From: a virus
Virus record (IMG/VR): IMGVR_UViG_3300020179_000061
Coordinates: 1-42,909 of that record
Direction: 5' to 3' (one strand)
DNA: 42,909 nt
Of this stretch, positions 1 to 42,909 are shown piece after piece. The notes below the pieces were generated by a model that had not been told where the DNA came from, did no database searches, and saw nothing but the letters and a program-made list of their open reading frames with translations. A program made the position numbers and the translations under genes. Position 1 is the stretch's first letter; every line of letters begins with the position of its first letter.

Positions 1-3000
1 TTAGTTGTAACAGTACCAGCTGTAGTTGCTGCGCCTGTAAGTGCGCCAACAAATGATGTTGATGTAACACTACTTAGACCTGCTACAGTTGTAACTGTAT
101 CGCCCAATGTTAAAGTAGTATTACCTAATGTCAAGCTAGAGTTTGCTAATCTTGCTTGTGCTAATGTACCACTTGAAATATTACTTGCATTTAATACACT
201 TAGACCACTACCATTACCAGTGATAACACCAGTGTTTGCAGTAATATTAACTGCTGTGATTGTACCGTTAACATCTAAACCTGTTAATGTACCAACACTT
301 GTGATGTTTGGTTGTGCTGCTGTTGTTAATGTACCAGTTACAAAGTTTGCACTGACTAAGTTACCACCTGTAAGATTTGCTACTATAGCATTACCTGTAA
401 CATTTATTGTACCTGCAATATTTGCTCCAGTAGTTGTTACAACGAATATGTTTGCTACACCACCTACACTTACATTAACATTACCATTGGCTGCTGGAAT
501 ATTAACATTTGATGTGCCATTTGATAATGTACCACTCGCTGCTACATTGGTCAATAGTCCACCATCACCCTGGAAGAAGTTAGCAACTGCTAAGTTGCCA
601 AGATTTGCATTGAGTGATGTAATATTACTTGTAAAGACACCTGCTGCTGCACCGATATTGCCAACATTAGCATTGCCGGTTACGCTTAATGCTCCAGCAG
701 TAGTTAGATTACCACCTGATACGTTACCTGTCGCTACCACAGCACCAGCAGTAGTTAGATTACCACCTGATACGTTACCTGTTGCTGCTACCACACCAGC
801 AGTAGTTAAATTACCACCGATGACATTACCTGTGGCTTCTACTACACCAGCAGTAGTTAGATTACCACCTGATACGTTACCTGTTGCTGTAATTAATCCA
901 GTAGTACCTAGATTACCAACATTAGCATTGCCAGTTACACTTAGTGTACCTCCAGTTGATAGGTTACCTGCACTGACAGTTGCGGTAAATACACCTGCTG
1001 CTGCTCCAATATTACCAACGTTAGCATTACCTGATACTGAAAGTGTAGTTAGTGTTCCTACTGATGTAACGTTTGGCTGTGAAGCAGTAGTCAATGTACC
1101 AGTTAATAAACTTGCGCCTATAGTGCCACTATTAGCATATACATTACCTGCTATAGCATTACCTGTGACTGCTAATGAACCAAGTGTACCAACAGTTGTC
1201 AAACTTGATGTAACAATACTTGAGTTTAATGTGGTACCTGTTAAATTTGCAGCATTTGCTGCAATAAATGTGTTTGCAGCATTAGTTAATTGACCTTGTG
1301 CGTTAACTGTAAATGTTGCTACAGCATCACCATTACCATATGTACCTGCTGTTACAGCAGTATTGGTTATACTGAATACAGTGCCAGTTAGTGTTAAACC
1401 TGTGCCTGCTGTAAACGTGCCTGCACCACTAAACTGAACAAAGTTTACAGCATCAGTACCAACTGTAGCAACTGGATCGACCATTACGAATCCACAGTCT
1501 CCATTAGTTGTGCCTGATAATATAAATGTAAAGTCACCACCAGCCATCTCAGCTGGCGTATTGAAATCGCTTGCTCTTGTTAATACAGTGCTGCTTGTAA
1601 AGACATAGATACCATTTTGTGCGGCAGCTGCTTGATTTTTAACAAGTATGCGCGTACCTGCAGTAGCAATATTGACACCATCAACAGTGCTATAAGTACC
1701 GCCTGATACAGTTAATGTTGCTCCTACGCCTGCTGTACCGTTATTATATGTTATAGTGCCGCCAGTGAGAGCCGCTAGCGTACCTGTAGTTGCTGCGGCA
1801 CAAGGAGCCTGAACTGCCAAACCTTCTGCCACTTCGTCAACATATTGTTTGGTTGCTGCGTCTGTGCTTGCTGTAGGTGTAGCAAGATTTGAAATCTTCT
1901 TAGTTGATACATCAACAGTACCAGTGCCAGTTGGTGCTAGTGTAATATTTTGATTGACACCTGCTGCTGTTATACTAATGCCTGTTGTTTTACCAACAAT
2001 CAAATCAGTAACAATATTTGCACTTGTTGTGACGTTGCCAGTTACATCTAATGAACTTAATGTGCCAACACTTGTGATATTTGTTTGTGCTGCTGTTGAT
2101 AATGTGCCGCTGATATTGTTACCTGTGATATTAGCATTCGCATCACGAACAACAACTGTGTTTGCTGTGGCTGCTACAGCTGAATTAAAGCCGTCTAATA
2201 AGTCAGCATTTAAGTTTGCAACCACTGTTGATGATACAACTACAATTGGAGAAGTACCATTAGCGACAGTTGATTCTAGTGTGCTTGCTACTACCTTACC
2301 GGCAGTGTTTAGGTTGCCTCCACTGACATTGCCTGTTGCGCTTACTATGCCGCTTGAACTTATGTTGCCTGCACTTACGTTAGCAGTAAAGACACCGGCT
2401 GCTGCGCCAACGTTTCCAAGATTTCCATTACCAGTTACACTTAAATCACCTGCTGTAACAAGATTACCGCCGGTTACATTACCGGTAGCTACTACTAGTC
2501 CCGCTGTGCCTAAATTACCAACATTAGCATTGCCTGTAACACTTAATACTCCGCTAGTAACTAAATTACCGCCGGTTACATTACCGGTAGCTACTACTAG
2601 TCCCGCTGTGCCTAAATTACCAACGTTAGCATTGCCTGTAACACTTAATACTCCGCTAGTAACTAAATTACCGCCGGTTACATTACCACCGGCTACTACA
2701 AGTCCCGCTACTCCTATATTTCCTACGTTGGCATTACCTGTAGCATTTAATGTGCCAATGACATTAGCACCAGTGCTTGTAACGACAAATACATTTGCTA
2801 CGCCGCCAACACTAGTATTAACATTGCCATTTGTTACCGGTATTGCAATATTTGATGTACCGTTTACTACACCCGAAGTAACGATTGTAGTCCAACTTAA
2901 ATTACCTGAGCCGTTAGTCTGTAAGAATTGTCCGTTAGTACCGCCAGTAATAATTACATTGCTATTAGGGCCAAAATTACTTACGCCAGAAACAGTGAGT

Positions 3001-3191
3001 CCAGTGAGTGTTCCTACACTAGTTATATTTGGTTGCGAACTTGCTCCTGCTACTAAAACTCCATTGAAGAAGTTTGCTATTGCTAGATTGCCTAGATTAG
3101 CGTTGCCTGAGAACAAATTACCAGTGGCGGCATCAATATTAGCACTGCCTACTGTTAATCCATTTTTAACTACGAAATTTTTAACACTCAT
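1..3191 (-). CDS. Repeat-rich tail fibre/adhesin, C-terminus cut by window edge
   Basis: This minus-strand frame is open from an ATG at 3191 to the left edge, giving at least 1063 residues with no stop, so the C-terminus is missing. The protein is low in charge and rich in Gly, Asn, Thr and Val. It is built from degenerate modules such as [27 protein letters not shown] and GPNSNVIITGG, a pattern typical of marine myovirus fibres with predicted beta structure. Residues about 440-600 hold a non-repetitive module (ATKQYVDEVAEGL to FSGAGTFTAGTGL) known from many phage tail fibres and also present in the next-but-one gene. Residues about 243-318 come from a perfect 102-bp tandem repeat. An AGGA Shine-Dalgarno lies 9 bp before the ATG. 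The leader contains GATAAAATA, one base longer than the late box. Receptor binding is inferred from family and context only. Confidence 0.85.
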   Translation of the reverse strand, partial: MSVKNFVVKNGLTVGSANIDAATGNLFSGNANLGNLAIANFFNGVLVAGASSQPNITSVGTLTGLTVSGVSNFGPNSNVIITGGTNGQFLQTNGSGNLSWTTIVTSGVVNGTSNIAIPVTNGNVNTSVGGVANVFVVTSTGANVIGTLNATGNANVGNIGVAGLVVAGGNVTGGNLVTSGVLSVTGNANVGNLGTAGLVVATGNVTGGNLVTSGVLSVTGNANVGNLGTAGLVVATGNVTGGNLVTAGDLSVTGNGNLGNVGAAAGVFTANVSAGNISSSGIVSATGNVSGGNLNTAGKVVASTLESTVANGTSPIVVVSSTVVANLNADLLDGFNSAVAATANTVVVRDANANITGNNISGTLSTAAQTNITSVGTLSSLDVTGNVTTSANIVTDLIVGKTTGISITAAGVNQNITLAPTGTGTVDVSTKKISNLATPTASTDAATKQYVDEVAEGLAVQAPCAAATTGTLAALTGGTITYNNGTAGVGATLTVSGGTYSTVDGVNIATAGTRILVKNQAAAAQNGIYVFTSSTVLTRASDFNTPAEMAGGDFTFILSGTTNGDCGFVMVDPVATVGTDAVNFVQFSGAGTFTAGTGLTLTGTVFSITNTAVTAGTYGNGDAVATFTVNAQGQLTNAANTFIAANAANLTGTTLNSSIVTSSLTTVGTLGSLAVTGNAIAGNVYANSGTIGASLLTGTLTTASQPNVTSVGTLTTLSVSGNANVGNIGAAAGVFTATVSAGNLSTGGTLSVTGNANVGNLGTTGLITATGNVSGGNLTTAGVVEATGNVIGGNLTTAGVVAATGNVSGGNLTTAGAVVATGNVSGGNLTTAGALSVTGNANVGNIGAAAGVFTSNITSLNANLGNLAVANFFQGDGGLLTNVAASGTLSNGTSNVNIPAANGNVNVSVGGVANIFVVTTTGANIAGTINVTGNAIVANLTGGNLVSANFVTGTLTTAAQPNITSVGTLTGLDVNGTITAVNITANTGVITGNGSGLSVLNASNISSGTLAQARLANSSLTLGNTTLTLGDTVTTVAGLSSVTSTSFVGALTGAATTAGTVTT
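2463..2688. repeat. 102-bp tandem repeat inside fibre gene (about 2.2 copies)
   Basis: Positions 2463-2564 and 2565-2666 are the same apart from one A/G difference, and a third partial copy diverges after about 22 bp. The period is 102 bp, or 34 codons, so the reading frame is kept. Each unit encodes one VTGGNL-type and one [10 protein letters not shown]-type module. The near-identity at synonymous sites points to a recent duplication or conversion. Confidence 0.9.
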
Positions 3192-3207
3192 AATATTTTA
3201 TCCTATT

Positions 3208-5067
3208 TCAATCAGGAACATAAGTTCCTATCAAATTAACTACTGTGTTTGCACCCAGTCCAGTTGCGCGTAACTCTACATTACCACTATTTATTGCTGT
3301 AGATAAACTGATAGTATTGCCTCCTCCATCATTTATTACAGCATAAACCGTTATATAACTATTTATGTTATTATGTATTAAAAGCACCTCGAGGCTTTCA
3401 TAACCGATATCGCTACTACTTTTTACTATATATTTTGCAGTCCTATAAGCAGTTTTACTGAAACTATCAATGACTGTATCTGTTGTCACAGCAGTATTTG
3501 ATCGCTTGCTTATGGTTGAGTTCGTTGTTACAGTATTTGCTGTAGCATTATTAGCAGATATATTACCTGTAACACTTAAACTAGTTAATGTGCCAAGACT
3601 AGTAATATTTGGCTGACTAGCTGTAGTTAGTGTACCTGCTAATAAACTGCCCTGTACGGTGCCGCTATTTGCATAAACATTATTATTTACAATTAGATTA
3701 CCACGAACTGTTGTAGTACCAGTGGTACTACCTGCTGTAATATTTGCTGCTAAACCAAAGTTAATATCTGTAGCTAGACTGCTGAATATACCTGCTTCTC
3801 CGGTGGCATTATTAAATGCTAATAAAGCCCCATTAATGCTTACGCAACCACTGTTTGATACCAAATAGTTTGCACTAATAGTATTTGCGCCACCAATATT
3901 ACCAACGTTAGCATTAGCACTGACATTCAGTGTTCCTGTAACCGATACAGTATGGGTAGGAGTAATATTACCTCCCATTCCTATATTACCGTCTGCGCTT
4001 ATGAATATTTCATTTGTGAAGTTTACTGAATTACCATTTGAAACATTTGCAGTAGATACTCTACCTATGCGCAGAGGTACAGTATTGCTGTGAACTAATG
4101 CCCCTTCTAACCCTAAATATTTCATCAAGCCTACGCGGCGTAAATCATCGGCATCAACAGTAACACCTAAACCTTCACCATTTATAACTATTGAACTAGT
4201 TTGTGTACCTACTGATGTGATATTTGGCTGTGCGGCTGTTGTTAGATTGCCAGCAATAGTTGTTGCTTCAAGATTACCTTTGAATGTCTGCGCACGAACA
4301 TTACCTAATGTACTAAATGTAACTATCTCGCCTGCTATACTTGTTTGACTACCAAATGCAAATTCTGCATTGCTAGTATCCCAACCCATAAATGCGATAC
4401 GTGCTTGTGTATCATAATAGTTTAGTGCTGAACCAACATCTTTGCCACTATTACTTGAAGGGGCTGCACCGTTTGGCCCAGTGTTTAAATTAATTATTGG
4501 ATCTTCAATTGATAATTCTTCAACATTTACATAGATAAGATTGCCATTTACAGTTAAGTTTCCACCAACTACTGCGTTCCCATTTACATTTAAGTCAGTT
4601 AATGTACCAACACTTGTGATATTGGGTTGTGCTGCTGTTGTTAATGTACCACTTACAAAGTTTGCACTTACTAAGTTACCACCTGCAAGATTTGCTACTG
4701 TAGCATTACCTGAACTATTCAGAGTACCGGTAATATTTGCTCCAGTAGATGTGATTACTAATACGTTTGCTACACCACCTACACTTGTATTAACATTGCC
4801 ATTGGCTGTTGGTATGTCAGTATTTGATGTACCATTACTGATACCTGATGTAAGTACAGTTGCCCAACTTAAGTTACCTGAGCCGTTAGTTTGTAGAAAC
4901 TGTCCGCTTGAACCACCAGTAATAATTACATTGCTATTAGGGCCTAAGTTGCTTACGCCGTTGGCTGTAAAGTTGATAGTAGATACATCGCCATTAGCTT
5001 GTATTATTGTTACTGCAAGATCGCCTGTAGAGAATCCTGCTATTGAATTAAGCGGTTTTAATGCCAT
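3208..5067 (-). CDS. Tail fibre protein, 619 aa, MALKPLNS family
   Basis: The N-terminus MALKPLNSIAGFSTGD is nearly the same as that of the next gene (MALKPLNSVGGFSVGE), which suggests a common attachment domain. Residues 50-70 hold GPNSNVIITGG and QFLQTNGSGNLSW modules. Residues about 180-260 hold a non-repetitive module ([32 protein letters not shown]) that recurs in the giant fibre ending at 32788. The last ~100 residues resemble the C-terminal domains of the 1410- and 613-residue fibres and end in a short GTY motif. The ATG at 5067 is preceded by an AGG-containing leader. I see no clear late box, so it is probably co-transcribed with the gene ending at 5098. A virion adhesin role is inferred. 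Confidence 0.85.
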   Translation of the reverse strand: MALKPLNSIAGFSTGDLAVTIIQANGDVSTINFTANGVSNLGPNSNVIITGGSSGQFLQTNGSGNLSWATVLTSGISNGTSNTDIPTANGNVNTSVGGVANVLVITSTGANITGTLNSSGNATVANLAGGNLVSANFVSGTLTTAAQPNITSVGTLTDLNVNGNAVVGGNLTVNGNLIYVNVEELSIEDPIINLNTGPNGAAPSSNSGKDVGSALNYYDTQARIAFMGWDTSNAEFAFGSQTSIAGEIVTFSTLGNVRAQTFKGNLEATTIAGNLTTAAQPNITSVGTQTSSIVINGEGLGVTVDADDLRRVGLMKYLGLEGALVHSNTVPLRIGRVSTANVSNGNSVNFTNEIFISADGNIGMGGNITPTHTVSVTGTLNVSANANVGNIGGANTISANYLVSNSGCVSINGALLAFNNATGEAGIFSSLATDINFGLAANITAGSTTGTTTVRGNLIVNNNVYANSGTVQGSLLAGTLTTASQPNITSLGTLTSLSVTGNISANNATANTVTTNSTISKRSNTAVTTDTVIDSFSKTAYRTAKYIVKSSSDIGYESLEVLLIHNNINSYITVYAVINDGGGNTISLSTAINSGNVELRATGLGANTVVNLIGTYVPD

Positions 5068-5097
5068 TGTATGTAACTACCTGTAAAGGATATATCA

Positions 5098-8000
5098 TTA
5101 TATAGTTCTATATTGAGTCACCCAAACAGTTGAGTTAGAACTTGAAGGGGTAACTTGCAACGCTATATTACTACCTACTACATTAACTGCTATTGTACCA
5201 GTACCGCTGCCTAAATTTACACCTCCAAACGTTGAGTAATCTACATTAGTACCATTAGTAACAGCAGTGACTAGTGCCATACTATATTTTGAACCTGTGT
5301 TATCAGTTGCCTTAACTATCCATTCAATACCAGTTACTCCACTTACAGGAATAGTTGATATTGTTTGGTTAGCAGATGTAGTAGTTGTAGTAACTGTGCC
5401 CCAATAAATCGCAGTATTACCTATTTGAGTTCCAACACTAGCACTTATGTTTCCACTAGTAATTAAATTACCACCAGTTATATTGCCAGTAGCACTTACT
5501 ACGCCGGTTAAACTTACGTTACCTGCGCTTACGTTAGCAGTAAAGACACCTGCTGCTGCACCGATGTTGCCAACATTAGCATTGCCAGTTACACTTAATG
5601 CTCCAGCAGTAGTTAAATTACCGCCAGTGACGTTGCCTGTAGCAACAATCAATCCTGCAGTGCCTAAATTACCTACGTTAGCATTACCTGTAACAGCAAG
5701 TGTTGTTAGCGAACCAACGCTTGTAACGTTAGGCTGAGCAGCTGTTGTTAATGTACCAGTTAATAAACTTGCGCCTATAGTACCACTATTAGCATATACA
5801 TTACCTGCTATAGCATTGCCTGTGACTGCTAATGAACCAAGTGTACCAACACTTGTCAAACTTGAATTTATAATACTTGCGTTTAGTGTTGTGCCAGTTA
5901 AGTTAGCAGCGTTTGCTGTAATAGATGTATTTGCAGCATTAGTCAACTGACCTTGTGCATTAACAGTAAACGTTGCTACCGCATCGCCATTACCATATGT
6001 ACCTGCTGTTACAGTGGTATTAGTTATACTGAAAACTGTACCGGTTAATGTTAGACCTGTACCTGCTGTAAATGTACCAGCACCACTAAATTGAACCCAT
6101 TCAATTGGACTTGTGCCTACTGTCGGAACTGCATCAATCTGCACCCAACCAGTTGAGTCGTATTCATTGCCGCCTGTGACAAATGTAAAGTCACCACCTT
6201 GTATCTCACTAGAAGTGTTATAGTCAGTTGCTCTTGTTAATACTGTGCTGCTTGTAAAGACATAGATACCATTTTGTGCAGCAGCCGTCTGATTTTTAAC
6301 AAGTATGCGAGTACCAACTGTTGCGATATTTACACCGTCAATAGTTGTATATGATCCTGTGGTTGTGAGTGTTGCACCTACACCTGCAGTGCCGTTATTA
6401 TATGTAACAGTACCGCCTGATATTACAGCAAGTGTATTTGGTGTTGCCGCTGCACAACTTGCGTGTATGTGCAAACCTTCTGCCACTTCATCAACATATT
6501 GTTTGGTAGCTGCGTCTGTACTTGCTACAGGTGTAGCAAGATTTGAAATTTTCTTAGTTGATACATCGACAGCACCTGTGCCAGTTGGTGCTAGTGTAAT
6601 ATTTTGATTAGTACCAGCTGCTGTAATACTAATACCTGATGTTTTACCAACAATTAAATCCGTAACAATATTTGCACTTGTTGTGACGTTGCCAGTAACA
6701 CCTAATGAAGTTAATGTACCAACACTTGTGATATTTGGTTGTGCTGCTGTAGTCAGCGTGCCTGTTAGTAAACTTGCACCTATAGTACCACTATTAGCAT
6801 AAACATTTCCTGCTATAACATTTCCAGTTACATCTAATGAAGTTAATGTTCCAACACTTGTGATATTTGGTTGTGCTGCTGTTGTTACAGTACCTGCAGT
6901 GCCTGCAGTTGCTACGTTTAAGTTAGCAACTTGAGTTGTGCTTGTAACTACGAGTGGGGCAGTTCCGGTCGCTACATTACTTTCTAGCGTACTTGCAACA
7001 ACTTTGCCGGCAGTATTTATATTACCACCTGATACATTACCTGTGGCTGCTACCACACCAGCAGTAGTTAGATTACCACCTGAAACATTACCTGTTGCTG
7101 CCACTACACCTGCTGTAGTAAGATTACCGCCGCTAACATTTCCTGTAGCCGCAACGACTCCTGCAGTAGTAATATTACCGCCAGTAACATTGCCTGTCGC
7201 TAAAACCAGTCCTGCTGTAGTTAAATTGCCGCCAGTTATATTGCCTGTTGCGTCTACTACACCGGCTGTAGTTAAATTACCACCAGTGACGTTACTTGTA
7301 GCATTTAATGTACCAGTAATATTGGCACCAGTTGCAGTAACTACTAATACATTAGCAGTGCCATTCACACTTGTGTTTACATTGCCATTTGCTACTGGAA
7401 TATTAACATTTGATGTGCCGTTACTAATTTGTGACTGCTCAATAGTAGTCCAACTTACATTACCTGATCCATTAGTTGATAGGAATTGTCCGTCAGTGCC
7501 GCCAGTGATTATTACGTTACTGTTAGGGCCTAAATTACTTACGCCATTAACTGTTAATCCAGTTAGTGTCCCAACACTTGTTATATTTGGTTGCGCTGCG
7601 TCATTTACCGTATTTGACAATGCCGCCGTCGCTGCCCTTAGATTTGCTACTAATGTAGTAGATACCACTACAAGTGGGGCAGTGCCAATTGCTACATTAC
7701 TTTCTAATGTGCTTGCTACAACCTTGCCTGCTGTATTGATATTGCCACCTGTAATATTACCGGTAGCAACAATTACTCCACCTGTAGTTAAATTACCACC
7801 TGATACGTTACCTGTTGCTGTAATTAATCCAGCAGTACCTAGATTACCTACGTTAGCATTACCTGTAGCATTTATTGTGCCTGCAATATTAGCACCAGTT
7901 GCAGTAACTACTAATACATTAGCAGTGCCATTCACACTTGTGTTTATATTGCCGCTTGCTACTGGTATATTGATATTACTAGTACCGTTCGCTACTTGCC

Positions 8001-9330
8001 CTTGTAAGTTACCTATAAAAGTGTTTGCTACAATATTACCATTAGCGCCAATATTGATACTAGCCGGGGTAACTAAATCGCCATTTGTTTTAAATTGCCA
8101 AGTTTTTACATTACCTGCATTACCCAGGTTTGTTGCAATATATGCACCGTCTGGCGAATCTTCTACCCAAACTGCTGTGTTTGCATCTCCACTAAGTATT
8201 TCTACAAATTTTGATGTTGTGCCTGCTTTGATTGATACGTTTCCATCGGTAGTATTAATTCTAGCATTACCTGGTAATGTAATATTACCAGTAGATTGAA
8301 ATTCTAGTGCTTTCGAAGTGCCTGATGTATTAGCAGTCAATGTAATAGAATTTGCTGATTGTATGTTTGACGTAATTACACGTTCTGTGCCTAAGTTACC
8401 AACATTAGCATTACCTGTAGCATTTAATGTACCTGCAACATTGGCTCCTGAACTAGTTACTACTAATACATTAGGTACACCGCCAACACTAGTGTTAATA
8501 TTGCCATTTGTTGCCGGAATACTAACATTTGATGTGCCGTTGGCTAACGGCCCTATGAGGTTAGCGCCACTTATATTACCAGTTGCAATTAATATTTCTG
8601 TACCAATATTTCCAATGTTAGCATTGCCAACAATATTAGCAAGACCAGCAACATTTACGCCTGTCGCTGTTACTATAAATTGAGCCGAGGCATTACCTGC
8701 AACAAATGTTGCAACGTTTCCACCTTGGGTTAATGTTATATTAGTAGTACCATTTTTTAGTAATCCACTATTAATAGTAGTAATATTACCAGTGGTAATG
8801 ATTGCTGTATCAGTACCTAAATTACCAACATTAGCGTTACCTGTAGCATTTAATGTACCTGCAACATTTGAACCTGTAGTTGTTACTGTAAATACGTTTG
8901 CTACACCGCCGACACTTATATTAACATTGCCGTTTGCTGTAGGAATAGCAACATTACTTGTACCATGTAGAATTTCGTCTGTTTCTAAAGACCCAGCAGT
9001 TAATACGCCAGTTACGTTTGCATTACCTGTTACTTTAAATAATTGTGTAGTATTATTAAATGTTAAATTTGCGCTTGCTGCAAAGTTATCATTCATGTTA
9101 AATTGCAATTCAGTATCACTTCCTGCTGCTTCTTGGAAGTCCCAGGGCACACCATTGCTATAATATAAATTATCTGTTAAAATTCCAAATGCTGCATTTG
9201 TATTGCTTATCGCAACATTGCCTACAAAAGTACCTTTATTTGCTGTAATATCTGCGTTTGGTAAAATTACATTGGCAGGAACTTCCCCTACCGAGAAGCC
9301 ACCTACTGAATTTAGTGGTTTAAGTGCCAT
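5098..9330 (-). CDS. Large modular tail fibre, 1410 aa
   Basis: The protein shares its MALKPLNS N-terminus with the 619-residue neighbour. The body is a chain of [23 protein letters not shown] and [12 protein letters not shown] modules. Residues about 680-770 are a run of 17-residue units. Two copies of a module AGKVVASTLESNVA followed by GTAPLVV lie just before and after fibre repeats. Residues about 940-1080 hold the ATKQYVDEVAEGL to FSGAGTF module also seen in the fibre at the left edge, with a changed segment in the middle. The last 100 residues form a separate C-terminal domain ending in WVTQYRTI. A canonical late box (9353-9360) and GGAG ribosome-binding site precede the ATG. It is probably a structural fibre whose variable modules face the receptor; no enzyme domain is seen. 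Confidence 0.88.
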   Translation of the reverse strand: MALKPLNSVGGFSVGEVPANVILPNADITANKGTFVGNVAISNTNAAFGILTDNLYYSNGVPWDFQEAAGSDTELQFNMNDNFAASANLTFNNTTQLFKVTGNANVTGVLTAGSLETDEILHGTSNVAIPTANGNVNISVGGVANVFTVTTTGSNVAGTLNATGNANVGNLGTDTAIITTGNITTINSGLLKNGTTNITLTQGGNVATFVAGNASAQFIVTATGVNVAGLANIVGNANIGNIGTEILIATGNISGANLIGPLANGTSNVSIPATNGNINTSVGGVPNVLVVTSSGANVAGTLNATGNANVGNLGTERVITSNIQSANSITLTANTSGTSKALEFQSTGNITLPGNARINTTDGNVSIKAGTTSKFVEILSGDANTAVWVEDSPDGAYIATNLGNAGNVKTWQFKTNGDLVTPASINIGANGNIVANTFIGNLQGQVANGTSNINIPVASGNINTSVNGTANVLVVTATGANIAGTINATGNANVGNLGTAGLITATGNVSGGNLTTGGVIVATGNITGGNINTAGKVVASTLESNVAIGTAPLVVVSTTLVANLRAATAALSNTVNDAAQPNITSVGTLTGLTVNGVSNLGPNSNVIITGGTDGQFLSTNGSGNVSWTTIEQSQISNGTSNVNIPVANGNVNTSVNGTANVLVVTATGANITGTLNATSNVTGGNLTTAGVVDATGNITGGNLTTAGLVLATGNVTGGNITTAGVVAATGNVSGGNLTTAGVVAATGNVSGGNLTTAGVVAATGNVSGGNINTAGKVVASTLESNVATGTAPLVVTSTTQVANLNVATAGTAGTVTTAAQPNITSVGTLTSLDVTGNVIAGNVYANSGTIGASLLTGTLTTAAQPNITSVGTLTSLGVTGNVTTSANIVTDLIVGKTSGISITAAGTNQNITLAPTGTGAVDVSTKKISNLATPVASTDAATKQYVDEVAEGLHIHASCAAATPNTLAVISGGTVTYNNGTAGVGATLTTTGSYTTIDGVNIATVGTRILVKNQTAAAQNGIYVFTSSTVLTRATDYNTSSEIQGGDFTFVTGGNEYDSTGWVQIDAVPTVGTSPIEWVQFSGAGTFTAGTGLTLTGTVFSITNTTVTAGTYGNGDAVATFTVNAQGQLTNAANTSITANAANLTGTTLNASIINSSLTSVGTLGSLAVTGNAIAGNVYANSGTIGASLLTGTLTTAAQPNVTSVGSLTTLAVTGNANVGNLGTAGLIVATGNVTGGNLTTAGALSVTGNANVGNIGAAAGVFTANVSAGNVSLTGVVSATGNITGGNLITSGNISASVGTQIGNTAIYWGTVTTTTTSANQTISTIPVSGVTGIEWIVKATDNTGSKYSMALVTAVTNGTNVDYSTFGGVNLGSGTGTIAVNVVGSNIALQVTPSSSNSTVWVTQYRTI
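7015..7290. repeat. 51-bp tandem repeats in the 1410-aa fibre
   Basis: About five to six copies of a 51-bp (17-codon) unit encode VVAATGNVSGGNLTTAG with few changes. Copies are more diverged at DNA level than the 102-bp array in the left-edge fibre, so the array looks older. The frame is kept throughout. Confidence 0.8.
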
Positions 9331-9352
9331 GTCTGCTAATCTCCGTTATCAT

Positions 9353-9360
9353 TATTTATC
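9353..9360 (-). promoter_or_regulatory. T4-late-like promoter box GATAAATA
   Basis: The box reads GATAAATA on the minus strand, 22 bp upstream of the ATG of the 1410-residue fibre gene at 9330. It matches the T4 late consensus TATAAATA in seven of eight positions and lies in the short gap after the gene ending at 9367. Confidence 0.75.
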
Positions 9361-9366
9361 GTTTTC

Positions 9367-11208
9367 TCATGTTTGATATGATGTGATCTGCATTTTATGC
9401 GATTGTAAATCTGCTGATTGTGGACTTAATTGTAAAACTAATGCCGGATCTGCTATAGTATTTCCAGCGAAATAATTTACGCTAAAGTCCCCTATATAAC
9501 CGTTCACAGGTAATGTACTAAATTCTACATAGTTTACAGTAGTACCATATATTACTGCTGATATCTTTGTAATATTTCTAATATTTGCTGATGACTGAGT
9601 AGATATAATAGTAAAATCGACTCCGGCTAAGTTGGCAACTGGTAAGCTTATAATGGTTTGGTCAGAAGCTGCACTATTAGTTGTAGCGAAATAAACATTA
9701 CTGTAACTAAACTTATATATACCTGCACCTATTACCATTGAGTTGGCTATTAAGTTACCTGCTAATTGCAAGTTACCTGTAACAGAATTATAAACTAAGT
9801 TTGGACTACCAGCAAACGCACCGTTGTTGTTAAATTGTATTTGTGTATTACTACCACCAGGCGTGCCGTTGCCCCCACCACCTCCTTCTATCCAACTTAG
9901 ATTGCCAAAGCCGTCAGTAGACAATACATAACCATCAATACCGCCGGTAATATGAACATTACTATTACTGCCTAAATTTACATTAGCAGAGTTAGCAAAG
10001 TTGGCCTTACCTAATACTATCAAATTTGCATTTGCATTTATATTAGCATTACCTGAGGTTACAGTTAATCTAGCTGTTTGCGTTAACCCACTGGTTGTAA
10101 AATTACCAGAATTAGTTGTGCCATTAACAGTTAATGAAGTTAATGTACCAACGCTAGTAATATTTGATTGTGTACCTTCACTAACTGTATTTGCAATATC
10201 TGCACTATCAACGTTTAAGTTGGCAACGCGAGTTGTTGATATTACTTGTAATGGAGCAGTACCGTCAGCTACATTTGATATTAATACGTTTGATGCTGTT
10301 ATATTACCTATAACTTTTAATGATGATAATACATTACCGACAACTGTGATGTTACCAGTTTGTGTATTTCCATTAACAACAAAAAGATTATTACTTGTAG
10401 CAAAAGTAAGATTTGCTGAAGCAGCAAATACATTATTATTATTAAATTGAATTTGTGTATTACTACCTGCTGGGTTAGCACTACCAGCAGGTCCGGTAGC
10501 TCCTTCTGGTCCAGTAGAGCCAGTCGATCCTGTTAGCCCAGTAACACCTGTACTACCTGTAGCACCTCTAGAGCCTGCTGGACCTGTGGCTCCGCTTGGT
10601 CCTGTTGGACCCAAATTACCTGTAGCACCTTCTGCGCCTGCTGGCCCAGTAGCACCAATTGGACCTGTAATGCCAGTAGCGCCTCTTGGTCCAGTTGCGC
10701 CTGTTGGGCCAAAGCCCGCATCACTCCAATATAATACACCGTTACCATATGTTGTTAAAACTTGATCTAAATTGCCGCCCGGTATATTAATATTACCAAC
10801 ATTAGAAAAGTTTACTTTATTACCTACAGTAAGATTTGAGGTAGTAGTTTGATTTACAACAGTTAAACTATTACCAATAGTAGTATCATCGCGTAAATCA
10901 ATAGTTAAAGTTTGTGCTGAATTACTGTAGACAGCATAATTTGCTGTGCTGTTTCCAGCACCTATACCTATACCTAGACTACTTGTTTGTACTTGTACGC
11001 AAGCAATTTTTGCACTAATAATAACATTACCAGTGGGTTGATTGACACTTATTCCTGCCCCAGACTTTACGCTTAGTACAGAGCCTGATTCTTGTGAATC
11101 AAATAATTGATCAAAATTAAATTGTACTTTTTCAAACGCAACACGGATCGCATCTGCATTTGGATCATCGGGAAAACTACCGAAATCAATATTTTGTTGT
11201 GTGGCCAT
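9367..11208 (-). CDS. Tail fibre with collagen-like tract, 613 aa
   Basis: The N-terminus (residues 1-40) has the pattern [25 protein letters not shown], like the N-terminal domain of several marine phage structural proteins. Residues about 167-245 form a collagen-like run of Gly-X-Thr/Ala triplets ([13 protein letters not shown] and similar), expected to trimerise. Further on come [20 protein letters not shown]-type and [14 protein letters not shown] modules. The C-terminal ~110 residues resemble those of the 1410- and 619-residue fibres ([29 protein letters not shown]). A late box (11232-11239) and a terminator of the preceding gene lie just upstream, so this gene appears to start its own transcript. 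A trimeric fibre role is inferred from the triplets and neighbours. Confidence 0.87.
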
Positions 11209-11231
11209 TGATAATAATACCGTTAATATAG

Positions 11232-11239
11232 TATTTATT
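11232..11239 (-). promoter_or_regulatory. T4-late-like promoter box AATAAATA
   Basis: The box reads AATAAATA on the minus strand, 23 bp before the ATG at 11208, and lies directly behind the T-tract of the terminator at 11243-11271. Confidence 0.7.
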
Positions 11240-11242
11240 CTT

Positions 11243-11271
11243 AAAAAAGAAATGCCCGGCTAAGCCGGGCA
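11243..11271 (-). terminator. Rho-independent terminator
   Basis: On the minus strand an 8-bp GC-rich stem (TGCCCGGC with GCCGGGCA, 3-nt loop TTA) is followed by TTTCTTTTTT. It lies 29 bp after the stop of the 777-residue gene. Confidence 0.88.
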
Positions 11272-11299
11272 CTCTAGTTAAGTAATATACTAAAATAAC

Positions 11300-13633
11300 T
11301 TACTTTTTAACAGCAGGCTTTATACCCGCCAACTTAATCCATGAATTTAAATCTTCTTTTTCGCCGGTTCTAGCATCTTGTCCTGTAATGACAGGAATAG
11401 TTGTTTGACCAGTTACCTTAGGCTTGTTTAAACCACCTGCTATAGTTTTAGTCATAAACTCAATATCTTGTTCAAATGCTGTGTCTGTGCCTTTGCCCCC
11501 GGCATTGTTTGCCCACTCATCAACTTTCTTTTTCTTATCTTTCTTATCATCGTATTCAATGTCTTTAGTTACTTTCTTACCAGCCTTTTCTGCTTTATCA
11601 TCATCTTTACCCTTATGACCTTCATCATATTCTATATCTTTAGTAACTTTCTTACCAGCTTTTTCTGCCTTTTTATCTTTTTTCTGAGTTGATTCCTCTG
11701 CTATCCATGCTAGTTTCTTGTATAATGATAAAAAGCTTGATTCGCTCATTGTGTCATTCTTTTCTTCTCTGTCTTTCTTGTCGTCATATTCAATATCTTT
11801 AGTTACTTTCTTTCCTGCCTTTTCTGCTTTATTGTCATCTTTACCTTTATGACCTTCATCATATTCTATGTCTTTAGCAACTTTCTTTCCTGCCTTTTCA
11901 GCATGTTGATCCATTTTATCAGTTGATTCTTCGTTTACATCTTCTGCTTCTTCTTGTTCTGCCTGACCTACTGAATTTGAACCCGGGGCTTCTGCGCCAT
12001 CTTCGTTGGTAGCACCACCGCTTGCTGGTTTCCCAACATTATCTAACTCAGTGTTTCTTGCACTAGCATCGAAACCATCATCTTCAGAACCATCACTTTC
12101 TGATGTTGTAGCATATAATGTTTGATCTTTTGTTAGAACTTCATCTACTGCCTCTTTGTTACATACGTGATTTTCTTCCATTGTGCCGCCACATTCATCA
12201 CAAGGCTCTTTCTTCATATCCTCATTTCCATGCAAATCTTCATCTTTATAATCATCATCGTCTGAGCCTATTTTTTGTAATAGCCCTTTCATATCTGAAT
12301 GATGCATTTTTGGAGCACCATAGTCACTTACTGTAGTAACTACTGCTGCTGGTTCTTCAGCATCGCCCATACCACCTAGGCCAACTTGCTTAATGAATGC
12401 TAATAATTTACCTGCTTCATCTTCTGTGCCAGTTACGCTTACGCTATCTGGTGCCCCTTGATTACCAGTTGACATAGAAACACTTAGACCTTCATTTACA
12501 GTTTCTTCTACATCTTCTTTTAATAATTCATTTAGTTGTTTGTCTAATGATTCAAATGCTAATGACTCTGTTTCTAATACGTCTGAGTCTTTAAATTCTT
12601 GACCAAATGCCTTGAAAGTATTGCCAGGAGTAGTTTTGGCTTTGTGCTGCATGTATGCAGTCTTGTCCATCTCGTCTAGTCCTGCTTCCATTGTTGCTAC
12701 TGCTTCTTCCATACCAGTAATTGGTTCGTTCTTAACGCCCATACCATAGCATTCATCTAGGCCAGTCTTGTAGCCTTCATAATAATGTTTTGCTTCTTCC
12801 ATATCTTCATAATGTTTGACACGGCATGCGCGTTCTCTTAAACCATCTGCCTGACCTTCTTGATAGGCTGCTCTGTGTTTCTTGTTCATAGATTCTTTTA
12901 CCTGTGTAATTTCTAGTATGTTGTCATTACGACCGGCGCCTAGACCTGCACCGTAGTCAGGACCTGACTTAGGAATTTCTGCCTCTTCAGTTTTTTTCTT
13001 GATGTTCTTAGCAATATCATGTGCCTTTACAATTGTTGACTTTTTCAATGGTGGCGTATCACCAGTTCTTTTCATTGCTGCCGCCATACCAATTGCATAT
13101 GGATTCTTTGCTTTTTCGTCAAGTGATTCTTCTTTCATAGCAGCGCCTTCGCCACTCTTCCAACCACCTTTTGCACGTAATGCGAAATTGATTTGACGCA
13201 TCTTCTTTGCTGCTGGACTATCTTTGTCATGTGGGCCACTCTTGTGTAGTTTTGCCAACATTGACTTCAATTCTTCTTTGGTCTTATCTTTATACTGACC
13301 AGTTGGTTTTACTTTAGCATCGCCTGCCCACTTTTCATCAAGTTCTTCTTCTTTCATTGGTTGGTCATTCATAGTGATTTGACCGTCTTTAATTGCTTGA
13401 GCCATGGTTTTTGCTAACATGGGATCTGTAACTTTGCCTACTACCTCGCCGTCTTTTTTAAGTACTGAAGTTTCTTGCTTTTCCGGTTCAATTTTAAGGT
13501 TTGATGAAAGTTGTTCAAAAATCTTTTTCAAGGAAGGAAGATTTGATGCCTTTACTTCAACAGTTGCTTCTTCCGTTGTTTCAACAGATTGTTTTTCATC
13601 GTATAATTTTACAATCAAATCTCTAAATTCCAT
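11300..13633 (-). CDS. Large charged, low-complexity phage protein, probable virion component
   Basis: This 777-residue protein is very hydrophilic, with alternating acidic and basic tracts and no membrane segment. Residues about 130-190 hold a Lys-rich conserved-looking segment (KTKEELKSMLAKLHKSGPH, KMRQINFALRAKGGW). An FKAFGQEF segment follows near residue 340. CDECGG with a later ENHVC near residue 480 could form a small zinc-ribbon. Two blocks, residues about 570-621 and 652-704, each carry a pair of AEKAGKKVTKDIEYD repeats. An AGGGTAAT ribosome-binding site precedes the ATG, 15 bp after the stop of the 209-residue gene, and a strong terminator follows. Its place beside terminase and fibre genes suggests an internal head, scaffold-like or assembly protein, but I recognise no family and function is unknown. 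Confidence 0.8.
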   Translation of the reverse strand: MEFRDLIVKLYDEKQSVETTEEATVEVKASNLPSLKKIFEQLSSNLKIEPEKQETSVLKKDGEVVGKVTDPMLAKTMAQAIKDGQITMNDQPMKEEELDEKWAGDAKVKPTGQYKDKTKEELKSMLAKLHKSGPHDKDSPAAKKMRQINFALRAKGGWKSGEGAAMKEESLDEKAKNPYAIGMAAAMKRTGDTPPLKKSTIVKAHDIAKNIKKKTEEAEIPKSGPDYGAGLGAGRNDNILEITQVKESMNKKHRAAYQEGQADGLRERACRVKHYEDMEEAKHYYEGYKTGLDECYGMGVKNEPITGMEEAVATMEAGLDEMDKTAYMQHKAKTTPGNTFKAFGQEFKDSDVLETESLAFESLDKQLNELLKEDVEETVNEGLSVSMSTGNQGAPDSVSVTGTEDEAGKLLAFIKQVGLGGMGDAEEPAAVVTTVSDYGAPKMHHSDMKGLLQKIGSDDDDYKDEDLHGNEDMKKEPCDECGGTMEENHVCNKEAVDEVLTKDQTLYATTSESDGSEDDGFDASARNTELDNVGKPASGGATNEDGAEAPGSNSVGQAEQEEAEDVNEESTDKMDQHAEKAGKKVAKDIEYDEGHKGKDDNKAEKAGKKVTKDIEYDDKKDREEKNDTMSESSFLSLYKKLAWIAEESTQKKDKKAEKAGKKVTKDIEYDEGHKGKDDDKAEKAGKKVTKDIEYDDKKDKKKKVDEWANNAGGKGTDTAFEQDIEFMTKTIAGGLNKPKVTGQTTIPVITGQDARTGEKEDLNSWIKLAGIKPAVKK
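11530..11925. repeat. Duplicated AEKAGKKV repeats within the 777-aa gene
   Basis: Four copies of a unit encoding AEKAGKKVTKDIEYD occur as two pairs, near 11545-11680 and 11775-11925. In each pair the two copies are joined by EGHKGKDD. The pair itself looks duplicated, with about 100 bp of unrelated coding sequence between. Confidence 0.8.
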
Positions 13634-13648
13634 TTTAATTACCCTGTA

Positions 13649-14278
13649 TTAGCGTGCGCCAGTCTTTGGTTTATCTGGTACTTTAATTTTAGAAAATGGA
13701 CTCTTATCACCCATCTTTTTATCATCTTGATATGGCTTGAATGGATCAAAACTATCTGGAGTTTTCTTTGCTGCGAAAGGAATATCTTTGATGCCAAATT
13801 GATCCTTGCTTTGATCTTTAATGCTATTTAAATATGAGTTAGCATAATCAGCACTTGCTTTTTTACTTGCATCACCACCATCTTCCATTTGTTCATGTGT
13901 TAGAACTGGACTGTGTGACATTTGATTTTCATATTGTTCGCTTTCAGTGTCAATGCTTTCATCATACTTTGTATTCACTGCACGTACCATATTAATATTA
14001 TAACCTAGTAATTGTGCCATTTGTTGTATCATTGGTTCTGTTGCTGGATAACGAAACTTACACTTAATAATTGTAACAGGTTGATTTGATAAGTTAGGAA
14101 AACCATATGGCGACTTCATTACTGGGGTAGTTTTTGGTGGTCCCATTTCTACTGGCTCAAACTTCTTTAGATTATACATAAACATGTCTAAAAAGTTTTT
14201 ATCCACTTCGCCCGCAACTTTTACTGTAATATCATATGTATGTAGGCTTTCTACAATGTATTGTTTCAAACTTTTCAT
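13649..14278 (-). CDS. Conserved T4-like phage protein of unknown function, 209 aa
   Basis: The protein begins MKSLKQYIVESLHTYDITVKV. It has an alpha/beta-looking N-terminal part with KNFLDMFMYNLKKFEPVEMG and a segment PATEPMIQQMAQLLGYN around residues 75-95, followed by a polar Lys/Asp-rich tail from about residue 120. I recall similar proteins in marine T4-like phages without an assigned role. An AGGGAAC ribosome-binding site and a late box (14295-14302) lie upstream, and the 777-residue gene follows after 15 bp, so both are probably late-expressed. A role in head assembly is only suggested by the neighbours. Confidence 0.75.
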   Translation of the reverse strand: MKSLKQYIVESLHTYDITVKVAGEVDKNFLDMFMYNLKKFEPVEMGPPKTTPVMKSPYGFPNLSNQPVTIIKCKFRYPATEPMIQQMAQLLGYNINMVRAVNTKYDESIDTESEQYENQMSHSPVLTHEQMEDGGDASKKASADYANSYLNSIKDQSKDQFGIKDIPFAAKKTPDSFDPFKPYQDDKKMGDKSPFSKIKVPDKPKTGAR

Positions 14279-14294
14279 ATTTGTTCCCTAATAA

Positions 14295-14302
14295 TATTTA
14301 TC
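14295..14302 (-). promoter_or_regulatory. T4-late-like promoter box GATAAATA
   Basis: The box reads GATAAATA on the minus strand, 16 bp before the ATG at 14278. It overlaps the TGA stop of the gp16-like gene, so stop codon and promoter share bases (TGATAAATA). Confidence 0.75.
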
Positions 14303-14783
14303 ACTGGTCTTTGTTTTTATTGGTCAAGATTTTAAGCAATTCTGTACGATCTAATGCTTTACCCTCGCCCAGAGGTATAGATTCTAGTTGTTCTTCATTC
14401 TTGGCTTGTTTTTGATCTATTGTTGCTTTCTTTAACTGCAATTCAATCATTTTAAGTTTTTTCTGTACTTTAGCAGTTTTAGCAGTAATAGCATGTCCTA
14501 GCATTGTGCCTGCAACACCGAATATTTCACTACTATAACGACTATCAACTTGCATACCTAAATCCATTAAATCTTTATAACTATTCTGTGCGAGATTTGC
14601 CAAATCATCCATTTCAATGTCGGCACTTTCTAAGCCACGTACTTGTGGTAATGCATTTTCTATCTTGTCAAGATTTTTAAGAGCTGCTTCTGTTATTTCT
14701 TGTGTTTCTGGTGGTAATTCGACATCATTAGATTCTGACGACACGTTTGCTAACTGAAACAATTCTTCTAACTTTTTGGTCAT
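14301..14783 (-). CDS. gp16: Terminase small subunit, gp16-like
   Basis: The 160-residue length is close to the 164 of T4 gp16. The central helical segment, with YKDLMDLGMQVDSRYSSEIF and GTMLGHAITAKTAKVQKK (residues about 70-115), matches the T4 gp16 pattern in which a helix with FATLMGQM is followed by TNREILKLHKDMKDI. In this family the small subunit forms a ring that regulates gp17 packaging and DNA recognition. The large subunit is not in the window. The gene sits between gp4 and a conserved unknown. A late-like box is only 4 bp before the ATG. The call rests on motif pattern, length and context. Confidence 0.72.
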   Translation of the reverse strand: MTKKLEELFQLANVSSESNDVELPPETQEITEAALKNLDKIENALPQVRGLESADIEMDDLANLAQNSYKDLMDLGMQVDSRYSSEIFGVAGTMLGHAITAKTAKVQKKLKMIELQLKKATIDQKQAKNEEQLESIPLGEGKALDRTELLKILTNKNKDQ

Positions 14784-14787
14784 ACAT

Positions 14788-14795
14788 TATTTATT
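14788..14795 (-). promoter_or_regulatory. Late-like box AATAAATA, almost at the start codon
   Basis: AATAAATA on the minus strand ends 4 bp before the ATG at 14783 and overlaps the stop of gp4. If used, transcription would begin at or inside the start codon. It may instead be chance AT-rich sequence. Confidence 0.4.
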
Positions 14796-15231
14796 AACCC
14801 CGTTTTCCATTATAGAAAATATCATCTTCTGTAATTACACGAAAGGTTAGTCCTTGACGTTTGCAATATACACTGGCTGCTTGCCATTTGGCATAATTCA
14901 ATGCTACTGTAGCACGGTCTTTAGCACTTGCAATTTTACTTTCAATAATACTTTGCTTTTTTGGTTTTATTTCTACAATCTCGCCCCGTTTATTACCGTG
15001 TTTGTCTTGGTACATTACGAAAAAATCTGGGACATACACCGTTTGCTTGCCAGTAAATGGATTTTTATAGGGCACTTTTATTGCTTCACTAGCCCATGCT
15101 ATGATATTGTCATTATTATCACAAAACTTCATAAAGGTTAATTCCCAACCACTGCGAAATTTAGGCTTATGATTACCTACATATTTTTGTGAGTTTTGTG
15201 GGGTATAAACACCCGACGCAAATTTTTTCAT
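14794..15231 (-). CDS. gp4: Head completion protein gp4 (PD-(D/E)XK nuclease-like fold)
   Basis: At 145 residues it matches T4 gp4 (about 150) along its length: an N-terminal SGVYTPQNSQKYVG segment (T4 has SGKWVPKNISKYRG), then FRSGWELTFMKF, IIAWASEAIKVPY, VPDFFV and EIVEIKPKK, and a C-terminal KWQAASVYCKRQGLTFRVITED. E30, D69 and the E87-I-K89 pair have the spacing of a PD-(D/E)XK nuclease site. The family acts on the filled head, trimming or protecting the DNA end and allowing tail joining. Its start ATG overlaps the stop of the upstream gene (ATGA), which implies translational coupling. Confidence 0.9.
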   Translation of the reverse strand: MKKFASGVYTPQNSQKYVGNHKPKFRSGWELTFMKFCDNNDNIIAWASEAIKVPYKNPFTGKQTVYVPDFFVMYQDKHGNKRGEIVEIKPKKQSIIESKIASAKDRATVALNYAKWQAASVYCKRQGLTFRVITEDDIFYNGKRG

Positions 15232-15587
15232 CTTACAACATTTCTTGCTACAGGAAATACCGGAACAGGTTCAGTACTTATGCCATATAAGTTTGTTTTG
15301 GGTCTAAATGAATTAAGATAGAATATTAATGTTTGGTTTATAGTTACTTCATCTGTTTTTAAAGATTGCATTTGTTCTAATAATTCGATAGCAGGTATGC
15401 CCGACTCTGTAGAAACTCTAAATAAAAATGCCGTATATTGTTCTGCTTGATTTTCAGTTGTGCATACAGAAATAAAAAAACTACGAACTAAATCAAATTC
15501 AGCAGTAGGAACTATAACATCTGTCTTATAAAAACTATCAAATATTTGTGTAGTTTGATCTTGTTGATTTTTAGAAATATATGGCAT
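15228..15587 (-). CDS. Conserved small phage protein, 119 aa, unknown function
   Basis: The protein is mostly helical in appearance (QTTQIFDSFYKTD, AEFDLVRSFFISVCTTENQA, GIPAIELLEQMQSLK) and ends with FYLNSFRPKTNLYGISTEP and a basic ARNVVR tail. I recall this tail from cyanophage-type myoviruses, where the protein sits by head and tail completion genes. It overlaps gp4 by four bases and has its own late box (15606-15613). A virion or completion role is inferred from context only. Confidence 0.75.
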   Translation of the reverse strand: MPYISKNQQDQTTQIFDSFYKTDVIVPTAEFDLVRSFFISVCTTENQAEQYTAFLFRVSTESGIPAIELLEQMQSLKTDEVTINQTLIFYLNSFRPKTNLYGISTEPVPVFPVARNVVR

Positions 15588-15605
15588 ACTATGAACCGCT
15601 TTAGC

Positions 15606-15613
15606 TATTTATC
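15606..15613 (-). promoter_or_regulatory. T4-late-like promoter box GATAAATA
   Basis: The box reads GATAAATA on the minus strand, 18 bp before the ATG at 15587. The ~40 bp around it are almost the same as those around the box at 17099-17106. Confidence 0.75.
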
Positions 15614-15654
15614 AATAGAAAAATGGGGTCATCGGTATATACATAAAATTTAAA

Positions 15655-17076
15655 TTAACCGCCCCTACCTCTGGGGGCATTATTATCAACAACAGGAGTG
15701 CCTTTGTCTGATTGTTTGCCGTCTGGCGTTTCTGCTTTCTTTCTTAAGTCAATACCCGTTACATCCTTAATTGTGCCACCTACTGCCCCACCAACATTGG
15801 TAAATCCGCCTAATACTTGTTTGCCTAAGGTTTTAATACCATTAATTATTGGATTTCCTTGTCTAATATCAACTTTGTTTTCTTCACCACCATAGACTGT
15901 TCCTGTAGTCGGAGCTCCTGCAGCCAGTGCATCAGTTGCTTGGCTAGCTTTGTTATCGAATGTAAAAGATAAATTTCTAGTTTCGTTTGGTTTTGCACGT
16001 AAATTGTTTAATAGTGAGTTCTTTAATTCTGTTTTTAGCGTTTGTTTTATATCAGTGTTCTTTAATGTTTTATACGCTGCACCTGCTGCTCTAATTGCAC
16101 CTAGAGGATTGTCGCCTGCGCCCTTTAATGCCCCGCCGACGCTATCAATTAATCCGTCCTTACCAAGTATCTTTCCAGTTGACCCAGGCATAGCAATAGG
16201 ACTTTTTGTTCTATCATAATTTGCTACATCGCCAAAGCCAGGAACAAGATTACTAGGCTTATCTCCGTCTATTGCACCCTCATTATATACTACTGTTTCA
16301 TAATCAAGTGTCATAATATTTTTCATAACACCTGCAGCTTCATCATAGGCATAGGTGTCATGTGCAAATTCTGTTATGGTTGGGTTTATTAAAGTGTAGG
16401 CTATAAAGTTTTTTTGATAAAATCCATATATAGTTATTTCACTAAAGAAATTAGGTTTTTTAGGCGCGCTATCATTTATTGGATTATATCCATAGAAAAG
16501 TTTTCCTGACAAATCATTTTCATAAATGTTTCTATTTTTAAAATCAGGATCTTGCACAGGCGCTGCTGTTTTACTACCTGCACCTGCCAACCCTCTTACT
16601 TCTCCTGTTTGTGTGTTTTTACTTAGGTCTTGACCGAAACCGCCGCGTGTACCACTAAATGAAACTTTAGGTACAGCACCATCATAATAATAATATGTAT
16701 AATATGCAGCCCACAATTTATTCATACTGTTGCCGTTATCGTCGAAAAAAGTAAACTGTACTGGATTATATTTTATTTTTGTTTGTACAATACGTTTACG
16801 ATTGTATTGATTCATTTGATGAGTAGCAAATTGATAACTAGGCAATTTTACATCACGCACTAATAGACCAAAATTTTGTTGTGTACCAAGGTTTGCATCT
16901 AAGTCATAAACTATTGAGTTTACATTAAAATAACAATGAAATAGAAATTTATTTTTAGGGGCGTTTTGATATGCATAAGGCCCGAACGTTTTACTTGCGT
17001 GGCGATAATCTCGCAGATAATCATTGCCGAAAAATCCGCTGCCTACGTCTTTAAGTAAATTTTGAAAAACACCCAT
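15655..17076 (-). CDS. Tail-tube-like structural protein, 473 aa
   Basis: The N-terminal half has the organisation of a myovirus tube protein: KNKFLFHCYFNVN, then DVKLPSYQFATHQMNQYNRK and KIKYNPVQFTFFDD, followed by WAAYYTYYYYDG. These parallel the gp19 segments FRFRVNFINF, RPQVQFPEITIPIYN and INVSLRDDASG in the neighbouring gene. Residues about 215-275 continue as a beta-rich domain (ITIYGFYQKNFIAYTLINP). The remaining ~200 residues are Gly/Lys-rich and may be disordered. Proteins of this type occur beside gp19 in marine T4-like phages. It could be a tube-initiator (gp54-like), a baseplate hub part or a tube paralogue; I cannot choose. It has its own late box at 17099-17106. Confidence 0.75.
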   Translation of the reverse strand: MGVFQNLLKDVGSGFFGNDYLRDYRHASKTFGPYAYQNAPKNKFLFHCYFNVNSIVYDLDANLGTQQNFGLLVRDVKLPSYQFATHQMNQYNRKRIVQTKIKYNPVQFTFFDDNGNSMNKLWAAYYTYYYYDGAVPKVSFSGTRGGFGQDLSKNTQTGEVRGLAGAGSKTAAPVQDPDFKNRNIYENDLSGKLFYGYNPINDSAPKKPNFFSEITIYGFYQKNFIAYTLINPTITEFAHDTYAYDEAAGVMKNIMTLDYETVVYNEGAIDGDKPSNLVPGFGDVANYDRTKSPIAMPGSTGKILGKDGLIDSVGGALKGAGDNPLGAIRAAGAAYKTLKNTDIKQTLKTELKNSLLNNLRAKPNETRNLSFTFDNKASQATDALAAGAPTTGTVYGGEENKVDIRQGNPIINGIKTLGKQVLGGFTNVGGAVGGTIKDVTGIDLRKKAETPDGKQSDKGTPVVDNNAPRGRGG

Positions 17077-17098
17077 ATAAGGTAAACCCCATTTAAAC

Positions 17099-17106
17099 TA
17101 TTTATC
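17099..17106 (-). promoter_or_regulatory. T4-late-like promoter box GATAAATA
   Basis: The box reads GATAAATA on the minus strand, 22 bp before the ATG at 17076. Its upstream flank (CCCCATTTTTTCTATT) is shared with the box at 15606-15613. Confidence 0.75.
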
Positions 17107-17148
17107 AATAGAAAAAATGGGGTTATCCTTATATACTAAAAATTAAAA

Positions 17149-17787
17149 TTAACTGCCGCCGCCAATACCAGTAACTGATGCTCCTGCTAAACTTCTTCCG
17201 ATAGCCTGACCAACTCCACTAGTTAGTGGTGATTGTATAGCATTATCATAACGTAATGTTAATGCAATTTGTGCAGGTTCATTAGTGTTATAGTCTAAGT
17301 TGTTATAGTTTGCTGTTTGAATAAAGCAACCATAAATTTCCCAAGTTTCAAGAACGTTTGGTTTGTTTGCTCCATTTCCACCATCTAATACTTCAATATT
17401 AGTTTGGAACTTATAATCTTGACCAGTTGCAGCACTTGACATTTCTACGAAATCTAATTGTTTCTGTAATTGTTGTCCTACTGCTTTTGATACACTACCT
17501 GATGCATCATCACGCAATGAAACATTTATTGGCTGCCATGCGTATCTACCTGCAAGATATAAAGTTGAGTTATAAATTGGGATAGTGATTTCAGGAAACT
17601 GAACTTGTGGTCGTGATACGTTCATTACTTGCTTTGTTAATTGTAGACCGCTGGACGTGTCAACACCAAAGTTAATGAAGTTTACTCTAAAGCGAAATTG
17701 TAGTTTAGGCATCAACAGGCCCTGATTGCCTCCGGCATTATCAGATGCTACTGTCATGTTAAACAATGATTGTGAGGCTGTTGCCAT
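17149..17787 (-). CDS. gp19: Tail tube protein gp19
   Basis: The 212-residue product (T4 gp19 has 163) lies directly after the sheath gene, as in T4. It has a typical tube pattern: FRFRVNFINFGVD at residues about 31-43, FPEITIPIYNSTLYLAGRYAWQ at about 64-85, NVSLRDDASG, a helix VGQQLQKQLDFVEM, FQTNIEVLDGG and an EIYGCFIQTANYNNLDY strand pair. In this family hexamer rings stack into the inner tube through which DNA passes. The expression signals are strong, with late box ACTAAATA and ribosome-binding site GGAGA, as suits a high-copy virion protein. The C-terminal ~25 residues are Gly/Ser-rich. Confidence 0.9.
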   Translation of the reverse strand: MATASQSLFNMTVASDNAGGNQGLLMPKLQFRFRVNFINFGVDTSSGLQLTKQVMNVSRPQVQFPEITIPIYNSTLYLAGRYAWQPINVSLRDDASGSVSKAVGQQLQKQLDFVEMSSAATGQDYKFQTNIEVLDGGNGANKPNVLETWEIYGCFIQTANYNNLDYNTNEPAQIALTLRYDNAIQSPLTSGVGQAIGRSLAGASVTGIGGGS

Positions 17788-17808
17788 TTTAATTCTCCGT
17801 ATATACTA

Positions 17809-17816
17809 TATTTAGT
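17809..17816 (-). promoter_or_regulatory. Late-like promoter box ACTAAATA
   Basis: The box reads ACTAAATA on the minus strand, 21 bp before the gp19 ATG, with GGAGA in between. The same box and ribosome-binding-site combination precedes the 122-residue gene at 41863. Confidence 0.7.
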
Positions 17817-17820
17817 CAGT

Positions 17821-17842
17821 GTGCGCCACTTGCATGGCGCAC
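17821..17842 (-). terminator. Hairpin between sheath and tube genes
   Basis: An 8-bp perfect stem (GTGCGCCA with TGGCGCAC, 6-nt loop) lies 12 bp after the gp18 stop and just before the gp19 late box. There is no T-tract, so it may be an inefficient terminator or a 3'-end stabilising or processing hairpin. Confidence 0.5.
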
Positions 17843-17853
17843 TGTTATTTCAA

Positions 17854-20800
17854 TTATGCTCCTGACAATTCACCAGTGTTCAATATACGTACTGGGATGT
17901 AGATAAATTCTGCTGCCTTGACTGGTTCAAGAGCAACGTCGATCCACAATTCATTACGATCTATTCTTGCTGGAGTATTGTTTGATTCATCGCAGACTAC
18001 CAAGTAGTCATAGATACCTCTCTTAGCAACAAGATCAATCATTAGTGATTCTACTACTCCAGCGATTTGTTGACGAGTCAACGCATCGTTAGGTTCGAAT
18101 ACGAATGGTCTTGCTGCGATAGTCAATTGACGACGTACATAAGCGACCAAACGTGCTACGTTTGTACGATCAAGTGCGCTTTGACTATTAAATGATGTCT
18201 TATTACCATAGTTCAATAAGCCATTACCAGTAAAGAATACTAGTGGGTTTATGAAGTTAGTATACAATACATTACGTATGCCTAGTGGTGTCTTACTAAC
18301 CACGAACTCTCCTGTGTCACGATCTAAGTAACCGATACCTGTAGCGTTGTCAATCAGACCACGACGAGTACCAGCAGCCGCTAACCAAGGAAATGCAACT
18401 GTATCATTTTTAATAAATGTACGCAACATCATATGACTTGCTGGGACAGCAACTATATTACCGCTCAAGTCTGGAGCGACACCGCTTGGATAGAACAAGC
18501 CAAGATAAGTATCGCGTGTTACACAACCTGTTTCACCAGTGCCTGTAGCACCAGCAGCATTAGTTGCCCATGCTTGAATATCTGTTGCACTTTCTGCTAG
18601 ACCCATTGGAGTGTCACCCAAGATATAACCTGTCTGCCCACGATCATTGTTTAATACGACCATGTTTGGTTGTAGTTCAGGATAATTAGGTGTTGCCATT
18701 AAGTTGAAGAAGTTATCTTCATCGCGTAGTGATTGATTTGTGTCCATTGTCGAACGCATAGCCTTTACAACCATGTTGCGCTGTGCCTTGCGTCCCATAT
18801 ACGCCTTACCTTTATCATCTAATCCACTCGCTGAAACCCATGTTGAAGAAATTGTTGGGTATGTTGATTTGTCTGGGAAATTAGTTGAAGTCAAGTAATT
18901 TGTGCGATACTGCTTAACATTATATCCTGAGCGGCGTGTGTTGAACAACAGTATACCAGTTGGATATAAATTTGAGTTAGGAGCATCAACATCAAGATAA
19001 TTGGCGTTGACAGTAGCCGTGCTTTTCAACATTGATTTAATAGTTGGGATAGGATCATCTGCTGGGTTAGTTGTGCCGTTAAGTGCCCAACGCGCATCTG
19101 CAAACAATACTCCTGTTGCACTTGTTTGATCATTTGTATCTAACAATACCCAAGTACCTGTTTCTGGTGCTACATATGTACCATTGCTATTTCTCTTTGC
19201 TTGCCAACGATAGATTACTGGGAAGTTTTCTAAGTCGCTAGTATCAATCCATAGATCACCATAACTTAATGCAGTAGTACCATCACTTTGTGTTGTTGGT
19301 GCGCTTGCTGCCATAATTGGGCCATTTGGATCAGTTGTATTTGTTCCAGTAGTTTTTGGGAAACCATTCTTATCGTATGCTTGGTTACGATATGCCTTCC
19401 AGTATGCACCAGTTGTTGCATCTGCTGTTTGGCATCTAACCATAATATCTGCTTGGTCAGCAACAGCCCAGAACCAATTAGTTCTATCTGGCGGGGCAAC
19501 ATTTGGGAAACCTTCGTTTGGTTCGTAGTCCACATAATACCAGTTACTTAACATAGTAGTGAACATAGTTGGAGCAACACTTGCTGTTGATCCTGCTAAC
19601 GCAACTGCTGTGACGGCTCCGCCGCTTACTGCTGTAATCTTTATGTTTACATCATTAGTTGTAGCAGCGCCGCCAATTAATGTGCCTAATACTTTTACAG
19701 TATCGCCAGCAGCATAGCCTGAGCCTGCATTACCAAAAGTATCTCTATCAACTGTTACATAACCATATTGAGTCGATAAATTAACAGTTAGACCTGTACC
19801 TGATGATGAGATATTAGTTGTTGCAAATGCAGTATCAGAAATTGCTACTGATGGTCCCCACTTACAGCCATCTGTAGTACCTGATACTAAACCTGCCTCG
19901 TCTAGTACACCGATTGACGCATAGTTTGTACCAGTATTTTCATTGATAACAATTTCACCGCCTTCTGTGTGAGTTATTACGATTGCGCCATCACTGTTTA
20001 CAGCTGCCGTAGTGTAACTAATATTTGCTGCACTCCATGCTGTTGCAAACTGTGCTGCATTACTGCTAGCAGCAATAGTAACTTCCCAAGGTTCAGAAGT
20101 TAATGGATTATTTTGAAACGCTGTTTCGCCAGGAGCACTTACTTGAACTTTTAATGTACCACCTGAACTAAATTCTGGGCTAGTGTTGCTGCCTGTAACA
20201 ACAGTTGGCCCTATAGAATTACGCTTCCAAATATATACTGGAGATTGATCATATGCTCCATACGGATCGACCTGCATATATACGCTACCTGCTGGAATAT
20301 TCTTACCACCAAGAGTATCTACTGCATTAGTGGCTAGCATGTCACTTTGGAATACGTTACAAGTACGTGATCTCCAAGTAGCAAGTGTTGAATCAAAACT
20401 ACTAACTTTTGGATTTAATCCATTAGTTACAGTTGAGATTTTAATCCATACTGAATTAGTTGGAGCAGGTGTTGTTCCTGCAACTGCTGGAAGACTGCCC
20501 TGCCACAATGGCTGCTGCGCTGACGTACCAAAGAACATTTGTGGTTGATAGTAATCACCTGCAGTTATACCTAGTGATGATAATGCTGTACCGCCCAATG
20601 TCCATTTTGTTGCACTGGAAGTTGGGTCATCGTCAATTAGGCTACGACCAAATATGTTAAGTACATTATTGGTTGAACTTGCAGCAATATCTTGTATTGC
20701 TAATGTATTATTAATTTGACCAACAAGTGAACTTAGTGTAGTTCCAGTCGCAGTAACAGTATATGTTACTCCGCTATTAGTAAATGTTACTGTATCGCCA

Positions 20801-21522
20801 ATAGTAATAGTTGGGCTAGTAGTACTTCCCGAAACCATTGGGATAGAACTTAGCCAATCGAAACTACCTACTTCGACCCAAGAATTCAAATAATTCTTAT
20901 AATAATAAGTAGCCTTTTCTGTTACTGGATTGCCTTCTTTGGCTTCATAATCAACTATAGCAAAATCGCCTATTGCGCCAATGCTTGCAGCAGGGGCACC
21001 TGAAGATGTATCCTCTTCGTCAGTGATTATTGCTACAGGTGACTTATAATAATATGATTGTTTTTCGTTGCTCCAACAATAGATACCCCAAGTTGTTGTA
21101 GTTGTATCTAACCAGTATGTGCCATCTGCTGGATTTGCAGTTGGGCGTCCTGTTCTACCTACTAGACTTGCTAGATCAATATCTGCCCTTAATATATAAG
21201 CATTGTTTGTTACACCCAATACTGAGTACGCTGCTAATAGACCATACTCATTTAATTCATACCCTTGAATTGGAGTACCGTCAGCAGTCTGATAGAAGAA
21301 TGGATTACCATATAGTGTAACCAAATCTCTCTGACTAGTGACTTGAAATAATTTACCTGCATTTGCAGTTGTTGTTGCTTGCGCAATACCTACGCCTGCT
21401 GGGTTAGCCTTATTTGCTGCTGTAGCAACCATTACGAATGGTACACTTCCGCCTGCTGCGGGTAGATATTGTGACTGGTCGATAATTGTAACTTCGACGC
21501 CTGGTGATGTTAAAGCTGGCAT
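17854..21522 (-). CDS. gp18: Tail sheath protein gp18, greatly enlarged
   Basis: The N-terminus SPGVEVTIIDQSQYLPAAGGSVPFVMVATA and the C-terminal ~400 residues (KSMLKSTATVNANYLD, YPSGVAPDLSGNIVAVPASHMMLRT, FINPLVFFTGNGLLNYGNKT, ARLVAYVRRQLTIAARPFVF, RNELWIDVALEPVKAAEFIYIP) are a myovirus sheath core. The sheath forms the contractile outer cylinder and is directly upstream of gp19 as in T4. At 1222 residues it is nearly twice T4 gp18 (659). The extra ~550 residues lie between about 110 and 800 and include several short units of the type DGTYWLDTTTTTWGIYCWS and YGDLWIDTSDLENFPVIYRW. They would sit as surface domains on the sheath. A late box (21580-21587) and a 57-nt leader with a small hairpin precede the ATG. 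Confidence 0.93.
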   Translation of the reverse strand: MPALTSPGVEVTIIDQSQYLPAAGGSVPFVMVATAANKANPAGVGIAQATTTANAGKLFQVTSQRDLVTLYGNPFFYQTADGTPIQGYELNEYGLLAAYSVLGVTNNAYILRADIDLASLVGRTGRPTANPADGTYWLDTTTTTWGIYCWSNEKQSYYYKSPVAIITDEEDTSSGAPAASIGAIGDFAIVDYEAKEGNPVTEKATYYYKNYLNSWVEVGSFDWLSSIPMVSGSTTSPTITIGDTVTFTNSGVTYTVTATGTTLSSLVGQINNTLAIQDIAASSTNNVLNIFGRSLIDDDPTSSATKWTLGGTALSSLGITAGDYYQPQMFFGTSAQQPLWQGSLPAVAGTTPAPTNSVWIKISTVTNGLNPKVSSFDSTLATWRSRTCNVFQSDMLATNAVDTLGGKNIPAGSVYMQVDPYGAYDQSPVYIWKRNSIGPTVVTGSNTSPEFSSGGTLKVQVSAPGETAFQNNPLTSEPWEVTIAASSNAAQFATAWSAANISYTTAAVNSDGAIVITHTEGGEIVINENTGTNYASIGVLDEAGLVSGTTDGCKWGPSVAISDTAFATTNISSSGTGLTVNLSTQYGYVTVDRDTFGNAGSGYAAGDTVKVLGTLIGGAATTNDVNIKITAVSGGAVTAVALAGSTASVAPTMFTTMLSNWYYVDYEPNEGFPNVAPPDRTNWFWAVADQADIMVRCQTADATTGAYWKAYRNQAYDKNGFPKTTGTNTTDPNGPIMAASAPTTQSDGTTALSYGDLWIDTSDLENFPVIYRWQAKRNSNGTYVAPETGTWVLLDTNDQTSATGVLFADARWALNGTTNPADDPIPTIKSMLKSTATVNANYLDVDAPNSNLYPTGILLFNTRRSGYNVKQYRTNYLTSTNFPDKSTYPTISSTWVSASGLDDKGKAYMGRKAQRNMVVKAMRSTMDTNQSLRDEDNFFNLMATPNYPELQPNMVVLNNDRGQTGYILGDTPMGLAESATDIQAWATNAAGATGTGETGCVTRDTYLGLFYPSGVAPDLSGNIVAVPASHMMLRTFIKNDTVAFPWLAAAGTRRGLIDNATGIGYLDRDTGEFVVSKTPLGIRNVLYTNFINPLVFFTGNGLLNYGNKTSFNSQSALDRTNVARLVAYVRRQLTIAARPFVFEPNDALTRQQIAGVVESLMIDLVAKRGIYDYLVVCDESNNTPARIDRNELWIDVALEPVKAAEFIYIPVRILNTGELSGA

Positions 21523-21550
21523 TTTTCTGTTTCCTATGTTGTAATATTTT

Positions 21551-21567
21551 GAGGGTTACATACCCTG
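21551..21567 (-). promoter_or_regulatory. Small hairpin in the sheath mRNA leader
   Basis: On the minus strand AGGGT and ACCCT flank a 5-nt loop between the late box and the gp18 ATG. The stem is only 5 bp, so a function in stability or translation is speculative. Confidence 0.4.
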
Positions 21568-21579
21568 GTTTCTTAATAA

Positions 21580-21587
21580 TATTTATT
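21580..21587 (-). promoter_or_regulatory. T4-late-like promoter box AATAAATA for gp18
   Basis: The box reads AATAAATA on the minus strand, 57 bp before the gp18 ATG, in the divergent gap between the sheath gene and the plus-strand HNH gene. Confidence 0.65.
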
Positions 21588-21614
21588 AATTAATAGGAAA
21601 AACTGCCCAATAGC

Positions 21615-21633
21615 AAACCTTCGAAGGTTTTTT
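21615..21633 (+). terminator. Plus-strand rho-independent terminator-like hairpin
   Basis: A perfect 16-bp palindrome (AAACCT, TCGA, AGGTTT) runs into six T residues on the plus strand, immediately before the HNH gene. No plus-strand gene precedes it within several kilobases, so it would stop antisense transcripts leaving the gp18 region or act as a leader attenuator. Confidence 0.6.
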
Positions 21634-21641
21634 GTTAAATA
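21634..21641 (+). promoter_or_regulatory. Possible late-like box GTTAAATA before the HNH gene
   Basis: GTTAAATA lies directly behind the terminator-like T-tract and 5 bp before the ATG at 21647. It repeats on the plus strand the terminator, box, gene order seen elsewhere, but the short distance makes it uncertain. Confidence 0.4.
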
Positions 21642-21646
21642 AGTTT

Positions 21647-22000
21647 ATGATTAAAATAAGACCTATTTGTACTGTTTGTAATAAGAATTATAGTGCTATT
21701 AACTATATAAAGGATAATATTAAGCATTATCGCAGTCATTGTGATGATTGCGGCAAAAAGAAAATTAAAGCAAAAAAAAGATTATTTAATTGGGAAAAGG
21801 CTGGTTATAAAAAGAAACTAGTATGTGATAATTGTGGTTTTAAATCAATATATCCTAGTCAAATGACTGTATTTCACATTGATGGAAATTTAAAAAACAT
21901 TAAACTTGTAAATCTAAGGACTATTTGTTTAAATTGTGTAGAAATTGTTAAGCGAAAAGAATTGTCCTGGAAGCGCGGCGATTTACAGATTGATTATTGA
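21647..22000 (+). CDS. HNH endonuclease-like zinc-ribbon protein, 117 aa
   Basis: Four CxxC pairs (C8/C11, C32/C35, C60/C63, C94/C97) can bind two zinc ions. Between the last two pairs, FHIDGNLKNIKLVNLRTIC has the layout of an HNH nuclease core with H77 and N89 as candidate catalytic or fold residues. Similar small proteins are widespread in cyanophage-type myoviruses. I chose the ATG at 21647 (MIKIRPICTVC) rather than an in-frame TTG five codons upstream, which lies within the terminator-like hairpin. It stands alone on the plus strand and its last 18 bp overlap the end of the dNMP kinase gene. It could be a free-standing homing-type nuclease or a DNA-processing factor; activity is not proven. 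Confidence 0.8.
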   Translation: MIKIRPICTVCNKNYSAINYIKDNIKHYRSHCDDCGKKKIKAKKRLFNWEKAGYKKKLVCDNCGFKSIYPSQMTVFHIDGNLKNIKLVNLRTICLNCVEIVKRKELSWKRGDLQIDY

Positions 22001-22615
22001 GTCAATTTGACGATGTAGTTCATCTACTGTGCTATTATTATCAATGTAGTAATCATATTTAAGTCCCACACTACTATATTCACTAGCATGAATATTATGT
22101 TCTTCTAGTATTTTTCTAGCATTCATATATCCAGCACTATAATAACCACGACTATATTCAAGAGCCGCATCATACCAAAAAGGGTTTTCCCCACGATTAA
22201 CTCTTATTGTATTTCCCCCTGCGTTCTTAATTGCTTTAAGTTCATTAGGGAAACGTGCATCGCTCAATACTATGTTGTCTTTTATACTACGTAGTTTATT
22301 TTCTACGCTAGCAATCCATATATCATCGTGAAACGCACGACGGCCTACTTCTGTTCCCCACTGCTGTAATACAAAACGTGGCGTTAAATGCGGCAAATCT
22401 AATCTTTTTGCCCACCAAATATCAACTTGCTCTCGCCATTCACGACTATGGGCTGTTCTACCTTCAAGTAATTCACGGTCCCAGCCAAAGATTGCGCTAA
22501 TTGCATCTTTGAGCGGTTCCGCAAAACTCATACGCCTGAATCCCTTAAAGGTTACAAGATAATCAGCAATCGTGTCCTTACCAGACCCAATAAAGCCAGT
22601 AATGCTGATAATCAT
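21983..22615 (-). CDS. Deoxynucleoside monophosphate kinase (T4 gp1-like)
   Basis: The P-loop GFIGSGKDT is at residues 7-15, followed by MSFAEPLKDAISAIFGWDRELLEG, the usual start of phage dNMP kinases. FVLQQWGTEVGRRAFHDDIWI and a strand IVLSDARFPNELKAIKNAGG (residues about 117-136) give the nucleotide-binding and lid regions. The 210-residue length is slightly below T4 gp1 (241). The enzyme phosphorylates dNMPs to dNDPs to feed phage DNA synthesis. A possible box ATTAAATA lies at 22681-22688, and TATAAT is present at 22636-22641 without a convincing -35. The 3' end overlaps the convergent HNH gene. Confidence 0.9.
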   Translation of the reverse strand: MIISITGFIGSGKDTIADYLVTFKGFRRMSFAEPLKDAISAIFGWDRELLEGRTAHSREWREQVDIWWAKRLDLPHLTPRFVLQQWGTEVGRRAFHDDIWIASVENKLRSIKDNIVLSDARFPNELKAIKNAGGNTIRVNRGENPFWYDAALEYSRGYYSAGYMNARKILEEHNIHASEYSSVGLKYDYYIDNNSTVDELHRQIDSIINL

Positions 22616-22680
22616 ATACTAATTTCCATAATACTATTATATAAGGCTTGATTACAAAAATCTAGCGTTATTTTTACCAA

Positions 22681-22688
22681 TATTTAAT
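22681..22688 (-). promoter_or_regulatory. Weak late-like box ATTAAATA upstream of dNMP kinase
   Basis: ATTAAATA on the minus strand lies 65 bp before the kinase ATG. It fits NNTAAATA but lies in very AT-rich sequence. Confidence 0.3.
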
Positions 22689-22696
22689 AACCAAGA

Positions 22697-23986
22697 CTAT
22701 ATAGCACTTCCAGCCTTTCTATCTATCGCCTTATCAGTTGAAGCGACCAAATATAGGAACTTTTTTAAATCAGATTGAAAATAGCATCTATCAGAGACAT
22801 AATTTACACATCTATTGTAGTTATGTTGTAAAATAGGCTCCATTTCGTTTAATATTACTTGCCATTGTTTAGCATTTAAACTGGTCAATCTTTTAACTTC
22901 CATTGCTATTTTTTCCATTCTTTTAATGTCGTTTACTTCTTGATCATAACTTTCATCAAACCATTTGGAGAAGGTAAGAAATCCCATGTCTTTTATATAT
23001 TCTAATGTATAGGGTCTAGCAAAAGTAATAAAGGGATGTTTTGCCAATATAGATTTAATTTCCTTTTCATTAATAGATACTGAACGTTCCTGTTCTTCTA
23101 AAGCCCATGTGCCGATAATTAAACTGAAATATGTTTGTTGACAAAACTCTATAGGAAATGACGTATACCCTACATGATTAGTAATAAAATCATTTGTATC
23201 TACTGTTAATGGAAACTTATGTTTAATTTTTTCAAATCCTATACGTAATCTTTCGTCTCTATCCAATTCGCAGCACCTTACATTAGGAGTGGTGCCTAAA
23301 CTTACGTATCCATATTGTAAAAGATCATAGTAAGATAATAATGATACCATCATTATTCTATGCTCTCTAGGCATTCTATTCAAACAAAGATAAGTTTTAA
23401 TTTTAGGTTTAGTTCTGTCGTAATCATATAATGGGAATTCAAGTTTGTTAAACGTATTGAATAAGTGTGGCGAATATATAGTTAAAATTTTATCTTTAAT
23501 ATTTTGTTCATTTGCAAAACTTTCATAGTGTTCATTTAGTTTATAGGCATTACATACATAGATTACTTTATGAGCAGGTAACTGTGTATTTTTTAAAAGC
23601 TGATGTGTTTTTTCAAAAAAACATCTAGTGTGACTTTCCCAACTATTGTTAATTACAAGATAAGCACATCCTTCTATCAATTCTTTCTTAACATCATCAT
23701 TTATACTGTCTAAAATATTCCCATCAAATTCACTGTAATTCCACCAATTTAGACTAACATCAACAATCCATGGTAATTTTTTATCTATTTCCTCAAAATG
23801 TAACAAATCAACTTGTATGCCTATCTGTAAAAAATTTTCCTTGATTATTTTATAATAGCAGGGAGCATGTAAATTTGCCTTATTACTATGTTTAAAATTT
23901 TGTTTGCCTGGCCACTTAATCTTGTCTAAATCGCTAGGTGTATCTTTTAGAAATCCCCTTTCAGATGAAAGAATTTGAAATTTCAT
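22697..23986 (-). CDS. Unknown 429-aa protein, glycosyltransferase-like C-terminal motif
   Basis: The C-terminal half has the pattern ILAKHPFITFARPYTLEYIKDMGFLTFSKWFDESYDQE, which I recall from large phages and viruses in proteins annotated as hypothetical or glycosyltransferase-like. Earlier segments KTYLCLNRMPREHRIMMVSLL and FCQQTYFSLIIGTWA also fit such proteins. No signal peptide or membrane segment is seen. I start at the ATG at 23986; an in-frame TTG at 23998 has no better ribosome-binding site. It lies between the gp13-like neck gene and dNMP kinase. Modification of a virion or host surface is possible, but the function is unproven. Confidence 0.75.
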   Translation of the reverse strand: MKFQILSSERGFLKDTPSDLDKIKWPGKQNFKHSNKANLHAPCYYKIIKENFLQIGIQVDLLHFEEIDKKLPWIVDVSLNWWNYSEFDGNILDSINDDVKKELIEGCAYLVINNSWESHTRCFFEKTHQLLKNTQLPAHKVIYVCNAYKLNEHYESFANEQNIKDKILTIYSPHLFNTFNKLEFPLYDYDRTKPKIKTYLCLNRMPREHRIMMVSLLSYYDLLQYGYVSLGTTPNVRCCELDRDERLRIGFEKIKHKFPLTVDTNDFITNHVGYTSFPIEFCQQTYFSLIIGTWALEEQERSVSINEKEIKSILAKHPFITFARPYTLEYIKDMGFLTFSKWFDESYDQEVNDIKRMEKIAMEVKRLTSLNAKQWQVILNEMEPILQHNYNRCVNYVSDRCYFQSDLKKFLYLVASTDKAIDRKAGSAI

Positions 23987-24024
23987 AAAATCATGCAACT
24001 AAAAACTACTAAGTGCTGTAATCT

Positions 24025-24810
24025 TTAACCTTGAATCCAAGTTAGAGGCTGACTATAATCTACATACTTACGCAACTCATCCATTAAACGATTCATCTCT
24101 TCTTTACTTTCATTTTTCATTGCAGTACCATTCAAAGTTGTGCCACCACCGGGTCCGGCAATACTACCATATTTTTCACGGGCTTCGCCAATTATACCTT
24201 TAAGCACTGCCAAAATCATATTACCTATCCAAACGCCTGCGCCGGGATCTAGTAATAATTCTAATTCTGGTCGCTGAACATCTGCCCAAATAAGTACACG
24301 CTCACCTGTACCTTTAAAGTCACGTACCATTTTCAACACTTTTGTTACTGGATTAAATGTGTATGTAACATAGCCACCGAACATACGTGCTGCTAATTCA
24401 ACATAGCCTGCATAAAAGTCGTATGTAGCCATACCACCTGTGTAGTTATAGTTTAATAGATAAGTGTTTAATATAGCACTTGAAAATGGATCAAAACTTG
24501 TGCTACTTGGTCCTGTTTCAAGACCTACTGTTCTACGAAATATTGCACGTACATTTATAAATTCTGCAGGAAGAGTATAGGTATCAATATTTTTAATAAT
24601 TGTAAGTAAAGTATAAGACTCTATATTAGCATTTTGTGCTGCCTGACGATATAATTTAATAGTGTAGTTATATGCAGCCTCATAGTGTTGCGGATCTAAT
24701 TCTAGATCAATTATATCACCACCTAAACGCAAGCGTAGATTATTGAATAAACCTTGTTTTGCTTCTTCTAAAGTAGCATTTGTAGGTGTTGCTAGTGGAT
24801 CGTTAGCCAT
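24025..24810 (-). CDS. gp13: Neck protein, gp13-like
   Basis: The 261-residue protein begins with ATLEEAKQGLFNNLRLRLGGDIIDLELDPQHYEAAYNYTIKLYR, the pattern of the marine T4-like gp13 family. It continues with DTYTLPAEFINVRAIFRR, GGMATYDFYAGYVELAARMFGGYVTYTFN and a C-terminal GEAREKYGSIAGPGGGTTLNG before an amphipathic helix. In T4, gp13 joins gp14 on the portal to close the filled head and receive the tail. T4 gp13 is 309 residues. A strong ribosome-binding site (GGGAAG) and late box (24831-24838) lie upstream. The gp14-like and gp15 partners are on the opposite strand about 2.7 kb away, an unusual split. Confidence 0.7.
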   Translation of the reverse strand: MANDPLATPTNATLEEAKQGLFNNLRLRLGGDIIDLELDPQHYEAAYNYTIKLYRQAAQNANIESYTLLTIIKNIDTYTLPAEFINVRAIFRRTVGLETGPSSTSFDPFSSAILNTYLLNYNYTGGMATYDFYAGYVELAARMFGGYVTYTFNPVTKVLKMVRDFKGTGERVLIWADVQRPELELLLDPGAGVWIGNMILAVLKGIIGEAREKYGSIAGPGGGTTLNGTAMKNESKEEMNRLMDELRKYVDYSQPLTWIQG

Positions 24811-24830
24811 AAAACTTCCCGATAATAAAC

Positions 24831-24838
24831 TATTTATC
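24831..24838 (-). promoter_or_regulatory. T4-late-like promoter box GATAAATA
   Basis: The box reads GATAAATA on the minus strand, 20 bp before the gp13-like ATG. It separates this late gene from the sigma70-driven operon that ends at 24856. Confidence 0.75.
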
Positions 24839-24855
24839 GGAAGTTTATGTATAAG

Positions 24856-25611
24856 TTAAACTATATCTGATGCTTGATATTGTATAAAATTGTGTGATAT
24901 GAGATATGGTAAAATATACTCAAATGCAAGACTTGTATGTGCTGTGGTATCATAATGTCCAGCAGCGGGTCCTGTCTTTACTCTTTCAATCTTTTTCTCA
25001 TGGAAAAAACCTTCAGCAGTTCCTGGTATAAAATTCAAGTTATTATACACAGTAGCATAATTGTTTTCTTTCATAATTTTTTCTATATCATCACACCAAC
25101 TAAAGAAAACAATTGGAATACCATACATTCTAGCCAAATTTTCCATGGCGCAAATGGTATGTACAATTTTATGATATAAATTATATTCGCTTGTAATTAT
25201 GTGATTAATAATCAAATCGTCAACATCACTATGATATGATTTATTAAGATGTCTTTTAAGGTTTTCTAAATTACTAGTATGATTGAAAGTATAATAAGTT
25301 ACGTTATTAACATTATGAGTGCCTGTAAGGTCTTTGTCTGATGATATAGGTTCATAAAAATTAAAACTTTCAGAATTTAGTCCCAAAGTTAATCTGCCGG
25401 CGCTTGTTAACTGAACTATTACTAAATCTAATTTATTGTTTACTAGTAGTTGATTTAATTTTGTTACATTCATTTCGTTCCCAGCACCTGCACTATATGC
25501 CATTTTTAGTTCACAATTCAATTTTTGTGAAAGCATAATAGGCCAGGGTGTACCAGCATAATAACTACTATGGGAACAGCCTAAACTTGCAAATGTAAAT
25601 TTTGTTTGCAC
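24856..25611 (-). CDS. SGNH/GDSL-like hydrolase, 251 aa
   Basis: The N-terminus ASLGCSHSSYYAG matches block I of phage SGNH-like proteins (GCSH in place of GDS), with S residues as candidate nucleophile. YSAGAGNEMN (about residues 39-48) supplies the Gly/Asn block, and GHYDTTAHTSLAFEYILPYL near the C-terminus resembles the final Asp-His block. The family cleaves esters on lipids or polysaccharides, but the substrate here is unknown. The start is GTG at 25611, three bases after the MazG stop, so it is the last gene of the operon. The non-canonical block I leaves activity uncertain. Confidence 0.65.
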   Translation of the reverse strand: MQTKFTFASLGCSHSSYYAGTPWPIMLSQKLNCELKMAYSAGAGNEMNVTKLNQLLVNNKLDLVIVQLTSAGRLTLGLNSESFNFYEPISSDKDLTGTHNVNNVTYYTFNHTSNLENLKRHLNKSYHSDVDDLIINHIITSEYNLYHKIVHTICAMENLARMYGIPIVFFSWCDDIEKIMKENNYATVYNNLNFIPGTAEGFFHEKKIERVKTGPAAGHYDTTAHTSLAFEYILPYLISHNFIQYQASDIV

Positions 25612-25614
25612 TTT

Positions 25615-26067
25615 TTATATATCTTCAATCTTCCTATGTTCACTTTGATATACATCAAACTTGCCGCCAGGGTATCGTGCTTCAAGTTTACGTACATTCT
25701 CCGCAATTACATCATTTGGATCTAACTCAAGTGCGCGACAAGTACTAATCCAGTACCACATAATATCTCCCAATTCGCGTTTCATATGAAAGACGTTTTC
25801 TTGGCTTAGTGGTTTACCTTGAAATAGTATCTTTTTTACGATCTCGATTAACTCGCCGGCTTCACTATTCAATCCTATAGCGCCTGTAAGTAATAAAGGT
25901 ACATTAGCCATTGGCCCATGCATATACTCGCCATCTGGACCATATGATTCATAATTCGCATCTAACTGGTCCAAACGATTCATAAACTCTGTAAGATCAT
26001 TACTTTCTTTGCTAGTAACAGCCTTTACAAACTCTTGATATTTTTTTAAATCAATTTGGTTACTCAT
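25615..26067 (-). CDS. mazG: MazG-type nucleotide pyrophosphohydrolase
   Basis: The 150-residue protein carries the MazG helical core: SEAGELIEIVKK (E69, E72) and ELGDIMWYW (E98, D101), the acidic residues that bind magnesium. It ends with LEARYPGGKF, a segment shared by phage MazG proteins. Such enzymes hydrolyse NTPs or dNTPs to monophosphates; in marine phages they have been linked to nucleotide recycling or alarmone control. The ATG overlaps the stop of the 66-residue gene (ATGA), so translation is coupled. It belongs to the operon behind the sigma70-type promoter at 27427-27455, consistent with early or middle expression. Confidence 0.92.
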   Translation of the reverse strand: MSNQIDLKKYQEFVKAVTSKESNDLTEFMNRLDQLDANYESYGPDGEYMHGPMANVPLLLTGAIGLNSEAGELIEIVKKILFQGKPLSQENVFHMKRELGDIMWYWISTCRALELDPNDVIAENVRKLEARYPGGKFDVYQSEHRKIEDI

Positions 26068-26264
26068 ACTAAATCCTTAAACATCGTTTTACGTCCACTC
26101 TCGCCTAATGTATAGTCAAAAATTTCTCTTGTGCGTTGCAGCATAGCACACGCTAGCATCAAGTGATCGTTACGATCATTGGTAGATAGTATAGCTGTAT
26201 CTATAATTTGCATTAGTGTTCCCATTCTTGATTTGATAGGATCAAATTCATATTTATTATCCAT
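26064..26264 (-). CDS. Small conserved helical protein, 66 aa, unknown
   Basis: The protein looks wholly helical (SRMGTLMQIIDTAILSTNDR, DHLMLACAMLQRTREIFDYTL) without recognisable motifs. It is overlapped at both ends: its ATG shares bases with the stop of the 376-residue gene (TAATG) and its TGA with the mazG start. The tight packing argues that it is a real gene whose product acts with its neighbours. Confidence 0.75.
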   Translation of the reverse strand: MDNKYEFDPIKSRMGTLMQIIDTAILSTNDRNDHLMLACAMLQRTREIFDYTLGESGRKTMFKDLV

Positions 26265-27394
26265 TAGAATGCCCTCAATATAATCATGTTAGCATTAAAG
26301 CGACCATTAGGCTTTGCTGCTACTGCCTTAATGCTATCAAAGAATTTACGCGCAGCAGGCTTGCTACCCATAATAACTTTAATTTGCTCTTCAGGCTTGC
26401 GTAGAGTTTTGATCTGCGATTCCTTAGTACAGAAACCAATCAGAGTATTACTCTTGACACTAAGACTTTTGGTATACTCATCAGCAACATAATGATGCAG
26501 TTTACGCTTCTTAGTATCGTATACCCATGCCTCACTACAGCCATGCAGTTTAGTTGGGCTAATACTTGTAAGTTCTAATTTTTCAAGTTTGAGAGATTTG
26601 AGATACTTCAAACGTCTGACAATTTTCTCAACAGGCACTGTCTTTTTAGCACGGGGCTTCTTGCCTGCTTTCTTCATACCAACATATGCGTTAAGATCGG
26701 CAATTACAGTCTCAATACTGCCTATGATGTTACGTAACTGAATCTTACCGAAACGCTCATACGCCTCGTTTAACTGTTCATCTTTACCCGATGCAACTTC
26801 GTTGTACTCATCAAGTTTAGTTTGCCAGGCTTCAATAAGAATAGGAACGTGCTGCGGTAATATGTTGCTTTGTGACAACACTTCAATTGCCTTGATACCA
26901 TCTTTACCAGCACCATTTTTTATATACTCGTCCCACAAGCCTTCAAGTTCGCCGCCAAGATTCAGAGTACGCTCACGCATGATCTCCTGCACATTGGGGC
27001 GATTACCCACAACAGGAACGTCTGTAGTGTCATCGGGCTGAGTGAGTGACACAAGACGATCAATCTCAGATTGCAACTTAGACAGAGTATCATTATCTAC
27101 TACGCTGCCCCTAACAATGCATCGTGCAAGCCAACCATAAGTGGGCTTGACATGACGATCATTGACGCGGCGTAGCGTTTTCGCAACTTGTTGCTTGCCC
27201 ACAACATCTAGATATTGGGCAAGAAATTCCTTAGCGTCCTTATTATCATAAAAGTGATTATACCAATTAAATGCTTTGGCGAGTTCCCACGTAGTGCTAA
27301 CCGCTGCATAGTCGAATGTGGGTTCGGGCCCAATGTACTTTGCGTCAGTGTCGCGTGGGTGCAACTCTTTAATTTCTGATTTTGACTTAACCAT
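26264..27394 (-). CDS. Unknown 376-aa phage protein, first gene of the mazG operon
   Basis: The sequence begins with a polar tail, then TWELAKAFNWYNHFYDNKDAKEFL at about 35-58 and TYGWLARCIVRG. A central helical part is followed by a basic segment (MKKAGKKPRAKKTVPVEKIV, about 240-260) and a C-terminal beta-rich part (SEAWVYDTKKRKLHHYVAD, NTLIGFCTKES) ending GRFNANMIILRAF. The basic linker may bind nucleic acid. I recall this type of protein in T4-like marine phages without a function. It has a GGAG ribosome-binding site and a sigma70-type promoter. Confidence 0.78.
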   Translation of the reverse strand: MVKSKSEIKELHPRDTDAKYIGPEPTFDYAAVSTTWELAKAFNWYNHFYDNKDAKEFLAQYLDVVGKQQVAKTLRRVNDRHVKPTYGWLARCIVRGSVVDNDTLSKLQSEIDRLVSLTQPDDTTDVPVVGNRPNVQEIMRERTLNLGGELEGLWDEYIKNGAGKDGIKAIEVLSQSNILPQHVPILIEAWQTKLDEYNEVASGKDEQLNEAYERFGKIQLRNIIGSIETVIADLNAYVGMKKAGKKPRAKKTVPVEKIVRRLKYLKSLKLEKLELTSISPTKLHGCSEAWVYDTKKRKLHHYVADEYTKSLSVKSNTLIGFCTKESQIKTLRKPEEQIKVIMGSKPAARKFFDSIKAVAAKPNGRFNANMIILRAF

Positions 27395-27426
27395 GAAAAA
27401 CTCCGTAATTATACTTCAACCCTACT

Positions 27427-27455
27427 ATTATAAAGCCTTATTTAAATAGAGTCAA
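27427..27455 (-). promoter_or_regulatory. Sigma70-type promoter TTGACT-17-TATAAT
   Basis: On the minus strand TTGACT (27455-27450) is followed by exactly 17 bp and a consensus TATAAT (27432-27427), 32 bp before the ATG of the 376-residue gene. It differs from the late boxes elsewhere and should be read by host polymerase, so the operon with mazG is probably early or middle. Confidence 0.85.
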
Positions 27456-27479
27456 GTCTATGTAAGCCATTGATTTTAA

Positions 27480-27487
27480 ACTAAATA
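27480..27487 (+). promoter_or_regulatory. Late-like promoter box ACTAAATA (plus strand)
   Basis: ACTAAATA ends 4 bp before the ATG of the gp14-like gene and is the only candidate promoter for the plus-strand gp14/gp15/NUDIX block. The short distance implies a very short or absent leader. Confidence 0.55.
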
Positions 27488-27491
27488 CTAT

Positions 27492-29219
27492 ATGCCTAAA
27501 CTGTCCTTATATAGCCCTACCAAACAAAACGACTACAAATTTATGGATACAACAATATCCGAAATGTTGACAGTTGGTGGCACTGACTTATATATTCATA
27601 AGTATCTAGGCCCAGATGCACAGACACCTAGTGTTGATTATACTCAACCCCAATACCTGACAACTGATCCAAATCAGATACAAGATTTATTGTTTTTAGA
27701 AAATCGTGATCGTAAATATGATCCAAACATTTATAGATTACGTGGTCATTATAGTGTTCAAAACTTAGACTTCGATCTAAGCCAGTTTGGCTTATTCTTG
27801 AATAATGACATTATATTCATCACCGTTCACTATAACGATATGATCGATATCGTTGGTAGAAAGTTAATGGTGGGCGATGTTCTTGAGTTGCCACATTTAT
27901 TAGACTATAATCCTTTGAAAGAAACTATACCAGTAGCACTTAAACGTTTTTATCAAATTACAGATTCTAATTTTGCTAGTGAAGGGTTTAGTCAAACATG
28001 GTATCCACATCTATGGCGTATTAAATGTGAACCATTAGTAGACAGTGAAGAATTTAGTAACATACTTAAAGAACCAATTAATCAAGATAATTATTTAGGA
28101 GATTGGGATAAAACTAAAACATATGCTGCTGGTTATGTTGTAAGTTTTGGCGATAAAAATTATATTAGTATTACTGATGTACCGGCAAATACAAGCCCTC
28201 CTGATTCTACTTACTGGAGATTAGATACAGGACAAAACCTAAAAGATATACTTGCTACATACAATAGAAATATTGAAATTAACAATGCTCAACTTGAGGA
28301 AGCGAAACGTATTGTTCCTAAAGCAGGTTATGATCGTAGCAAACTTTATATAGTACCTACATATGGCGTCTTTGAAGAAAATGGTGTTAAGTCAAATAAG
28401 TTCGATCAGCCTGCACCCCCAGAGGGCATAGAACAAGCAAATGACGGTCCACCTAATGTTAATAGTACCGGCACAATATTATTTGTATCGAATCCATCAT
28501 ACAGTATGAAAAGTGCTGCTTTGCGTATCCCTAAAGCCACAGTAGAAAATTTATGGAACATGACAGTTGATGGTGTTGATAAATTAGTAGGCAAAAATCC
28601 AGTAAGTTTACAAGTACGTGAATATAAACCTGCCCCACTACAGGACGTAGGCACAAGCCGTGTAGTAGAAAATGACAGAGTATTGACTATATTACCATTA
28701 GGGCCAGTAACTGGCCCTTATGGTACTGCTGACAACACTTATGCTACGGCTGACCAAAATCCTGTAGCGTCTGGTTTTACAGGTACGGAACCATATGGAC
28801 CACAAACTATGAACTATCGTGCAGATTGCGATCCAGCGTTTCAGTTTATCATGCGAGCCAGTCCAAGATCGTTTGGGTATACTAGCGGTTATCTTGATGG
28901 CACTGGAGAGGCACCAAATGGAATTCCTACAGGGGCAGGTATTAGTTTTCCACAAAGTCCACAAGTTGGAGATTATTTCTTACGTATAGATTATTTGCCA
29001 CAAATATTATATCGCTGGGACGGACAACTATGGGTACGTATTAGCACTAAAGTAAGAACTGACACAGGATTTACATATGCTGATAAATCACAACTTAGTG
29101 GCTTTATTAATGATGACGGGGAAATCTACGTAAATAATCAAGAGAAATTAATAAAGTCAGCACAGCCATTAAGTCAAATATTAAACTTACCACAAACACC
29201 TATACCACCAGAAGAATAA
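27492..29219 (+). CDS. gp14: Neck protein gp14-like with extra carbohydrate-binding-like insert, 575 aa
   Basis: Residues about 1-190 follow the T4 gp14 plan: DTTISEMLTVGGTDLYIHKYLGP, LFLENRDRKYDPNIYRLRG, FDLSQFGLFLNNDIIF, GDVLELPHL, RFYQITDSNF and HLWRIKCEPLVDSEEF. In T4, gp14 joins the neck between portal and tail. T4 gp14 is about 256 residues, so this protein is more than twice as long. Residues about 205-245 (WDKTKTYAAGYVVSFGDKNY and YWRL) resemble small chitin-binding-type modules (CBM5/12 style). Residues about 493-518 hold GDYFLRIDYLPQILYRWDGQ, a short unit also found in the sheath insert. It forms a block with gp15 and NUDIX. Assignment rests on motif pattern and on gp15 being next. 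Confidence 0.62.
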   Translation: MPKLSLYSPTKQNDYKFMDTTISEMLTVGGTDLYIHKYLGPDAQTPSVDYTQPQYLTTDPNQIQDLLFLENRDRKYDPNIYRLRGHYSVQNLDFDLSQFGLFLNNDIIFITVHYNDMIDIVGRKLMVGDVLELPHLLDYNPLKETIPVALKRFYQITDSNFASEGFSQTWYPHLWRIKCEPLVDSEEFSNILKEPINQDNYLGDWDKTKTYAAGYVVSFGDKNYISITDVPANTSPPDSTYWRLDTGQNLKDILATYNRNIEINNAQLEEAKRIVPKAGYDRSKLYIVPTYGVFEENGVKSNKFDQPAPPEGIEQANDGPPNVNSTGTILFVSNPSYSMKSAALRIPKATVENLWNMTVDGVDKLVGKNPVSLQVREYKPAPLQDVGTSRVVENDRVLTILPLGPVTGPYGTADNTYATADQNPVASGFTGTEPYGPQTMNYRADCDPAFQFIMRASPRSFGYTSGYLDGTGEAPNGIPTGAGISFPQSPQVGDYFLRIDYLPQILYRWDGQLWVRISTKVRTDTGFTYADKSQLSGFINDDGEIYVNNQEKLIKSAQPLSQILNLPQTPIPPEE

Positions 29220-29222
29220 AAT

Positions 29223-30605
29223 ATGGCACAATTTTTTTACGATAATCAAATACGTAGATTCTTATTACAATTTGCTAAGATTTTTAGTAATTGGTATGTA
29301 ACTAAAGGTAAGGATCCCAACGGCAATGACATACTTGTTCGTGTTCCTGTAATGTACGGCGATGCTAGTAGACAAGCTAGTACAATTATTGCAAAAAATA
29401 GTGCAAGTAATTTACCCAGTGCTCCATTAATAACTTATTATATTACTGGATTAGAATATGATCAAGGACGTATGCAAGATCCTACATTTATAGATAGACT
29501 TAATGTACGACAACGTGCATATAATTCTGAAAGTCAGACATACGAAACTACACAAGGGCAAGCATTTACTGTAGAACGTTTGATGCCGGTACCTTATACA
29601 TTACGTTGTCAAGTTGATATGTGGACTACAAATTATAATCAAAAATTACAATTAATGGAGCAATTAGGTACGCTTTTTAATCCTGCATTAGAAATTCAAA
29701 GTACAGACAACTTTATAGATTGGACGTCATTAAGTGTTGTTTTTCAAGATGGTATTACATTTAGTAGTCGCAGTATACCTATTGGTACAGGCAATCCAAT
29801 TGACGTATTAACTTGGCGTTTTTACATGCCTATATTCATCAGTACAAGTAGTAAACTGAAAAAGATGGGAGTAATTCATAAAGTTATTGCTAGTATATAT
29901 AAAGGTAAATCATTACTTGATATTAAAGATGAAGATTTATTATTAGGTACACGACAAAAAATTACTCCATATGGTTATAAAGTTTTATTTCAGAATGGAA
30001 CATTACAACTTTTACCTAACGATGAACCGTTCTATCCAAGTAATGAAACTTTTGAAATGCCAGCACCTCCAAATACTAATTTATATTGGACTGCGTTATT
30101 GAACGTATATGGTAAATGGAAACCAGGCATTAGTCAAATATGGTTACAGAACCCTTATATGGAGGATGAAATTGTTGGTACAATTGTTCCAGATCCATTA
30201 GATGATAGAATATTAATTTATCAAGTAGACACTGATACATTACCTCAAAACACATTAACTTCAGTCAGTGGTGTTATTAATCCACTAATGGTAGGCCCAA
30301 ATGCAGGTTTACCAGGGCCTATAAATGGACGCAGATATTTAATTGTTGAAAATATAGGACATGAAGATAATAGTACAGCTGCTTGGGGAGATTTAATTGC
30401 AAGCACTAATGATATTATACAATTTAGTTCGACGACCATGAGTTGGAGCGTAGACTTTGATGCCAGTGACGCTGAAGAAGGTGATGTTGAATATGTAACT
30501 AATCTTGCTAATAATGTACAATATAGATATGTTCAAGAAGAAGGACAATGGATGAAATCATATGAAGGTTGGTATGAACAGGGTGATTACAGTATAGTGA
30601 TCTAA
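29223..30605 (+). CDS. gp15: Tail sheath stabiliser/completion protein gp15
   Basis: The N-terminus FFYDNQIRRFLLQFAKIFSNWYVTK followed by RVPVMYGDASRQASTI matches T4 gp15 (FYNSSFRRYATLMGDLFSNI, IRVPITYASKEH). It continues with VERLMPVPYTLRCQVDMWTTNYNQKLQLMEQLGTLFNP and a conserved VLTWRFYMPIF. In T4, gp15 caps the tail after sheath assembly and binds the neck. At 460 residues it exceeds T4 gp15 (272). The extra C-terminal ~190 residues include LYWTALLNVYGKW, GRRYLIVENIG and YRYVQEEGQWMKSYEGW units. It starts three bases after the gp14-like stop. Confidence 0.87.
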   Translation: MAQFFYDNQIRRFLLQFAKIFSNWYVTKGKDPNGNDILVRVPVMYGDASRQASTIIAKNSASNLPSAPLITYYITGLEYDQGRMQDPTFIDRLNVRQRAYNSESQTYETTQGQAFTVERLMPVPYTLRCQVDMWTTNYNQKLQLMEQLGTLFNPALEIQSTDNFIDWTSLSVVFQDGITFSSRSIPIGTGNPIDVLTWRFYMPIFISTSSKLKKMGVIHKVIASIYKGKSLLDIKDEDLLLGTRQKITPYGYKVLFQNGTLQLLPNDEPFYPSNETFEMPAPPNTNLYWTALLNVYGKWKPGISQIWLQNPYMEDEIVGTIVPDPLDDRILIYQVDTDTLPQNTLTSVSGVINPLMVGPNAGLPGPINGRRYLIVENIGHEDNSTAAWGDLIASTNDIIQFSSTTMSWSVDFDASDAEEGDVEYVTNLANNVQYRYVQEEGQWMKSYEGWYEQGDYSIVI

Positions 30606-31009
30606 TGAATAATACAGCAGTTGGAATATTCTTTTATTGTAAAATAACAAAACGTTTCTTATATCTTTTTAGAAACGATGGTAAAGCCTATGTATGGAGT
30701 ATACCTGGAGGAAAAATAGATCCAGAAGAAACATTACTAAATGGATTAAAACGTGAATGTTTAGAAGAAACTAGTTACTGGCCTACTAACGCTAAATTAA
30801 TTCCTATTCAAAAGTTTGTGAATGGAAGTTTTACTTACCATACTTTTTTCTGTGCGATAAATGAAGAATTCAAACCATTACTTAATGATGAACATTGTGG
30901 ATATGCATGGGTAGGCGATGGACAATATCCACGACCACTACATCCTGGATTATTTTCAACTATTAATATTGATGTAGTGCAAGAAAAACTAAAAACACTT
31001 ACACAATAA
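30605..31009 (+). CDS. NUDIX hydrolase, 134 aa
   Basis: The NUDIX box GGKIDPEETLLNGLKRECLEETSY (about residues 36-59) fits GX5EX7REUXEEXGU, apart from Ser in place of the final Gly. The E residues in RECLEE bind magnesium. Such enzymes hydrolyse nucleoside diphosphates linked to another group. The substrate cannot be told from sequence; mutagenic nucleotides, NDP-sugars and capped or NAD-linked RNA are all family options. The ATG overlaps the gp15 stop (TAATG), so it is translated with structural genes, an unusual partner set for a NUDIX enzyme. The stop codon runs into the shared terminator. Confidence 0.9.
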   Translation: MNNTAVGIFFYCKITKRFLYLFRNDGKAYVWSIPGGKIDPEETLLNGLKRECLEETSYWPTNAKLIPIQKFVNGSFTYHTFFCAINEEFKPLLNDEHCGYAWVGDGQYPRPLHPGLFSTINIDVVQEKLKTLTQ

Positions 31010-31034
31010 AAACGGGGCTTTATGCCCCGTTTTT
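31008..31034. terminator. Bidirectional rho-independent terminator
   Basis: An 11-bp perfect stem (AAAAACGGGGC with GCCCCGTTTTT, 5-nt loop) lies between the convergent NUDIX gene and the 103-residue gene. It has a T-tract on both strands and so can stop transcription from either side. Confidence 0.92.
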
Positions 31035-31054
31035 ACTAGTCATATAGACTATAC

Positions 31055-31366
31055 TCAGCCTACAATCATCTGAATTGCTTCGACACCCGTAGCGCCCAGT
31101 ATTGCTGCTGCGCCCATTAGCATCCATTTTATCTTTTCAATGCCTGATACCTTGTCTGCTAATTCTTCATGTGCTTTATTTTGGCTGTCTTGAAACTCTT
31201 TTAAGAAATCTCTCGTTTCAGCCATGTTACGATCTAAACATTCGTGTAAATCTTTAACATCAATTTTCAATTCATCAACCTTATCATGTAGATTGCGAAC
31301 TTCTAATTGCAATACTGCCACATCGGTAACAGTTTGTTCAAAACGCTTTCTTACTGTTGTTGGCAT
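31055..31366 (-). CDS. Coiled-coil protein with C-terminal membrane segment, 103 aa
   Basis: Residues about 12-75 are a heptad-rich coiled coil (VAVLQLEVRNLHDKVDELKI, DVKDLHECLDRN). Residues about 81-101 form one hydrophobic segment (WMLMGAAAILGATGVEAIQM). This is the layout of XhlA/hemolysin-type holin-associated proteins and of some phage membrane accessory proteins. A role in lysis is therefore possible, but no endolysin is seen nearby. A good AGGAAG ribosome-binding site lies before the ATG, 13 bp after the stop of the 335-residue gene, so they are co-transcribed. The terminator at 31008-31034 ends the unit. Confidence 0.72.
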   Translation of the reverse strand: MPTTVRKRFEQTVTDVAVLQLEVRNLHDKVDELKIDVKDLHECLDRNMAETRDFLKEFQDSQNKAHEELADKVSGIEKIKWMLMGAAAILGATGVEAIQMIVG

Positions 31367-31379
31367 TTTTTACTTCCTA

Positions 31380-32387
31380 TCAAGCCTTATTAATACTTAC
31401 TAATGGATAAGGCATACCATTATCAGCGTTAGCCACAGCAGCAGTATTGAATGTACCGAATGCTGGTGAACTATTGTTAATATTTGCTGCATCATTTGGC
31501 AATGCTGTCTCGCCAGAAGTTGCTGTAAATATTTCAAGAGTATGATCACTTAGGCTTTGTACTAGAGTAGTGTCTGCGTTAGCATATGTTGCAATGATTG
31601 ACATAGTGTTTGGTAACAACGCTGTGTTTGCTAGGTTCGCTGTATAGCACGCACCTACTAATCCAGATGTTGATCCTTTTACCAAATACTTCTGTTTGCC
31701 TTTTTGACGCACGATGAATCCCGCTTCATTGTCAGCATATGCAAAACTTCCGCCTGATACAGCGACCGCCGCATTAGCGGTTAATTCAAGCTCGTCAGCA
31801 GCAGTAATACTATCTACATAGCCAATCAAATCTCCATCACTATTGGCTAATACTGAACCTGCTGATAGTTGAGTATCAAATACAGTGCTACTGCCTGTTA
31901 CAGTAGTGCTATTTGTAGCTGCTGTTAAAGTCCCTGTACCTGACTGGCCAACTGCAACGCGACATAGAACTTGATTACCAAATATTGCAGTATTACCCCC
32001 AACTACACCAAATGTTGCTGTGTTAGTTGCTGGATACCCTTCGCCGCTGATTGGATTGTTGAAATATGCATCAACAACGCCAACTGTTAGGGCTACAGAT
32101 TGTGCTGCTGTAGTTGAAAGATCAACTTTCTCAGAAGTTGGATTTGCAGAAAGTGTAGTTGCAGACACAGTAAATGTACTGTTAGCACCTGCGTTAATTA
32201 CCTCTAGAATAAAATATGTAGTACCTGCTACTAAACCACCTACGCTGCTTGCTGGAATGAATGGCATGCCTGCAATAATGCCTAGAGTAGTAAAGTTTGC
32301 TGAAGTAGTTACGATATCTGTTGCCGCTGCTGTTGCTGTTAATGTAACCACAGCCTGGGCTTTTGCGATTTTTAGTGGACGACCCAT
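31380..32387 (-). CDS. Probable virion structural protein, 335 aa, unknown family
   Basis: The sequence is rich in Ala, Thr, Val and Asn with few charges, like an all-beta capsid or tail decoration protein. It has ITAADELELTANAAVAVSGG in the middle and a basic FIVRQKGKQKYLVKGSTSGLVG segment near residue 220. No catalytic motif is seen. It has a strong AGGAGA ribosome-binding site, a late box (32470-32477) and an 82-nt structured leader, all consistent with high late expression. A decoration, cement or fibre-base role is a guess. Confidence 0.75.
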   Translation of the reverse strand: MGRPLKIAKAQAVVTLTATAAATDIVTTSANFTTLGIIAGMPFIPASSVGGLVAGTTYFILEVINAGANSTFTVSATTLSANPTSEKVDLSTTAAQSVALTVGVVDAYFNNPISGEGYPATNTATFGVVGGNTAIFGNQVLCRVAVGQSGTGTLTAATNSTTVTGSSTVFDTQLSAGSVLANSDGDLIGYVDSITAADELELTANAAVAVSGGSFAYADNEAGFIVRQKGKQKYLVKGSTSGLVGACYTANLANTALLPNTMSIIATYANADTTLVQSLSDHTLEIFTATSGETALPNDAANINNSSPAFGTFNTAAVANADNGMPYPLVSINKA

Positions 32388-32408
32388 TGTTTTTCTCCTA
32401 TAATTTCG

Positions 32409-32462
32409 GGTTCTAGCCGATACGCGGCGGGAACCGCATAAGTCAATACAACAACGTATTGA
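32409..32462 (-). promoter_or_regulatory. Structured 5' leader with two hairpins
   Basis: Between the late box at 32470 and the ATG at 32387 are two inverted repeats. One is a 7-bp stem TCAATAC with GTATTGA (32443-32462). The other is a two-part stem GGTTC/GAACC with GCCG/CGGC inside (32409-32435). The second can also refold as GCGG with CCGC. A role in mRNA stability or translation control is inferred only. Confidence 0.5.
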
Positions 32463-32469
32463 ACAGTAT

Positions 32470-32477
32470 TATTTATC
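32470..32477 (-). promoter_or_regulatory. T4-late-like promoter box GATAAATA
   Basis: The box reads GATAAATA on the minus strand, 82 bp before the ATG at 32387, directly after a T-run that may belong to a weak terminator. Confidence 0.72.
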
Positions 32478-32503
32478 AAAAAAGTAGATTTTTTTACGCT
32501 ACT
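32478..32503 (-). terminator. Weak terminator-like stem with T-run
   Basis: On the minus strand AGTAG and CTACT pair across an 11-nt loop and are followed by TTTTTT, just after the stop of the 89-residue gene. The stem is short. Confidence 0.4.
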
Positions 32504-32504
32504 A

Positions 32505-32774
32505 TTATTCGCCGATAGCTGCGCCAAGTTCTGTGACTGAAAATATACCAGTACCGCTTACACTGATATAAGCAATCTTATTTCCTTCACCTACAATAAA
32601 ACTATTGTTTACAGTATTTGCTGGAATTATTTCACAACCAGTTAAATTTGCTGTTGGATTACTACCTACTGCAACCGCGACTGCACTAGTAGTAGTTGAT
32701 ATACGTACCTTATCAGTGCCTGAGGCTGATGTTTGTTGACTTGTTCCGCTGGGTGTGTAAATTACTGCTGCCAT
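32505..32774 (-). CDS. Small virion-like protein, 89 aa, unknown
   Basis: A short beta-rich sequence of low charge (SGTDKVRISTTTSAVAVAVG, NKIAYISVSGTGIFSVTELG) that resembles small decoration or fibre-associated proteins. The GATAAATA box lies 5 bp before the ATG and no Shine-Dalgarno is present, so it may be translated from a leaderless or read-through message. It follows the giant fibre gene by 13 bp, which suggests an accessory to that fibre, but no family is recognised. Confidence 0.7.
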   Translation of the reverse strand: MAAVIYTPSGTSQQTSASGTDKVRISTTTSAVAVAVGSNPTANLTGCEIIPANTVNNSFIVGEGNKIAYISVSGTGIFSVTELGAAIGE

Positions 32775-32779
32775 AATAT

Positions 32780-32787
32780 TATTTATC
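32780..32787 (-). promoter_or_regulatory. T4-late-like box GATAAATA, 5 bp from the start codon
   Basis: The box fills the gap between the stop of the giant fibre (32788) and the ATG at 32774. Its core match is as good as that of the other boxes, but a transcript would begin at about the start codon. Confidence 0.55.
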
Positions 32788-38409
<5,622 letters not shown>

Positions 38410-38410
38410 C

Positions 38411-38418
38411 TATTTATG
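38411..38418 (-). promoter_or_regulatory. Late-like promoter box CATAAATA
   Basis: CATAAATA on the minus strand lies 28 bp before the ATG of the giant fibre and behind the stop of the nuclease gene (38428). Confidence 0.65.
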
Positions 38419-38427
38419 CTATTGGGA

Positions 38428-39120
38428 CTAATGAACGAAACTTGAATAATACTGTTCTAGTCGTTTAAACCAACATTCTGTCCATTGATCGAACTCAATG
38501 CCTTCTATAATAAACTCTTGATATTGATTATCAGCACTACACATAAAGATAACACCCTTACGTATTTTAGTGCCATAGACTTCATTATGCGCATTTGCAT
38601 AGGCTGCTAACTGTATAAAATAATCTTCAATCCATTCGCGCTTTTTCGGCTTATTAGTTTGTTTGTGATCCATAATAGCATCACTATTTTGATGTACCCC
38701 TACAAGATCAGTAGTTCCTGCATAGACTTCAGGATAATATAAACTTACTTCTGTACCCCAATATTCCTGACATTTGCATAGTCCTTTTTCTATTATAGTT
38801 TTAGCCATATTATGGCTTTGTATACTATAAGGATTAGTGCCTGGATTGCCCGCTTCTCCAGTCTTTATATGATTCTCTAACCATTTATGCATACGTGTGC
38901 CACGACCAGCAGCCTCAGTAGTAATCTGTTTAGCTTTTTCTTCGCCTACACGTTTACGCCATTCTTGTAATGCTTTTTTCTTTTCCTCTGGCTTAGTAGC
39001 ATCTAGTATTGTGGTGACACTGGGTACTGCAAATCCGTCTGGGGTCACATATTTCCTTGACCCATCTATAGTTTGCTTTTTTAATTCAGCATAAGGATAT
39101 TTTGTTGGGATATATATCAA
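38428..39120 (-). CDS. PD-(D/E)XK family exonuclease, 230 aa
   Basis: The C-terminal half has the nuclease core: TEVSLYY (E124), AGTTDLVG (D138), IMDHKQTNK (D151, K153) and QLAAYANA (Q170, Y174), as in Cas4/RecB-type and cyanophage exonucleases. The N-terminal part with VPSVTTILDATKPEEKK and GRGTRMHKWLENH is the usual partner segment. Such proteins resect or repair DNA during phage recombination and replication. No ATG fits: the start is TTG at 39120, overlapping the HesB stop (TTGA), which implies coupled translation. One Cys pair (C115, C117) is present, too few for the usual Cas4 iron-sulfur cluster. Confidence 0.86.
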   Translation of the reverse strand: MIYIPTKYPYAELKKQTIDGSRKYVTPDGFAVPSVTTILDATKPEEKKKALQEWRKRVGEEKAKQITTEAAGRGTRMHKWLENHIKTGEAGNPGTNPYSIQSHNMAKTIIEKGLCKCQEYWGTEVSLYYPEVYAGTTDLVGVHQNSDAIMDHKQTNKPKKREWIEDYFIQLAAYANAHNEVYGTKIRKGVIFMCSADNQYQEFIIEGIEFDQWTECWFKRLEQYYSSFVH

Positions 39121-39437
39121 ACAGTAAAACTCTCGCCGCAGCCGCAGCGTCCACTTTCATTAGGATTAATAAATTCAAATTTTTCATTTAATCCCTGTCT
39201 AATATAATCAACTGTCATACCTTCAAGATGCTTATATGCATCTTTTGTGACCCAAACATAAACATCATCATGTATGCTTAAAAAATCTTCTGATTTCCAT
39301 TCATCAGCAAATTCAATTTTATAGGCATAACCACTGCATCCTGTTTTAGTTATACCCAATCTTATTCCTAATCCTTTGCCGCGATCTTTTAATTGTTCTT
39401 TAAATCTAGTTTTAGCATTACTGGTTAATGTTATCAT
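39117..39437 (-). CDS. hesB: HesB/IscA-type iron-sulfur cluster assembly protein
   Basis: At 106 residues the protein has the complete A-type carrier pattern: an N-terminal MITLTSNAKTRF, the first Cys in TKTGCSGYAYKIEF (C34) and the C-terminal pair GRCGCGESF (C98, C100). These three Cys residues carry the cluster or iron in this family. Host-derived versions are known auxiliary metabolic genes in cyanophages and pelagiphages. It is the first gene behind a sigma70-type promoter whose predicted start site falls on the ATG. It is translationally coupled to the nuclease. It could mature an Fe-S protein of phage or host; the client is unknown. Confidence 0.93.
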   Translation of the reverse strand: MITLTSNAKTRFKEQLKDRGKGLGIRLGITKTGCSGYAYKIEFADEWKSEDFLSIHDDVYVWVTKDAYKHLEGMTVDYIRQGLNEKFEFINPNESGRCGCGESFTV

Positions 39438-39443
39438 ATCTAT

Positions 39444-39471
39444 ATTATAATATAAAGCAACCTAAAGTCAA
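39444..39471 (-). promoter_or_regulatory. Sigma70-type promoter TTGACT-16-TATAAT for hesB
   Basis: On the minus strand TTGACT (39471-39466), 16 bp and TATAAT (39449-39444) end 6 bp before the hesB ATG (39437). Transcription should begin at the A of ATG, so the message would be leaderless. The -35 sequence is the same as in the mazG operon promoter. Confidence 0.8.
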
Positions 39472-39479
39472 GTAATAGA

Positions 39480-39839
39480 TTATTTGTTTAGTGCTTTTTT
39501 AGCCATTTTACTTACTGTGTCTTTACTACTTTCGCTTGACTGAGGTTCAGGAGGTGGTTGCTCTTTATTTCCTCTAAACACTACCTCACCATTTTGAATA
39601 TTTAATATACTTTTCTTAAATGGGTTTTTATCACTAGAAACCATTTTTAAAACATCTTTTTCAGTAAGTGTATAGTTTGAATCGCTTTGCTGTAAATAAT
39701 TATTAATCCATTTAGTAAGTTGATATAATGACCAATTAGATTTTAGTTGTTGTTGATTACGCAAATCTTCAAGACGGCCAGCTGCAACTAAAATCGCATT
39801 AACCTCATCATTTTGATTTTCAAACTCAAAGAGATACAT
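39480..39839 (-). CDS. Conserved small phage protein, 119 aa, unknown
   Basis: The N-terminal two-thirds is probably helical (VNAILVAAGRLEDLRNQQQL, WSLYQLTKWINNYLQQSD) with TLTEKDVLKMVSS and NPFKKSILNIQNGEVVF. The tail is polar, with a Pro/Ser linker and a Lys-rich end. I recall similar proteins in marine T4-like phages but no function. It starts three bases after the stop of the 222-residue gene, so the two are co-translated. Confidence 0.72.
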   Translation of the reverse strand: MYLFEFENQNDEVNAILVAAGRLEDLRNQQQLKSNWSLYQLTKWINNYLQQSDSNYTLTEKDVLKMVSSDKNPFKKSILNIQNGEVVFRGNKEQPPPEPQSSESSKDTVSKMAKKALNK

Positions 39840-39842
39840 TTA

Positions 39843-40511
39843 TTATCTCTTTGCGCGGCCAACTGCTCCAACTGGTTCTTCTGGTTCTTCAACTGGGGCT
39901 TTATCAGGTGCTGCTGGTTCAGTAGTAGCAACTACATCTGTAACTGCCATTTCTTCGCCGCCGCTTGCAGGCGTAAATTCGCCATCTGTTTGTTGTCCTG
40001 TTAAAGCATTTAATGCTTCATTTAATGTTGAGCGTGTTTGGCTTAATGTTTGATTTAGTTGTGTCAAAGCACTGCTTGCTGCTTGGTTGTATGTGTTTGC
40101 TTCATTTACTCCAACTTCGCTTTGCATACTGTCAACTAATGCTGGTAATTCTTTAACCAACATATCGTTACATTGTTCTACCATTTTTTGAACTTTATCA
40201 ACTATTTCTTGAGCCGCAAGTGTCACAGTTGCCTGTTCTACTGCTTGATTTTCTATAATTATTGAAGAATTAGAAAATGTTTTATAATGCTGTGTTAGGG
40301 CTTCAGCAATCATTAATGCCTTTAGATAGGATGAATTGTTATGTGAATCATATGAAGCCTTCTTTTTAGTTTCTTCAATAACATTCATAAATTGAACTAG
40401 CATTTTTCTAGTTTGTATTTTATTAAACTTGCTTACATCTAAGTCATAGTTAAAGTTATTTTTTAGTGCTGATACGGCAACGTCCGTATTATCAAAATGT
40501 TCTAGTTTCAT
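39843..40511 (-). CDS. Conserved helical protein with acidic Pro-rich tail, 222 aa
   Basis: I start at the ATG at 40511 (MKLEHFDNTDVAVSALKNNF), which has an AGGA ribosome-binding site. The in-frame ATG at 40544 overlaps the late box. Residues about 30-70 (NKIQTRKMLVQFMNVIEETK, SSYLKALMIAEALTQHY) and 85-165 are long helices of coiled-coil character. The last ~50 residues are Pro, Glu and Ala rich and end in a basic GRAKR. Similar proteins occur in marine T4-like phages. A scaffold or core-like role would fit the helices, but this is not supported by a known family. Confidence 0.72.
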   Translation of the reverse strand: MKLEHFDNTDVAVSALKNNFNYDLDVSKFNKIQTRKMLVQFMNVIEETKKKASYDSHNNSSYLKALMIAEALTQHYKTFSNSSIIIENQAVEQATVTLAAQEIVDKVQKMVEQCNDMLVKELPALVDSMQSEVGVNEANTYNQAASSALTQLNQTLSQTRSTLNEALNALTGQQTDGEFTPASGGEEMAVTDVVATTEPAAPDKAPVEEPEEPVGAVGRAKR

Positions 40512-40530
40512 GGTATTACATCCTATAGTG

Positions 40531-40538
40531 TATTTATC
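40531..40538 (-). promoter_or_regulatory. T4-late-like promoter box GATAAATA
   Basis: The box reads GATAAATA on the minus strand, 19 bp before the ATG at 40511. It decides against the in-frame ATG at 40544. Confidence 0.75.
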
Positions 40539-40555
40539 ATCCAAATAAAAAATTA

Positions 40556-40999
40556 TTAATGAGTTGTGTATTCTTTAAATGTCTTGTTCTGCCAATATTT
40601 ACTATATTCAACGTAAAGATTCATGGCTTTTTGTGCAGTTTTACGTCTAATTTTATCTTCAGATAGTTTGGCTAAATGCACATATCTATTCTCAATATTT
40701 CTATCAACAAGTCGTTTATGATTAGTAATAGTAGCACTTAAACTATCCAATGTTTCATCTAGTTCTACGATTTTATTTAAATCTTTATGCTTATTATTTT
40801 TATGAAATACACACCAAGTCACTGCATATTTAAGTTGTCCAAACTTTATAATGATAGTCGGATCTTTTATCCATTGTACAGTATATAGTCCTTTGGAGTC
40901 TTTCGTTATTTGATATTGTCCAAAAAGGTGGTAACTGCCATCATCTTGTTTAAGGACTAGTAAGTCTTTAATCTTTTTTGATAAATCAATATGATTCAT
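40556..40999 (-). CDS. Conserved unknown phage protein, 147 aa
   Basis: The N-terminal part looks like a small beta domain (DGSYHLFGQYQITKDSKGLY, TIIIKFGQLKYAVTWCVFH). The C-terminal half is helical (LDETLDSLSATITNHKRLVD, AQKAMNLYVEYSKYWQNK). I recall the CVFHKNNK and KYWQ features from conserved marine phage proteins of unknown role. The ATG follows the upstream stop by one base, so it is coupled to the 139-residue gene. Confidence 0.72.
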   Translation of the reverse strand: MNHIDLSKKIKDLLVLKQDDGSYHLFGQYQITKDSKGLYTVQWIKDPTIIIKFGQLKYAVTWCVFHKNNKHKDLNKIVELDETLDSLSATITNHKRLVDRNIENRYVHLAKLSEDKIRRKTAQKAMNLYVEYSKYWQNKTFKEYTTH

Positions 41000-41000
41000 A

Positions 41001-41420
41001 TTAATATTTAATAAAATGTATATTTTTTATAGGTTTTTCTATGCTTAAGTAAGGTTTTAATCTTAAATCTTCTGTACCACATATAAGCATAGGCACAGTT
41101 TTTACATCCTCCTTAAGATATGCTAATTCATCGTTGCCATCACTAAACACTGCGATACTACGTATCTCAAAATCAAACATCCAACAACTTGTAACATCCA
41201 TATCAAAATAATTTACTGAAATATCAATATATTTCGGCACAGATATATTTTCAGGCTGACTACGCAAAGATATAGATTGTATTATAGTATCAAAGTTTAT
41301 TTGTGTGTTACGTTTATGAACCCAGTCTTTATAATCTATACCCTCAGGCGGTTTAGCCCTATTAGGAATTCCAGTCTGCGTAATATCAAACAGTGTATAA
41401 CAAGCAATTTTATCGCTCAT
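41001..41420 (-). CDS. Conserved unknown phage protein, 139 aa
   Basis: It opens with KIACYTLFDITQTGI, and residues about 30-60 contain WVHKRNTQINFDTIIQSISLRSQPENIS, a pattern I recall in conserved hypothetical proteins of T4-like aquatic phages. The rest is beta-rich (CWMFDFEIRSIAVFSDG, VPMLICGTEDLRLKPYLSI). No catalytic motif is recognisable. A GAGG sequence touches the ATG directly, closer than usual, and a late-like box (41425-41432) lies 4 bp upstream, behind the terminator of the 122-residue gene. Confidence 0.72.
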   Translation of the reverse strand: MSDKIACYTLFDITQTGIPNRAKPPEGIDYKDWVHKRNTQINFDTIIQSISLRSQPENISVPKYIDISVNYFDMDVTSCWMFDFEIRSIAVFSDGNDELAYLKEDVKTVPMLICGTEDLRLKPYLSIEKPIKNIHFIKY

Positions 41421-41424
41421 CCTC

Positions 41425-41432
41425 TATTTACA
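41425..41432 (-). promoter_or_regulatory. Late-like box TGTAAATA next to a start codon
   Basis: TGTAAATA on the minus strand lies 4 bp before the ATG at 41420 and directly follows the terminator at 41437-41468. Confidence 0.45.
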
Positions 41433-41436
41433 AACA

Positions 41437-41468
41437 TAAAAAAGCCCGGGAATTTTAGTTCCCGGGCT
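41437..41468 (-). terminator. Strong rho-independent terminator
   Basis: On the minus strand a 10-bp stem (AGCCCGGGAA with TTCCCGGGCT, 6-nt loop) is followed by TTTTTTAT. It ends the single-gene unit of the 122-residue protein. Confidence 0.93.
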
Positions 41469-41494
41469 CTATGTCGCATAACTTTAACTAATTA

Positions 41495-41863
41495 TTAGTT
41501 AGTGAAAGTTGCTGAGGCTGCTACTGTTACTGCTGCTGGGGCAACTGCGTCTACTGCTGTTTTTAGAGTAGCTGCTGTATATGCTCCAGTTGGATACAAT
41601 GCTAGTGCGATTGTGTCGTTAGCTGCATCAGTATATTCATAAATCATAACTGTTGAAATCTGTTGAACAGTTTGCATGATTGTGTTTACTTCTGTACCAG
41701 TCAATGCGCCGTCTGCTGTGATTGTGAAAAAATCAAGCTTTGGGCCTTGTGGCTGTACAGTAAGTGCTGAACTGACTGCGTTTACACCTGAATTTGTGTA
41801 TGAGTTTGCATCTAAGTGAAATACTGGTTTTAAGTCGCCAGAGACTCTAGTGAATTGTGCCAT
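41495..41863 (-). CDS. Small probable virion protein, 122 aa, single-gene late unit
   Basis: The protein is rich in Ala, Thr and Val with little charge (DLKPVFHLDANSYTNSGVNA, LDFFTITADGALTGTEVN, TVMIYEYTDAANDTIALAL). This suggests a compact alpha/beta virion or decoration protein. It has the same promoter box (ACTAAATA) and ribosome-binding site (GGAGA) as the abundant tail tube gene, a leader hairpin, and a strong terminator of its own. This suggests it is made in large amounts. No family with a known role is recognised. Confidence 0.75.
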   Translation of the reverse strand: MAQFTRVSGDLKPVFHLDANSYTNSGVNAVSSALTVQPQGPKLDFFTITADGALTGTEVNTIMQTVQQISTVMIYEYTDAANDTIALALYPTGAYTAATLKTAVDAVAPAAVTVAASATFTN

Positions 41864-41880
41864 TTTTTAAATCTCCATGT

Positions 41881-41902
41881 TGTTTGACCTTCAAAGAGGT
41901 CT
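41881..41902 (-). promoter_or_regulatory. Leader hairpin of the 122-aa gene
   Basis: GACCT and AGGTC pair around a 6-nt loop in the leader between the late box and the ribosome-binding site. It may protect the 5' end; the stem is only 5 bp. Confidence 0.4.
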
Positions 41903-41907
41903 ACTAT

Positions 41908-41915
41908 TATTTAGT
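41908..41915 (-). promoter_or_regulatory. Late-like promoter box ACTAAATA
   Basis: ACTAAATA on the minus strand lies 44 bp before the ATG at 41863, the same box variant as for gp19. Confidence 0.7.
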
Positions 41916-41955
41916 CCATTTACTAAAATACATGGATTTGGACAGACTTTTTAAC

Positions 41956-42204
41956 TTATTCTTGTGTACCTAAAGCCTGTCTTATTTGTGCTTTTTGTTG
42001 CTGTGGTAGATTTTTAACAATATTAATAAGTTTGTCAACTTTCTGTATACGTGGTGTTTGAGAGGTAACTGCTGGACTTGTAGACGCAGAAGGTTGAGTT
42101 GAAGTTTTTGCTGCTGTTTTCTTTAAACCAGCTGCTGTTTTTAGTGAGGTTGGACTTACTTCATCCAACTCTTTACTTTCATTAATAATTTCATGCATTC
42201 TCAT
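41956..42204 (-). CDS. Small conserved basic protein, 82 aa, unknown
   Basis: The N-terminus MRMHEIINESKELDEVSP is a short acidic helix of a kind seen in many small aquatic T4-like phage proteins, where related KXHEII starts are followed by varied tails. A Ser/Thr/Pro linker leads to a helix (VDKLINIVKNLPQQQKAQIR). Either ATG 42204 or ATG 42198 may be used. No function is known; the shared N-terminus could be a sorting or binding tag. Confidence 0.65.
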   Translation of the reverse strand: MRMHEIINESKELDEVSPTSLKTAAGLKKTAAKTSTQPSASTSPAVTSQTPRIQKVDKLINIVKNLPQQQKAQIRQALGTQE

Positions 42205-42208
42205 ATTA

Positions 42209-42460
42209 TTATTTATCTATTTGTTTGTTTTTTTTAACAGATTTTGCGAATCGACTAGGCTCTCTATTTTTAATAGAACTTAGTAACTTCTTTTCAAATA
42301 ATTCTGCTGTTTCGGTATTATAGTGGCGCTCCATTAATTTAATTAAATTAATAGCACTAGTAATAATATTAGTGCCGCGACTTTCGACAATATGTGGAAT
42401 ATCACGGTTTAAAGATATGGAGTCTAATTCCTCTAAGAGGCTTTTAGTTCTTTTTTGCAT
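42209..42460 (-). CDS. Small conserved basic protein, 83 aa, unknown
   Basis: The sequence is mostly helical (TKSLLEELDSISLNRDIPHI, TSAINLIKLMERHYNTETAE) with a Lys-rich tail that may bind nucleic acid. It lies directly downstream of the helicase gene, with an AAGG ribosome-binding site and its own late box (42477-42484). Its stop codon overlaps the box of the next gene. No family function is recognised. Confidence 0.7.
   Translation of the reverse strand: MQKRTKSLLEELDSISLNRDIPHIVESRGTNIITSAINLIKLMERHYNTETAELFEKKLLSSIKNREPSRFAKSVKKNKQIDK
42210..42217 (-). promoter_or_regulatory. T4-late-like box GATAAATA
   Basis: The box overlaps the stop codon of the 83-residue gene and lies 5 bp before ATG 42204 (11 bp before ATG 42198). 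Confidence 0.6.
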
Positions 42461-42476
42461 ATAGATACCTTTCTAA

Positions 42477-42484
42477 TATTTATC
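42477..42484 (-). promoter_or_regulatory. T4-late-like promoter box GATAAATA
   Basis: The box reads GATAAATA on the minus strand, 16 bp before the ATG at 42460, in the gap after the helicase stop at 42497. Confidence 0.72.
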
Positions 42485-42496
42485 TTGTAAAGGTGT

Positions 42497-42909
42497 CTAT
42501 TGTCCTAAATCTCTTAATAATGACTTTAGTTTAGAAGCCCCTATATTTGCTGATACTTTGCTTGATTCTTCTGATATTGTATTAGCAGTAATCTGTGAGG
42601 TGTTCTTAATTTGTGCTAATAATTCACTACCTGTAGTCTGCGGTTTTGGGTCATTTAGATGATTGTTATCAGTAATACGTAGTGTTTCAACATCAAACGC
42701 AAGTTCAATCTTCTGACCTACACCCGAACTACTACGTGTTTTCATCAACTGTATCTGATAAAGTCCACGCTCACGCATACTGCGACTTGTAAATATACCA
42801 AACACATTATCCGCAGTATTGATCTTACTGATACCACCTGCTATATGACTATGATCAAATTCGATTTCTTCAACTGCACTACGATTTAACTGACTAGCCG
42901 TTACAAACA
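42497..42909 (-). CDS. gp41: Replicative DNA helicase (gp41/DnaB-like), C-terminal part
   Basis: The minus frame is open to the right edge, so only the last ~136 residues are seen. They begin VTASQLNRSAVEEIEFDHSH and continue IAGGISKINTADNVFGIFTSRSMRERG and LMKTRSSSGVGQKIELAF. The SQLNR segment is the DnaB-family motif H3. The TRSSSGVG loop with basic residues fits the motif H4 region of T4 gp41-like helicases in aquatic phages. The enzyme is the hexameric 5'-3' fork helicase. The tail after DVETLRITD is polar. A GTG at 42805 is internal, not the start. N-terminal and Walker motifs lie outside the window. Confidence 0.85.
   Translation of the reverse strand, partial: FVTASQLNRSAVEEIEFDHSHIAGGISKINTADNVFGIFTSRSMRERGLYQIQLMKTRSSSGVGQKIELAFDVETLRITDNNHLNDPKPQTTGSELLAQIKNTSQITANTISEESSKVSANIGASKLKSLLRDLGQ

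Follow-up and report, generated by a model that had tools for sequence, protein, structure and literature searches.

To our knowledge, most work on leaderless translation concerns a small number of bacterial groups, along with isolated cases such as lambda cI. Leaderless genes of the Deinococcus-Thermus group, as described in the accessible text of one study, carry a -10 element adjacent to the open reading frame, ~6-7 bp upstream of it, that replaces the ribosome-binding site; close to a third of D. radiodurans genes are so arranged, and a further class there has a GGAG site (PMC12340547). The locus described here resembles this layout. It differs in that the Deinococcus-Thermus arrangement belongs to a bacterial genome, as far as that text describes it, whereas the present one belongs to a phage group, mostly includes a -35 element, and is accompanied by a T4-type late class that is likewise placed. 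The leaderless lambda cI message offers another likeness, being a phage gene started at its 5'-terminal AUG (accessible part of PMC9031893), as is predicted here; cI, however, is one gene, the repressor of a temperate phage, whereas the arrangement reported below involves 23 sigma70-type and 29 late-type gene families.

T4 late promoters have a TATAAATA-type TATA box that starts at -13, without a conserved -35, in the accessible text of PMC2988020. The phage group studied here similarly uses ATAAATA, but the hesB promoter is not of that type, and in T4 itself 0 of 26 counted late boxes lie at 4-8 nt from a start. The accessible text of the AR9 paper states that phage transcripts 'are often leaderless', with AR9's own leaders at 26-491 nt (PMC5312081), and in that of a study of the T4-like phage Melnitz promoters are counted as early or late, while the word 'leaderless' appears in a reference title only (PMC9004378). 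Among the matches listed in the open literature, with subscription papers mostly outside it, there was no report of a two-class layout in T4-like phages, and the word HesB was absent among those listed for phage hesB.

The DNA analysed here is a virus record of 42,909 bases, the whole of which we call the window. Judged by its gp15-like protein, the annotated phages closest to it are Agrobacterium phage Atu_ph07, Sinorhizobium phage Phosso, and PA5oct-like phages, which indicates a T4-like phage of the jumbo kind.

The hesB locus in the window

The features discussed are collected in Table 1. The HesB protein matches PF01521 with 52.7 bits (cut-off 26.3), residues 2-102 falling on profile positions 3-110, and matches chain 1s98_A (yfhF), which we take to be E. 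coli IscA, with an E value of 2.9e-26. Its Cys34, Cys98, and Cys100 align with the GCSG and CGCG motifs of that chain, and these three cysteines of IscA/HesB proteins bind the iron-sulfur cluster. The first-pass annotation had called the gene host-derived, which its IscA-like character may fit, but a scan reaching close relatives only gave six cellular matches, 47-54% identical. Membership of this family suggests that the protein may act as an iron-sulfur carrier during infection. One further match, in CAKLQH020000011 (filed as Acinetobacter phage MD-2021a), was set aside as it sits in an isc operon; with iscS, iscU, iscA, hscB, and hscA in a row, this is probably bacterial DNA.

Table 1. Positions of the promoter elements, late boxes, and genes considered in the window.
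Feature	Coordinates	Strand	Remarks
-35 hexamer TTGACT	39466..39471	-	Direct reading of sequence
-10 hexamer TATAAT	39444..39449	-	Direct reading of sequence; ends 6 nt before ATG
hesB ATG	39435..39437	-	Predicted transcription start at 39437 or within 1-2 bases
hesB / iscA-like A-type iron-sulfur carrier, 106 aa	39117..39437	-	PF01521, phrog_17776, 1s98_A, cysteines
Exonuclease, 230 aa, TTG start	38428..39120	-	phrog_298 exonuclease, E 4.1e-53
Gene preceding hesB, 119 aa	39480..39839	-	Context, outside the unit
Late box ATAAATA	32780..32786	-	5 nt before ATG of gene 32505-32774, zero-leader
Late box ATAAATA	42210..42216	-	5 nt before ATG of gene 41956-42204, zero-leader
Late box ATAAATA	14788..14794	-	4 nt before ATG of gene 14301-14783, zero-leader
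TTGGTA-18-TATAGT	30569..30598	+	-10 ends 6 nt before ATG of NUDIX gene 30605-31009

Read along the minus strand, the order is TTGACT, a 16-nt spacer, TATAAT, atagat, and the ATG at 39437. This agrees with the first-pass annotation, which had described a TTGACT-16-TATAAT promoter ending 6 bp before the hesB ATG with no ribosome-binding site between them. No match to such a site was found in the 20 nt upstream of hesB, an absence that partly follows from the layout, since the -10 element fills that space. Transcription from sigma70 promoters starts ~7 nt downstream of the -10, and the start sites vary by one or two bases. The annotation had also seen no alternative ATG near the conserved N-terminus. 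Neither of the contrary findings that it named, a start site well upstream or a later in-frame start for HesB, is visible in the sequence, and the ATG is the sole plausible start: the frame upstream of it reaches a stop after nine codons with no ATG, GTG, or TTG on the way. The ATG moreover suits the conserved N-terminus, with PF01521 aligned from residue 2 and 1s98_A from its residue 3. The overlap between the TTG of the nuclease (39120-39118) and the hesB stop, noted at the same time, was confirmed as TTGA.

With 11/12 matches, TTGACT-16-TATAAT is the best of the promoter-like sites in positions 30000-42909. This AT-rich stretch of 12.9 kb holds 61 such sites, compared with 48.7 in its shuffles, so a bare promoter match at hesB means little. 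A T4-like middle promoter was also considered and rejected: TGCTTTA is present at 39459-39453 but lies 3 nt from TATAAT, and the T4 MotA box is spaced ~12 nt from the -10. The 119-aa gene that precedes hesB, for which family searches gave no match, ends 42 nt ahead of the hesB ATG, and a scan of the window found no terminator between the two.

An iron-sulfur cluster in the exonuclease was examined as a reason for its pairing with HesB and rejected. Cas4-like iron-sulfur nucleases have four conserved cysteines, and the just two conserved here do not suggest a cluster of the Cas4 type. Cys194 (window numbering) is present in 14/14 aligned proteins. Cys117 is present in the 13/13 from hesB-bearing loci and missing from the hesB-less L028, an association with hesB that depends on this single hesB-less sequence; other cysteines are not kept. 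Elsewhere in the window, positions 32385-32461 on the minus strand match the Rfam freshwater-2 cis-regulatory RNA (RF02980) with 66 bits against a cut-off of 49.9, and the match extends over the start codon of gene 31380-32387.

The promoter in relatives and its place in the exonuclease unit

Scanning viral contigs yielded 23 loci with hesB, 68-100% identical. L003, L004, and L022-L024 were omitted, as their upstreams are identical to others, and the remaining 18 loci have 15 distinct 60-nt upstreams. In 15/15 of these the highest-scoring sigma70-like site stops 5-7 nt short of the ATG and a -35-like hexamer lies 16-18 nt from the -10. Shuffle p values are <=0.07 for 14 of the 15; the exception, L015, has a decayed -35 (TTTAGT) and a p value of 0.34. 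The promoter sequences vary widely, with GTTGA-type -35 regions and TATAAT in one group and TTGATT, TTGCAT, or TTGAAA with TAAAAT or TAAACT in a second. Where a different gene lies upstream of hesB (L012, L013, and L015-L017) the promoter is retained, which shows that it travels with the downstream genes. The upstreams of relatives thus give strong support to the earlier prediction of a sigma70 promoter placed for a leaderless hesB message. The distinct hesB starts scored were ATG in 44/44 cases, under a start rule that favoured ATG, and in L007, L009, L011, and L014 the hesB frame also offers TTG or GTG at the next codon upstream. A shared operator, GTTGANTTTTTNCAAC, was proposed and rejected. 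Allowing <=2 mismatches it is found in 23 places in 13/19 records, some of them hesB promoters, but it is barely enriched at that tolerance because the pattern read backwards matches 11 times.

The promoter is associated with the first gene of a unit that includes the exonuclease. A scan for this protein gave 267 relatives, and the best 80 of 267 were kept. Three layouts were observed. In the first, the promoter is followed by hesB and then the exonuclease, through a TTGA overlap with the hesB stop, or alternatively an SGNH-like gene, joined to hesB by an ATGA overlap, is interposed between the two. In the second (L076, L077, L096, L098, L103, L104, L106, L107, and L126), hesB comes after the preceding gene with no promoter in between; the promoter instead lies downstream of hesB, 6 nt ahead of the exonuclease. 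In the third (L078, L087, L088, L108, L111, L113, L114, L124, and L128), there is no hesB in the flank examined and the promoter lies directly before the exonuclease, at 6-8 nt. As the promoter often precedes the exonuclease where hesB is absent or belongs to the preceding run, it goes with the exonuclease unit and not with hesB alone. Exceptions among hesB-less loci are L073, L079, L082, and L119, with their near-copies, which have longer leaders, and L090, L094, and L118, which have weak sites only.

The additional gene with the ATGA overlap was seen between hesB and the exonuclease in L005, L007, L008, L010, L011, L014, L018, L020, and L021. Its motifs are mostly of the NGCSFTY...GQGL type, suggestive of an SGNH hydrolase, and the gene of L010 differs. 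One SGNH-like member that was scanned matched DUF6071 alone, under the cut-off, and the SGNH label comes from the motifs.

In total, 102 distinct gene starts were scored, 44 of hesB and 58 of the exonuclease. Those with an upstream gap of 30-120 nt (56/102) fell into 47 clusters with <85% similarity between them. The best site is at 5-8 nt in 31/47 clusters and also has a score of at least 8 in 27/47, compared with means of 5.8 and 0.43 and maxima of 13 and 4 in dinucleotide shuffles; the other 20/47 fall short in distance, score, or both. Clusters with real leaders include L058, L071, L073, L079, L082, and L120, L028 has a terminator-like hairpin, and nothing similar to the promoter was found upstream in L121 and L122. 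Ten clusters with gaps <12 nt gave 3 with a site at 5-8 nt and 0 with a score of at least 8. A further 36/102 starts were outside both gap classes, the gap calculation being unsuited to overlapping genes; among these, L087 and L088 carry a good site, at 7 nt, and none of the remaining 34 combines the distance with the score. The clusters share descent, so that their counts cannot be read as independent, and the support lies in a distance that persists as the sequence diverges.

ATAAATA was found in the 60 nt upstream of 0/47 of these first-gene clusters. Together with the conserved -35/-10 pair, the lack of a late box in the 47 clusters suggests that the hesB promoter is of an early type. Inverted repeats exceed shuffles (p <=0.05) in 11/47 first-gene upstreams, ten of which precede the exonuclease. 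Repeats of differing sequences span the -35 to the -10 in L077, L098, L103, L104, L108, L114, L119, L124, and L128, and in L108 a 16-pair stem extends to the ATG. An operator and an RNA hairpin in read-through messages are both candidates for what these repeats represent.

Cultured phages carry related arrangements. The exonuclease has matches in 951 phage records, and among the matches listed the upstreams of 12 were inspected (Atu_ph07 and 11 others). In PA5oct and Paride the exonuclease is preceded by TTGACA-17-TATAAT-7-ATG; the 75 nt compared are identical, so these two phages count as one case. This orthologous gene shares the zero-leader promoter and differs in that no hesB is annotated beside it; in PA5oct it comes after a run of virion structural genes. 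The distance from -10 to ATG is 13 nt in the enterobacterial relatives GAP32, PHA46, and 121Q and 17 nt in RaK2, the leader is longer in Vibrio phage 2.275.O, and the exonuclease upstream of Phosso has no comparable site. In 023Pt_psg01, DSL-LC04, and HTVC023P the exonuclease is located in other gene contexts. An own promoter for the exonuclease thus seems widespread, with zero leader as one state of that promoter. A terminator-like hairpin with a T run was observed a few bases before the exonuclease ATG in Atu_ph07 (L167) and in the hesB-less L028 (3310-3390), leaving no room for a promoter after it.

Distances of promoters and late boxes from gene starts

ATAAATA occurs 18 times on the minus strand of the window, the strand of most genes, and 0 times on the plus strand. 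Because this motif reads the same backwards, strand bias and control phages were used in place of a reversed-motif control. An 8-base box that starts at -13 ends at -6, so an ATAAATA that ends 5 nt before an ATG would place the +1 on the A. The site before the NUDIX gene (Table 1) scores 7.7, which is under the counting cut-off, and its orthologs in four related records (G011, G012, G013, and G022) pass at zero-leader spacing. This site sits inside the end of the preceding gene, for a tail-sheath stabiliser.

Across related contigs the distance from ATAAATA to the gene start falls into two classes, 4-7 nt and at least 14 nt, and the handful at 10-11 nt correspond to second ATGs of genes that the 4-7 nt class already includes. 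A phage-wide count was made over 15 related records with 1135 genes, leaving out the record that carries the window's stretch (G002) and setting gene starts by a mechanical first-ATG rule. The 128 strong sigma70-like sites comprise 47 near a start (5-8 nt), 7 at 9-20 nt, 70 at 21 nt or more, and 4 at <5 nt. Late boxes precede 187 genes, with 51 near (4-7 nt), 3 at 8-13 nt, 130 far, and 3 other. The control set consisted of T4 (all), Atu_ph07 (270 of 490 kb), and PA5oct (270 of 287 kb), with 1003 genes. Here 95 sigma70-like sites gave 3 near, 12 between, and 75 far, and 82 late boxes gave 2 near, 2 between, and 77 far. Fisher tests of the 15 records against these controls gave 3e-10 and 2e-7, values that treat related genes as independent. 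Most of the 15 records were chosen for holding hesB, which accounts for 7/47 near sites, with the exonuclease adding 1 more. Within PA5oct, zero-leader spacing is found for 1/37 sigma70-type sites and 1/30 late boxes; the exonuclease provides the sole strong zero-leader sigma70-like site found in that phage and is one of the 3 near sites of the controls.

Motifs resembling ribosome-binding sites are present in 2% and 0% of near genes compared with 67% and 62% of far genes, a contrast that is partly built in because the promoter occupies the space before near genes. The near genes belong to the 23 sigma70-type and 29 late-type families mentioned above, and the same gene changes spacing class between phages. 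For example, family 11 (MAAAIYTPSGSS) is zero-leader in 6/12 members and has a box at 17-19 nt with a ribosome site in 5; family 10 (MQKRTKSLLEEL) is zero-leader in 5/13, with a box at 16-18 nt and a ribosome site in 7 and a distance of 10 nt in 1. Nine near-class sigma70-type proteins were scanned and 7 matched Pfam, as dNMP kinase, AAA clamp-loader-like protein, DnaJ, 5'-3' exonuclease, metallophosphoesterase, Rv2179c-like exonuclease, and DNA polymerase III alpha domain. These functions fit early expression. The PA5oct protein annotated as late sigma factor has a match in 2/6 records searched, the two largest.

A probable leaderless hesB message and other readings

We consider it likely that a conserved sigma70-type promoter, lying within a block of late virion genes, has its +1 on the hesB start codon and yields, probably early, one leaderless message for hesB, the SGNH-like gene where there is one, and the exonuclease. 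Initiation at this codon would produce a message that begins at the first codon, on which ribosomes would start hesB at the 5'-terminal AUG; the next gene would be translated by coupling through the TTGA or ATGA overlap. Read-through RNA from the upstream virion genes should translate hesB poorly, since hesB has no ribosome-binding site, and this would tie hesB output to its own promoter. A strict block of this type is countered by the second layout, where hesB must be translated inside a longer message. The arrangement at hesB is one case of a habit of the phage group, in which promoters of both types are spaced either for zero leader or for a longer leader that often bears a ribosome site. 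A wider model, possible though doubtful, is that T4-like jumbo phages follow a genome-wide two-mode programme. Host-type and late promoters would each give zero-leader or leader-bearing messages, genes would switch mode in evolution, and the zero-leader class would exploit the translation state of the infected cell, so that an embedded gene is translated only from its own promoter.

Other explanations can be proposed for the locus itself. The promoter may be real and hesB nevertheless mostly translated from read-through late RNA, by AU-rich, S1-dependent initiation or by coupling, with the leaderless message as a minor product. The short distance of 42 nt from the preceding gene, the failure to find a terminator in it, and the loci L096, L098, and L103, where hesB lies close behind the preceding gene and lacks its own promoter, are in keeping with this. 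We regard it as unlikely, however, as it leaves unexplained both the -10-to-ATG distance of 5-8 nt amid changing sequence and the empty range of distances shared by the two promoter types. That empty range also bears on whether transcription starts a few bases up or down, giving a leader of 1-5 nt or a message lacking the first codon, with the spacing due to compactness only. The variation of sigma70 start sites by one or two bases would allow such a shift, as would the 7-8 nt found between -10 and ATG in part of the set, but a full range of 4-8 nt beside nearly empty ones of 8-13 or 9-20 nt would not be expected from compactness alone, and we judge this improbable.

It is very improbable that the site is a late promoter, with TATAATATA a variant T4-type box and hesB a late gene. 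The genes around hesB are late-type and TATAATTA is present in some relatives, but ATAAATA is missing from every one of the 47 clusters, several relatives carry TAAAAT, TAAACT, or TATAGT, and the -35 is conserved at 16-18 nt whereas T4 late promoters are described without a conserved -35 in the accessible text of PMC2988020. Least probable of all is a chance match in AT-rich DNA, for although the 61 matches in 12.9 kb come close to the 48.7 of shuffles, the place and form of the promoter are conserved in divergent relatives far beyond shuffles.

In the 15 related records, 37% (47/128) of strong sigma70-like sites and 27% (51/187) of late boxes are at zero-leader spacing, and start-calling methods that rely on a ribosome site may put gene starts in the wrong place in phages of this kind. 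PA5oct and Paride grow on Pseudomonas aeruginosa, which makes the zero-leader prediction testable now. A gene that is leaderless in one phage and led by a ribosome site in another, as the spacing classes predict, would provide a natural experiment on the origin and purpose of leaderless genes.
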